Assembly (NCBI GenBank): GCA_009193035.1
Contig: SWDT01000068.1
Span: forward strand, 1-64,000
Reading direction: 5' to 3'
Source: Halicephalobus mephisto
Lineage: Eukaryota; Nematoda; Chromadorea; Rhabditida; Panagrolaimidae
Length of the DNA stretch: 64,000 nt
Each line of letters begins with the position of its first letter. The first letter of the stretch is position 1. Made by a program: the position numbers and the translations under genes. Under the pieces are notes generated by a model. The model worked only from the letters and a program-made list of their open reading frames with translations, was not told the DNA's origin and made no database searches. Positions 1-64,000 of this stretch are shown here, piece by piece.

Positions 1-810
1 TTATTTATTATTTTGAATGTTGGTTTACGTTCAGAAAGAAATATTTTAAAAATTTATCCATTATTATTGAAAGGTGTAATTAGTGTTGTTTTTAAGTTAA
101 GAAGTTAACTAATTCGTACCTTAAAAGATTATAGGAGAAACTAAATTGAGATCACGTTGAGAGTACCGGTGAAATTATCACATTCTTAGTCTATAATTGA
201 TAAAAGCAGACGATTAACATATCAATTAACAAGTAGAAAACTTTCATATCAAAGTCAATAAAGTTGCATTTTGCTGTATCTTCTGCCAATCAAGCTATGA
301 AGTTTTTGAGATCTGATTAAGACTTACTTTCTGAAGCAATAACTCATGTATCAAACCAAGAAATTTTCTACAAATATTGCATAAGTTGCAATCAGCATTT
401 AAAGTTCTATAAATAGTTATCATTGTTATAAACTTACTCTAGGAATGTTAAAGGCTAAAGTGCAGAAATTAGGACTTAATAAAGAAGTGTTAGCATTTCA
501 GATAAATACTTCCCTTAATGAGATAGAAGCATTGTGAAAATGTGGTACATGAATATTTTCCTTTAACGAAAATTCTATTACTTCATAAAGTTCCTCTTAC
601 GACTTGTGCAAAAATTGTAGGTTTCTGCTGTATTAATATGTCACAAACACAGTATATTTCTTTCTGTGTAATTAAAATGAAAGGGCAGTTCTCATAGCAA
701 ACTTACTTGATTGGCGGTGTCTATGGCACCTCGGTAAGACTGAGCATTACCCTACATACTTGTAGCTATATATAAGTGCTATGTATTGTTCTGAATATCA
801 GTAAAGAACA
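1..810. other. Non-coding stretch before the srt relic
   Basis: I see no credible coding exon, tRNA or mobile-element end here. The sequence is AT-rich with stops in all frames. The last part directly precedes the start codon of the chemoreceptor relic at 811 and may be its old promoter. Confidence 0.5.
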
Positions 811-2270
811 ATGAATGCCCTATTGTTCAATCCGGAGTATATTGCTAAGTATTACAACTGTTCTGGAAGAAGTTATGAACAATGGAGGAATTAGGACATC
901 CAATATTCTTTGGGCTTTATTTATGCCTTTATTGGAACCATATACATGGTCTTATTATTCCCATTCATGGTGGTGTTTATCAAATCTGATCTTATGAAGT
1001 ACTCTTGCTACAAGGTGAGTTTTCTAATAAAAAAAACTTCCTTTTATAGATATTCTGTTTCAGATAATGTTCTTCCTCGAATCATTGACTGTATCAGATC
1101 CCAATAGGGGCTTTTATTGCGGGTACGCAACGGCCATTGGCATGGTCCACTGTATGGCTCCACAGTTAACTACATTGCTGGGGGTCTTGCCTTAACTTGT
1201 TGGTTCAGCGGGTCTGCAACATGTATGCTTCTCGCCATCAACCGTTGCATCGACCTAATCAATCCACAACTCGGACAGAAAACTGTTTCGGTGGGAAGAA
1301 AACACTTATTTGGTTGATGATTTGTGTCATTTTATTCATTGTTACGTTTTTCTTCCACACTACTTCAACCTTCAACTCAATATGTACGCTTTCTTCTTCG
1401 ATCCATTTGTGGGAACTCCCGAGAGAAATGGCACTGTCGATACTGAACATGTAAGTTAACTTAATTGTAGTTTTCTAATATCCCTACTTTGCAATTACAG
1501 TATCCTCACATTGGGCACACAATTCATAATATTACTGTTCTGATTGTGCTCAACGTTGCCTATTCTTCTTTATTTGTTCATATCTTCCATTCAAGGTGCA
1601 AAGTCAGGGAACCGTGTCATGATAAGTAAGTTCAGAGACAGACATTTATCCAATGCACCTTGATATGTACCGGGACCTTCATTACTACTGTCGTTTATGT
1701 AATTTTATTTTTAAAAATAGAAATAATAGTTAACCCTTTGTTATGTTGATAAGTTTCACAAAAGAGTGATTTTTCCGTCTAGAAATTCTTGAATGCTCGC
1801 TTTTTTGTATTTAAATTGAATTTAGCTCGGTTTTCTTTTTTTTGTAGAAACATAGATCAGATTGTAGGAATACAAAAACGAACGAAAAATAGTACTATTT
1901 TGATTGGATTTTTAATATATAAAAAATGGAACTGAATGAGCAGTTCCTAAACGAAAAAATCACTCTTTTGCGCTACTGTTTCAAGTAATCTTAGATTGAT
2001 TATTCGTTGAAACCATTGTTTTACCGATTTCATTTCTAGGTCTATATACAGTTTGTGCCGACTCCACCTTGGGTTGCTGTTTGGGTAGAACTTGCTTGGC
2101 AGTTGAGTCATGGAGCCCCTGGAATATCTTATGCCCTACTCAATAAGACTATGAAAAACGAATTCGTCAATGTTTTTTGCTTCCATTCGAGAAAAATCGC
2201 AATTACAGATGTGAATACCAAGGAACATAAAGTTAATACTAGTGAGCATCCCTCTACCTTGAATTATTGA
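811..2270 (+). pseudogene. Broken srt-family serpentine chemoreceptor
   Basis: Remains of a nematode seven-transmembrane chemoreceptor of the SRT family. The N-terminus at 811 reads MNALLFNPEYIAKYYNCSG, with the family's YNCSG motif, followed by an in-frame TAG near 885. The first membrane segment (GFIYAFIGTIYMVL, from 910) is in another frame and ends LMKYSCYK at a good splice donor (1015). TM3 (LLAINRCIDL, around 1240), TM4 (LIWLMICVILFIVTFFFH, around 1302) and FFFDPFVG (around 1400) each lie in different frames. The last exon (from 2041) carries PTPPWVAVWVELAWQLSHG and ALLNKT, typical of the C-terminal end. At least three frameshifts plus a stop make it non-functional unless the assembly has indel errors here. 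Ligand unknown. Confidence 0.82.
1757..1972. mobile_element. 216-bp MITE-like element with ~22-bp terminal inverted repeats
   Basis: The left end (1757-1778) and the right end (1951-1972) are reverse complements at about 20 of 22 positions, both centred on AAAAGAGTGATTTTT. The similarity runs a few bases further inward. The interior is AT-rich and has no ORF. It sits in an intron of the srt relic. No clear target-site duplication was identified, so the superfamily is unassigned. Confidence 0.65.
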
Positions 2271-3292
2271 AAATGAAAATTGTGTTTATTTAACTATAGT
2301 TATCATAATTTTATAAAAAACAATAGATGAGAAATCTAAAGAATCTGTTATTTTTGCTGAAAGATAGACATAAGTTTAACTCGATTATCTATCAAAATAT
2401 CTGGAAAATGATATAAATTGTTCAACTCATGATTTCATGAATCAGCACAAAATACATAGTTATTTTTGAAAGTTAAAAAAGAATAAATAATCTTTCTATA
2501 GATCAAATTCCTTGTCTAAAACTTCTGGAAAAAATTACAAAGTAGTAGACAAAGTTTTGGGGAAATCTGCCAGGTATCTCTGAAATTTATTGAAAAAATG
2601 TAAAAATTAATTTCTGTTTTCCATTCTGTTGGATCGTCGCTGGGGAATCCGGATTCGCGTGTAGATACAAATATATGGGAACAACTTTATTGGGGCCTCA
2701 GGCACGAGATAACACACAACTCTATGTCAATTATTGCGCAATCTCCAAATTGCCGCCAATCTGCAATCGTACGCTTTTCGTTGGTCCTCAGGGTATTTCC
2801 CTTCGGGACCAACGCGGTGTGGTTTGCGCTCAAATAGATCATACACAATCCAACAGTTTAATTGTTTCTTTGCACATGATCAGTAAATTTTCGTTAAAAA
2901 CATGTCGTTAGATTGTTTACAATATATTATCAAAATTATGACACCGATGATATTCCATCCAATTGTATACGTGTATTTGTATTGGTAATTAGGAATACAA
3001 AACAAAATATAATTGGAAATACAAAACAAAGTACAAACTGTCATTTTACTAGCTTCATTGTGACATTAACACATCAGGTTCACAATACGGTATAAGAAAT
3101 AACTCGGTTAGTAGAATGGACATTTTCGAACAGTCAATACCAAAGAAAAAATATATAACTCCATTTTAGTGGGAGAGGTAACTTTTTCGTTTGATAGTAT
3201 TCAAACTTTTCTTTTAATTTCGATTATAATTATTTTTTTCGCCGATTTTTACATTTTCAAAAACAGCAAATGTTGAATTATGCATCAAAGTA
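2271..3292. other. Intergenic DNA between srt relic and Tc1 element
   Basis: AT-rich DNA with no supported gene. It contains one copy of a dispersed repeat (2635-2750) that recurs near 9058-9185. The short ORFs here lack family signatures and splice context. Confidence 0.5.
2635..2750 (+). repeat. Dispersed repeat, copy 1 (partner at ~9058-9185)
   Basis: Shares an ordered series of words with 9058-9185: a GATCGT...GGGGAATCC block, GTGTAGA with an ATATA-containing tail, GGCACGAGATA, and TTGTTGCGCAATC or its variant. Both copies are diverged. It may be the end of an unidentified retroelement or DNA transposon; no coding part is attached. Confidence 0.5.
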
Positions 3293-4160
3293 CAGATTTC
3301 GACAAAAGTCTTGGAAGTCTTTTATTTTTTAAATAATTTTTTTGTAAATAAATAATATTATAATTAGTGATTAGTGTTGCGTAGGTATTGTCAACTAATA
3401 TAAATACAACCAGTTATAACCTTTCTGCATAGTGCTCCTGGAGAGCAGTGCAGCTTTATTCATTTTTGGCACGTCAAAAGTCTTGGAAGTTTTCTTTCTA
3501 GTTTCTCTTTAGTGGTAAATGCTAGTCATTTAGTGTTTTTTTCTTTATTTAATAATTTTAGCTATGGTTTGCTACAAATACTATTCATTGGATTTTAAAA
3601 CCAAGGTTGTTCAAGCTGTTTATTCAGGAAGAAAAAAGCGCGATGTAGCTAGATGTTTCATGATTCCTGAAAACACTGTTTCTAGATGGGTGAAGCAATT
3701 TCATAATCAAGGAAGCTTAATTCCACGTGGGAAGTCTGGACGATCACGAAAAACTTCAAGATTTGCTGATCTTTGGATCAAAATGAGTGCTCGTGCAAAC
3801 CCTCGGTTAACAGCTTCATATATAAAACAACAAGTTTTTGGTCCAAATGATAGTGATACTGTTGGTATTAGAACTGTTCAACGTAGACTAAATGAAGTTC
3901 AGTTATTCGCACGCCAAGGTGCGAAAAAAGGATTAATATCTCTGAAGAATGCGAAGGATAGATTGAACTGGGTGCTTGAACATAGAACCTGGACTTTTGA
4001 TATGTGGAGCAGAGTCGTTTGGAGTGACGAGTCTACTTTTTTTTTCTTTGGTAATGAAGGAATAAACTGGATAAGAAGACCCAAAGGTGATAGATACAAA
4101 AAACAATATCAAATCCCAACTCTCAAACATGGAGGTGGAGTCGTTACTGTTTGAGCTTGT
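3293..4160 (+). mobile_element. Truncated Tc1/mariner transposon with IR/DR-type left end
   Basis: The left end begins CAG after a TA dinucleotide (3291-3292), as expected for Tc1/mariner insertions. The word AAAAGTCTTGGAAGT occurs near 3304 and again near 3475, about 171 bp apart. Two direct repeats inside one inverted-repeat end resemble the IR/DR layout of the Sleeping Beauty subgroup. The transposase ORF follows at 3564. The right end is missing: similarity stops near 4160, where unrelated sequence starts. Confidence 0.75.
3564..4154 (+). pseudogene. Tc1-type transposase, N-terminal two thirds only
   Basis: A 196-residue ORF. The N-terminal paired-like helix-turn-helix region (about residues 5-60, with NTVSRWVKQFHNQG) is followed by a second DNA-binding segment with the GRSRKTS linker. 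The catalytic domain starts at RVVWSDESTF, which holds the first catalytic aspartate. The ORF ends at HGGGVVTV followed by TGA, where relatives have Trp (HGGG..M.WG); the next codons read Ala-Cys, so TGG to TGA is likely. The second Asp and the final acidic residue are absent, so it cannot transpose. Full proteins of the family are about 340 residues. Confidence 0.85.
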
Positions 4161-4491
4161 ATGTGTAGGCACAAAGATCGGACTTAAACCGCAGGCGGCC
4201 TAGACAGGATGCCCAAAGTTCCGCCCAGTCAGCCAACGCCTGTAAAGTGAGACTAAAGTGTTAGAGAGTCAGTCTTTGAGAAATTCCAACTCCAACCTGA
4301 TCCGTGTTTGACCTCGGTCAAACGAGGATCCTTCCTCTTTTGTTTTATGCTTATGTTAAGATAAACAAGAGTAATTGCTAATAGTAGGAATCAACAGTTT
4401 TCCGCCTAATCAAGGAGCTCCCAAGATGTCGCTCCATCGACATCCCCTCGTACTACATATTTTACTACCATCATTTTTACTACATTGAGAA
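4161..4491. other. Unassigned sequence at the junction of two decayed elements
   Basis: Higher in GC than the surroundings and different in word content from both the Tc1 element and the virus-like block. No ORF, tRNA or 5S match was recognised. It could be a terminal or non-coding part of the Maverick-like element, or a third insertion. Confidence 0.35.
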
Positions 4492-4842
4492 TCAATTGAG
4501 ACACCTAACAGAAACTTTTTGTCAAATGTTCAATGATCATAATGAAATTTTAGAAATCTTATTAAAAGAAAATCCAAAGAAATTTATTCAAAAAGTCTTA
4601 AATTATACAGCGGTTGATGTTAAAGTAATTAATAATCCAGCATAAAGTGCTGTCATTGAAGTTAAATTCTGTAAAGAAATCGATGATGACTTGATTGAAT
4701 TTACTGACTTAAATGACATTAAAGGCTTTATTCCCATTAAAATTAAAAAATATAATGATAAAATTTGGTATATGAAAGGTGGTGTCATTACTAATCATAT
4801 TAGCTTCCGCAACAATAATTTCTCAAATTTAAAAAATATTTA
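4492..4842 (+). pseudogene. Small ORF of the virus-like block, one in-frame stop
   Basis: One frame reads about 116 codons interrupted by a single TAA at about 4643-4645. The sequence is rich in Lys, Ile and Asn with no recognised motif. The reading is open on both sides of the stop, which supports a once-coding region. Function unknown. It is the first of three plus-strand ORFs that face the minus-strand ORF at 5691, and it is grouped with the Maverick/adintovirus-like remnant only by position. Confidence 0.45.
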
Positions 4843-4870
4843 AATAAAGAATAACTATAACCTACAGTTT

Positions 4871-5323
4871 TTGAATACTAAAGTAATTTTTAAAGAACAC
4901 TTCTTCAATGATGTGAAAACTGACATTGAAGAAGAGTTACTAAATGAGATGAGACAAATGTCAAATGCTGAAGTGGAATTGAAAGAAAATGAGCAGAACT
5001 CAGCGATTCCTCACGAAATAATAAATGACTTGGATAACCTCTTTGAATCGTATTGGTTGAAGTATTGAAGAATTTATGTAACAATTGCTTCGACACTAAT
5101 TTATGTATTTATTGCTCGATCATTGATTTATATTGTATCACCACAGTGTTCTTTAAATAAAAGGGATCAAAGTAGAGTCGTTAGACAACGACCTTCGGAA
5201 GTTAAATTAGTTTCTTTTGAGGATGAAGAATCTAGTGAAAAAATAGAAATGAAACCTCTTAAGCTTGAAAGAAAACCGAGTTTAACTAATTTCGCATCTG
5301 TTCTCTCTTTAAACAAGAGTTAA
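4871..5323 (+). pseudogene. ORF with one membrane segment, in-frame TGA
   Basis: Two open stretches (to 5068, and 5069-5320) lie in the same frame, separated by one TGA at 5066-5068. The first half is acidic and helical (DIEEELLNEMRQM). Directly after the TGA is a hydrophobic stretch of about 20 residues (ASTLIYVFIARSLIYIV), then a charged tail. This suggests a single-pass membrane protein disrupted by one nonsense change. No family assigned. Confidence 0.45.
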
Positions 5324-5332
5324 AAATTTAAA

Positions 5333-5669
5333 TGGTGTTCGTATTTTTGATGACTGAAAAAATAATAAGTATAAACTATTAGATGAAAATATTAATAATA
5401 AAATCGAGCTGATCAAAGTCCATGATGATAAGAATCATGAGATGAATGAGCCATCGATTAATGATGACGAAAGAATTGGGAAATCGAATATTGATCATGA
5501 AACAATTGATAAACAAAATAAAGATGAAAATAATGTTTTTTCAAAAAAGCCTAGAAAAAAGAAATTAACAAAAGAAGAATTTATCAATTACTTAGTAGGA
5601 AAAAATGTAACAGGTTCTGGATTTAAGACAATTCCTCCACATACCGAAAATAATAAAGTTTCCTTATGA
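5333..5669 (+). pseudogene. Charged small ORF ending 21 bp before the convergent minus-strand ORF
   Basis: The longest clean part (5442-5669) encodes 75 residues with a basic KKPRKKKLTKEEF segment and GKNVTGSGFKTIPPH near the end. The same frame is open further upstream apart from one TGA near 5356. Family not recognised. It converges on the ORF at 5691-6140, leaving almost no space, which is the compact layout of a viral-type element rather than of the host genes here. Confidence 0.4.
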
Positions 5670-5690
5670 TACTCAACTTCTTTGAAGTTT

Positions 5691-6140
5691 TCATTCAACT
5701 TTGTTGGATACTTCTTTCAAATTCAATTCAATATAAATGTTAATATTCTCAAAATCAATCAAATTATTGTTAATATCTACTAATTTTAAATTTATTTTAT
5801 TTGGTCTGTTAGTTACTTCATAATAAATAATATTGTTTGGTTCTATTTTTATTTCATTATTAGGTCTAAACCTATAAATTGAATTAAACATCTTTTTATT
5901 AACGTAACAATCTTCAATTAAATTACATGTTATAAAAATATTTTCAATTTTATTACTTGAGGATTTATTGTTTTTCTCATCATTATTATTTTGATCATTT
6001 GTATTTATTTTATTTTTAATTTCTAAATAACTATCCAATTTTATAACTCCTATTTTATACTTCTTATGCAAAAACTCTTGTGGGAAAAAATACTCAAAAA
6101 TTGAATCATTGGATATTAGTTGTAAAATAAAAACCGTCAT
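5691..6140 (-). CDS. Protein of the family found beside capsid and protease genes in Maverick/adintovirus-like elements
   Basis: An intact 149-residue ORF starting MTVFILQL. It has two blocks. An N-terminal block has strand-like hydrophobic stretches (SIFEYFFPQEFLHKKYKIGV). A C-terminal block after a polar N/K linker has alternating strands (FITCNLIEDCYVN, IIYYEVTNRPNKINLKLVD, FENINIYIELNLKE). From memory, this C-terminal pattern matches small uncharacterised proteins that accompany double-jelly-roll capsid genes in Polinton/Maverick and adintovirus-like elements of invertebrates, possibly minor capsid or penton-like. A decayed partial copy lies just upstream (6368-6476), and an adenain-type protease relic on the same strand at 7398-7754 supports the assignment. 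Product name uncertain. Confidence 0.5.
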   Translation of the reverse strand: MTVFILQLISNDSIFEYFFPQEFLHKKYKIGVIKLDSYLEIKNKINTNDQNNNDEKNNKSSSNKIENIFITCNLIEDCYVNKKMFNSIYRFRPNNEIKIEPNNIIYYEVTNRPNKINLKLVDINNNLIDFENINIYIELNLKEVSNKVE

Positions 6141-6152
6141 TTATTAATTAAG

Positions 6153-6746
6153 AAAAGTCTCATGATTTTTTTCTTTATAGTAGAAAATAAGAGGAAATTA
6201 TCAGTAAACTTTGTATGATTAATCAGTTTCCGATCAATGAGAAAAAGATATTATGGATAGAGACACTACTCCTTTTTAGGTCGTATAGTTGTCTATCGAT
6301 AAGTCATTTTTGATAAATAATTTTTGTAATGAAATTAGATGTGCCCCGAACCGTTATTCTGAATAACCATCTAACTTTATAACTCATGTTTTGTATTTTT
6401 TATGCAAAAACTCTTGTGAAAATGAGTATTCAAAAGTTCAATCACTGGATGTTAGTTCTAGAATGAAAATCGTCATTTATTAATTAAGAGAATTTTCATT
6501 GTTCATTTTTCCCTCCTTTCAATGAAATAAATGTTTCCCACCAATGATATCATTAAATTGCAAGTTAAAAAATAATTATCTTATTTTTTAACAAAGACGG
6601 TGTTATCAAACATGAATAAGGCATCTCGAAAATATGATTAAGTATCACTCAAACTAATATAAAGACTTGATAAATTGTCACCATTGCCATTTACGACTTA
6701 GTTGGTGTAGGTACTCAGATATAAACATTTATTTCACCTTCTTACT
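6153..6746. other. Non-coding remainder of the virus-like block
   Basis: Apart from the partial gene copy at 6368-6476 I see no feature. It is AT-rich with stops in all frames. The end of the stretch directly precedes the possible signal-peptide ORF at 6747. Confidence 0.4.
6368..6476 (-). pseudogene. Second, decayed copy of the N-terminus of the 5691-6140 gene
   Basis: About 120 bp here align with 6030-6152 at roughly 80 percent by eye, including the shared TTTATGCAAAAACTCTTGTG word and the region around the ATG (6474-6476). The copy has in-frame stops and no C-terminal part. Either two paralogous genes once stood side by side, or a local duplication copied the 5' end with its upstream sequence. 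Confidence 0.6.
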
Positions 6747-7396
6747 ATGAAAATGAATACTTCTATAGTCTGTTTCATTTTCCTTTACTTTCTTGTTCAT
6801 CAACCAATCTGAAGGAAATCCAACAGAATGTAGAGAAAGTCAATTCCTGGATCTGGACGAAGTAAGTTTAGCAACTCTATTTTTTGATTGTGAACTTTTT
6901 ATTTTCAGACTTGTAAATATTGTCATCCTTACTGTATGACTTGCACATCTTTTGGAACTAGTGTTGAGGAAAATGATTGTCTCTGTCTTGATTTCGTTCA
7001 TATAAATTCTACTCATTTTCACTGTGTCGAGAATTGCGACAATTACAAGTGAGTTTTGATCTTTATGTAACCATGATTTTTCAAGTTTGTGACGTTCCTG
7101 ATTTAGTTATAAAAATCATTTCATAGTATTAAAATCCATATAGAAAAACGTTCTCGACGTTCTCTAAATCAATTTTTTGTCATTCTTAATCTACCGTAAT
7201 ATTTCATTTTAATTTACCTATTTCAGACAAAACACTGAGATTGGAGAAATTTGTCAAACATGGCTTGAATTCTCTCCCGAGATTCGATATGAACATCTGA
7301 CAGGTTTCGAAGTAGAAGGTCTGGTCAGCATAATTTCTGGCATTTTCAGCATGATATATAATATTTGCAAGTATTGTTTCCTTGGTCACAGATAAA
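6747..7396 (+). CDS. Possible small secreted Cys-rich protein, frameshift in exon 1
   Basis: Three exons with good splice signals: about 6747-6860, 6909-7049 and 7227-7396. Exon 1 starts with a signal peptide-like stretch (MKMNTSIVCFIFLYFLV), but the frame that continues into exon 2 is offset by one base, giving a TGA in the signal-peptide frame near 6807. Exons 2 and 3 join in phase and encode CKYCHPYCMTCTSFG, DCLCL, CVENC and a C-terminal hydrophobic stretch (GLVSIISGIFSMIYNICKY), ending at TAA. At least ten cysteines suggest a disulfide-rich extracellular protein, perhaps membrane-anchored at its C-terminus. Family not recognised. Either a recent pseudogene or a one-base assembly error. 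Confidence 0.45.
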
Positions 7397-7397
7397 G

Positions 7398-7754
7398 CTA
7401 ACAGCATGCAAAGAGTTTTTTGATCTTTTTATCCCACTGTTCGGAATGATGCGGAAACGCCCAATTCCTCATGAGTCGATACAGATCAATAGACACTACA
7501 AGCATGTTTTTGAATTTGAAAGGTTGATAATTCAATTGACGAATCAAAGTAATAACTCTTTTCTTTATTCTTATAATAACAGACCAATGAGTCCCTTTAT
7601 TTCCACTTTCATCTAAATTTACAACTTCACACTCTACATCATTAAACTTATCCGGAAGTGTGTCCCTCATAAATACCCCTCTAAAATTTTTTATCTTTAA
7701 TCCTTTAGCTAGATGTGTAATGTCGTAATTTGTCAATGGTTTGTTAATAAACAT
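7398..7754 (-). pseudogene. Adenain-type cysteine protease relic (Maverick/adintovirus-like)
   Basis: The first ~60 residues carry the hallmark block of the adenovirus-type protease in Maverick/Polinton and adintovirus-like elements: LTNYDI, then FRGVFMRDTLP, then ECEVVNLDESGNKGTHW, where the His of GTHW is the catalytic histidine. Just after it the frame shifts by one base: the expected YYFDS segment with the catalytic acidic residue is read in the next frame. The catalytic Cys block (CGH-like) near the C-terminus was not found. The enzyme would mature capsid proteins; here it is dead. It lies about 1.3 kb from the capsid-neighbour gene on the same strand. Confidence 0.7.
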
Positions 7755-8194
7755 TTATAATCAAGAAAAATTGGCTGAATTGCATAAAAATAACTCAAAC
7801 CCCTTCCGGAGAGATACGAGTTCTCCAGTGTCATTTCATATAAAAATAAAATATTTTGCTGGAATCATACGTAAATATCTCGTATCCTTCGGAGGAGGGA
7901 AGGGGGGTGTTGGCAAGGCGCCAGGCGTACCCATATACTACTCATGGATCTTCAATAGACATTCTTCTGAGAATCTGATCTGCATATTTCATTGTTTTCT
8001 TTTTCTTCTACTCCCATCTAGACGCTCCACAGTGCCATATATCCTGTACTTCTTCATAGGTTTGCTTACAGTGTAAACAGAACGATGGAAACGTTGTGCT
8101 ACTACTTGGTAACTTTCTTTCGTTGATTCTACAAGGATCGCCTTCCTGGACAAGATCTAAATTTACGAATACTAATTGAAATGCTGGTTATTTA
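7755..8194. other. Unassigned sequence
   Basis: No gene is supported. A plus-strand ORF (7741-8076) has a P-loop-like GGGKGGVGKA but no other motif of P-loop ATPases. On the minus strand a short open stretch (~8025-8180) has several Cys/His residues (FCLHC...WHC), too little to assign. Confidence 0.35.
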
Positions 8195-8305
8195 ATTTAC
8201 AACAAAATTGTTCTCTGCTGTACTGTGAACAGAAATAAGATGAGCACCGTTATCTACACAGACGCTTTCTGCATAACCCCAGTTATCTTTGTTTTCAGCT
8301 GTTGC
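8195..8305 (-). pseudogene. Isolated C-type lectin domain exon
   Basis: An exon-like segment after a TGCAG acceptor encodes NWGYAESVCVDNGAHLISVH followed by STAENNFV. This is the central part of a C-type lectin domain (W..AE..C...G.HL.S.HS..EN.F). It ends in a possible GTAAAT donor. No exons for the WIGL region or the Ca-binding C-terminal half were found in the next 400 bp on the minus strand, so I treat it as an orphan exon of a lost lectin gene. Confidence 0.6.
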
Positions 8306-8594
8306 CTGCACCGATGGAAAATCAAGATTACAGAAAATCCATCGATGAATATTGGTTTTTGATATTCTTGCTATTAATAAAGTACAAATTTCAAAAAATT
8401 CGACTAATCTAAAGAAATTTATTTCCTTAGAGGAAACTTTAAATGGGCGCCAATTTTCAGTGCTCTCCTTCAATATTTTATTCCCATATGACGACTCCGT
8501 TTTCCTTTTCTCGGATTGCACATGGCGCGAGTTCATTTGTTCTGACTGATTTCTGACTTATCCATATGTCAAGGTGAAGAAACGAAAAAAATCT

Positions 8595-8667
8595 CGACCA
8601 CGGCAGGAGTCGAACCTACAATCTTCCGCTCCGTAGGCGGACGCGTTGACCATTGCGCCACGCGGCC
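8595..8667 (-). tRNA. tRNA-Arg (ACG)
   Basis: 73-nt cloverleaf. The acceptor stem GGCCGCG pairs with CGTGGTC (two G-U pairs). The D-arm starts TGGCGCAATGG, which is also a good A box. The anticodon stem TCCGC/GCGGA encloses the loop CTACGGA, so the anticodon is ACG (plus-strand complement at 8632-8634) and reads CGN Arg codons after A-to-I editing. The T-arm is GTAGG-TTCGACT-CCTGC with an intact B box. No intron; CCA is not encoded. It looks intact and is the one clearly functional gene in the first 9.8 kb. Confidence 0.95.
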
Positions 8668-9841
8668 TGCTGGCAAGCGATCGGCTTCAGTTTAAGAAAG
8701 ACCTGCTTGATTGATTTCTTTGTTTCTAAAGATCAAAAAACTGATTGACAGTTTCAAACATCCTTGAGTCGTCGTTCAATTAAGTGTGATTAAATTTTCT
8801 CAATTCCCTGTCCAAAAAACCACATTTCAGATGACATCTAAGTAATTTTTATATCGTTATTGAGCAAAATTGAAAATCATAAATCTTAAAAAATTATGAA
8901 AAAAATAATAATTTCGATATTTTAAAAAAAGTAATTAAATTTCAGAAAAATCAAGATATTTTTTGGAAGTTGGTACTGGAAATAAAAAATTCACAAACTA
9001 CCGTAATCCCATCGATGTCGTTAACGATGGAAGTACGGTAACTGAAATTGCCAAGAAATGCTGTTAGATCGTGGTTAGGGGTTCCTGATCCACATGTAGA
9101 CGCGAGAAATATAAAATTGATTTATTGAACCGAAGGCACGAGATACAAAACAACTTTTACAAAATTGTTGCGCAATCCAACACTACAAAATTCTAGAAAT
9201 TTGCATTAAGATCATTTAGTACAAAAATCCGTTTTTGATTTTTATCATAGGTGACTGTTTACGAAATAATCATAGTAAAAAACCGAAGTTTTAGGTCACT
9301 TTAGTTTTTAAACCTTGTACAAATTCGTCTCGAGACCATTTCGTAAAAATAATTTATGATTTTTATAACTAACTACGAAATGATCACTATCATTTAAAAC
9401 CAAAATTTTAGGCTATTTTAGTTTTTAAACCTTCCAGAAATTCGTTTCGAAGTTATTTCGTAAAAAATACGTATTTCTAATTTTAGTGACAGGATGGTTC
9501 TGAAATTTCGGAAAATTTGTTTCATTTTTTTGTAACAACGATAATTCACTTGAAACTTTCGTTGTGAGATTTATTAATCCTGAACTGACACTTGTTTCCC
9601 CTAATCCAGTATCCAAGTTCACGAGAACTAAGGCAATTGCCGGAGGGAACCTTGTGTAAGGGACCGAGATCGGGAAGCCACAATAAACGCCAAAGCGTTT
9701 TAAGCGCCAGTCATTCCAAACGGCTTCCTCTTTTTCTTCATTAATCGATTTTTCGCGGATCAACATAAAATCTTAAAAATCTGTTAATTGTTAAACTTAT
9801 TTTAGATGGGTAATTAGTCGGAAAATTACTGTAGAAACAAG
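8668..9841. other. Region upstream of the dystrophin exons
   Basis: Contains the second copy of the 2635-type repeat (~9058-9185) and the 9184-9480 repeat. No exon with calponin-homology or spectrin similarity was seen, though one would be expected upstream of a full-length dystrophin. Confidence 0.45.
9184..9480 (+). repeat. ~300-bp direct repeat, copy A (copy B at 15831-16125)
   Basis: Nearly the same sequence as 15831-16125 over its whole length, with about 90 percent identity by eye. Inside each copy a ~140-bp block containing AAACCAAAATTTTAGGC and TTTAGTTTTTAAA is repeated, so the element is itself a diverged tandem. One copy lies just before the first dystrophin exon seen and the other in the last dystrophin intron. 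Confidence 0.75.
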
Positions 9842-12800
9842 ATGGAAAAATCTCTGGATGCTTATGGTTTCGAGCCCGTGATGGCTACGGTGGACGAACA
9901 GAGGTCAAGTACCCAGATCAGCCAGGAAATCGGCCAGATGATCACCTGGCTTCAGGAAGTGGAAAGAGTGGCCACCAACCCTGTGGATATCTGCGACTTG
10001 ACTCAAATCTACAACATAGCAGATAAACTACAGGTACAGTAACGAATTCCGATTTTTATTTCGAAAATCTCCAAAATTTTACTTTTAAAACACAATAATC
10101 AATTTTTAAAATTTTTGAAAAATCTTCAAAATTTCATTTTATTCATAAATACAGTAATTTAAAAAAATTTTTGCTTCAAAAATCTCCAAAATATTACTAC
10201 AAATATGTTCTAAAACGGAAATTTTATTTTTAAACTATTTTTTATTATTTATTTATAAAAATTCTTCAAAAATAATTTTCGTTTCGAGACCGAATTTAAA
10301 AAATTTTAAACTTTAATTTTTGAATATTATTGTTTTTAAAAATATTTTTTAAGAATAATGCTGATGAATTGAAAATCCGTCGACAAGAACTCGACAGACT
10401 TCGCAACGAGTCCATCGACGAAGATTCTGATAAACTTCTTAGAAAAGCCGACAAAGCAGAATCTGAAGCCAACAGAGTCGGTCAAATCTGTACTCAACGA
10501 CAAATTGAATTGGAAAAATTAATTTCTCAAGTTACTGGATTTTTGAGCACGAAAACTTCTGTCGAAAATTGGCTCGATGAAGGAAAATCCATTTTGGAAA
10601 AAGGACAACCGGCCACGAAACTCGATCAACAACAGTTAAGAAACGAACTTGACGTCATCGAAAGACTGTTTTCTGAGTTACCCGGAATCAGAGAAAAAAT
10701 CGAAGGATTAAATAATTCTGGAGCGGAATTGTTAAAACAATTTAGAAAAGATGAATGTCATCGAATGTCCCATGCTTTGAGTACTGTGAACACATTGTGG
10801 ACGAAATTCAACGACAAGTAAGTTATTTTCACGTCGGTTTAACTTAAAAACGCATTTTAATATATGAGATTTCAAACTCGACATATGAAAAGAACTTTTT
10901 ACATAACAACTTTAATAACGAACTTTCATATATCGAAACTTGGTCTTCATATATTAATTTTCATCATTTAACAGTTCTCTAAAGTTATTTTTAAAAAATT
11001 ACTTTTACTTTTCAGCATACGTATCAGAAGAGCAGTGCTCGAGGCTAGTTTGACCTCCAGGGAAGACTTCGATCATGCTCTTCAGACTTTCGAAGAATGG
11101 CTAGATGACGAACTCAAGAACGTCAACGACAGAATCGAAGAACTAACTCAGATGAACGCTACTCTCATCGATGCAGCTGCGTTAAAAGATTTTGTTTCTC
11201 AACAACAGGAACTCAACGCGGAAATCGAAGCTCATTCAGAAGTTTTCGAATTAATCAACGGTGTAGGAAATAATGCTGTTGATTCTTTGCACATTCCGGA
11301 AGAGAAACAGAAACTGAAATCGAGGTTGAATCGAGTCAGATCCTTGTGGGAACAATTGAACGCGATAAACAAGGTTCTGAGTGATCGGATAACTGCTGCT
11401 CAAAACGAACACGACAAATTGGAAGAAGAATTAGCTAGGTTATTGAGTTGGGTAACTGAACACACGGAGAAATTACAGCAAGAACAACTAGTCGTTGGAG
11501 ATCCTGCGAGTATTCAACGACAAAGTCAAGTTATAAAGGTTGGTTTCATATATGAAAATTTGAAATTCATATATAAAACATATGTAAAGATGATTTCTAA
11601 CATGGTAAATATAGCAAAAAGACAAAAATAACATATGAATAAGTAATTTTCATATATGGAAATTTGAAATTCATATATAAAATATATGTAAAGATGATTT
11701 CTAACATGGTAAATATAGCAAAAAGACAAAAATAGCATATGAATAGATGATTTTGATATATGAAAATTCATTTTCAAAAGTAATGATACATAAAAAAGTT
11801 GAATTTTATATATGAAATCAAGATGAAATGAGTACTGAAGGTTGTTATTAGGTTAGAAATATAAAAATAATATATGAAAGATTAATTTTTACGCACGAAA
11901 ACTGTGTTTTAAATTATTTTGTTTTCGAAGAAGATTTCATATATCGATTTTTATTGTTTTTAGGACCTTGAAACCGTGATAGAATCGAAAGAAAAAGAAG
12001 TAGATGCTTGTTTAACCAACGTCCGGGCGTACTTGATGAGACACGACCTCCGACCTACTCTCCAGACGAATTTTATCTTTTCTCATAAAGAAGACTCTGA
12101 AAAAAAACGAGAAGCAGAATTTGTTCAAGGATACAAAATGCAAACTGATTGTGATAGGTTGGAAAAAGATTGGATTTCTTTCGTCGAACAACTCGAACTC
12201 CTCGGACAAGTCGTCAGAGGCGCTCACAGGGAGATTTCTGACTTGAATACGGCGTTGGCTGAAGCTTTGCTTACTTTGTCGTCTCTTGAAGCGAAAGTGG
12301 ACAAATGCAAACCTGTGGAAAAACTTCAATTGGATCAACTGAAGGATGCCCATGCAGAGACCTTGATCCTGATCCACGAGATAACCGAGGGCGAAGTCAG
12401 AGTAGAGGACGTGAATGACTGTTCTGGCAAGATTCAAGCCCAGAATATCGCCTTGAGTTCTCATCTGAGGGCCCAAGTCCAGGCAGTCAACCAAAGGTGC
12501 AGGAAACTGAAGAAAGAAGTCAACAACAGAAGAGAGGCCATCGAACGGGCACTGAAGAACTTCGGACCTTCCAGCGAGCACTTCATGATCGGAAGTGTCA
12601 AGGCACCTTGGCAGAGGGCTGTTTCACAGACAAATATGCTACCGTATTACATTGAGTAAGTCGTTCTGGGACAATTTGCTAATTTTGACAAAATGTGACA
12701 CAATGCCAAAAATGACGCGAAAATTAATTTTTGAACTTTCCAGTAGGAATATAGTTTTTTGAAAGTACTTTTTATATATTAAAGTTCGAAATAGATTTTA

Positions 12801-15800
12801 ACACTAAAATTTGATATTTTTAGCATTTTGGCGAAAAAGTGACGCAACGCCAAAAATGGCGCGAAAATTAATTTTTGAATTTTTCGTTGTAGAACTATTC
12901 TAAAAATCATCATTTAGAATATTTTCCATCAGATATGTTTTAGGATATCCAGAAATAACGTTTTTGGGTCTTTGGCAAGAAATTACAAAACGCCAAAACG
13001 CGGGAAAATTTCTTTTATAAAAATTCATTAAAAATATATTTTTCAGTCATGTCAACAAAATCACCCAATGGGATCATCCTTCTTTCGTTACTGTAATGGA
13101 AAATCTGGCTACCTTCAACCAAGTGAAATTCTGCGCTTACCGACTGGCGATGAAGCTGCGGGCGATCCAGAAAACCGCTTGTCTTGATCTCGTGGAATTG
13201 AAGGACCTCAAAAAAGCCCTCAGGAAATTCTCCAATCGACCCTATACAGAAACAATAAAAACGGACGAAATGACGATGTGTTTGTTGCCCTTGTTTGAAG
13301 ACATCCATTCTAGACATCCGGATTTGCTCCCTGTGGAATCCGTTATCCTCGCCGTGGATTTGACGATGAATTTAATTTTTAACATTTACGATCCTTGTCG
13401 AGATGCCGTGACGAGGATTCTGAGCTTCGAAGTGACTCTGGTGGTCTTGTGCAAAGCCAAATTGGACGAAAAATATAAATGTGAGTTTTTATAAAATTTT
13501 TCCAAAAATCACTTTTTTCAATTTAAAAAAATTTGTATATTGATTATTTCTCTGTCTTTAGAAAAAAAATCTTAAAAAATTTGTGTCGAAATTTATAGAG
13601 GTTGACATCAAAGTTAAAATAAAATCCGCACTTTGCCCGCAACATTCCGGCAGACGAGTCCATATTTGTATATTTTCATTTACGGGAATTTCGAAATCAA
13701 AATAAAATCTGCATTTTGCTCGCAATATTTTGTTAGATCGATCTACATTAAGATAAAAATAAAATCCGCATTTTGCCCGCAATATTTTGTTAGATCAGTC
13801 TAAATTAAGATAAAAATAAAATCTGCACTTTGCTCGCAACATTCCGGCAGACGAGTCCATATTTGTATATTTTCATTTACAAAAATTTCGAAATCAAAGT
13901 AAAATCCGCACTTTGCCCGCAACATTCCGGCAGACCGGCTTCTTCGATTGTGTAGAAATTCAATTTGATTTCGATGTTGACTTCGACATTGATCGCAACC
14001 GATATTGCTCAAATATAAATCTTAATTTTTTCTACATCATTAATAATTTTAAAGTATTTCTATAATCTGATAACTCCGAAATTTTGAATATGATTAATTT
14101 AATAAAGAAAATTTCAGATCTTTTCCAATTAGTTTCTGCCAACGATGCCGCTGATCACAAACAACTCGCGATTCTTTTTTACGAACTTATCCAGATCCCG
14201 AAATTCCTCGGAGAAGCTGCTGCTTTTGGTGGAAGTAACATTGAACCTTCTGTCAGATCTTGTTTTTCGTTATCCCATTTCCCAAGTACAGTATCCATCG
14301 ACGACTTTCTGAAGTGGCTGAAAATGGAACCTCAAAGTTTCATCTGGCTTCCTGTCCTTCATCGTCTGGCCAACAGCGAAAATTTAAAACATGAAGTAAA
14401 TTTATTTGGGGAGGATTTATTAATCACGATTTTAGGCCAAATGCAACGTCTGCAAAATGTATCCTTTGGTCGGATTACGGTATCGCTGCATGAAATGCAT
14501 AAATTACGATATTTGTCAAAATTGTTTTTTTTCTCAAAGAACTTCGAAAAATCACAAACTCGGACATCCTATTTACGAATACTGCGTCCAGACAACTTCG
14601 AAAGATGATTTGAAAGATTTTGGAAGAATTTTGTTGAACAAATTTCGAAACACGACCCAGAAAAGCGGATATCTGCCTTTGGAGACTGTCTACGAAGGCC
14701 AACCCATCGAAACTAGGAGGACTGCCCCGACAAATCCGGAATCAGAAATCATCCACAGACATATTCAATTATTCGCTGCGAGACTCCACAAGAAACAAAG
14801 TAAGTTTAAAATTAATAAAAAAAATCGTTTCAAAATCATGAATCTACAAATATTCCTATTTAAACACACTAAAAAACGAAAAGTAATATATGAATACGGG
14901 ATTTCGATATATGGGAAACCGATAATTAAAAAGTTATTAATATAAGAAGTTTCATATATCGAAATTCTGTATTCATATATTGAAATTCAATATTCAGTAT
15001 TATTATAGATTTAATTTTGGCATTTTTCGTTTTAAAGTGGTAATTTTCTGAATTTTTTTAGAAGAACGTTCGAAATCGGTCATTTCACAAACCGCTTCCG
15101 AACCTCATCCTCCTGGTCCGATCAAAAGCCCCCTCCAACTCGTTTTGAATGTGGAACAAATGGAAAAAGACGAACTCGACAATCTTCTTCAAAAACTCAA
15201 AAACGAAAACCGTTCCCTCAGGCAAAGTCTTCAAGTAACTCGTTCCAGACTGACTTTGAACACTTTCGGCACTGGTAGTCCTGATCATCGAAGACCTTCA
15301 TCGACAATATCCTTCAACAAAAGAAGAAGAAGTTCTGCAGGGACTGGATTCACGATCCACGACCTCGAACCTGCTGGAGAAACATTCACTGGATACAGCA
15401 CATTGCCTACGGGCTTGTCCAATAGACCACCGATCCCTCCGGCAACTAGGACCACTTCTACTCCGTTGTACAACGATGCGGAAGTAGGAATGCTGTCCAA
15501 GACTCCGGCAAGTATGGGGACTTTGGTCGGGACGGAAATCCACGATTACCGACTGGAACAAAGACAAAAAATCTTAATCGAACAAAACAAACTACTTCAA
15601 AGACAACTACAAAGATTGAAAAAAGCTATCGAAAAGGTGAGAACTTTTTAATTTTCGGGATTTTTTTTAGTAATTTCACACAATTATGAACTGTCAAGGA
15701 CAGATGGAGGGTCGTGTGCCCCATCCAATCTCAATCCAGAAATTTTTAAATTAGTTCAGAAAGGATATAGTTTCAAAAAACAATTACGAAATAACCTAGG

Positions 15801-16379
15801 TAAAATGAAAATTTTGAGTTTCTTTAGTTTCTACAAAATTCTAGAAATTTGCATTAAGATCATTTAGTACAAAAATTGATTTTTGATTTTCATCATAGGT
15901 GACTGTTTACGAAATAATCATAGTAAAAAACCAAAATTTTAGGCCACTTTAGTTTTTAAAACTTCTACAAATTCGTCTCGAGACCATTTCGTAAAAATAA
16001 TTTATATGATTTTTATAACTAATTACGAAATAATCACTATCATTTAAAACCAAAATTTTAAGCCACTTTAGTTTTTAAAACTTCTACAAATTCGTTTTGA
16101 AATTATTTCGTAAAAATAATTCTAATTTTTATAATTTTTAATATTTCTTTTCAGCAAGGAAAAGAAGAAAATCCTCTAGCATCGAAACCTAAGGGTTCTT
16201 TGACGAACATGAACTCTACAGAATCCTATGTTTCTGAAAACGAGAGCGACACAAACCAAGAAAAAATCAAAAACGTGGATGTTCTCATTTCTACCGTAGG
16301 TGAACTGGGACAAGCCATGGAGACTTTCGTCGTTTCTGTCGCCAACGACGATGCTGCTGAATTGTTTGACTCCAACTAA
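9842..16379 (+). CDS. dys-1: Dystrophin, C-terminal portion (spectrin repeats, WW, EF-hands, ZZ, coiled coil)
   Basis: Exons 9842-10033, 10354-10817, 11016-11538, 11964-12655, 13047-13480, 14118-14395, 14436-14799, 15062-15636, 16155-16379; all phases agree, giving 1,248 residues. Residues ~1-590 are helical spectrin-type repeats (ITWLQEVE, FEEWLDDEL, LLSWVTEH). A WW domain follows (APWQRAVS...YYID...ITQWDHP), then the EF-hand region (MKLRAIQKTACLDL, FGGSNIEPSVRSCF, WLPVLHR). The ZZ zinc finger is CNVC...CMKC...YDICQNCFF. The C-terminal coiled coil (~1010-1160) precedes an acidic tail. The protein would link actin to the dystroglycan complex in muscle. The actin-binding CH domains and most of the rod are absent. 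Upstream of 9842 the frame meets a TAG at ~9815, so 9842 is either the start of a short isoform or an internal exon behind an acceptor at ~9815-9833. Confidence 0.93.
13600..13965. repeat. Tandem minisatellite in dystrophin intron 5
   Basis: Four to five diverged units of roughly 70-110 bp, each with AAAATCCGCACTTTGCCCGC (or CTGCATTTTGCTCGC), then CAACATTCCGGCAGA or CAATATTTTGTTAGA. The same words appear in reverse orientation in the foldback element at 53335-54165, so the two belong to one repeat family. Confidence 0.7.
15831..16125 (+). repeat. ~300-bp direct repeat, copy B
   Basis: Partner of 9184-9480, lying in the last dystrophin intron. It shares the opening CTACAAAATTCTAGAAATTT, then TTAGTACAAAAAT, GGTGACTGTTTACGAAATAA and the internal doublet described for copy A. 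Confidence 0.75.
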
Positions 16380-16460
16380 TATTCCAAATAGTTTAAATTT
16401 TTTATATCGAAAAATAATAAATTGTTACTTTTACCTGTAAACAACGAAATTTTGCTGGAT

Positions 16461-17665
16461 TTAATAAAACGAGGCTCCTCGTTCATCTGAGGCTTCTTTC
16501 CGTTCTTTGTCCTTCTTTTTGTCCTTTTTGCTTTTTTTCTTTTCTTTTTTGTGTTTTTTGACCTTTTTATCGTCCAGAACTGAAAAATAACATTATTTAA
16601 ATAAAACAAAATAAACCTACTTTCAGGATCTTCCAGAGCCCGTTTCTGTTTCGGTCTATGTGCTTTCTTCACAGATTCAGAATCTCCGTAATTCTGGCCG
16701 AATTCATCGTAGACCTTCTCTTCGCCTTCGTTTGCCGTCATATTTGGCATCACTCCCACTAACCTATGAGCGTCTCTGGTGTCAAACAACTGATATGCTT
16801 CGGTGACACTTCCAGGCACAAGTTGGAATCCCTTCATGTCATTTGGAACGTCGATCGCCTTACCAGTAATCGGTGGTTTCTCAATAAGCGTCCTAAGAGA
16901 TCTAAAACCGGATTTCATATAAAAGTAATTCATCAAATACACGAGTTAATATTTTCCCAAGTTGTTATAAGATTAGAAAAAAAGTAAAATTAATAAAAAA
17001 TAGTTTTACATCATGGTTTAAAATATATATAAAGGTGTTTTGTATGAATTCTGATTTTTCTAAATTTCGTAATAAACTTGAAAATTAACCTACGAAATTA
17101 AAAATAGCTAATTTTTTTCTCAAATATAAAATAAGTGATTTTCTTTAAAATACAAATAGAAAGTGGTTTTGCATCATGTTTAAAATGTATATAAAGGTGT
17201 TTTGTATGAATTCTGATTTTTCTAAATTTCGTAATAAACTTAAAAATTAACCTACGAAATTAAAAATAGCTAATTTTTTGTACTGAAATTGACAAATGAC
17301 TGAAAACTCACGTAGAACCGCTGATACTGGAGCACATATTGGCTGTGTGACACAGTTGTGGAAGAAAAGAAGCGAGATCTGGCTTGAGTTTTCCGGGCGT
17401 ACAATACTTCTGATATGCTGTTCCTAAGTCGACGTATGATATGAGATCTTTACTGCCAAGTATCGGGTTAGGTGCTGGAATAGATTTCGGATCATTAATG
17501 ACAAAAAATGGGGAATTTTATATATGAAAACTTACGAGGAAGAGATTCTTTCATGCAGTAGAACGGACAAGGCTTCTTGCTCGGCCGTTCTGGTTCTCTT
17601 CTGATTCCACCGAGTTTCAGCGAAATCTTCAAGGATCCAGATGAGGAAGTCTGTGGATCCATCAT
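16461..17665 (-). CDS. mdt-19: Mediator subunit MED19
   Basis: Exons on the minus strand: 17536-17665, 17312-17474, 16621-16901, 16461-16579; 230 residues. The family block is clear: CPFYCMKE, then a LGSKDLISYVDLGTAYQKY stretch (compare LTGSTNLI...Y in MED19), FLPQLC, and the diagnostic SLRTLIEKPPITGK at about residues 97-110, followed by GFQLVPGSVTEAY. The tail is highly basic (KKVKKHKKEKKKSKKDKKK), as in other MED19 proteins. It belongs to the Mediator head/middle in the nucleus and helps connect transcription factors to Pol II. Its 3' end is only 81 bp from the dystrophin stop (convergent), and its start faces COG1. Two ATG codons are adjacent at the start (17665, 17662). Confidence 0.9.
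17000..17280. repeat. Two-copy direct repeat in MED19 intron 2
   Basis: About 115 bp at 17000-17115 recurs at ~17163-17278 (163-bp period) with very few differences. Both contain AAAGGTGTTTTGTATGAATT and ACCTACGAAATTAAAAATAG. Confidence 0.8.
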
Positions 17666-17920
17666 GGAAGAATAAATAAAAAATTAAAAATCAATAAAAA
17701 GTAACAAATTTTCGGAGATCTTTGAAGACCGTCAAAAAAGCCAGTGCAAGTACGCGGAAAAACGGAATTCCCGTTCATTTTCCAGTCGGGATTTCCATTT
17801 TTAATTTTCACAATTGCTACGTGGTTCGGCTCCAGAATCCGTTTCCACTGATTTTCCGCTTTGAATTTATTTATTATTATTTATTTTTTGTGTATAATCA
17901 ATCCATAGTGCCTTGTCAAG
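17666..17920. promoter_or_regulatory. Shared divergent promoter region MED19/COG1
   Basis: 255 bp between the start codons of two divergent genes. It is locally richer in GC than the surrounding introns (for example around 17720-17860), typical of a bidirectional housekeeping promoter. No specific factor site is claimed. A trans-splice acceptor for COG1 is possible just before 17921. Confidence 0.5.
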
Positions 17921-20900
17921 ATGGATGTCGAAAGGTTGATGCAGGATTTGACGATTGAGCAGCTCAAAAATATTCAACAATCTTTGAGGTTGATTTTGAG
18001 ATTTTTTTTATAAAAAATAATTTTTATTTTAGTCAACAGATGGAGGAGAAGAGAGAAGAATTGAGGAAGATGGTCGGGAGAAGGTATAGAGATGTTCTGG
18101 AAGCTTCGAATACTGTAAAAAGACTGACGGAAATCGCCGGGGAGATCGCGGTGGATTTGGAAAAAACAAGAAAAACAGCCAGATCGCGTGTTTCTGACGA
18201 TTCTGGGAAGCTTCCAGTGAAGAAAGAAACCATCTGGAAACTAGGATTACTCAACAAACTCGTTCCATTGGTGCGTATTTAAATTTTAAATTTTTTCATA
18301 TATAGATTCCAGTTGAACGACCGAACTGACGGCTTGAGCGACGTTTTTGGTCTTATTCTCGCCGAAAATCTCCATAGAAGCGTTTCCATTGAAGTGTCTT
18401 CTTTCGAAAATGCAGGGATCCTTATTGCCCCAGGACTAAGATCCATCGGGAATTTCCTGATTTCTCACAGGTTGTCCTTACTTGATCGTCTTCAAGAAAA
18501 ACTCGGAGGAGAAACGGACTGGCAAGAAGTCGCTGGATTACTCGCCGGAATCGCTTTACTGAAGCAAATGACGTTGGAGGAACTTCTGGAGTGTTATCTG
18601 ACTTCGAGAAAAACCTTCATCGCCGTCAGTTTAAAGTCCTATTCGACTTTGATATCCGTGATCGAGATGATGAAGAAAACGACAGAATGCGTTGATGACG
18701 TTTTCGGAAGGGGCAGAGCCATTGTTTCTGCCTTGCAGTTCGTTACAGAAGAAGGTTGGTGTCCTGAGCAGATTCTGGAGATCGTAAGTGACCAAGTCAG
18801 TTGTTTCTCGACTCAGTTGAACGAAGAAGTCAAAAAAGTCAACAAATCTTATGGAAAAAAGTTCGAAGAAGGCCTTAGTGATCTTTTTGTCGAAGCAGAA
18901 TGCACTGCTTGGATCGAAATGTGAGTTATTTTCGTGTTTTTAGATTAATTTAATTTTCTAAAATCAAAGATTCTGAAATATTTTCGTGTTTTTAAATTAA
19001 TTTAATTTTCTAAAATCAAAGATTCTGAAATATTTTCGTGTTTTTAAATTAATTTAATTTTCTAAAATCATAAATTTTCAAAAATTCTGAAATATTTTCG
19101 TGTTTTTAGATTAATTTTGTTTTCTAAAATCATAAATTTTCGAGAATTTTAAAGTTTTGGAATTTTCTAAACTATTAGAAAAATTTTTGAAGGTTTCCAG
19201 AATTTCATGGGGAGTTTTAGAATCTTCCAAAGTTCGACAGGAGATTCTGAAGTCTTTTAGAATCTCATAAAGCTTCCCAAAATGTTCCGAAATTTAGGAA
19301 AAATATTTAAAATTGTCTAAAAACGCTAAAAATTTTTGCGAAATTATTTTGTAACAAAATTTGTTTTTCCTACTTTTAATTATGTGGTTTTTAGCCTCTG
19401 TGAGACTGTAGAATCTCGAATCAAGTCCATGTGTGATTTCTTCGAGAAAACTTCAGAAGTCGTAGAGTTCGTGACCGTTGTGAACGGAATTTTCTCTTCA
19501 GAATGGCCAGCAGTTCAGTCAAATGCAGCAGTTTATCAAAAACTTTTTGGAAATTCTCTGATCGATCGTTATAAAATCCTCATCGGAATGGAAATGAAAA
19601 ATATCGAAAAACAATTGATCGAAGAAGCTGCTTCAACAAACGCGAATCCGCCGCCTTTGTTCCAGAAACGAGGAACCAGATTCGATGCTTTGCTGGCTTC
19701 TGGAGTAAGCAAGGACATGCATGAATTGGTCCAGAAGGTATTTCATCAACTTCAAGAAGTACTAAATAATACTCAAAAGTACATTTCGATTGGACAAGAA
19801 CAAAATATTAAAAGTTTGTTTGATTCCTTGGCTGATGATGCCTTAGAAATGACGAGGAGAATAACTACTTTGGAAAATTTTGGTCCTACTGAATCTGAAA
19901 AAGAAAAATGGATTATAAGATTCAGAATTTTTTTAGCATTAGTTCAGCATGAACCGTCTGTTTTGTGTCAGTGTATGAACAGCAAAACAGAACACATTGT
20001 ACAGTGCAATAAGCTCCTTCATTCAGCAGCAGAACAGGCGTTATGGTGGGTTTTTGACGAATATTTATTAATTTTAATTTTTGGAATTTTGATTTTTAAA
20101 TTTTTAAATCTTTAAGTTTTCAATTTTGATTTTTAAATTTTTAAATTTTGATTTTTAAATTTTAAATTTTAAATTTTTAAAATGAGTAATTGAGCTCGTC
20201 TTCGGCAAGCTTTTTGCTTGTGTCGTAGCAATTACGAAATGTGATAGGAGGTTTTTTCCTAAATATATGTTCTAATTTTTATATCTAATTTAAAAATTAA
20301 AAAGTAAATAATTTTAAATAACTTTGCATCTGTTATATAGTATTTTTAAAATCATTTTAGGTCAATTTATTTTTTTTTAAAAAAGTTTTTATATAAAATC
20401 TCAGATATCTTTGAAATTCAGAATTGGTTTTCAGAATCTTGAATTCTGAAGGTCAACTTTTGATTTTAGATTTAGAATTTATAGACTTTATTAAAGTATT
20501 ATAAGTGATTTTTGTGGTTTTAACTTTAAAATTGCAACATAAACATTTAAAACGAAAAATTTTCTATAATTTTTGAAATTCAGAATTGGTTTTCAGAATC
20601 TTGAATTCTGAAGTTTAACCTTTGATTTTGATTTTAGATTCAGAATCCATGAATTTTACTACAGTGTTATAAGTGATTTTTGTGGTTTTAATTTTAAAAT
20701 TGCAACATAAATATTTAAAATGAAAAATTTTCTATAATTTTTTAAATTTTTACGACATTGTGGTTTTTGATAATTTATATTTTAGTAAATTTATGGATCT
20801 GATCATCGAAGAAACCGTCAAGGAATCGAAAATTTGCGAAATGCCGGAATATGTAGCTAATCCAGTGAAATTTTTGGATATTACTCAAGAATTGGAAAAA

Positions 20901-21990
20901 TATAAATTACCCGATTCTGAGATGACGGTGGAAATTCCTACTCAATTAAGCAGACTTTATTATAATTTACTGTATTCTATTTGTCAAAAAACCAACTCTT
21001 ATTCTGTTGGCCACTTGTTCACGAGGAATGTAACAAGTAGGATTTCGGAAAATTTAGGTAAAATTTTTTTAAAAATTATTTTTAAAGTAATATTTAGGTA
21101 CTGTACTTTCGAAATATCTAATCGAAACAGCCAAAGCAAGCTCGTCGGTGGTCCCTGTTTGTACGCAAATTCTGTTTGATGCAAAAGTATTATTTTTTAT
21201 GTTTTTGAATAAGGATTTCATGGAAGCAGTTCAAATTATCCAAGAAAAATTGGATCCGATCAATAAGGAAATCCTAAACGAGCCATTGAGTAAGAATGCC
21301 AAGTTGTTTGTTCAAAGAACTACGGTAAGAATATTTTTAAAGTTGTTTTTTGTTTAAAAATTTGGAAACAGAATTATACGGAGATTTTTGGGATATTCTG
21401 GAATCTCAAAAGTTTAGAATTGTTTGAAATTTGAAATTCAAAGTTTTTAGAAAATTCATGTCGAAATAATTTTTATATTTTTTAAATTAGAAATATTTGG
21501 AATTTTTAAAATTTTTTGAAATTGAAAATTCTGTTTTTAAAAAATTTTGAAATTGGAAATTTTCCAGAATTTTATGGAAATTTTTAAAAAATTTTGAAAT
21601 TGAAAATTCTGTTTTTAAAAAATTAAAAATTGTGTTGAGATAATTTTGTAAAAATATTTGTTTTTAATTTGCATAATTGTGTGATTTTAGCTGCTCTTTG
21701 GTCAACTGCAAGTGGATCCGCCTTCCAGCTCTGCTTCGAAGGACAATGAACTGGCTCCGTCTTATTCTTCGTTGATCGACATTGTTCCGATGATCCCCAA
21801 TGTCCCTAGGCTTCCTTTGATCCCGGGGTTGAGTGTTATTGAACAAAGATCTGTGGAAGAAAAACCGAAAAAGAAAGATAAAAAACAAGAAATGAGAAAT
21901 CAAGAACAACCTGGGTTCACGGGACTTTTAGGAAAACCCTCGATTCCGTCATTTGTGAACAAGTTTTCCTCCAACTGGTTCAAGAACTAA
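17921..21990 (+). CDS. cogc-1: Conserved oligomeric Golgi complex subunit 1
   Basis: Exons 17921-17988, 18033-18270, 18313-18920, 19395-20045, 20786-21057, 21098-21324, 21691-21990; phases agree and give 787 residues. The N-terminal helix EEKREELRKMVGRRYRDVLEASNTV is the COG1/Vps51-type signature (human COG1: KKEELRQMVGERYRDLIEAADTI, from memory). The body is helical. The C-terminus has NVPRLPLIPGLS and VNKFSSNWFKN, close to COG1 ends. The protein acts in lobe A of the COG tether on Golgi membranes and organises retrograde vesicle tethering. Introns 3, 4 and 6 are long and repeat-filled. An AATAAA lies near 22048. The LAPTM4-like gene follows on the same strand 331 bp later. Confidence 0.9.
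18945..19150. repeat. Tandem ~60-bp repeat in COG1 intron 3
   Basis: Four units of TTCTGAAATATTTTCGTGTTTT followed by ATTAATTTAATTTTCTAAAATC, the first three almost identical and the fourth diverged. Probably recent slippage or unequal exchange; no coding content. Confidence 0.85.
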
Positions 21991-22321
21991 CGGGCTGATA
22001 GTGGGTTATTATTTGTGGCGAAATTAATTGGAAAGGATTTTGAAGAATAAAGTTTTTTACGTCAACGACTCATGGAGATTTCCCGCTGGTTCTTGTTAGA
22101 AAAGGAAAAATTGGCCAAATTAAGCCGACGGAGGCGATTAAGACCAAATTTTAAACATTTTTTTAGTTTCATTTTTTTTAAATTTTACTGTGACGGACTT
22201 GAAATGGAATCTCCAAGAATGGCTTTTAGATTAGAATACTGTAATTCTAAAAATCAAGAAATTTTTTTTCGTCAATGAGAAATTATTGCCTGTGTTGGTT
22301 ATCCAGAAAAATCCTAAAAAA

Positions 22322-24969
22322 ATGAATGTAATTAATCATTGGCCATTCGAAGGATTGATCGGAGATCCGACTTACTTTGATCCTAACGACGGCAAATACA
22401 AATGTTGCTGTCAACAATGCCATGCTGCGGTAGGTTTTAAATTTATAAAAACATTAAAAATAAATTATTTTAAGAATCAAAAAAAAAATTATTTTAAAAA
22501 TTAAAAATAAATTATTTTAAAAATCAAAAAAAAATTATTTTAAAAATAAAAATAAATTATTTTAAGAATTAAAAAAAGTTATTTTAAAAATTAAAAAATA
22601 AATTATTTTAAAAATCAAAATATTTTTAAAAAAATTAAAAAATTAGAAAATTAAAAATTTGTTTTAGGACCAGATAATTTCCACTAGTAGTGGTCATTAG
22701 AATTGCCGACTTTTCCAAATTTTGAAAATCAAATTAGGTTCGAGTTCAAAAATTTCGAAATTAAATCAATTCAGTTCGAATTTGAATTTTTCGATTTTCG
22801 AAATTAAATCAATTCAGTTCGAATTTGAATTTCTTAATTTTCGAACTCGAACTAGTTCAGTTTGAATTCAAATCTCTTTATTTTTGAACTAGTTCGATTT
22901 CAATCCAGATCTTTCGATTTTCGAACTCAAACTATTCCAAAATCGATTTGAAACGTGACTCTAAAGTTCGAAAATCGACACTTTTGATGATTATTAATTA
23001 TTTCTGATCCCAAAAAAGCGCGCGTCAACTTCAACCATTCGTTTCAAGACCAAGAAATTCCCACTAACAGTTAATGCCAAGTTTTCCAATTTAAAGAAAT
23101 GCGCGTCAATCTTCAATCATTCTCTTCAAGAACAAAAAATTATTCGAATTCACTTTTAATATCCAAAAATCATGAAATATCAGATATTCGAGTCAAAACT
23201 TACAATTTTTTAAATTTCAAATTAATTTTTAATTAAAAATTAATATTTTAAAATTTTTATTTCGAAATTAATTTTTTTATTTTTAGTTAAAAATTTATTT
23301 TTTTTTGTTTTTATTTCGAAATTAATTTTTTTTATTTTTAGTTAAAAATTTATTTTTTTTTATTTTTAGTTAAAAATTAATTTTTTTGTTTTTATTTCGA
23401 AATTAATTTTTTTAATTTTTAGTTAAAAATTAAGTTTTTTTTTATTTTTAGTTAAAAATTTATTTTTTAAAATTTTTATTTCGAAATTAATTTTTTTATT
23501 TTTAGTTAAAAATTAATTTTTTTTATTTTTATTTCGAAATTTATTTTTTAAATTTTTAGTTAAAAATTAATTTTTTTTTGTTTTTAGTTAAAAATTTATT
23601 TTTTAAAATTTTTATTTCGAAATTTATTTTTTTTATCGTTGAAATATTTTCCAGACAGGAGTAAAAATCATCGCTGGTCTGATCTGCGTTACCGTCCTCA
23701 TGGAGATCTGGCATCTCGGTTGGTATCTGCTTTCAGGAACGGGTACCAGCGAGGGGATCCTCTCCTCCTTCTTCCAGCTCCTCGTCGGCCTCGTTATCTC
23801 CATCACGATCATCTACGCTCTCTGGAGTGAAAAAGCCGCTTTTCTGTTACCGTATCTACTTTTGCAAACAATGGGATTAGCTGGAGGATTTGTCATCCTT
23901 TTCGCACTCATATACGTTACCGTAATCGACGACATGAGCATGATCCGAGGATTTCTCGAATCCCACAGTTCCAACTCCCTCTTCGACGGGACCGCAAATA
24001 CGAAAACAGGACAAGGAGAACATCCACAATACATAGGGTGGATGATGGTGGGATCCTGCGTCGTCGTTATCGCCCTGCAGTTCTGGCTAATTAGCATCGT
24101 TTTTGCATGCTGGAGATTCTTCCGGTAGGTTTTATAAAACTCATTTTCTAAAATCTTAAAAAGAATAACTTTTTTAAATTTTATCTTTAATAAAAAACTC
24201 ATTTTCTAAAATCTTAAAAAAAACTACTTTTTTAAATTTTATTTTTAATAAAAAAACCATTTTCTAAAATCTTAAAAAACTACTTTTTTAATTTTCTTTA
24301 TTTTTAATAAAAAAATCATTTTCTAAAATTTTAAAAAAAACTACTTTTTAAAACTAAAATCAGTTTTTTAATTTTTTGTTATTTTTATGAAAATTTTGAA
24401 ATTTCTATTAAAATTACTTTTTGATTTTTTTACTTTTATTAAAGTTATTTTTTAATTTTTAGAGACAAAAAAGCTTATGGTTACTCAAAGGGCTACAATT
24501 CTTACATCGTCTTACGACCCCCATTTTTGGTAAGTTTGAAAATATAAAAACAGCTACAGTAACGGCTTAAATCCGTACCTAATAATATTAATTTAAAAAT
24601 CGAAAATTTCCTAAATACCAATAATTTCAAAGCATACTGTAATTCAAAAATTAATCTAATTTTTACTTACAGTAAAACTCAAAACAGGAACCCCAAAGAA
24701 CTCCCTTTTCACAATTCGTCCAATTTCCAATAATTTTAAATTTAAAAAATAAAAATTTCCAGCTCGATAAAGACGGCAATCGGTACTCGGACGAGACTGT
24801 AATTTTCCACAAGTTACTCAGATCCGTCTCTGCTGACGACCTCATAAACTACAGTAAACCCACCCGTTTCCGATCCCACTCCACCTTCGTAGCCACCACT
24901 CCCCACGGACCCAAGTCGTCTTCTATTTCATACGATTGTTCCACAAAACGGACTGTTTTCATAAATTAA
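22322..24969 (+). CDS. LAPTM4-like four-pass endolysosomal membrane protein
   Basis: Exons 22322-22429, 23655-24124, 24463-24529, 24763-24969; 283 residues. The N-terminal cytosolic part ends in a CCCQQCHA cluster just before the first membrane segment (KIIAGLICVTVLMEIWHLGWYLL), a layout seen in nematode LAPTM4/5-type proteins. Three further hydrophobic segments are SFFQLLVGLVISITIIYALW, LLLQTMGLAGGFVILFALIY and MMVGSCVVVIALQFWLISIV. The loop between TM3 and TM4 is polar. The cytosolic tail is about 100 residues with tyrosines (YGYSKGYNSYIVL) that could be sorting or PY-like signals. Placement in the LAPTM4/5 family is by topology and the Cys cluster, not by a strong motif. The 3' end converges on DHODH with a 66-bp gap. 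Confidence 0.65.
22440..23640. repeat. Low-complexity intron 1 of the LAPTM4-like gene
   Basis: Three blocks: A-rich TTAAAAATAAATTATTTTAAAAATCAAA iterations (to ~22660); a 22730-22960 block iterating short words such as TTCGAATTTGAATTT and CAATTCAGTTCGAA; and T-rich AGTTAAAAATTAATTTTTTT iterations (23190-23640) with repeated TTTCGAAATTAATTTTT. No coding signal. Confidence 0.75.
24140..24360. repeat. Tandem ~57-bp repeat, LAPTM4-like intron 2
   Basis: Four units of AACTCATTTTCTAAAATCTT followed by an A-run, ACTTTTTTAAATTTTATTTT and TAATAAAAAA. Diverged in the last unit. Confidence 0.75.
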
Positions 24970-25035
24970 AACTACTTTTAACTTACCAAATTACTACTTT
25001 CCATTCAAAAAAATACTATCATAAACAATACTCAA

Positions 25036-26895
25036 TTATTTAATTTCCGGAAAATCGATTCCAATCGCTTCTTGAACATTCTTGAAACCGTCTTTCCTAA
25101 GGCATTCGTCCAGTTCCCGTTTAACCTTCCCAATGACCGGAAATCCCTGATAAACCATGGCAGTATAAAGTTGAACCAACGAAGCTCCAGCTTTGATCTT
25201 CTCATAGGCGTCTTGACCACTAGATATCCCTCCACATCCAATAATGGGGATTTTCCCTTCGGTCAATTGATACATTTCTCCAACCACTTGGGTACTTAAG
25301 TTCTTTAGGGGTTTTCCACTAAGACCACCGATTTCTTCTTTTTCCTTTGATTTCAAAGATTCTGGTCGAGATACTGTCGTATTCGAAACAATCAAACCAT
25401 CTACACCGTTAGATTTGTCGAGAACTAACTAAAATGTAAATAATATTATACAAAAATCAGAAATGAGTTTCTTTCAAAAAAGCTTCAGCACAACTTTTTG
25501 AGAATTTCTAGAAACTACAGTATTCCAAGTTGCAATTTTCGCAGATCATTTCGCAATCATGTTATTGTAAAAAACAAAAATTTAATTTTTCCCAAATGAA
25601 TTTCTAAAAATCACTAAGCTACAGTATCTTAAGCAAAAAATTAGATTTTATTCAGTAATTATACTGTAGTTAACTTTTTAGAACAGTAATCTACCTAAAT
25701 AGATTTATAAACTTCCATATCAAGGTTATAAGAATTTTTTTCTATTTTGAAAAATCAACAATCATATACGAAATTATTAATAAATACTTTTGAAAACTAC
25801 AATTTTGAAATATTCAACCGGAAATTAGTGAATATAATCATATACGGAATTATCAATATTTTTGAAAATTAGAATTTTGAAATACTCAACCGGAAATTAG
25901 TGAATATAATCATATATTAAATTTTCAATACTTTTGAAAATTAGAATTTTGAAATACTCAACCGGAAATTAATGACTATAATCATATATGAAATTTTCAA
26001 TACTTTTGAAAACTACAGTCCTCAAATACTCAATCAAAAATTGCTGTCTATAATTACACATAATTTCAATAAAACCCACCTTCGATATATCTCTTTTATC
26101 TCTGAAATTCAGATCCGGAGCAATCTTCAACAACACTTTCGGTTTTCTTTTAAATTCCGATTCTTCTCTATCAACAGCATCTTTCACCATTTTTAACAAC
26201 TTCTTAAGCTCTTTTTTTCCTTGCAGACTTCTCAATCCCGGAGTATTCGGCGAACTCACATTCACAACCAGATAATCACACCAAGGACTAAAACTACCAA
26301 CACCAATTTCATAATCAGACCCAGCATCTATTGTTGTTTTATTTTTCCCCAAATTCACTCCGAGAAGTATAGGATTATCCGGATTATATAGTTGCTTAAC
26401 TCTCGCACTTACAGGACCACATCCTTCGCTGTTGAATCCATATCTGTTGATCACTCCTTCGTCTTCAATCAGTCTGAAAACTCTCGGTTTCGGATTTCCC
26501 GGCTGAGGTCTGGGAGTAACTGATCCAATTTCCACGAATCCCACTCCGCATTTCCTCAAGTTTTCGATTGCTTCTCCGTCTTTATCAAATCCCGCCGCAA
26601 TCCCGAGAGGATTAACGAAATCCCGACCAAACACGTTTGACTTCAAAGTCTCATATTCCTTCAAATTATCTCCCGTTCTTGGTAATAATCCATATTTAGC
26701 CATTTTCACCGCTAACTGATGAGATTGTTCCCCATCAAAATACCTCCGAGTCACAGGAAGAACCATCTTGTAAAAATTCTCCGATCCACAATAAAGTTCT
26801 GTTCCAACATACAGTACCCCTCCACCGAGGAGAATTTTGATTGTCGATTTCCATATATATCCAGGAGGAAGATTCGGGTACAATCTCGTCGCCAT
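25036..26895 (-). CDS. dhod-1: Dihydroorotate dehydrogenase (quinone), mitochondrial class 2
   Basis: Two exons, 26080-26895 and 25036-25428 on the minus strand; 402 residues. It catalyses dihydroorotate to orotate with ubiquinone as acceptor, at the mitochondrial inner membrane. It has an N-terminal hydrophobic anchor ([17 protein letters not shown], ~19-36), then the class 2 helical quinone-tunnel region, [49 protein letters not shown], and [16 protein letters not shown] with the catalytic serine (~215). The second exon has [21 protein letters not shown] and the phosphate-binding [19 protein letters not shown]. Length and motifs match the family. Its ATG (26895-26893) shares one base with the COMMD6 TAA (TAATG). 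The intron holds ~65-bp tandem repeats. Confidence 0.96.
25740..26040. repeat. Tandem ~65-bp repeat in DHODH intron
   Basis: Four to five units with ATAATCATATA-ATTTTCAATACTTTTGAAAA-TAGAATTTTGAAATACTC-AACCGGAAATTAGTGA. Units become more diverged at both ends. Confidence 0.85.
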
Positions 26896-27687
26896 TACTG
26901 TGATTGAAGAGCTGGATGTTCTTCTAGTTGTTTTAAAAAGGCTTTCAACTGAAAAACAATAATCAAACTAATAAAAAGCAAAAATAGACTTTTTTATGGA
27001 ACAACTTTTATACAAATTTCCGGGATTTTCAATTTTAGATAACTTAAAAATCTTTTGAAATTCTATAAATTTCTAAATAATCCTAATATCATAAAAATCA
27101 TATATCAACTTTTTAATAAAATAACTTTGACACTAGTTTTTAGAATTTTTCGGAATTTTTTTTATCTCAGATAACTTAAAAATCTTTTGAAATTCTATAA
27201 ATTTCTAAATAATCCTAATATCATAAAAATCATATATCAACTTTTTAATAAAATTATCTCGACACGAATTTTTAAAACTTTCCGAAATAGTTTTGCGAAA
27301 CACGAGAACGAGATATCAGATTTGTCATTTTTCTAATATCACAAACTTTCCCCTTTCTGCACGGGAATTTAAAAACTACAAAAAATTCTCATTCTAATTT
27401 TAATGTTTTTAAAAGATCGTTTTTTGTATTAATTTTAATTTTTTAAAATAAAATTTACCTCTTTTGGAGTAAATTCGAAAACAAGGGGTTCTGCCGGGAC
27501 CCTGTCAGCCCCTTCACAATGAAGATGTAGTTGAACCAAAGGCTGCAAGGAAGAAGGAGAACAATCAGGCTGAGTAACAAGCTGAAAAAAATCAATAAAT
27601 TGCATTCCTTAAGTTAAAAGTACAAACCTTTGAAGTCCACGAAAAATCTCTCACAATATAACAATCCGATGGAAACGATGATGTCAT
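26895..27687 (-). CDS. COMMD6: COMMD6-like, COMM-domain-only protein
   Basis: Three exons, 27628-27687, 27459-27581 and 26895-26948 on the minus strand; 78 residues. The product is essentially a lone COMM domain: VRDFSWTSKLV (the conserved Trp region), PLVQLHLHCEGAD (central strands), LVFEFTPKELKAFLKQLEE (the F....F..F helix). The size matches COMMD6 (about 85 residues), the only short member of the family. COMMD proteins form the Commander complex with CCDC22/CCDC93 and act in endosomal recycling. Introns have clean GT/CAG ends and all phases are zero. The TAA overlaps the DHODH start codon. The METTL17 stop is 122 bp upstream, so it sits inside a same-strand gene run. Confidence 0.8.
27041..27254. 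repeat. Two-copy direct repeat in COMMD6 intron 2
   Basis: About 80 bp at 27041-27120 recur at ~27175-27254 almost unchanged (AACTTAAAAATCTTTTGAAA ... ATCATATATCAACTTTTTAA). Confidence 0.8.
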
Positions 27688-27809
27688 CAAATTTTCACTT
27701 AATTATTTAAATACAAAAATCATTTAAAAATTTAAAATATTTCATCGTTTTTGACGATTTTTTAAAATTTTTCTATAAAAAAATAAAATTTATTAAAAAA
27801 TCAACTAAT
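27688..27809 (-). promoter_or_regulatory. Intercistronic region METTL17-COMMD6
   Basis: 122 bp between stop and start on the minus strand. Read in gene direction it has AATAAA soon after the METTL17 stop, then a U-rich tract ending in TATAG, a plausible trans-splice acceptor. This is the spacing and order expected inside a nematode operon. Inferred from sequence only. Confidence 0.45.
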
Positions 27810-29661
27810 TTATTTTTTAATTTTTTTGAGCATTTCTCTCACAATGTGATAATCACCATCAGAAGCCACTATTTCGCCTTCAATCGGGAATAACTGTCCA
27901 GGAATCGCTGATTTAGCCAACTGATACAACGGTCCAGCCCTTTTCGAAACGGGAAATTTCTGAATTCCATCAAACGGGGTACATACTTTACAAGTCACAC
28001 ATCCACTGGCTTTACTTTTGTCCAACAATCTTCCTGGATTTTCACTTTTCGGTCTTATACCTTTCTCCATAATACAGTAACTAAACGCAGATAATCCTGT
28101 TCCATCTTTATTTTTCGATTTCGTTTTTCCATCAGCTCTAAATTCTTGCCATTTCGCGAAGAATTTACAACTTTTCCTCCCGGTTCCAGCATCCAGTAAA
28201 GGGCATCCTCCATCATGCGGACAAGGCGCAAACACATGACCTGTTTCAATAAAAGTTGGTAATTTTTCCGGATTAGGAAGTTTCTCTCTCAACAGTAGGA
28301 ATTTCTCCGAATAACTCATTATCTTATCTTTAATAATCGCTTCAATTTCATCGTTGTAGATACCTTCTTTAATCAGAATCTCCTTCAAGGCCGCCGAGTC
28401 CATTTTGACTCCATTTGTCAGGATGAAGTTCCTTACCTGCATCAGTGCCTCGAAAGAATCCTCCAATTCTGACTCGATAATCACTAGAAATCTATTCGTT
28501 CTATTCCATAATGTAGAAATTAATTCTAATCTCTGTTCATGTGAGGCAATTTCGATCAGAGTTCTGTGCAGAAGAACTAAATCGTACTTTTTCTGAGGGG
28601 ACGGTACTAAAGACCTTCGAAAATACACATTCTTCGAGACCAGTCCTGTTACTTCTGGATTACTTTCGCCCTGGAATTACAATATGATCAATAATGTTTA
28701 GAAAATTAAGAAACTCACCCTCATAACGTCCATGGCAAAGTGCGAAATATTGTCGTCCGCGTCCACCAGACAGTATTCTTCGAAATCGTCTCCCCAGACA
28801 TTCCTCGCGGCCCAGAAAGCACTTCCACAACCACTACCGTAATCCAGTATCGTCTTCGGCTTGAATTGTATCCTTTCAAATTCATTCAGGACTTTCCTGA
28901 CTTCGGCATAATACGGTGCTAATCTACTAAGAGTAAAAACTGCTGCGTCTTCTTTGTCTTTGAATTCCAGTGGCTTCCAATTGTATCTTGTTTTTTTGAG
29001 CTTCTTGGCTACTTGTCTATAGAGATACTTCTCCTGGGCATTGAGGACTTTCTGGGAAAAATTTTCAGGACCTAGATTGAAATCAGAAAATTCATCAGTT
29101 TTAAGTTGAGCTACGATTTCTCTCCTTGCTGCTTGGACTTCTTTGGGAGATGCTGGGAATCGTCTTTGATTCAGTTTTTCTGTCAACTAAATAAAAAGTT
29201 TAAAAGTGATATAAAATAAAGGACTTTCAAAATGAAAAAATAAAGAAATTTAAATTTTAAAATAAAGGACTTCCAAAATGAAAAATATAAAAATAAAGAA
29301 ATTTAAATTTTAAAATGAAAAAATAAGGAAATTTAAATTTTAAAATTAAAAAAAAAAACCAAACCTGATCGGCTTCGTATTGGGTCATTTTTGTAGGTTT
29401 TTTGGATTCTACTAAAGCATTTTTTAATCCTTCTATGGCTTCTTTAGGTAGAGTAAATAGTCTCGGAGTTTTGACAGCAACGTAGCCCTTAACTGGAGTA
29501 ATTTTAAGGACCGCATGCTCATCTGTACAAGCGTTTATCGTAGTCACATGACACTTTCCGTCTTCATAGGTTCTGTTGAAGGTATCTTGATTCTTCAGAG
29601 CTGGGGATAACCTACTAGAAGCTGATGCTGCTCTGGTAAGAAGAAAGGAGGATTTCTTCAT
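27810..29661 (-). CDS. METTL17: METTL17-type mitochondrial ribosome assembly factor
   Basis: Exons 29365-29661, 28719-29186, 27810-28670 on the minus strand; 541 residues. The N-terminus (MKKSSFLLTRAASASSRL) looks like a mitochondrial presequence. The SAM-binding fold starts at KTILDYGSGCGSAFWAA, with CLVDADDN as the acidic strand end. The Rsm22/METTL17 family cysteines are present: CPHDGGCPL and, near the C-terminus, GCVTCKVCTP; with C-terminal residues they ligate a 4Fe-4S cluster in the mitochondrial proteins (family knowledge). It supports assembly of the mitochondrial small ribosomal subunit. The start codon is two bases after a TTTTAG acceptor-like site (29664-29669), and PHPT1 ends 139 bp upstream on the same strand. 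Confidence 0.88.
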
Positions 29662-29800
29662 CACTAAAACGAAAAATCTAAAGTCAAAGTTGAACAAAGT
29701 CGGAAATAGTTAGGGATGGAAAACCCGTAATTGTGCAAATTTGGACTAAATACAACATTTAATATAAATAGTGCTACAAGAAAGTAGAATTAATGAAGAT
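29662..29800 (-). promoter_or_regulatory. Intercistronic region PHPT1-METTL17 with likely trans-splice acceptor
   Basis: 139 bp on the minus strand. In gene direction it ends ...TTTTTCGTTTTAG|TG-ATG, an acceptor immediately before the METTL17 start codon with no upstream exon to join. That fits spliced-leader addition to a downstream operon gene. Confidence 0.5.
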
Positions 29801-30277
29801 TCAATAGCCATCGTTGGAATAGGTGATGTCGTAGTTGGGGTACTTCTGCTTCAGCAACTCAACGGTCTTGCTGTGATCCGGTTGGCCATAAGCCTGAAAG
29901 AATCGTTAATATATGAATCTTGTACAGGATTATATACGGATGCTGAAAGTGGGAGTTCGGGAAGAAAAAACGAACCTGGGAATATCCGTAGACAAAAAGC
30001 GTTTTTTTCCCTTCGTGGTGCTCGATCCTGCCGCCTCCGGGACACGTGAACGAGAAGCCCTTGTATTGCGACTTTACTTCATCTAGGATATCGTTGTGAT
30101 AGGGACATCTACCGTAGCCTCTGACGATGAGCTTGGTGTCTCCGGAATCCTTGTCCTTCACCTAAAAAACGAAAAATTCGATATATAAAAACCCATCTTT
30201 ACCTTGATCTGGATGTACTTAAATTTCCCTGTTCCATCGATCTCGACATCAGGAATTTCGTCAATTCTCTTGGACAT
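29801..30277 (-). CDS. PHPT1: 14-kDa phosphohistidine phosphatase (Janus family)
   Basis: Exons 30203-30277, 29976-30161, 29801-29893 on the minus strand; 117 residues from the inner ATG. An upstream in-frame ATG at 30343 would add 22 residues (IRACLALNSRIPSRSFCF) that resemble a mitochondrial targeting sequence. Family motifs: IPDVEIDGTGKFKYI, VRGYGRCPYHNDI (His53-equivalent catalytic residue in the YH dipeptide), CPGGGRIEHH, VYGYSQAYGQPDHSKTVELL, and the ending YP.Y.IT..NDGY that is nearly identical to human PHPT1. It removes phosphate from histidine in target proteins. It is first in the minus-strand run. Confidence 0.92.
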
Positions 30278-30424
30278 CGTGGAAAAGAAACAGAAGCTTC
30301 GAGAAGGAATTCTTGAATTCAAAGCCAAACAAGCTCTGATCATTTTTCTCTTTTTCTCTCGACGCGAAAACTTGGCCTGGTTCGGGTTTTTCGTTTTTCA
30401 CTCGATTCCCGATTCCGTCAACCA
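30278..30424. promoter_or_regulatory. Divergent promoter PHPT1 run / CID gene
   Basis: 82-147 bp separate the two divergent start codons, depending on which PHPT1 ATG is used. The short distance implies one shared promoter for both multi-gene runs. No TATA box is evident. Confidence 0.5.
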
Positions 30425-32098
30425 ATGGCGCTGACGAAAGGAATAATTTTCAAGCGGCTTCAATCCGCGAAAAATCTCCAACAGAGCGTCGAAACCATGT
30501 CGGCTTGGATTCTCCATCATGTAAAGTATATCTCGACGATTTCCAGAGTTTGGTTCGATGTCTACGTCGGAGGTCTGAATTTCGTAATTTTCATATATTT
30601 TAATTCCCCCGATTTCAGCTAATGACGAACTTAAAATTACTTTAATATACATTATGAATGATGTGCTCCAAAAATCAAGGAAACTCCATGGAGATTTGCC
30701 CCAGAAAATTTGCACTACTTTCTATTTCCATTTACGGTACTGTATTCTGATTTCTAGTGATCCTGTGAAGCAGAAGATCAGAAGAGTTGCCGGAATCCTG
30801 GCTACGCGACATGTGATTTCGAAATCCAGAGAAGAAGAATTGAATGATTTACTTGGTAAGCACTTGCTTTTCTCTTTTTCCCTTTACTGCGCTTTCCAGA
30901 TGGAAAAATTGTCCGGATATTTCCTCCAGACTTGAAAACTTTGGGTGTGGAACAGCCTTCGACGTCGGACAGTGCTAAAGTCGTCCGACACGACAAGTAT
31001 ATAAACCTGATTAGAAGCTTGATCCAGGAGGAAGGCATTTTGCCTCAGAATTCTCGTGAGTTTCATTGTTTTTCTCGTAAAATTCCATCAATTCCTTTCA
31101 GTCAGCAATGAAGGTGATAGACCTCCGTTATTGAGCAAGAAAGAAGGAACTAATCAACTTTTATCTTTGATTCCTGACGTTTCTGGCGGTGCCCACAACG
31201 TTGAATCTGTCGGAGAAAATTTCCGAGTGTTTGAATACGTGGATGCTGTGCAGAAAGCAGAAAAAGACGGGAAACAAGGTCCATTTAATCCTGAGGATCT
31301 CGGGTTGACGGACTCACGGGACGATTTCTATACTGTTAATACGACGGTTCCTAAATCGATGGAGAAATGCGACTACAAGTCGATGAAACAAATCAGGTCT
31401 TTGGAAATTAAACATTTGGTTGGTTTTTTACTTCTGACATAGATTATTAAGTTTTTCAGAAAGGAGAATTGGCCGCTGCGGATACGCTCAGCACAAGAAG
31501 TTCAAACAAGAATGTTCCTCAATCCACTCGGGATTCTACCTCTTCTTCTGACAGTTTGCAGCATTCTAAACTACAGCAAGGTCATTCCGAACAGTACTCT
31601 CCGCCTGTTGTCGCTCCGCCAATAAAGAAATCAAGGTTTTCGACTGATTCAATCCCTCAGAGTTCTCCGATGAGCTCGAGGCAATCGTCCAGAGAATTTT
31701 TGGATTCTATTCCTTTGCCTGATCCAATTCCAGTGAGCGAAATCCCCCTTCCTGCTCAACAACCGCCTCCGTTGATGTATAAACCAAGTCTGTCGGCGGA
31801 TGAAGCTCCTCCTGGTGTGGATGACCCTTCAAACGATATGAGTATTGTCTTGCCTGCCCCTTTACAGTATGCTGATCCAATGCAGATGTATAGTCCGACG
31901 TTTCCTCAATTTTCTGGGTCACAAAGTCCACAAGAACCAAAGACGTATTCTCAATCTGAAAAGCCGGCTCAAGTCTCTTCTTCAAGACGTAGCAGGCATT
32001 CGTTTGATCGCCATCATGATGATCGATATTACGATAGAAATTACCATCATAACAATGATTATCGTCCTAGAAACGGTCATTACCGATCTAGATATTGA
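30425..32098 (+). CDS. CID-domain protein of the RPRD/CIDS type
   Basis: Exons 30425-30572, 30619-30855, 30900-31055, 31102-31418, 31460-32098; 498 residues. The N-terminal ~130 residues form a CTD-interacting domain: SVETMSAWILHH..I..VW, then ITLIYIMNDVLQKSRK, then KIRRVAGILATRHV (compare LTFLYLANDVIQNSKRK and LERLLNIW in RPRD1, from memory). Such proteins bind phosphorylated Pol II CTD heptads in the nucleus. The rest is low complexity, rich in Ser, Pro and Gln, and ends in a His/Asp/Tyr/Arg-rich tail (RHHDDRYYDRNYHH). A possible 21-nt intron at 30737-30757 (GTACTG...TTCTAG) is in frame; I keep it as exon because the domain length then fits (37 versus 38 residues). TIMM23 follows 141 bp later. 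Confidence 0.82.
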
Positions 32099-32239
32099 AT
32101 TTTCCATATTGCTCACGGGTTTAATATAATTAAAGATCTCTTTTGAGATGTGCAAGGTTGATTGTCGGTTGTAAGCCGAATTTTATATTGGAAATTTTTT
32201 ATTTTTTGATTTTTAATGGTTTTTGAAGGTTTTTAGACG

Positions 32240-32993
32240 ATGAGTTGGTTTGGATTTGGATCATCAACCCCTGCGGCAACGACGACTGCCTCAAATGAAG
32301 ATCTTTCTGGTGAATTGAAACTTCATTCTGATGATGAAATTGCTCAAGCCACTCCGGATCTCGTTAAGGAAACACCAGTGTTTTCTGCACCACCATTGGC
32401 TTTAGATCAAATTAAACATACAGGTGTTTCGTTGAACCGTCAAATGTCACCATATCTTCAGATGGATCCGTCTATTTTTCGAACGACTCAACCTCAATAT
32501 ATTATGCCTGAAGGAAATGAACATGGAAAAGGGAAATTTGAATTTGCTCTTAGTCATATTGGATGGGCTGTTGGAAGCGGATTCTTTGTTGGATGCACTC
32601 GGGGATTTATTCCGGAACTTTTTAACCCGGAAACTCGCCAATTGGTAAGTGGTTTTTTAGGATTTTTTTATTAATGGTTGTTTTTAGTCTGGAAAACCAT
32701 GGATGACTCGTTTGGTGAATGCAACGGTGAAACACGGAAGTGGATATGCTCAACCGGCAGGAACAGCGGTTTTCATATATTCGGTCTTTGAAATTTTATT
32801 CAAAAGTGTTAGAGCTGATGATGATCTCAATTCTCTAGCTGCAGGAACTTGTGCTGGTGCTCTTTTCCGTAGTCCTCATGGTATAAAGGCTTCTGGTCAA
32901 GGTGCTGCGTTTGGACTCGTTTTGGCAACGATCTGGGCAATTGTTAACACTGATAGTCGTCAACGATTCAGAGAAATGCTCCATTTGGCTTAG
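32240..32993 (+). CDS. timm-23: Mitochondrial import channel subunit TIM23
   Basis: Exons 32240-32644 and 32688-32993; 236 residues. The N-terminal half is the polar intermembrane-space region with LNRQMSPYLQMDPSIF, a conserved TIM23 stretch before the membrane part. Then come four predicted membrane segments of the Tim17/22/23 fold: ALSHIGWAVGSGFFVGCTRG, RLVNATVKHGSGYAQPAGTA...IYSVFE, LAAGTCAGALFRSPHGIKAS, and AAFGLVLATIWAIV. The R/GxxG pattern typical of the family is seen. It forms the presequence translocase of the inner membrane. An acceptor-like GGTTTTTAG|ACG-ATG precedes the start, suggesting trans-splicing downstream of the CID gene. Confidence 0.93.
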
Positions 32994-33102
32994 TAATCCA
33001 ATGTCGAAATTGTTCTAGCTTTTTGGACAATTGTTAGATTAATAATCTCGGAAAATGACTAGGATTGAGTAGTTTTTTGTTGTTATTTGAAGAGTGATAA
33101 AA

Positions 33103-33690
33103 AATGAAAAAATGGAAGAAATTGAGATGACGAATAGGGATGCGACGCATGTTGCGGCCAAGAGAAATGAAAGAGTTTTCGTTTCTCTCGTTCCCCGTCA
33201 GCTCGTGCTCCAGATTGATTTACCTGGTCCTCAAACAATCGACAAGAATTTTACTGGTTTTGTGCGTGGATTGTGGTTTTTTTCTGGTAGAATTTTAGAC
33301 TTTTTTGAATTAAATAAAAAAGGAATAATTGTTTAGTTTCGTCATCGTTTTGGAGGTGTTTGGCAACTACGCAGTTGAACTGTCCGAAAAAAGTGGGTTT
33401 TTTTGGATTTTTGGTTTATTATCGTTTAAAAAGTTTTTAAAAGAAGTTTTATGTATTTTTAAATTTAGAATTCATGTGACATTGAACAAGAAGAGGAAAA
33501 TAGGAGTTTTGATATATGAAGTATGAGTAAAAGTACTTTTTTGAAGCGCTTGAGTGATGTTTTTTCTTGGAGATTTTTGAGCTTTTAAAATTGGTTTTTT
33601 ATATAGTAATTATTGATTTTTAGGATGGCGAACGTCGTGGAGATGACGATTGAGAAAATTGACGAAGTTAAATCGAAACTTGGAAGGTTG
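33103..33690 (+). other. Probable exons of an unidentified gene between TIMM23 and AP-1 gamma
   Basis: Several pieces look like exons. One open stretch from ATG 33112 (MEEIEMTNRDATHVAAKRNE...LVLQIDLPGPQTIDKNF) ends at a GTTTTG donor. A second, after a TTTAG acceptor at 33335, is open in two frames. A third begins at ~33471. A fourth starts at 33624 (ATG, MANVVEMTIEKIDEVKSKLG). They do not join in one convincing frame and no family was recognised. By position it could be another operon member, or an untranslated/alternative 5' exon set of the adaptin gene. Confidence 0.35.
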
Positions 33691-33815
33691 GTTTTTTTGA
33701 TATATGAAAATCGGATTTTATTGATGGAATAACCAAAAACGTTGTCTTGCGACTCTAATTTTCGAAATTGATCAGTTTTTCGTTTGCGCGGAAACGAGAT
33801 AAGGTTTTCTGAATT

Positions 33816-36800
33816 ATGCTGCTGGCAGCCACGATTCATGCGGACGTTAAAAAAGGCAATGTTTCGAATGCCGATGGGGTTGATTTGTCTGGTTCTAGAA
33901 CCTTGGGAGCTTCAATGCGACTACGGGATCTTATTCGGCAAGTAAGAGCGGCCAGAACTGCAGCAGAAGAACGAGCCGTTATTGAACGAGAATCGGCCAA
34001 TATTCGAGAATCATTCCGCGACGAAGACAACAAATATAAGTGCAGAAACATGGCAAAATTGCTTTATATCCACATGCTCGGATATCCGGCTCATTTCGGA
34101 CAGGTTTGTGGAGGGTTTTAAGTCATATTAATATATTAAATTCTCCAGATGGAATGCATGAAGCTCGTCGGAACGAAGGACAAGAAATTCACCGACATCA
34201 GGATAGGATACCTCGGGGCAATGTTGTTGCTTGATGAGCGATCGGAAGTCCACCTACTCGTGACGAACTGTCTCAAAGGGTAAGCATTCTTATCGGAAAA
34301 ATCACTTTATTGTTCATATATGAAAAAATTACTTCTTTACCACTCATATGGAAAATCTTTTTTTAATATTCATATATGGGGGATTTTTATTATTCATATT
34401 GAAGAGTCGTTTTTATTCATGTTTTAGTCATTTGGCGGAATCTGATCAGTTCGTCGCTGGTTTGGCTCTCTGTACACTGGGCTCGATTTGCTCCAACGAC
34501 ATGTGCAATGATCTGGTCTCTGAGGTGGAAAGACTCCTCAACACGTCCAATAATGCCTACATCAAGAAAAAAGCAGCTTTATGTGCTTTCCGGATAATCA
34601 GAAGATGTCCCGATTTAATTGAACGTTTTCTGCCTTCTGCTCAGAGGATTTTGAACGAGAAGAATCATGGAGTTTTGATTTCTGGAATCACATTGGTGAC
34701 GGAAATGTGTCGAATGAGTAATGATGTGAGAACTTACTTCAAAAACAAGATGGTTCCACAGCTGGTCAGAATCCTGAAGAATCTGATTTCCAATGGATAT
34801 TCTCCTGAACACGACGTCAGCGGAATCAGTGATCCGTTTTTGCAAGTTAAGATTTTAAAACTACTAAGATTCCTAGGAAGAGACGATGCCAAGGCTTCAG
34901 AAGACATGAATGACATTTTAGCCCAAGTTGCTACTAATACCGAAACCTCGAAAAACGTCGGAAATGCTATTCTTTATGAAACTGTCTTGACAATAATGGA
35001 AATCAAATCAGAAAGTGGCCTAAGAGTCCTCGCAGTCAATATTCTTGGTAGATTCCTTCTGAATCCGGACAAAAACATCAGATACGTGGCTTTGAACACT
35101 TTACTAAGGACAGTAAACGTCGATTTTAACGCGGTCCAACGTCACAGAGCTACAGTTGTGGAATGTCTGAAGGATCCGGATATTTCAATCAGAAGAAGAG
35201 CAATGGAATTATGTTTTGCATTAATGAACAAATCAAACATAGTAGCTATGACGAAGGAAATTCTTATTTTTTTGGAAACAGCAGATCCGGAATTTAAATC
35301 AGAATGTTCGTCGAAAATGTACATTGCAACGGAAAGATTTAGTCCTGATCCTAAATGGCATCTTGAATCAATGATTAATGTCCTAAGATTAGCAGGTAAT
35401 CATGTACCTGAAGAAGTTGTAAGTTGTATGATTCAACATATATCGGCAACTGCGGAATTGAGAATTTTGGCTGTTTCACAATTGTTTGAAGCAATTATGG
35501 AAAATGATTGTACAAATGCTCAACCACTTTTACAAGTGGCGTTTTGGTGTATTGGGGAATTTGGAGAAGTATTTCAAGGTTCTGGACAAGTCATTCAAGG
35601 ACAACAAGTAAGTGTTTTTTGTTTTATTAAGAAAATTAGAAATGTGTGATTTTAAAGAATTGGTTTAATGTGGATTTTGAAAGTTTTTTTGGAATTAAAA
35701 TAATCTAAAATTTTAATTTTAAATGATGATGATTATTTTTTTAGTAAGTTTCATTAGAGAAATTGGAAATTAATAGTTTTGGAAAATTATTTTAATGCAG
35801 ATTTTTGAAATTTAAATAATCTAAAATTTTAATTTTAAATGATAGTGATTATTTTGTAATTTGTCGTATTAGGAAAATCAGAAATTTAATTGTTTTAAAA
35901 TCATGAATTTTTAAAAATGGTCTCAATGCGGATTTTTGGAATCTAAAGTGACCTAAAATTTTAGTTTTGCGCTATATTGTAACTTCTTGGAGTTATATTT
36001 TCCCTAAATTGATCTAGAAACTAATGGATTTGGTTGTGCAAAGTATAGTTTTTTATCTACTTTCGAGGACGGAAAATTATATATGAAAGTATTGATATAG
36101 ATTTGAAAAATCACAACCAATGCTAAGATAACTTGCTGAAACAGTGGTTTTAATTTTTGATATAAAATATTTTTTCAGATTAATGAATCGAGGGCGATTG
36201 ACATCTTTGAGAAAATTTTAACTGGGTCTGTGCTGACCGTTGCGACGAAGGAATTTGCTCTTACAGCTCTAGCTAAACTTGCGGATCGTTTGGAAACTCA
36301 GACTGAGAAGATTTATGGTCTTGTTAGACAATACAGTGCTCATATGAATCTTGAACTTCAACAAAGATCAGTAGAATTTGGAGTTATTTTAGCAAGAACG
36401 ACTTTGAAACATGGATTATTGGAAAGAATGCCTATTATTACACATAATTCATTAAATGCAGCTGCTGCTCCTATTTCGGAAGAGGAAAATTTACTCGGAG
36501 ATGTTGTTGAACAAAATTCGGGATCTACAGTAGAACAGAAAGAAGTTGATTTACTTGATGGATTGTTTAGTGGAAATAGTAGTCAAAAAAATAATGCAAA
36601 TGGACAAACAAATACTACGGATGATATATTGGGATTGTTTGGTGGTGATTCTGCACAAGGTTCTGTTCAAACTCAATCAAATAATGGAATAGGTGGTTTA
36701 GAAGATTTGTTAGGTGGATTAGGTCTTGGATCAACTTCTACAGTATCACAAACACAAGTAAATAAACCTACTTCTGAACCACAGAAATCACAAGATGATA

Positions 36801-37291
36801 TTTTTTCGCAATTTTTTGGAGTTCAACAAGATGGAAAAAGAGGAGTTATTGCTGTTAATGAAAAAGGTATTGAAATTCAATTATTTGTGGATTCTCCGTT
36901 GTCGTCAGGAATGGCTGTTGTGAAACTTATTTGCAGTAATAATAATCCTGCACCTGTGGAAAATTTCGTTTTACAAGCAGCAGTAACTAAGGTAAGGGAT
37001 TTGGGGATTTTTATAACTGGAAAAGTTTTAATTTTTAAGTAGTTTTTAAATTTTAAATTTTTTAAATTTTGGATTTTTGATTATTGGGAGTTTTAGGCTT
37101 ATCAAATAGAACTTCAACCTGCGTCATCGAATAAAATGGAACCGTTTGGAGGATCAAATATTACTCAAGTAGCGCATATTAGGAAAGCAGCAGGAAATCA
37201 AGCTCTAAGAATGAGATTGAAGATTAGCTACAATATTCAGGGAAATCAACAAACAATGCAACATGATGTAAGTGATTTTCCAGGACTTTAA
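33816..37291 (+). CDS. apg-1: AP-1 complex gamma-adaptin
   Basis: Exons 33816-34103, 34149-34279, 34428-35607, 36179-36991, 37097-37291; 868 residues. Trunk: [94 protein letters not shown] and the near-invariant run [20 protein letters not shown]. The hinge (~600-720) is polar with LLGDVV, LLDGLF and DLLGGLG that may bind clathrin or accessory proteins. The C-terminal ear has [35 protein letters not shown] and ends VSDFPGL. AP-1 sorts cargo between trans-Golgi and endosomes. An N-terminal extension of ~33 residues precedes the usual start and may be partly artefactual; the true first exon could differ. Confidence 0.93.
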
Positions 37292-40200
37292 CGAAGTATG
37301 GGATACAGGCGAAGCATGTGATATCGATTAAGTTATTTTTATTTTTGACAGTACCTAGTAAGAAGTATGATTTTTAACAAGGTTGTTTTAAAGTAATGGT
37401 TGTGATCCGTCCTTTTTAAATGTATTATTTGTGTGATTATTTAATTATAAAAGTTTTGGAATTTTTTAAGAGGATGATAGGGGATTATTGTGAAAAAGGA
37501 AGTTGTTAGAAGATTGTTCAGAAGAGAATTTTCGAGAAATTTTGAAGTTTGGAAATTTTTAAATTTAAATTTTCAAAGTTTTAGATTTATGAAATTTTAA
37601 AAAGTTGGTAATTCTGAAAATTTTTGCATTTTCAGAATTTTCTATAGGATTCTGGAAGATTTTAAGGATTGTGGGATTTTAGGGATTGCAGAAAGTTCTA
37701 TGATTCTTCGAGGATTCAGAAATTCGTATTGGATTCTGAAAAATTCGAAATATTTGTTGAATTTTCAGAAGATTTGAAAGTTTTTGAATTTTTCAATGTC
37801 TTCAGAAGTTTCTAAAAATTTTTAAATATTTTAGGAACTTCTGTGAGATTCTTCGAGGATTCAGAAATTTGCATTGGATTCTGAAAAATTTCAGAAGTCT
37901 TCATAAAATTTTCAATTTCGGAGATTTTTACAGAATTTTCAAGATTTTTTGGAGGATTTAAAAAAATTTTTTATTAAATTTTGAAAAGTTTAGAAATTTT
38001 TATTTTTGATATTTTCAGAAATTTTCAGAATTCTTTGAAAAATCCAGAAATTTTCACTAGAATTTAGAAGTCTCCAGGAGTTTCAACTAGATTCTAGAAG
38101 ATTCTGAAAGCTTGAAATTCTAAATAAAAATTGAATTCAAATATTTTGTTAAAAATAAATTTCAAAATTGGCTTCCTCTCGCCGCGAATGTTACTTAGTA
38201 TGTGTTTTTTTGATTTTGTTGTTGTTACTGCTGTGACTTTCTGTATGACGAGTAGAGAAAGACGTACTTGAGTCTTTATGGAACGACAAATCACAATCCT
38301 TCATAGATATAGTAAAACAATAATGTGAATCCTGTGGAATTACGGTAATCGTGCTGAGATGACCTAATCAGGAATGTTCATATGTTTTCTGAAATCACGT
38401 CTAATTGAGTAGAATCAACACGCAAGAGCTCCTGATTACGATTTTTAGATTATCTGATTCTATCCGAGTTCAATCGATGACAGGATTGCAATCGAACAAA
38501 AGATTGATTGTAACTAAGTATCATCAGCGTGTTTGGACTTTGTTTATTTCCGGTTAAAAAAATATCAGTACATTGATTACACTCAATTGTAGTTAATTAC
38601 ACTTAATTATATTCAATTGTAGTCAATCTTTTGTTAAATTGTAATTCTGCCATCGATTGGACTCAATTAAAATCAAATAATGTGCAAACCGTAATCAGAA
38701 ATTTTAAATGTTGATTTCATTCAGTTAAGCTTGATTTCAGAAAAACTGTGCTTTCTCAGATCTTAACAGCTCCTTTGGCTCTGATTTCATTCATTTTCTG
38801 CTATTTTGGAATTCGAAAACGATGAATAAAAACGTTTTAAAATATCCGGATTCGATCCGCAGAAATATCTGGTTCCAAATTCGAAGAAAAAACAAAAATT
38901 AAATTTGCGATTTTCTAAAAAAAATTTGAAATTTTTTTCGAAATAATTTTATTGAAAAAATTTTAAAATTTTGATTAATTTTATAAAAAAAAGTAAAATT
39001 TTTTCGAATATTTTTATAAAAATTTTATTGATTAATTTTATTTTTAAAAAAAGTTAAATTTTTTCGATTATTTTTATAAAAATTTTTTAAATTAAATTTA
39101 TTTAAAAAAGTTAAATTTTTTCGAATAATTTTATAAAAATTTTATTGATTAAATTTATTTTTAAAAAAAGTTAAATTTTTTCGATTAATTCTATGAAAAA
39201 ATTAAAAATTTTTCCAAATACAATTTCACGAGAAAATATTTTTTTAAATAACATAATTCAAAAATAACTTAATTCGGCGTTTGGTTTTTGGATTACTGTA
39301 GATCTAAAAATATTATTTTTGGAAGTTTTTAGAAATTGAATTTTTTTAAAATAAACTGACTAGTTTTGGAAGAACGTAAAAAAGGAAAAACGGGCTTGTC
39401 CAGACAAAACAGAAATGGAAAAATGGACGTGCTTCGAGCCCTTCCCGAAAGCTGCTTTTCAAAAATCGATTTTGTTTAAATTTCTCCTGGCCGAAAATAT
39501 CGATATTTTATTTCTTCATGACTCAGATTCTTAAAGAAATTATTTTCAACATAATCCTCAGACTTTGACCCGGAAATCCGTTATTTTTTATATTTTTTCT
39601 AATTTTTAAAAAAGTTTAAAAATTTTTTTTTATTTTTTAAAAAAATTACTTCTTATTTTTTTAAAAATTATTTTTAATTAAAAAAAATTTTTTGTCGTAC
39701 TTTTTAAAAAATTTTTTTCCTTATTTTTTAAAAATTATTTTTAATTTTTTTTAAAATTTTTTTCTTATTTTTTTTAAAAACTGTTTTTAATTTTTTTAAT
39801 TTTAAAATTTTTTCTTATTTTTTAAAATTTTTTTACTTTTTTAAATGTCATGTGGTTTTAGAACTTTTCAGGTACTTGTGCACTTTGAAACTTAATTGCT
39901 TTTTGTTTTTTATAAAAATACATAAATCTAACGACTTTAGAGTATATTACTTCTTTTTTTAAAATTTTTTATATATAAAATAAAAAATAAAACTTTTTAT
40001 TTAACAAAATCGATTTTTCTTTAATATTAATTTTTTTTATAAACTTTGAAAAAAATAAAAATTTTATTTAGAAAAATAAATTTTAAAATTTTTTATTTAT
40101 AAACTTTAAAAAAATAAATTTTATAAATTTAAAAATTTAATTTTTTTAAATTTTTTTTTGAAAAATCGATTTTTAATTTTTTCATATATAAACAAAAAAA

Positions 40201-40499
40201 ATTTAATTCTTTTTTTTATTTTTTAAAATTGTTTGATGAAAAATTTCTTATTTCATAAAAAATTGATTTTTTTATTTTTATTTTTTTCTTTCACTACGTC
40301 AGATAATTCTATCAAGATTTTTCGAATTGATTTGTTCTTGTTTTCTTTGAATTATTTTTTACTGATACAAAACCCGGAAAATTTGGTTTATTCGATTTAA
40401 AAACAGGAAAAATTCCTGATTTACATGTTTTTTTAAATTTCTTTGATTCTGACGGGATATAAATGGATTTCCTGTATCCAAGATTTTTATTCATATTCT

Positions 40500-40960
40500 A
40501 AAATTTTCTCAATATATGAAAAAAATTTTTTAATATATGAAACGAAATTTCTGATTGATGAAAAGTATTTTCTGATGTATGAAAATCATTTTTGATATGT
40601 GAAAAACATTTTACTCAGGTGCTAAATCTTGTTTTAATATATAGAAAATGATTTTCGATATATGGAGAATTTTTTATTTAAATATTAAATCATTTTCGAT
40701 ATATGAAAAATGATTTTCGATATATGAAAAATGATTTTTGATATATGAAAATGATTTTTGATATATGAAAATGATTTTCAATATATGAAAATGATTTTTG
40801 ATATATGAAAATGATTTTTGATATATGAAAAATGATTTTCGATATATGAAAATGATTTTTGATATATGAAAATTATTTTTGATATATGAAAAACTTTTAT
40901 TTGTGTACTAAGATGTATTTCAATATGTGAAAAATAGTTTTTCGTACGTAAATAGTATTT
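40500..40960. repeat. ~20-bp satellite, GATATATGAAAATGATTTTT
   Basis: More than a dozen near-exact units in tandem, densest at 40690-40900. Adenine-run length varies by one or two. The same core GATATATGAA occurs singly in many introns of the window. Confidence 0.92.
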
Positions 40961-41179
40961 ATTGTAAAATTTGATGATTTGTGCTTTGTGTTGGATTGGA
41001 CTCTGTTGACTTAATTCCTTGTTCGACAGCCTTGTCTGTCTTATGAAACTAGTCTAGTTGAACTACTTCGCAACTGTAAAACAAATATACACGAATATTC
41101 AAGATTTCCCTACATACTATAACTTTTACGTTCAAAATAACTAAGTCAATTTTTCAAACTAATTTTTTTTAATTTAGAA

Positions 41180-41530
41180 ATTTCTGATATATGAATTTAT
41201 TTAAAAAATTAATATATGATTTATAAAGAAGTTTTGATATATGAATTTTAACAGAATTTCCGATATATCGATTTTCTTTAAAAACTTTCATATATGAATT
41301 TTTAAAATTTTCGATATATGGATTTTTAGGGACTTTTGATATATGAATTTTTAAAATTTTGATATATAGATTTTCTAAATTTTCGATATATGAATTTTTT
41401 AAATTTTGATATATGAATTTTTTAAATTTTTGATATATGAATTTTTTAAATTTTTGATATATGAAATTTAAAAGAACTTTTATACGTGGATTTTAAAAAA
41501 CCTTTGATATGTGGATTTTTGATGTATTGA
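41180..41530. repeat. ~20-bp satellite, GATATATGAATTTTTTAAAT
   Basis: About twelve units sharing the GATATATGAA core with the array at 40500-40960, but with a T-rich spacer. Likely a sister array. Confidence 0.88.
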
Positions 41531-41829
41531 GGTCAAACTCATAAGAAATGGATTTTTTGCATAAGAATGTTTAAGAATTGAGATATTGCGAAACCCATTT
41601 CTCAAACGAATTTGACCTCAATTTGAAATTATATATTGAACCTTCTCCGCGACCACGAAAAGAACAAATTGCGGATTTGAAAAGTCAATGTGATCCTCCG
41701 TGAGTGAACCTTTTTGTTTTTCGTGTTTGTTTTCTTCTTATTGACCGGCGAAAACGAGAATAAACCGATAGTTGGCTTTGGACGAAACCCATCGACTTGC
41801 GGTTGAGAGCCTTTATTTGTATAGAAAAT

Positions 41830-42115
41830 ACTGGATAGTGACTCATTGTTTCCCTCATATATAGCTTTTTAATTTATTTTATATTAGAAAATACTGGATA
41901 GTGACTGATTATTCATTTTCATATATCACTTTTTAATTTGTTTTACTTTTAAAAATATTGAATAGTGACTTATAGTTTATTTTCATATATCACTTTTTAA
42001 TTTATTTTACATTAGAAAATACTAGATAGTGATTGATTATTCATTTTCATATATCACTTTTTAATTTATTTTACATTAGAAAATACTGGATAGTGACTGA
42101 TAAAAACGACTAATT
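41830..42115. repeat. ~62-bp tandem repeats carrying GGATAGTGACT in one orientation
   Basis: Five units of AAAATACTGGATAGTGACTG followed by ATTATTCATTTTCATATATC and a CTTTTTAATTTATTTT tail. Here the 11-mer is not paired with its reverse complement, unlike the ladders. Confidence 0.85.
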
Positions 42116-42154
42116 ATTATATTTAGTGACTATTCTTGATGATTTATCTAAAAG

Positions 42155-42310
42155 TGAAGAATTGGATAGTGACTGAAATGATAATTCCTCAGTGAACTCA
42201 GTCACTATCTAACTTTGTACTTCCAATACGAATAGTCAGGATAGTGACTGATAATAACCATAAACCGTCGAATCCAGTCACTATCCCGACAAATTCTTAA
42301 ACGTGGATAG
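42155..42310. repeat. GATAGTGACT hairpin ladder A (upstream of GBA2)
   Basis: Two full units and a half unit: GGATAGTGACT, a 25-nt loop, AGTCACTATCT; a 27-nt linker; GGATAGTGACT, a 26-nt loop, AGTCACTATCC; then GGATAGTGATT. It ends about 165 bp before the GBA2 start codon. Confidence 0.88.
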
Positions 42311-42474
42311 TGATTTTCGAACAGATAGACTGCCTACTCTAATCTCTATTCTAATTTTGTCTGATTTCATTTTGACCGCATTTCCATTTTTTTTGTTAAT
42401 TCTGATTATGATTGCAAATCCCAAAATTCTTGTTTTTTTCGCGTTTTTATTTTTCTGGTTTTTATTGCATCAAA

Positions 42475-45400
42475 ATGGTTTGTTGTAAATCTCGCGGTTA
42501 TTCTGATTCTCTAAGATGTCTCGAAATCGGATATTGCAGAAGGTGGAAGAAAAACATGGTCGCTGATTCCATCAACGATTCTGAACTTCGGCCTTCGTCT
42601 GCTAATTCTAATTCTAATTCTAACATCAGGAAGAAGTCCAAACGCAGACCGGTCAAGAACGTAGAGCCAAGTCTAGAAGATCTCGGAGGGAAATACGGAT
42701 GGATAGCCAGAGGCGATAGAAGACCAGAAGAAAAACGAGTCCCATTTACGAAGCCTACAATAAAACAGGTAAATTTTTGATATATAATTTCGAAATTTCT
42801 CGTCGAATTCTACCTAAAAAAAATTATTTCTTTAAAATTAGAAATTAAATGAAATAGGAAAATTTTCGTTTTGAAGCAATTTTTTAAATTTAAGTAAAAT
42901 AGGTAAATTTTTGATATATAATTTCGAAATTTCTCATCGAATTCTACCTAAAAAAGAAAAAATTATTATAAAAATTATTTCTTTAAAAAGTTATTTTTAT
43001 TTTAAAAATTGAAATAGGAGATTTTTTGTTTCGAGACCGTTGACTTTTTAAATTTAAATAGCTAAAGTTTTTGATATATCATTTCGGAAGTTCTCATTGA
43101 CCTCTATCTGAAAAAGAAAAAATAATTGTAAAAAATGCTTTTTTTAAAAAGTTATTTTTATTTTAAAAATTGAAATTAAAAAAATAGGGGAATTTTCGTT
43201 TTGAAACCTTTGATTTTTCAGATTTACAACGCGCTTCCTTTCATTTGGCGTTATTCGTTTTTCTGGTTGAAGAATTTCCGTCAACGTGAAAAACTTTTCA
43301 TAAACACTTTCCAACCTCTCAAACATCGTCCGTATTATGGAGTACCTTGTGGTGGAATCGGAGCCGGATCCATCGGACGGGATTTCCGAGGAGCTTTTTG
43401 CAAGTTTTCCCTCAGACCCGGATTCGTCGAACAACGAACAGATCCCGTCAAAGCCGATCAGTTTATCCTCAATGTATCTCAAGAAGGAAAAACCATCAAG
43501 CAAGTCGTATTAAGTTCGGCTTTTCATCAAGGGGAATCTCCGTTGTCTTCTTGGGATTTTTCCTTTCCTTCTGAAAACATTGCCTACAGGTTTGTTTTTG
43601 AATTTCCATGTATCAGATTTAATAATTATTTAATTCTGATATATCAACTTTGAAAATCTTGGAGTTTTCATATATCAATTTTAATATTTTCCAGTTTTCT
43701 TATATCAATTTTAGAAATCTTGGAATTTTCATATATCAATTTTAATATTTTCGAGTTTTCATATATCAATTTTAGAAATCTTCAAAGTTGCATGTATTAA
43801 ATTTGGAAATTTTAAAACTTTTATATAAAAATTTTGATTTTCATCGATTTTAGAGGCTTGTATCCACGCTCCTGGACGAGATATGACCTACCTGAGCTGA
43901 AACTAAGCATCGTTGTGAAACAGATAACTCCGATAATCCCGCACGATTACAAGGACTCTTCTCTTCCTGTTAGTGTTTTTATTTTCGACGTCAAAAACGA
44001 ATCTGATGAAATCTACGATGTTTCTGTTACTTTTACTTTCCGGAACGGGACCGGAAAAAGGAAACCTGCGGACGACGGTAGCTGTGTGGTTTCTGAATTT
44101 GAAAAAAACGAAATTCGAGGAGCTTTGTTGGATCACGTTATCGACCAGATGAAGTGTATCTACAGTATCAGCGGGAAAGAATCGGGTACTGTCAAGGCTT
44201 CTGTATGCACTGGTTTCGATCCCAACGGCAATGGAAAAATTTTCTGGAATGCCTTGAGCGATAACGCTGGACGTGTCGAAGGAAAACTCGAAAATTGCTC
44301 AAATGCCGTTGCTGTCAGTTTATCTTCCAAAATTCTCCCTAAGAAAACGGAAAAAATGGAATTTTCTTTGGTATGGCATATGCCGACAGTATTTTTTGGA
44401 ACCAGAAAACGTCCATTGAAAAGGTCAGTTTTCTATGATTAATTTTACGAAAATGAACTTTCAAAATACGAAGTTGAAATTTTAATTTTTCATACTGAGA
44501 TGATATTTGCAAATTTTTCTGTTTTTAAAAATTATATTTTGTTTGAATTGATAATTTAAATTTAATTTTTTGAATCAAAATAACCTTCAAGTAACGTTCG
44601 AAAATGAAAAATTTAAATTTTTATTTTTAATTTTATAAAATCGACAATAGAATTATTTTACGAAAATTAACTTTCAAAATACGAAATTGAAATTTGGATT
44701 TTTCTGTTTTTAAAAATTATATTTTGTTTGAATTGATAATTTTAATTTAAATTTAATTTTTTGAATCAAAATAACCTTCAAGTAACGTTCGAAAACGAAA
44801 ACTTCAAATTTTTATCAATTTAGATAAGTTAAAAATTTTGTGCTCTGTTTTATAAAAATTATCAAAATTCGAAGTTGAAATTTGGATTTTTCGTTCTAAG
44901 ACAACATTTGTTAATTTTTCTGTTTCGAAAAGTTGTAATTTGTCCTACCTAAATGGTCGAATTAAAACTACTTTGAAAAAATGTTTTAACACGAAAATGT
45001 TAAATCTGAAATTTTACTATTATTGCAGATAAAATGAAACAATTTTTTGAAAAAGAAAAAATTTGCAAATTTTGTCTTAACGAAGAAACTTTCGATTTTA
45101 AAGTTTGATCCTTAACTTGGACGAAGCCGGAAGGTGTTTTGTGGCGTAGTGGTCTGATTTCTGGTTTGAGAAAAACGTGACTCAGTTCGATTCACGCACG
45201 GTTGTGTACCGAGAACTCGATTCTTGACGGGATTCTTGGAAAGAACTGTGCTAGAGCAATCCATGTTCTCTGTATCCTGTTCGTCGATTCTCAAGGCGGC
45301 AGAGTGTACAAAATGTGGAACAAATTAATAGTTGTAAAATATTGAATTTGACTAGTTTTGAGATTTCTTTTATACCAGTTTTTTTGGTCATTGGACTGAT

Positions 45401-48159
45401 CTAACATGAAAATCAGGTTATTGAAAATATTGGTCTTAGAACGAAAAACGAAAAGGGTGTACGGTAGGTATTCCCTTTGGATTCGCACTAGTTTGGTTTT
45501 TTTTCTTTTTAAATTATTATTTTTCGTTATTTGACTGGTCTGTTAAGTAGATCTAATGAAAATTGATCTAACATGATAAAGTAAATTGTAAGATGTGTGG
45601 TTCCCTAAGACATTTATCTCATTTGACTCATTTTTTTAAATTTCTTTAGATCAGTTTTTCAGTTGATAGGTTTTTTGGATTAATTATATAACTAAGAAGA
45701 CTGATATAAAATATTGGAAAATAAATTGTAGGATATTTCATCTTTTAGAACAATTGCCCCTTTTGATTTGTCTTTTTTGAAATTTTTTTATATTATCTTT
45801 TTAGTTACTTGATTACCGTATTTGGACTACTCTAAAAATCAAAAGATTTGTGTAGAAATAAAAAATGAAATATATTATACGAAATCAGGAACCAAAAATT
45901 AAGGAAAAATTATTGTGAAATTTATTTTAATATTTTTGAATTTTATTGTAATTGTTTTTTCAGATGGTACACTCGGCATTTTGGAACGGATAAGGATTCG
46001 GCGATAACGATAAGTGAATATTCTCTGATGACTTATCCTGAATGGGAGAAGAAAATTGAAAATTGGCAGAATCCTGTACTTGAACATCCTAATTTGCCTA
46101 ATTGGTTTAAATCTGCTTTATTCAATGAACTTTATTTCCTATCTGATGGAGGATCAGTTTGGTTTGACTATGATGAATCTTGGAATCAACAGGAAAAACA
46201 CCTAAGTGAATACACTGCCAAGTTACTAATGGAATACGGTAGATTTGGATATTTGGAATGTAAGTCCTTTTTTAAGAAAAATTTAAATTAAAAAAATTTT
46301 TTAAAAACTTGAAATTTCTTATTTTAGTTTGTATTTCTAAATTAAAAAAGATAAAAAAGTTTTAATTTGAATTTTTTAGCATGGGAATACCGGATGATTA
46401 ATACCTACGATGTTCATTTTTATGCTTCTTTTGCTTTGGCTGAATTGTTTCCTCAGTTGGAACATGTTCTTCAAGCTGAAATGACGGATAATATTCATAA
46501 TACGGAAGATACTTTGGTTAAATTTCACATGGAAGGAGATATTGCTCCGATTAAGACTTACAAGAGAGTTCCGCATGATTTGGGAAATCCAGCGAGAGAA
46601 CCTTGGATATCGACGAATGCTTATGTGATGCATAATACGGCTATGTGGAAGGATTTGAATTTGAAGTATATTCTGACGTCATATAGAGACTATTACTGTA
46701 TGTTGAAGAAATCTCGGTCTTTTTTGGAATTTACATATCCTACGATTAAATCCCTAATTGAAGAAGGTTTAGAAAATTGGGATAGAGATGGAGATGGAAT
46801 GATTGAGAATTTTGGATTGGCGGATCAGACATATGATGCTTGGAGAATGGTTGGAGTAAGTGCATATTGTGGATCTTTGTGGATTGCTGCTTTGAAAGTT
46901 GCAGTTGAAATGGCTAAAGATTATGGTGATGAAGAATATTTTGAAAAATATTTAAATATTTTAAATAAAGCAAAAAATGTATTTGATGATAAATTATGGA
47001 ATGGAAAATATTATAATTTTGATGAAAGTTTAAATTCTCAAAAAACAGTTATGGCAGATCAATTGTGTGGTTACTGGTATCTTGAATCAATAAATCAGGA
47101 TTTGGTTAAAGATTTACTTCCAAAAAATCACGTACAATCTTCAATGGCAACAGTTTATGATTATAATGTTATGAAATTTGGAAATGGTAAATTGGGAGCA
47201 GTAAATGGAATGAGACCAGACGGAAAAGTGGATCATTCATATATCCAAGCGGATGAAATATGGACTGGTATTACGTATGCTTTAGGGGCTTTTTTTATTC
47301 AAGAAGGCGATCCTCAAAGAGGTTTTGATATTGCTTTTGGAATTTATGATACTTGTTTTAATAGATCTGGTTTGCAATATCAGACTCCAGAAGCGATTTA
47401 TAGAAAACATTACTACAGAGCCATTGGATATATGAGACCACTTTGTATTTGGTCTATGTATTCTGCTTTGAGGAAAAACTATAAATTGTTGGAAAAAGAT
47501 TCAGATGTTTTGCTTGGGATTAAAATTGAAGATCCCATTCCTAATGGTGAGTTATTTTATATAAATTTAAAAAAATGTATAAATTTTAAAAAATGTATAA
47601 TTTTAAAAAATATATAAATTTTAAAAAATGTAATAATTTAAAAACTAAAGTAGTTTTAAATTTTTTCAATTTTCTTATAATTATTTTGTAATTGATTATA
47701 TGTTGTGGAAATTGGGAATGAGTATTTTTATAGAATTGTTTTGGTGTGAATTTTTAGGTTTTTAGAAATTAAAATAGGTTTTATAATAGTTTTGTTTTTT
47801 TGGAATTTTGTGTGATTTTGGTTTTTTGGATTGTAACTTACTTTAATAGATCTAGAAATGTTTGAAGTTTCACATGTTTTTTTCAATTTTTTAAGGTTAA
47901 TTTTCATATATGGAAATATTAGTAAATGTTTGGGGAAAATATAATATTTAAATACTATATTGAAAAATAGTTGTTTTTATAATTTTGTGATGATGGATTT
48001 TTAGCATTCCCAGAAACTTGTACGGATGATGTCAGTTCGGATTCAGAAGGCCCTCCAGTGGAACAAGAAGTTGAAGTTACGGTAGAAGTTAAGGAAGTTA
48101 AAAGATCGCCATCCCTTGTTTTGGTGGATCAATCGACGGAAATTGCCATTTGTGCTTGA
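42475..48159 (+). CDS. GBA2: Non-lysosomal glucosylceramidase, GBA2 type (GH116)
   Basis: Exons 42475-42768, 43222-43589, 43854-44423, 45964-46259, 46380-47546, 48005-48159; 949 residues (human GBA2: 927). It hydrolyses glucosylceramide to glucose and ceramide at the cytosolic face of ER/plasma membrane. Residues ~110-190 have [22 protein letters not shown]. The beta-domain includes [12 protein letters not shown] and [17 protein letters not shown]. The (alpha/alpha)6 catalytic domain has [103 protein letters not shown] and QTPEAI. By spacing with human E527/D677 (memory), the nucleophile is probably E509 in FGYLE and the acid/base the Asp in LADQTYD. The acidic C-terminal tail is variable. 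BOLA3 follows 206 bp later. Confidence 0.95.
42770..43215. repeat. Three diverged ~140-bp units in GBA2 intron 1
   Basis: Each unit has AAATTTTTGATATATAATTTCGAAATTTCTC (or CATTTCGGAAGTTCTC), ATTCTACCTAAAAAA, a TTTAAAAAGTTATTTTTATTTT segment and TTTTCGTTTTGA. The first unit begins exactly at the splice donor. Confidence 0.75.
44450..45000. repeat. Diverged tandem units in GBA2 intron 3
   Basis: A ~190-bp block (ACGAAAATGAACTTTCAAAATACGAAGTT ... ATAACCTTCAAGTAACGTTCGAAAA) occurs twice, with a partial third copy toward 44930. Confidence 0.7.
45135..45205 (+). other. tRNA-like Pol III box pair (tRNA relic or SINE head)
   Basis: TGGCGTAGTGG at 45142-45152 fits the A box, and AGTTCGATTCA at 45184-45194 fits the B box. 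The spacing (about 43 nt start to start) is that of a real tRNA. The acceptor, anticodon and T stems pair poorly, so it is not a working tRNA. Located in GBA2 intron 3 on the gene's strand, in a short patch richer in GC than its surroundings. Confidence 0.45.
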
Positions 48160-48365
48160 TTGGAAAAAATGGTATCGATAATTAATGGTGCTGATGTTTG
48201 TTCTGCAAATGGAAATTTTTTGATTTTTTAAAATATTGTTTGATTTTACTTGTATTGATACAGGTATAAAAATTTTGGGAAATAATAGAGGATTTACAAG
48301 TAGAAAATTTCTTGATTATTTATTTTTATTTTTTAAAATTTTTTTATTTTTTGTTTTTTTTGGAA

Positions 48366-48855
48366 ATGTGGAGATTTGGAATTAGATTATTCTCGACGGG
48401 TTCATCGACGACTTCGGCGGAACAGAAGATTGTTTCGAAATTGAAAGAAAATTTTAAAAAAGCAAAAATTATTGAAGCCGAAGATATCTCGGGTAAGTTT
48501 GGATTGATAATTTTTGAAAGAAAATCAACTAAAAAATAATTTTTATTGAAAATAAAAATTCAGATTTTTTTAAAATTTAAATTATTTAAAAATTTTATTT
48601 CTTTTTAAAATTTTAATTTTTTTTAAAGTTTAATTTTTTTAAATTTTAATTTTTTTAAAGTTTAATTTTTTAAAATTTTAATTTTTTTAAAAATTTTTAA
48701 TTTCAGGAGGTTGTGGATCTATGTATAAAGTCCGAGTGGAGACCCCGGAATTCGCAGGAAAACTCAAAGTTCAACAACATAAGATGATCACAGATTGCCT
48801 CAGGGAAGACATCAAAAATTGGCATGGAATCGTAATCGAAACGAAAGCTGTCTGA
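48366..48855 (+). CDS. BOLA3: BOLA3-type mitochondrial iron-sulfur factor
   Basis: Exons 48366-48492 and 48707-48855; 91 residues. The N-terminus MWRFGIRLFSTGSS looks like a mitochondrial presequence. The BolA fold carries EAEDISGGCGSMYKVRVE (the C of GGCG is the BOLA3 cluster ligand in family members), FAGKLKVQQHKMI (the H of QQH is the invariant His ligand) and LREDIKNWHGIVIET. It helps deliver 4Fe-4S clusters, with NFU1 and GLRX5, to lipoate synthase and complex I/II. It is 206 bp downstream of GBA2 on the same strand; whether it is an operon member is open. Confidence 0.93.
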
Positions 48856-48889
48856 ATTTTTTTGGATTATTAGGAATTTGGAAAATGGA

Positions 48890-49420
48890 CTTTTAAATTT
48901 GAAATTTGACACTAAAAGTTTATTTAATTATTTGGTTTTCAATTTTATTCGCAACAAGGATTTTTAAAAGGAAATTAAATTTGCTCAAATTTCAAATTTA
49001 TTTTGATTTCGGAATTTTTGGATTTTAAAATCGTATTATTTTAAAAATGAAATAATTATAAAAATTTTTCAAAAAGAATTTTTGGATTTTTCTAAAATTT
49101 TTAATTAGATTTCAGAATTTTCGAAGATTTTAGAATTTTTAATAAATTTTTAAAATTTTTAAGAATTTTGAAGAATTTTTTAAATTTCTTTTGTATTCTG
49201 GAAAATTCTAAAATTTCCCTTTTTGGATTCTGGAGACTTCTAAGATTTTTTTTTGGATTCTGGAGACTTCTAAAATTTCTTTTGGATTCTAGAAAATTCT
49301 AAAATTTCCTTTTTTGGATTCTGGAGACTTCTAAAATTTCTCTTTTTGGATTCTGGGATTTTTTAAACTGAGATTCCGGAATTTTGATTGAATTCTGGAT
49401 GATTATATGAACTTTCGTGG
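48890..49420. repeat. Degenerate TTGGATTCTGGAGACTTCTAAAATTTC repeats
   Basis: About five units of ~55 bp at 49190-49360, preceded by looser variants. Related words (GATTCTGGAA, TTCTAGAA) fill the inverted-repeat pair at 55560-55850 and 59055-59400. Confidence 0.75.
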
Positions 49421-49706
49421 AATTCTAACTAGAAATAAAAAGTCTAAAATTCTTTTTTGAAATTTTTGGATGCTTTTTCGAGTGCAATCTTCGGCACTTG
49501 GTCGGGGAAATCCCCTTCCACTGGACTTTGGGTCTTTCTGGAGGGGCATTCAAGCAGAAAGAAGGTCTGGTCATTTCTTTATTTTTCGAGTTATTTTGTT
49601 TTGTTCCAAAATTGCAACAAAGCCTGAATAAAGACCAACAACCGTAATCTTGATAGATATCGATTGTGGATTTACTTCCCTGAATAATTATCCAAAAGGA
49701 AAAAAA

Positions 49707-50370
49707 TGGATAGTGACTAAGATAAAAGTAAATTGCCAAAAGCAGTCACTATCCAAGTTTGATGTTCGTTATGGGACTTGTCAGGATAGTGACTAGAATG
49801 AATGATTAACTATCAAAAGCAGTCACTATCCAAGTATACCTTTGCTTAAGAAAATCCCCAGGATAGTGACTATTTTTGATGGTTAATTTCCCATAATAAT
49901 CACTATCCAAATTTGTCTTCTGAATCAAAATAATTAAGAGAGTGACTGCTTTTGAAGATTAACTATTTTTTCAGTCACTATTCAAATTTATTTTTTAGGT
50001 AGAAATAATCAGGATAGTGACTAGAAAATATTTACTTATTAAATACTCAGTCACTATCCAAGTTTATTTTTTATAAAAACCAATCAGGATAGTGACTAGA
50101 AAATATTTAATTATTAAATACTCAGTCACTATCCAAATTTACCCTTGCTTTAAAAAATCCTAAGATAGTGACTATTATAGGAAATTAACTATCAAAAGCA
50201 GTCACTATCCAAGTTTATTTTTTATAAAAACCAATCGGGATAGTGACTAGAAAATATTTAATTATTAAATACTCAGTCACTATCCAAATTTATTTTTTTA
50301 TAAAAACCAATCGGGATAGTGACTAGAAAATATTTAATTATTAAATACTCAGTCACTATCTAAGCAATTT
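49707..50370. repeat. GATAGTGACT hairpin ladder B
   Basis: Eight or nine consecutive units. Each has GGATAGTGACT (or a near variant), a 25-26-nt loop, then AGTCACTATCC; linkers between units are about 26-30 nt. Loops differ in sequence (for example 49861-49908 against 50012-50059), while the last three or four units repeat the loop AGAAAATATTTAATTATTAA almost exactly. Located between BOLA3 and lev-10. Confidence 0.95.
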
Positions 50371-52193
50371 CCATTAGGATTGGTTTTGTTACTAAAAATC
50401 ATTATTTCGAATACTTTTAAGACCTATTTTTTTCAATCCCAATGTCGAAACAAATTCAAAACTTTCACAACATCAAGAAAAATGTTTTCTCAAAGTTGAC
50501 CACAAAATGTAGAATATTTGATTGATTTTTGACAGAAAAATCTTCCATGCCGAAGATTTTTGAAGAAAAACGAACGAGTTAAGTCCAGAAATGAGACAAT
50601 GGAGTCCTGGACCCGGACGAATTATGGGTTTGTCGTCTCCGCCTCTCTCTCTCTCGCGGAGCTCAAATCGAAAAAGCTCATCTTGTCTTTTATAAGCCCG
50701 ACAACTGCCAGTTTTTCCTCTCAACCTGCCACAGGCTTTGTCACTTTAGGATCATAAAAGTATTTTACTAAGATATTTCTAAAGATTTTCTAAATCAAAA
50801 ATTGTCAAAATTAATTTTTTTTAATTTCAAAAAAATTCATGTTAAAATTTTTTGTGAAAATTAAATTTTCAAAATTGTCTGGAATTTTCTGAAATGTTTT
50901 GAAACCTTGGAAAATCTCGTGGAAGTTTTCTGGATCTTTCGTAATCTCCTGGGAATTTCGTGGAACATTCCAGAATTAAATGAAATTTTTTAGAATCTTC
51001 TGAAATTTTTGAAATTCAACAAAAAAATTAAAATTAAAATTTTAGAATTTTAGGATTTTCCAAAATTTAATGGAAATTTTAAAATTTTTTAATAATTTTA
51101 TAAAATTTAAAAAATCTTTAATAATTTTATAGAATTTTGTGATTTTTTGAAATTTTCTAAAATCTTAAATTTCATGATTTAAAAATTATTTCAAAATTTA
51201 AAAAGATTTTAAAATCAAAATTAAAAAATGTTTTAAAAATTCGTGTTGAGACTATTTCGTAATAGTGTGATTTTTAGATTTAAAAAAATTTGATTTCTTA
51301 AAAATGAATTATGTTTTTTTTCGAAAATGCCCGGCAGGGATTGATTTTATTTTATTTTTATTTTTTTTTTGCAGTAATCTCTCTAGGATTTATTTCCTTG
51401 TGTTCGACTTTTAGGTTGAGGAAGCAATAGCAATTGCCGCGTTATTTTCACGGATTAGAAAATCAAGATTATCAAAGATAGTGATTGAATTTCTCGTATA
51501 ATGTTTTTTATCACTATCCTTGGAAGCTATATTGGGAAAAGTAAAATTGAATAGTGACTATTTTTTACCATTAATAATTTTTAATCATTATTCAAATTTA
51601 CTTTCCAACAAAAATCTTCAGAATAGTGACTGGAATAAACTATTAATATTTTTATTCACTATCCTAATTTATTTTCCAACAAAAATCCCCAGGATAGTGA
51701 CTACTCTATACAATTAATCGGTCTTTTCAGTCACTATCCAACTTTTTCTAATAAAAATGATTCGGATAGTGACTAAATTTCCCAATAAATTACCACTTTC
51801 AGTCACTATCTATTTTATAAAATAAAGTTGGTAGTGAATTTGAACATTTAAAAAATGATTTTTATCAGTCACTATCCTCGAAATTTTGTCAACAATTTAA
51901 AATCGGATAGTGACTAAATCTCTGATGAATTCTCACTTTCAGTCACTATTCAAATTATCGAAATAAAGTTTATTTAAATTTTCAAAGTTAATTTAGAATT
52001 TTTTGTTTTTTTTATAATTTCGTGTTTTTTTTAAATTTTAATTTATTTTTTTTTTCAGGAAATGTAGCAAATTTTTTGTCGAAATTAAACTTTGACATCA
52101 CTTGGAATTTTTTCATTTTGCTCAAAAAAAACGGAATTTCTTCATTGTTCATATTTTTATTGAATTTTCAATTTTTATTCATTTTTGAAAAAA
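50371..52193. other. lev-10 upstream region
   Basis: 50500-50760 is richer in GC, with a CT-rich tract (CCTCTCTCTCTCTC) and TTTTATAAGCCC, a possible core promoter pointing toward lev-10. 50780-51300 is low-complexity TTTTAGAATTTT-type DNA. 51478-51955 is a hairpin ladder. No ORF is supported before the signal-peptide exon at 52194. An untranslated 5' exon of lev-10/eat-18 may lie here. Confidence 0.4.
51478..51955. repeat. GATAGTGACT hairpin ladder C
   Basis: Seven units with more divergence than ladder B. The loops of units 4 and 5 are 26 nt and that of unit 7 is 25 nt. Some units carry GAATA in the left arm and TATTC in the right arm (unit 2), keeping pairing; others have one mismatch or a G-U pair. 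Confidence 0.9.
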
Positions 52194-55100
52194 ATGAAAC
52201 TCAATCAATTTTGCCTAATTTTTTGGACTTTTTTTTTGTCCAAGTTTGCCAGCGGCTCTCTGACTCAACGAAGGGAATTGAAAGGAAATTCTGAATCCGG
52301 AGATGTTTTTTTCCGTAAGTTTTGGTTTTTATAAAATTAACTATGACTCGAACAAGGTTCTGAAGCAAAAAGTTTAAAATACAATTGAAATCTTTGAAAA
52401 AATAAAATTTCTAAATTTAGTCACTATTTTATTCGGAATGGTTATGGATAGTGACTAGGTCTCAGGAGAAATGAACCTTTTAGTCACTATTACATTTGAT
52501 TATTGATTTAGATAGTGACTAAGGAAAATTATTTATTGTTAAAAGCAGTCACTATCAAATTTTTATTGCAAAAATTAATTTTGGATAGTGACTGAAATAA
52601 TCACTTTTAGTCACTATTCTGGTGATTTTTATTATAAACATTAATTTTGGATAGTGACTGAAATAATCACTTTTAGTCACTATCCTGATGATTTCTATTA
52701 TAAACATTAATTTTGGATAGTGACTGAAAATAATCACTTTTAGTCACTATCCTGATGATTTTTATTATAAAAATTAATTTTGGATAGTGACTGAAATAAT
52801 CACTTTTAGTCACTATCCTGATGATTTCTATTATAAACATTAATTTTGGATAGTGACTGAAATAATTACTTCTAGTCACTATTCTGGTGATTTCTATTAT
52901 AAAAGTTAATTTTGGATAGTGACTGAAATAATCACTTTTAGTCACTATCCTGGTGATTTCTATTATAAACATTAATTTTGGATAGTGACTGAAAATAATA
53001 ATTAACCATGAAAAATAGTCACTATCCTCGGTATTTTTGGATTTAATTTTCTAAACTTTTCATTATTTATTATTTCTTTTAAAAATTACCCAATTATTTA
53101 ATACAAAAAAAGTTGCTCAATTATGGTTCCGACACGAAAAATGATTTTTTGCTTTTTCAAAATTATTTTTGAATTTTTATACATTTAATATATAAATAAA
53201 AATAAAACTGCTTTTTCAAAGTTTGTCAAAAAAATTAACTTTCAGCTTAGTTATTTGTTTGCACTTAAATAAGACCATTTTTCGTGTAGAAACTGAAACT
53301 GAACTACCGATATCGAGGTCTCCAGAAAAATCGACATCAAAATAAAAATAAAATCCGCAGTTTTCTCGCAAGCTTCTAGCCAATAGATCGGTATTTCTAT
53401 ATCTACCATTTTGTAAACTTCGAAATAAAAGTAAAATTTACAGTATTCTAGCAGATTACTTGGTATTTCTATATCTACAATTATGCAAATTCCGAAGTAA
53501 AAGTAAAATCCGCAATTCTCTTGCAGCATTCCGGCAGATCGGTCAACATCAAAATCATAGTTAAAGTAAAAAAAAAACACGCAGTTTGCTTGCAACATTC
53601 CAGCAGACTGGTTATTAAATTCTTATTTGAAAATTAATTTTAATTAAGGTTGTAATTTGCCCCTGGGCAAATTGAAAAACGAACAACTTGTTCAATCAAT
53701 TTTTTTAATAACAACCTTAGAAATTAACTTTGACAAAGTAAAAATAAATATTAATTCCCTTTTCACCAAAAAATAAATCATTTAAATATTTTAACAAAGG
53801 TTGTCGTTGAGAAAATTGACTGGGGTAAGTTGTTCATTTTTCAATTTATCCAGGGACAAATTACAACCCTAATTAAAATTAATTTTCAAATAAGAATTTA
53901 ATAACCAGTCTGCTGGAATGTTGCAGGCAAACTGCGTGTTTTTTTACTTTAACTATGATTTTGATGTCGACCGATCTGCCGGGATGCTGCAAGGGAATTG
54001 CGGATTTTACTTTTACTTCGGAATTTGCATAATTGTAGATATAGAAATACCAAGTAATCTGCTAGAATACTGTAAATTTTACTTTTATTTCGAAGTTTAC
54101 AAAATGGTAGATATAGAAATACCGATCTATTGGCTAGAAGCTTGCGAGCAAACTGCGGATTTGAGCTTCGATATTGACTGACATGGCAGAATATTGCGAG
54201 CAGATTACGGATTTTATACTAATTTCGAGATTTTTATAATTATAAACACAGAAATACATATCTGCTAGAATATTGTGAATTTTATACCAATTTCGGAATT
54301 TTTATAATTTAAACACAGAAATATCTATCTATCTGCTAGAATACTATGAATTTTATACTAATTTCGGAATTTTTATAATTTAAACACAGAAATGCCGATT
54401 GATTATCCTGAATTTTGCGAGCAAATTGCAGATTTTGATGTTGATTTCTTTACACACCTAGACACTGGTTGTTATCTTAAATTCCTTCGGTTACAGATAC
54501 TAAGAAATGGATACTTTTTGTCAGGAAATATTCTCTGAATACTCTACTAAACCTTTCACCTATTTTTCAGGAGAAACCTCATTTAAATTTGTTTGTTTTA
54601 CCGCTTGTCAAATTAGTACAGCGTCTGGCTTTAGCTAGGACAAGGAAACATTTTTCCATTCTCCATCAAGCAGGTAACTCATCTTGCGCTCGGGAGCTTC
54701 AAGTGTCCTCTTGCTGGAGAGCTCTCTGTTTTTCGATCGAATTTTAGGAATATTTTGTATGCACATTGGGCTCATAGCTAGGCATGTTCTCTGCTTTATT
54801 GACTAAATGGTGTCGGACTGTTGTTGATGTTATTCTCGATTTAGGATTCATTTTCGAAATTCACAGTTTTGGAAAGTGATTAAAATAGATAATTTATTGC
54901 TAAAAATAGTCACTATCCAGATTTGTTTCTGTAATAAAATCAGCAGGATAGTGACTGAAAAGACAATTACCTATATTGGACGCTGCCTAAATAGTTTTTG
55001 TTCACAAATAGTGTTGGATAGTGACTAGAGTAGACAATTAGTTTTTTCTATTGGACACTATCCATACGATATCTTCTACGAGGCCATTTTTGAATAGTGA

Positions 55101-58100
55101 CTAAAATAAATAAATTACTGTAAAGAATAGTTGCTATCTTGGCAATTTTTGTTTTAAAAATAAACTTTAATAAAAACTAAAATAGATACTTTATCATCAA
55201 AAGCAGTCACTATCCAAGTTTTGATTTTCTTTTCTCTGTTCTGAATGCTTGTTTTTTTTTACCTTTTCACAAAACTTGTTGACATCATTCATAAGTTTAT
55301 TCAAACTGTTTACCCACTTTTCTTTCAAATTTTTGACAGTTACTTGCTTCTTGGTAAAACCAAGACGAGATTATTAAAGTTTATTCAAATAGAATTTTGC
55401 AAGTTTTCAGAATTTTAGAAAAGCTTTTAGAGCTTTTTAAAATCTGGAAATTGATTCTAAAGTTTTCTGACTTTCATAAGAATTTCGAGAATTCAAAAAA
55501 GATCCCAAAACTTCCGGAAATTCGATAAAAACTTCTGAACCTTCTAAGATATGTGAAAAATTTTAGGAACTTTTAGAATCTTAAAGGGATTTTCAGAATC
55601 TCTTAGAAAATTTTGGAACTTTCTGAAATTAAGAAAAGGATTTTGGAAGTTCCCAGAAGTCCCTAAATGACTCGAAATTTTTCTAAAATCTTGTGAAAGA
55701 TTCTGGATTTCTTTAGAATCCAGAAGACCTCCTTGGAAGTTCTCAGAATCCAGTAGGAAGTTTCGGAACTAACATATGTTATCGAGGGTTCTAGAATATT
55801 CTAAAGCCCTCTAGAACCGATCTCCAGACCGTTTCCCGACACTTTCGTCTTTTACTTTTTTAATAATATAATCGTTGAATCACTATCAAGATTTATTTAT
55901 TTTTTTAGGAGTTTTGAAAAAGTAATTTTATTTTTAAACGATCTTTTCAAGACCACTTGAGGTTCAATTTTGGTTTTCTTTCATGAATGCAGAAGTTTCG
56001 GAGGATTCTTTTCGCATAAGAAAATGGAAAAAACCTCACGAGGAATCTTGAATGAATTTTTTAAAAACTTGAAGAATTTTAAAAAGTTACAATTTTTTGT
56101 TTTTTAGGATTTTTTATTTTTGGAAACTTCACAGTATAAAATTTAATTTTGATTTTTTACAGTAATTTTTATTTTGAAAAAAATTTTTAAAAAATTTAAA
56201 AAATCAGAAAATTTTAATTTTCAAAATAGTTTTGAAATTCCAAGTATACTTGTAAGTGTCCATATGTAGTTTTCTTTCCGGGACCAAAGTTTAGTATTGA
56301 TAAATTTTAAAAATAAAAACAACTTTTATGTGAATTTTTATTTAGAAAATTTTCTTTTTAGGACCAAAATTATTATTTTGAAATTTTTTAAATAAAAATA
56401 ATTTTTTCAAGAATATTCTTGTTAAAACCAAAATTATTATTTTAAAATTTTTTAAATAAAAATAATTTTTTCAAGAATATTCTTGTTAAAACCAAAATTA
56501 TTATTTTTCTAATTTTTAAAATTTCTTCAAAATCAAAATTTAAATTTTTAAAATTATTTAAATAAAAATAATTTTTTTCAAATTCTCTATTTAAAAAATT
56601 TTCTTGTTAAAACCAAAATTATTATTTTTCTAATTTTTAAAATTCAAATTTTTAAAACAAAAATAATTTTTGTATATTTTTATTAAAATTTTTTTTGAAA
56701 GATAGTGATTTTTTTAAATTTTAGGTTATATTCCCTCAAAATAGAACTAATTTTAAATTTTTATTTTTTATTTATTTTTTATTTTTTATTTTTTATTTTT
56801 TATTTTTATACATGGAATGCCATTGATTTTTTATTTTTCGAAATCCTTCCCACGGATATAAATTTTTATTTTGCATTTCCTGGTCTATGAGGCTTTATAC
56901 GTGGTTGAAATTTGCTTATTTTTGTAATTTTTAGAAATTTTTAAAATATGAAATTTAAAAATTAAAATAAATTTTTTAAGTTTTACCATGTCCGATCCTT
57001 TGGATTTCGATTGGCGAAATGGATCTCTTTCGCAGTCGAATCCGATGAAGATGAGATCTTTGGAAAGAGTTGTCGAGACCAGAATCGACATGTTGGAATT
57101 AGAAAAAGCCGAAGAAATCCAGGAAGATTGTCAGTTTTGTCGAAGCCTGGATTGCGATATTATTTTTGCACTTTTATTCACTTTTGTCATTGCTTGTTTG
57201 TTGGTCCTTATCATGGTCTTTTGGCTCAGAGGAGTCCTACAGTACGAAGAGTAAGATTTTCAGAGATTTAAAAACTAAATTTTAAAATTAATTAAAAAAT
57301 TAAAAATTCACAAATTTTATTAAAAATTTTCCTTTAAATTCAAAAATAATAATCTATTTTTAATTCAAATTTAAAAACAAAAATAAAAATAAATTTAAAA
57401 ATAAAAGTAAAAATTAAAATAAAAATAAATTTAAAAATTAAAACTGTTTAAAATTTAAAAATGAAATTTAAAATAAAAATAAATTTAAAAATAAAAGTAA
57501 AAATTTAAAATTAAAACTGTTTAAAATTGAAAAATTAAAATAAATTTAAAAATAAAATTTAAAATTTAAAAATTAAAATAAATTTTAAAATAAAATTTAA
57601 AATTTGCAATTTTTAAAAATTATATGAAATTTAAATCCAAAGAATCAGATCCTTGTTCAAGCCATTCCATTCTGTCTCTAATATCCTTCCCTTTACTCAC
57701 ATTTTCCTTTTTTTAGAATGCGATCACGTTTTTGACACCACCACCTCCAAAGGCACCTTCTCCTTTCCCTTTCCTCCCAGTTACTCTGGAAAAAACAAAA
57801 AGAAAATCAAATCTGACGAGTCTCTCTTTGAAAACATCCAAGTAAGTCCTTTTAAATAACAACTATGACCTGAACAAGGATACGGTAATGAAACAAGTAC
57901 TGTAACTCAACAAGGAAGTCAATCATTAAATAACAATTTTTTAAAATAGTATTTATTTTTTAGAATAATTATTTTTAAAGTTAATAATTATTTATTTAAA
58001 GAAATAATTATTTTTAAAATTAATAGTTATTTTTAAAATTGTTTTTTAAAATAATTATTTTTAAAGTTAATAATTATTTATTTAAAAAATAATTATTTTT

Positions 58101-61100
58101 AAAATAGTAATTTTTAAATAATTATTTTTAGTTAATAATTATTTATTTAAAAAATGTTAATTTTTAAAATTATTTTTTTATAATTATTTTTAAAGTTAAT
58201 AATTATTTATTTAAAAAATAATAATTTTTAAAATTATTTTTTTTAAATAATTATTTTTAAAGTTAATAATTATTTATTTAAAAAATAATTATTTTTAAAA
58301 TAGTAATTTTTAAATAATTATTTTTAGTTAATAATTATTTATTTAAAAAATAATTATTTTTAAAATAGTAATTTTTAAATAATTATTTTTAGTTAATAAT
58401 TATTTATTTAAAAAATAATGATTTTTAAAATTGTTTTTTTTAAATAATTATTTTTAAAGTTAATAATTATTTTTAGTTAATAATTATTTTTTACAGTGTA
58501 TATACACGTTTGTCGCAGGGCAGCGGCAGCGCGTAAAACTGGAATTTGACGAATTTCAACTCGCCGGTACTGCCGACAAGTAACCGTTACTGTAGATTAC
58601 TGTAATTATGAGTTTTTTTGCAGCTGCGATCTCGAGTATGTAGATATTTATTCCGAGCTCAAATCTCCCTCAGATGATTTGTTATCATTAAATACGCCTT
58701 CTCGTTACTGTGGTACCGTATCACCTCACATTAGAATTAGGTAAATTCTACCGTAGTATTACCGTAACCTTAGTTGTTAAAAATTAATTTCAGTTTGTAC
58801 AATGTCTTAGTTCTCGTTTTTCATTCCCGAATCGGAAAAAAAAGAGCGGAAAAACTGCGGCTCAACGGCAGATATCAGTTCATCTCTAATGGTACTGTAG
58901 TAATTACGAAAGTTTAAAAATGACGGAATAATGATTAATTTCCAGCCAGATACATCCCGGGCCGAGCCATACCTGGCAAACTTTGCTCTTTCGTCATCGA
59001 TGCCGGTACAAAGTATGTTTTTAAAATTCACATTACGAAAAATGAAAAGCGAAAGTGTTGGGAAACGATCTGAAGACGGGTTCTAGAGGGCTTTAGAATA
59101 TTCTAGAACCCTCGATAACATATGTTAGTTCCGAAACTTCCTACTGGATTCTGGGAACTTCCAAGGAGGTCCTCTGGATTCTGGAAAGATCCAGAATCTT
59201 CCTCAAGACTTTGGAAAATTTCTGAATCAGAGACTTCTGGGAACTTCCAAGGAGGTCCTCCGGATTCTAAAGAAATCCAGAATCTTCCACAAGACTTTAG
59301 AAAATTTCTAAATCACTTAGGGACTTCTGGGAACTTCCAGAATCCTTTCCTTGATTTCAGAAAGTTCCGAAATTTTCTAAGAGATTCTGGGGAAGTGCAG
59401 ATTTTTATGTAATTCCCAAAAATGTTTAAATTGTCTAGGAACTTTCAGAAATTTATGCAGAATTCTAAAGTTCCTAGGATTTCCCTATAAATTCTAGGAA
59501 CTTCCAGAACTTTTCGGAGATTTTTAAATCTTTCATTTTTGAAAAATTTAAAAAACTTTCACGTGGTTCCAGGAACTTTAAGGATTTTTAATGAGATGCT
59601 GAAGGGTTTCAAAGTTTTCCACAGTATGACTGTAAAAAAACGAAATTATTTTTATTCATAAAAAATGGGATTTTAAATATTATTAAATACTGTAATAATA
59701 GAACTAAAATACAAGATATAAAAACTATTTATTCTATATCAATAATCATTTATTACATAAAGATTATTAAAAAAGAACAACTTGAAGTAATTACCGAATT
59801 TCTCAGGGACTTTCGTGTTAGGAGTCAGGTCTTTCACGACGTCTTAAATATTTATAAAATGACTTAATTTTTGTCCTTTTTCATATATCAAGTTTTTTTA
59901 TTAGAAAAAGTACCAAAAGAAAACAACTTGAAATAGCTACTGAATCTCTTAGTTATTTTCGTGCTAGGAATCAGGTCTTTCACGATGCCTTAAATATTTA
60001 TAAAATTCCTCAAAATCATTTAATTTGTGTTTTTCATCAGATAAAATTAAAAATTCCAATGTTTTATTTTGTGGAAGTTGATAGTCAAAATTTGAGGTTT
60101 AAATTTGAACTTTTCGTGCTAGGAGCCAGTTCTCACGATGTCTGACATATTCGTAAAATTACTTAAAATTATATTATTATTTTTCTTTATCATTAAATTT
60201 CAGAAGGAAAGGAAGTATCGTATCCCCTACATATCCAGGAACTTATCCAGCGGTAAGTAGATTCTTGTCTACAGTAAGGAATAATCTTTTTAGAATTTCC
60301 ATTGTGATTATTTACTTCGCAGCGATAATCCCGATGACCGGATCCATTTACAATTTAAAGATTTCGACATTTACTTCGGGGGTGAACAGTAAGTTTTGCT
60401 GTAAATATTTGAATTTAGAAATATTTAAATTTAGAAATATTAAACTTTCAAAATATTTGAACTTAGAAATGTTTAAATTTAGAAATGTTTAAATTATTTA
60501 GAAATATATAAATTTAGAAATATTTAAATTTAGAAATATTTGAATTTAAAAATGTTTGAATTTAGAAATCTTTAAATTATTTAAAAATATTTAAATTTAG
60601 AAATATTTAAATTTAGAAATATTTAAATTTAGAAATATTTAAATTTAGAAATGTTTGAATTTAGAAATATTCAACTTTCAAAGGAGGAAGTCCATTTTGT
60701 TAACTTCCGAAAAAAATTATAAAACATTCGTTCTAGGACCTTTAATTTTTTGAATTTGTTTTAGAATTATTTTTTTGATTTTTAAGGATTAGATAAATTT
60801 TTTGATGAAGTTTTTATTTTCAGTTGTCCTTATGACATGATGACGGTCTACGATGGTCCTTCCAATCGAGACCCGATTATCAAAAAAGTGTGTGGTCTTC
60901 AGCAGAACCTCGAGGCTTATTCTCTTGGTCCTAGTCTTTTATTGGAATTTAACACTACAGATCCGGCCAAAAACGACCCCCGAGGCTATGTCATCGAGTA
61001 TGAGGTCTCGAATCGTCTCGTCAACGTGAAGCAACTTTTGGACAACCAGAAAGGAGCCACTCATCTGCGGGGAACGGAATGCGACATCCGGGTCCAGTCG

Positions 61101-63784
61101 AATCGCGAAACTGTTCATTACATCCAGAGCCCCGGGTTCCCCAACATGTACCCCCCTAACGCTACTTGCACATACATCTTGGATGGTCTTCAAGGAGATC
61201 AGAATCTCGAAAAAGTCGTTCTGGAATTTGAGACTTTAGCAGTTTATTCCAGAAAGAAAGCCACAAGTGCCTCAGGCGATGACAACGAATGTGACGAAGC
61301 CTACGTCGGAATCGCCACGACCGAAGAATCGGTCAAATCCGTCTTAGCTTCGAACGAGGAGAGTTCGTACGACGTGACTCTCTGTGACATACTCAAGCCC
61401 GGGGCAGACCAGATGGGTCCCTATTCGAGTTCAGGACCGAGGATGGTCCTGGTCTTCGGAAGTTGGGACATGGAATTGGCCCCTCTCGCGGCTCAGCCTC
61501 CATTCGGGTTCAGAGCCAAAGTGGAGTTCAAAACTGGTGGGTTTAGTCACTATCTTTCTCGAGAAAACATCATCAAGATAGTAAATAAAAAAACTCCAAT
61601 CTGATAAAGTAACAACAATACAAAAAAGCAAATTTAAAAATATTTTTTTTCCAATTTTACATCGTATTTTAAAAGATGAAAAACTTTTCGATTAGTATGT
61701 AAAATCATGTATAATTTTCATCCAGAACTAAAGAAACTTTTTGTTTGGTTTTAAATGGAAAATGTATGAAGATATTTTTGTGTGAAAAGTTATTAATTTT
61801 TATTTTTTAAATTTCTTATCGGTTGTTAAAATAGAAAACAGAAAGTTTTATAGTAATCTTCACCAGAACAATAAGGATATAATTCATATATTTACTCTCA
61901 TCCAAGACAACTGAAAATCTCATTCTAGCTTTACAGTATCCCAGATTCCCTGATATTCAGGCTATCTCTTCGGGTCTTTTTTAATTTAGTTTCTGTTTCA
62001 ACGGTATTCTAATAATAGATAGGATTATATCAATTAAAAACTAACTGTTAAGATAAAAACATGATTATAGTAATCTTCACCAGAACAATAAGGATATAAT
62101 TCATGTATTTACTCTCATCTAAGACAACTGAAAATCTCATTCAAGCTTTACAGTATCCCACATTCCCTGATATTCAGGCTATCTCTTCGGATCTTTTTTA
62201 ATTTAGTTTCTGTTTCAACATACATGAATCAGAAATTAGTTAATTTTAAGTTTGGAAATATTAATTTAATTTATGTATTTGATTTCAGATTTCGGAATCC
62301 CCGGAGAAGCCGTCGGAGACTCCAATAAATGTTTCTTCAGATTCCGACAACGACGAGGGTCCTTCAACAGTCCCCGTTATCCAGCTAATGTAAGTAATTT
62401 TTTTATTAAAAAAACTAAATTTTCAACTTTGATCTCAACACGAAAATTAATTTTTTAAAATTATTTTTATTTTTAAATAATTTTTAAATTTATTTTTATG
62501 TAAATAAACGAAGACATGAAAGTTGGTAAATATAAAAGTAATTTTAAAAAACTAGGAGAATAATTTTAAAAAATGTTTTTCTTGTCAGGACCAAAGTCAA
62601 GCAACTGGACTTACTTTTTTGGCAGAATTCTATCATGACCTTTTTAGTACCCTCTGGACACCAACTGCACTTACTTCATCCAAGGCCAGCCGGGAGACCA
62701 GATTATTCTTTATTTTGAACAATTTGCCTTGTTCGAAGAAAAATCCACAGATGAATGCAATGATTGGCTCGAGATTTACGACATAATCAAGGACGATAAA
62801 GAAGAAGAACAAGCAGTATTGCAAGCCAAACATTGCTGGACGATATTCCCCGGACCGACCGTCAGTACTTTTGGGTCTCATGAAATGAAGGTTGTCTTCA
62901 GCAGTGACTCATTCGGGACTGCCAACGGATTCAAGGCTTTGTATGAAATCAGAAGATCGTTCAAAGAAGATGTCCCAAGCAAAGGTTCGTTTTTACATGC
63001 AAATTTCCAATTTTAATATGAATTTTTATATGGAATTCAAAACAACTAATAAGACGTATTTATTTTTTAATTTTCTATATGAAGCCAAAAAGTCGATATA
63101 TGAAATCCTTTTTAATGAATTTATATATGGAATTTTGTTTCTGAATGAAATCCACATATGGAATTTTGTTTTTACTTGAAAGTTATATATGGATATTAAT
63201 TTTAGCTGAGCATTCTGATTCTCGACATTGCGGCCACCTCATCGAACCTAATCCCATGAAGACTTCGGGATATTTCTACTCCCCTGGTTATCCGGTCAAG
63301 TACAGCAAGGACCTCATTTGTGACTGGCTGATCCGAGCGAGACCAGACCACCAGATCCTTCTCAAACTCGTAGCTATGGATGTCGAAGGCGAAATCACCG
63401 ACACCAAAGTCAACTGCAAAGACGCCATCATCAGAATCCACATTGACTACGAGAATAGGACTGCTGACAAGAACATTTGCGGAACGAATCCAGAAGTCAT
63501 GAAACCTATAATTTCCTTAAATGAGACAATCAGGATCAGTTTCATGACGTCACCAGAAAAAGTAAACGGGTTACAGGGATTCAACTTCAGCTGGACCGAA
63601 GTCAAACTTGTTCAACGTGGGTTTATGTGGAATTTTGTATGTGAAAGTTGATTTTCAGAGGATTCTGAATGTTCTGGAGAGGACAAGTATCTCTGTAGTT
63701 ACACTAGATTGTGCATCCACAGTCGGCTGAAATGTGATGGAGATCAGAATTGCGGAGACAACGACGACACGGATGAAGCTCACT
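52194..63784 (+). CDS. lev-10: LEV-10: five CUB domains plus LDLa, 3' end outside the window
   Basis: Exons 52194-52314, 57717-57841, 58497-58579, 58624-58740, 58794-58891, 58946-59012, 60204-60252, 60294-60388, 60824-61536, 62289-62389, 62648-62984, 63206-63616, 63659-63784; every phase fits, ~814 residues so far. The start MKLNQFCLIFWTFFLSKFAS is a signal peptide. CUB1 runs from CDHVFDTT to SRYCGTV; CUB2 from LCSFVIDAG (SPTYPGTYPANFHCDY) to CGLQQN; CUB3 from ECDIRVQ (SPGFPNMYPPNATCTY); CUB4 from KCFFRFRQRRGSFNSPRYPA; CUB5 from HCGHLIE (SPGYPVKYSKDLICDW). The LDLa module is C...LCSYTRLC...LKCDGDQNCGDNDDTDEAHC. This order is that of nematode LEV-10, which clusters levamisole-type acetylcholine receptors at neuromuscular junctions. 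The transmembrane and cytosolic part must lie beyond 64000. Intron 1 (5.4 kb) holds the eat-18-like gene and many repeats. Confidence 0.92.
52437..53030. repeat. GATAGTGACT hairpin ladder D (lev-10 intron 1)
   Basis: About ten units. The first two and the last have 25-26-nt loops. The middle seven are a recent tandem expansion with a shorter, ~14-16-nt loop (GAAATAATCACTTTT) and a 29-nt linker (TGGTGATTTTTATTATAAAC plus ATTAATTTT). The expansion creates long chance ORFs on the minus strand with a SHYPKLMFI repeat. Confidence 0.95.
53335..54165. mobile_element. Foldback element with ~300-350-bp inverted arms
   Basis: The left arm (~53335-53690) and right arm (~53832-54165) are reverse complements over nearly their full length, about 95 percent by eye, separated by ~140 bp. 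Arms contain the CCGCAGTTTTCTCGC and CATTCCGGCAGATCGGT words of the dystrophin-intron minisatellite. The two ORFs inside are mirror images of one another and are therefore not genes. More diverged single units follow at 54190-54440. Confidence 0.85.
54868..55215. repeat. GATAGTGACT hairpin ladder E (lev-10 intron 1)
   Basis: Four to five old units, several with 26-nt loops (for example 54872-54919 and 55015-55062), with substitutions in the arms. A last half unit GCAGTCACTATCC ends at ~55215. Confidence 0.85.
55560..55850 (+). repeat. Left arm of a 3.2-kb-spaced inverted repeat
   Basis: Reverse complement of ~59055-59400, including TTCTAGAATATTCTAAAGCC, GAACTAACATATGTTATCGA and the AGACCTCCTTGGAAGTTC words. 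It lies in lev-10 intron 1. Confidence 0.85.
56300..56700. repeat. Four diverged units before the eat-18-like gene
   Basis: Iterates ACCAAAATTATTATTTT and AAATAAAAATAATTTTTTCAAGAATATTCTTGTTAAA with ~75-bp spacing. No coding content. Confidence 0.75.
56988..57254 (+). CDS. eat-18: EAT-18-like small single-pass membrane protein nested in lev-10 intron 1
   Basis: Single-exon ORF of 88 residues (67 if the inner ATG at 57051 is used; the C. elegans protein is about 71). It has an acidic/polar N-terminal part with ERVVETRIDMLELEKAEEI, a CQFCRSLDC cluster, one strong membrane segment (IIFALLFTFVIACLLVLIMV) and a short tail GVLQYEE. In C. elegans eat-18 shares its locus with lev-10 (recalled), and it is an auxiliary subunit of the pharyngeal EAT-2 nicotinic receptor. 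The GTAAG after the last Glu could act as a donor, but joining it to the CUB1 exon gives an early stop, so this is a separate product. An acceptor-like TTTTTTAAG lies 9 bp before the ATG, fitting a spliced 5' UTR exon. Named mainly from position, size and topology. Confidence 0.75.
   Translation: MSDPLDFDWRNGSLSQSNPMKMRSLERVVETRIDMLELEKAEEIQEDCQFCRSLDCDIIFALLFTFVIACLLVLIMVFWLRGVLQYEE
57960..58490. repeat. Tandem ~60-bp AT repeat in lev-10 intron 2
   Basis: About eight units of TAATTATTTTTAAAGTTAATAATTATTTATTTAAAAAA, alternating with a shorter TTTTTAGTTAATAATTATTT form. The array runs into the acceptor of exon 3. Confidence 0.88.
59055..59400 (-). repeat. Right arm of the 3.2-kb-spaced inverted repeat
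   Basis: Partner of 55560-55850, with an extra internal duplication (two blocks of GGGAACTTCCAAGGAGGTCC). It lies in the intron between exons 6 and 7 of lev-10. Confidence 0.85.
59805..60165. repeat. Three diverged ~130-bp units in a lev-10 intron
   Basis: Each unit has TTTCGTGTTAGGAGTCAGGT (or close) then CTTTCACGACGTCTTAAATA and TTTATAAAAT. Copies start near 59805, 59945 and 60110; the third is the most diverged. Confidence 0.8.
60395..60670. repeat. 15-bp repeat AATATTTAAATTTAG
   Basis: About sixteen tandem units with single-base variants (AATGTTTGAATTTAGA and similar) in the lev-10 intron before exon 9. Confidence 0.9.
61852..62220. repeat. Two ~150-bp direct copies in lev-10 intron 9
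   Basis: 61852-62001 and ~62072-62220 are almost identical (AGTAATCTTCACCAGAACAATAAGG ... AATTTAGTTTCTGTTTCAAC). They are more complex in sequence than the other intron repeats and may be two copies of a short mobile element. Confidence 0.85.
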
Positions 63785-64000
63785 GTAAGATTTAAAAAAT
63801 ACTTTCTCTGCTTTCCCTAACACTCATCACTAGCAAAACAAAAACTTTCGATTACGAAGTGCAATTTTAAAAATTTTGAGTTTTAATTACTTTTTTAAAA
63901 ATTAAGTTTCATATATCAATTTCTGCTTGTTTTTACCGTATTTTGGATAGACTACAATTTTGTAGGAAGATTTTATATAAAAAGTAATTATATCAGAAAG
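63785..64000 (+). other. lev-10 intron running off the window
   Basis: Begins GTAAGA after the LDLa exon. AT-rich, with GTTTCATATATC-type words. No exon seen. Confidence 0.7.

What the first reader, a model, noticed from the sequence alone, without database searches (positions are those of the whole stretch)
49707..55215. Alternating 11-mer hairpin ladders with a constant 25-26-nt loop
In four clusters here (B-E; a fifth, A, at 42155-42310), GGATAGTGACT alternates with its reverse complement AGTCACTATCC. Nearly every countable unit outside the middle of ladder D encloses exactly 25 or 26 nt. Examples: 49861-49908, 50012-50059, units 4 and 5 of ladder C, the first two and last units of D, and 54872-54919 and 55015-55062 in E. 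Loop sequences differ between units and clusters, while total length (11+26+11) holds. Linkers are 24-30 nt, so the motif recurs about every 38 bp with alternating direction. Length kept while sequence varies suggests either a constraint (RNA hairpin of fixed size, or a protein reading paired sites) or descent from one longer palindrome. Some loops keep GCTTTTGA on the left or TCAAAAGC on the right, which favours an ancestral longer palindrome. I know of no described nematode repeat with this layout.
Basis: partly seen in the sequence, partly recalled or inferred. Interest (0 to 1): 0.85.

Follow-up and report, generated by a model that had tools for sequence, protein, structure and literature searches.

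The report
Paired 11-letter boxes in worm satellites
A roundworm genome carries thousands of copies of one 11-letter DNA word, often set as mirror-image pairs at preferred distances inside otherwise differing repeats, which looks more like a docking site for a DNA-binding protein than an RNA hairpin, though no function has been shown.

Summary
The window has 59 copies of GGATAGTGACT with at most one mismatch, 0.46 expected. Of its 28 inverted pairs, 20 enclose 25-26 nt, 6 (middle of D) 15-16, and 2 enclose 22. The word is genome-wide: 3,210 exact copies in 59.9 Mb against 10 for the reversed word. Gap lengths genome-wide favour about 14-16 and 26 nt, and 27 shows no excess over its control, though 4 of 52 sampled pairs are 27. 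The longer GCTTTTGA arm has only 5 copies. Inside arrays the box varies about six-fold less than spacer (0.026 vs 0.159). Arms do not covary, which speaks against a hairpin and for a duplex-DNA site read in inverted pairs. A passive, decayed 48-bp palindrome is the main rival. The host is a panagrolaimid-like nematode. Abundant species-specific short motifs in scattered satellites are a described feature of holocentric nematodes (PMC3634726); new here are the inverted pairs, their preferred spacings and the measured box conservation. The bound protein and function are unknown.

The parts
41822..42101 (+). Cluster A, first part: head-to-tail 64-bp array, box in one direction
42088..42351 (.). 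Cluster A ladder: inverted pairs with gaps 26 (42088; right arm 2 mismatches), 25 (42164) and 26 (42239); a further one at 42305 has a 3-mismatch arm
49708..50361 (.). Ladder B: nine inverted pairs, gaps 25/26, about 76-bp period; box columns vary 0.02-0.03, spacer 0.27-0.28
51476..51951 (.). Ladder C: five inverted pairs with arms of at most 2 mismatches, gaps 22, 22, 26, 26, 25
52446..53027 (.). Ladder D: pairs of 25 and 26, then six of 15-16 in a 66-bp array, then 26
54871..55215 (.). Ladder E: degraded, two inverted pairs of 26 plus single boxes
50012..50059 (.). Type unit: GGATAGTGACT, 26 nt, AGTCACTATCC (48 bp)
61545..61555 (-). Lone box with one mismatch, outside the ladders

Best explanation
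GGATAGTG(A/T)CTR is a short conserved box embedded in many differing short satellite arrays of a panagrolaimid-like nematode. It is probably recognised as double-stranded DNA by a sequence-specific protein that contacts two inverted boxes at once (a dimer, or two DNA-binding units). The two favoured spacings (about 14-16 and 26 bp, about one helical turn apart) would put the two sites in the same rotational relation. Arrays grow by tandem duplication; spacers drift; boxes and spacing are kept. The likely role is chromosome organisation, a platform of clustered sites as in holocentromere boxes or pairing-centre motifs, or a box that favours amplification of its own array. Shown: copy number, box conservation in sampled arrays, favoured spacings, lack of arm covariation, uneven density. 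Inferred: a protein, dimeric reading, helical phasing. Guess: the chromosome role.
For: 3,210 exact copies vs 10 for the reversed word; 7,275 with at most 1 mismatch vs 363; GGATAGTGTCT 1,057 vs 9. Box columns not used for cutting vary 0.026 (143 columns) vs 0.159 in spacer (683 columns), nominal p 7e-17; in 8 of 13 array tests no other 11-column window is as conserved. Gaps: ATAGTGACT-N2..17-AGTCACTAT 139 pairs, control 1; the 50 listed all have 11-17 nt, 37 of 50 have 14-16. Gap 26: 217/221 vs control 45/42; 24-25 together 147 vs 43; 17-23 together 124 vs 17; 27: 122 vs 224. In sampled loci, duplicates collapsed within each locus, 19 of 52 inverted pairs are 26. The first inner base is A or G in 51 of 54 distinct contexts. 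Density is uneven over ten contigs I picked: 5 above expectation (C25 15 vs 1.1), 1 below (C55 1 vs 10.7), 4 not different at 0.05.
Against: No bound protein, transcript or chromatin data. 26-nt loops of different loci are weakly alike, so common descent explains part of the fixed length. In 5 of 13 array tests some spacer windows are as conserved as the box (winD+ 11 of 24, winC+ 5 of 30, L052+ 17 of 28, L050- 2 of 47, L053+ 39 of 49); + and - tests of an array share data, and arrays were picked because they hold exact boxes. Gaps of 17-25 nt are also populated and 27 occurs in 4 of 52 sampled pairs, so spacing is preferred, not fixed. Gap counts include tandem duplicates, use cores of different length, and the reversed control at 27 is itself high. 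Four of 52 sampled pairs have gap 6, but none of the 50 listed exact-core pairs is below 11. Everted linkers are also not random: 44 of 70 are 22-29 nt. Isolated short motifs in nematodes often are the conserved part of transposons (PMC3634726).
Confidence: 0.47

Rival explanations
1. Passive satellite: the ladders descend from one ancient 48-bp imperfect palindrome unit that was copied and shuffled round the genome; loops shrank by deletion, and the box looks conserved through sampling or local homogenisation.
For: 26-nt loops of different loci share a weak positional consensus (11.3 vs 9.9 of 26, most alike pair 19 of 26); lengths 24-25 are populated while 27 shows no genome-wide excess, as deletion bias from 26 would give; tandem duplication is obvious; short loops fall to 15 clusters at a laxer threshold.
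Against: Box columns stay about 6-fold less variable than spacer inside the same arrays; a second favoured length at 14-16 with 32 loop clusters among 50 at the stricter threshold; the box also sits in head-to-tail arrays of 64 and 147 bp (in the 64-bp one box and spacer differ little, 0.068 vs 0.090).
Confidence: 0.32
2. Transposase site: the box is the terminal or subterminal recognition site of a non-autonomous DNA transposon, kept because mobilisable copies need it.
For: Inverted arrangement and dispersal over many contigs; isolated frequent motifs of nematodes often belong to transposons (PMC3634726); boxes at satellite junctions were proposed to act in a transposition-like way in Meloidogyne (PMC3694981, passages).
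Against: No excess of target-site duplications at 87 pairs (2-8 nt, never above permuted level); units of 28-48 bp are very small; boxes also occur head to tail and singly.
Confidence: 0.14
3. RNA hairpin or DNA cruciform of fixed size, selected for base pairing.
For: Six 48-nt units tested fold far better than shuffles (z -3.7 to -6.9), as any inverted 11-mer must; slight loop self-complementarity (P below 0.05 in 3 of 6 settings).
Against: Arms change independently: 97 one-arm changes, 9 double vs 6.6 expected; 22 of 87 pairs perfectly complementary and all of those are consensus; loop halves not specially alike; the only Rfam match in the window at gathering threshold is a tRNA.
Confidence: 0.05

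Closest known systems
Frequent short motifs in scattered satellites of holocentric nematodes (Subirana and Messeguer 2013, PMC3634726; parts 1-2 of 4 read)
   Same: A 12-16-base word with hundreds to thousands of copies, own to each species, inside satellites, alone, or both
   Different: Their table lists single words (one, TGGCANNNTGCCA, is itself an inverted pair); no panagrolaimid is in the study; inverted pairs with favoured gaps are not described in the parts read
Meloidogyne CenH3-associated tandem repeats with a conserved 19-bp box (Despot-Slade 2021; seen only as described in PMC9673304, passages)
   Same: Short arrays of several divergent repeat families sharing one short conserved box, in a related nematode group (relation recalled)
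   Different: Box length; here inverted pairs with favoured spacings; CenH3 association untested; box sequences not compared
Meloidogyne CENP-B box-like satellites (PMC3694981, PMC9673304; passages)
   Same: Box kept while satellites diverge to 32-64% identity
   Different: 17-bp CENP-B-like box; no inverted pairs described in the passages seen
C. elegans pairing centres bound by HIM-8/ZIM zinc-finger proteins (PMC9071541, PMC8455136; passages)
   Same: 12-base motifs in regionally enriched copies
   Different: Enriched at one terminal segment per chromosome; HIM-8/ZIM homologues reported in many Clade V genomes, not shown for panagrolaimids; chromosome placement here unknown

Membership tests
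Frequent short motif of holocentric nematodes | Short word in about a thousand or more copies, in satellites and alone | tested here: met
   3,210 exact copies; arrays and single sites
Frequent short motif of holocentric nematodes | Own to the species | not tested
   No other nematode genome was searched
Frequent short motif of holocentric nematodes | Holocentric chromosomes | not testable with these tools
   Needs cytology
Meloidogyne-type box satellites | One box conserved across divergent repeat arrays | tested here: met
Meloidogyne-type box satellites | Association with CenH3 chromatin | not testable with these tools
   Needs ChIP
Meloidogyne-type box satellites | The 19-bp box sequence itself | not tested
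   Source paper not held
Pairing-centre motif | Enrichment at one end of a chromosome | tested here: inconclusive
   Density uneven among ten picked contigs, but no TTAGGC x5 in the assembly (0 hits)
Pairing-centre motif | HIM-8/ZIM family protein encoded | not tested
   No query at hand; literature passage only
MITE / DNA transposon ends | Target-site duplications flanking the inverted pair | tested here: not met
   87 pairs
Structured RNA hairpin | Compensatory changes in the arms | tested here: not met
   87 pairs

The most novel reading that the evidence does not exclude
The box is the DNA half of a chromosome-wide platform (holocentromere or meiotic pairing) in panagrolaimid nematodes: a dimeric protein binds inverted boxes about two and a half or three and a half helical turns apart, and selection keeps box and spacing while the satellites around them turn over.
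Probability: 0.18. Interest if true: 0.85.

Novelty: new variant of a known kind. Interest (0 to 1): 0.45.

Why it matters
Holocentric nematodes are known to carry species-specific frequent short motifs in scattered satellites (PMC3634726), whose purpose is open. This one comes with a measurable rule: inverted pairs, two favoured spacings, box kept while spacers drift. That predicts a two-site DNA-binding protein, and the box can serve directly as bait and as a FISH probe.

Tried and rejected
Rejected: RNA hairpin; transposon ends with target duplications; GCTTTTGA arm as a general feature; a known RNA family (only a tRNA in the window). Inconclusive: telomere proximity; species. Both protein trees put the window outside the sampled Rhabditina, with forks of 94/86 and 93/91, below the tool's star level; full-length proteins were kept out by the search's length limits; the exon-joined TIM23 points to Panagrolaimidae. 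An Auanema idea was dropped: A. melissensis has 37.1% GC (passages). Size and GC resemble Halicephalobus mephisto (61.4 Mb, 32.1% GC, 880 scaffolds; PMC6872716 passages), but the assembly figures differ and identity was not shown. A search for '59.9 Mb' nematode assemblies gave 2 papers whose listed titles are on other subjects. Rows dropped before counts: one search collapsed 77 pairs to 52 (within each locus only, so the inverted copies on C1 count twice); 127 contexts to 54; 50 loops to 32 clusters (15 at a laxer threshold); one search kept 32 of 50 loops with R..Y ends (not used in the argument). One search had one of 50 loops typed one base out of register (length unaffected); one search repeats it from the full strings with the same lengths and 32 clusters. 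The same loop entered, whose short-loop rows were not repeated. An earlier conservation test that included the cutting motif gave 0.025 vs 0.117 over 10 arrays.
Full report
What is there. The window (G000:C316, 64 kb of a 59.9 Mb assembly in 331 contigs) holds 59 sites of GGATAGTGACT with at most one mismatch, against a shuffle mean of 0.46, 41 of them exact. All but one lie in clusters A (here taken from 41822) to E. Of 28 inverted pairs with arms of at most two mismatches and gap of at most 30, 20 enclose 25 or 26 nt, 6 enclose 15-16 (middle of D) and 2 enclose 22. Cluster A begins with a head-to-tail 64-bp array with the box in one direction. Four of nine B units and the six middle D units have near-identical loops, so they are not independent.

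Genome-wide. The exact word occurs 3,210 times, its reversal 10 times; with up to one mismatch 7,275 against 363. One variant, GGATAGTGTCT, has 1,057 copies, control 9. The arm extended to GCTTTTGA has 5 copies, 3 of them here, so the unit is the 11-mer. Its next inner base is A or G in 51 of 54 distinct contexts; outer flanks carry at most 0.23 bits per position. Of 18 stretches taken without regard to the word (176 kb, by contig number), 2 held it exactly. Density differs by contig: among ten contigs that I picked, for the subset CGGATAGTGACTR (100 of 275 places listed), five are above expectation (C25 15 vs 1.1, C103 10 vs 1.1, C62 9 vs 0.8, C53 6 vs 0.4, which is one array, C85 5 vs 0.9), C55 is below (1 vs 10.7, its length a lower bound), four do not differ at 0.05. 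Tandem copies were not removed.

Gap lengths. Exact 9-base cores with gaps of 2-17 nt: 139 pairs, control 1; the 50 listed have lengths 11:3, 12:3, 13:2, 14:13, 15:14, 16:10, 17:5, in 32 sequence clusters at 75% similarity and 15 at 65%. Gaps 17-23 (6-base cores): 124, control 17. Gaps 24-25: 147, control 43. Gap 26: 217/221, control 45/42. Gap 27: 122, control 224, so no excess, though that control is itself high. These searches use cores of different length, so heights are not strictly comparable. In sampled loci, collapsed within each locus, the 52 inverted pairs have gaps 26 (19), 25 (5), 16 (5), 27 (4), 6 (4), 24 (3), 22 (3), 15 (2), and 7, 20, 23, 40, 50, 102 and 142 once each. Everted linkers run from 13 to 71 nt, 44 of 70 between 22 and 29 (not collapsed). 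The picture is two favoured lengths about one helical turn apart, with lengths between them less common and a steep drop after 26.

Constraint. In 13 tests on seven arrays, columns of the box not used to cut the units vary 0.026 on average, spacer columns 0.159 (nominal p 7e-17). In 8 of 13 no other 11-column window is as conserved; in 5 of 13 some are (winD+ 11 of 24, winC+ 5 of 30, L052+ 17 of 28, L050- 2 of 47, L053+ 39 of 49). The two tests of one array share data, and the arrays were picked for holding exact boxes. Arms do not covary: over 87 inverted pairs 97 positions changed on one arm, 9 on both (6 complementary), 6.6 expected; 22 pairs are perfectly complementary and all 22 are consensus. 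Loops of 26 nt from different loci are more alike than shuffles (11.3 vs 9.9 identical of 26 with ends kept; most alike pair 19 of 26), but the halves of one loop are not more alike than halves of different loops (4.47 vs 4.68 of 13); self-complementary loop positions exceed shuffles at P below 0.05 in 3 of 6 settings. So there is a weak extended half-site or a common ancestor, and little sign of pairing within a unit. Six units fold better than shuffles, which the inverted arms alone ensure. There is no excess of target-site duplications at 87 pairs.

Whose genome. A joined TIM23 from the window matches Panagrolaimus davidi at 72% and Panagrellus redivivus at 70%, the best-scoring named hits (an unnamed 143-residue fragment reaches 92%). 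Two protein trees place the window outside the sampled Rhabditina with moderate support. GC (31.8% in the sample) and size resemble Halicephalobus mephisto (passages). A panagrolaimid-like nematode is the fair statement.

Kind and mechanism. Subirana and Messeguer report that the holocentric nematodes they studied carry frequent short motifs, own to each species, with hundreds to thousands of copies in scattered satellites or alone, and suggest that satellites help build kinetochores; isolated motifs often belong to transposons (PMC3634726, parts 1-2 of 4 read). The present box fits that kind in copy number and in being both in arrays and alone. Boxes kept across divergent satellites are also described in Meloidogyne (PMC9673304, PMC3694981, passages), and C. 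elegans pairing centres use 12-base motifs bound by zinc-finger proteins (PMC9071541, passages) whose homologues were reported in many Clade V genomes (PMC8455136, passages). What I did not find described is the inverted pair with favoured spacings. I take reading by a dimeric DNA-binding protein as most likely (0.47), passive decay of an ancient palindrome next (0.32).

Is it in print. A search for the word, its variant and their complements gave 14 papers; one is a C. elegans paper in which the letters are part of an oligonucleotide, the other 13 I saw as listings with other subjects. A search on panagrolaimid and holocentric satellites showed 12 of 129 papers; of these I opened PMC3634726, whose main text names neither Panagrellus nor Halicephalobus. 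Only open-licence papers were searched.

Noticed in passing
window 53351-54162: Large foldback between ladders D and E: arms of 224 nt (98% complementary) and 119 nt (95%).
   Followed up: no
L031-L048 and window: Other short words are also over-represented and dispersed: TTCATATATGA (27 copies in 6 of 18 stretches), AATTCGTGTCG (11 in 8 of 18), ATTACTGTAAT (6 in 5 of 18), reversed controls 0. The genome may hold several box families.
   Followed up: partly
G000 contigs C1-C25: The variant GGATAGTGTCT is unevenly spread: 25 of the first 100 listed places (of 1,057) lie on C24, 1 on C9, and the window has none.
   Followed up: no
L001, L023, L027, L044, L049, L056: Stretches between or beside boxes carry forms of ATTGGAGCTGT / AACAGCTCCAAT (seen by eye).
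   Followed up: no
window 3534-4154: Open frame that looks like a Tc1/mariner-type transposase (resemblance recalled, not searched).
   Followed up: no
whole genome G000: No run of five TTAGGC in the assembly: chromosome ends are not assembled or differ.
   Followed up: no
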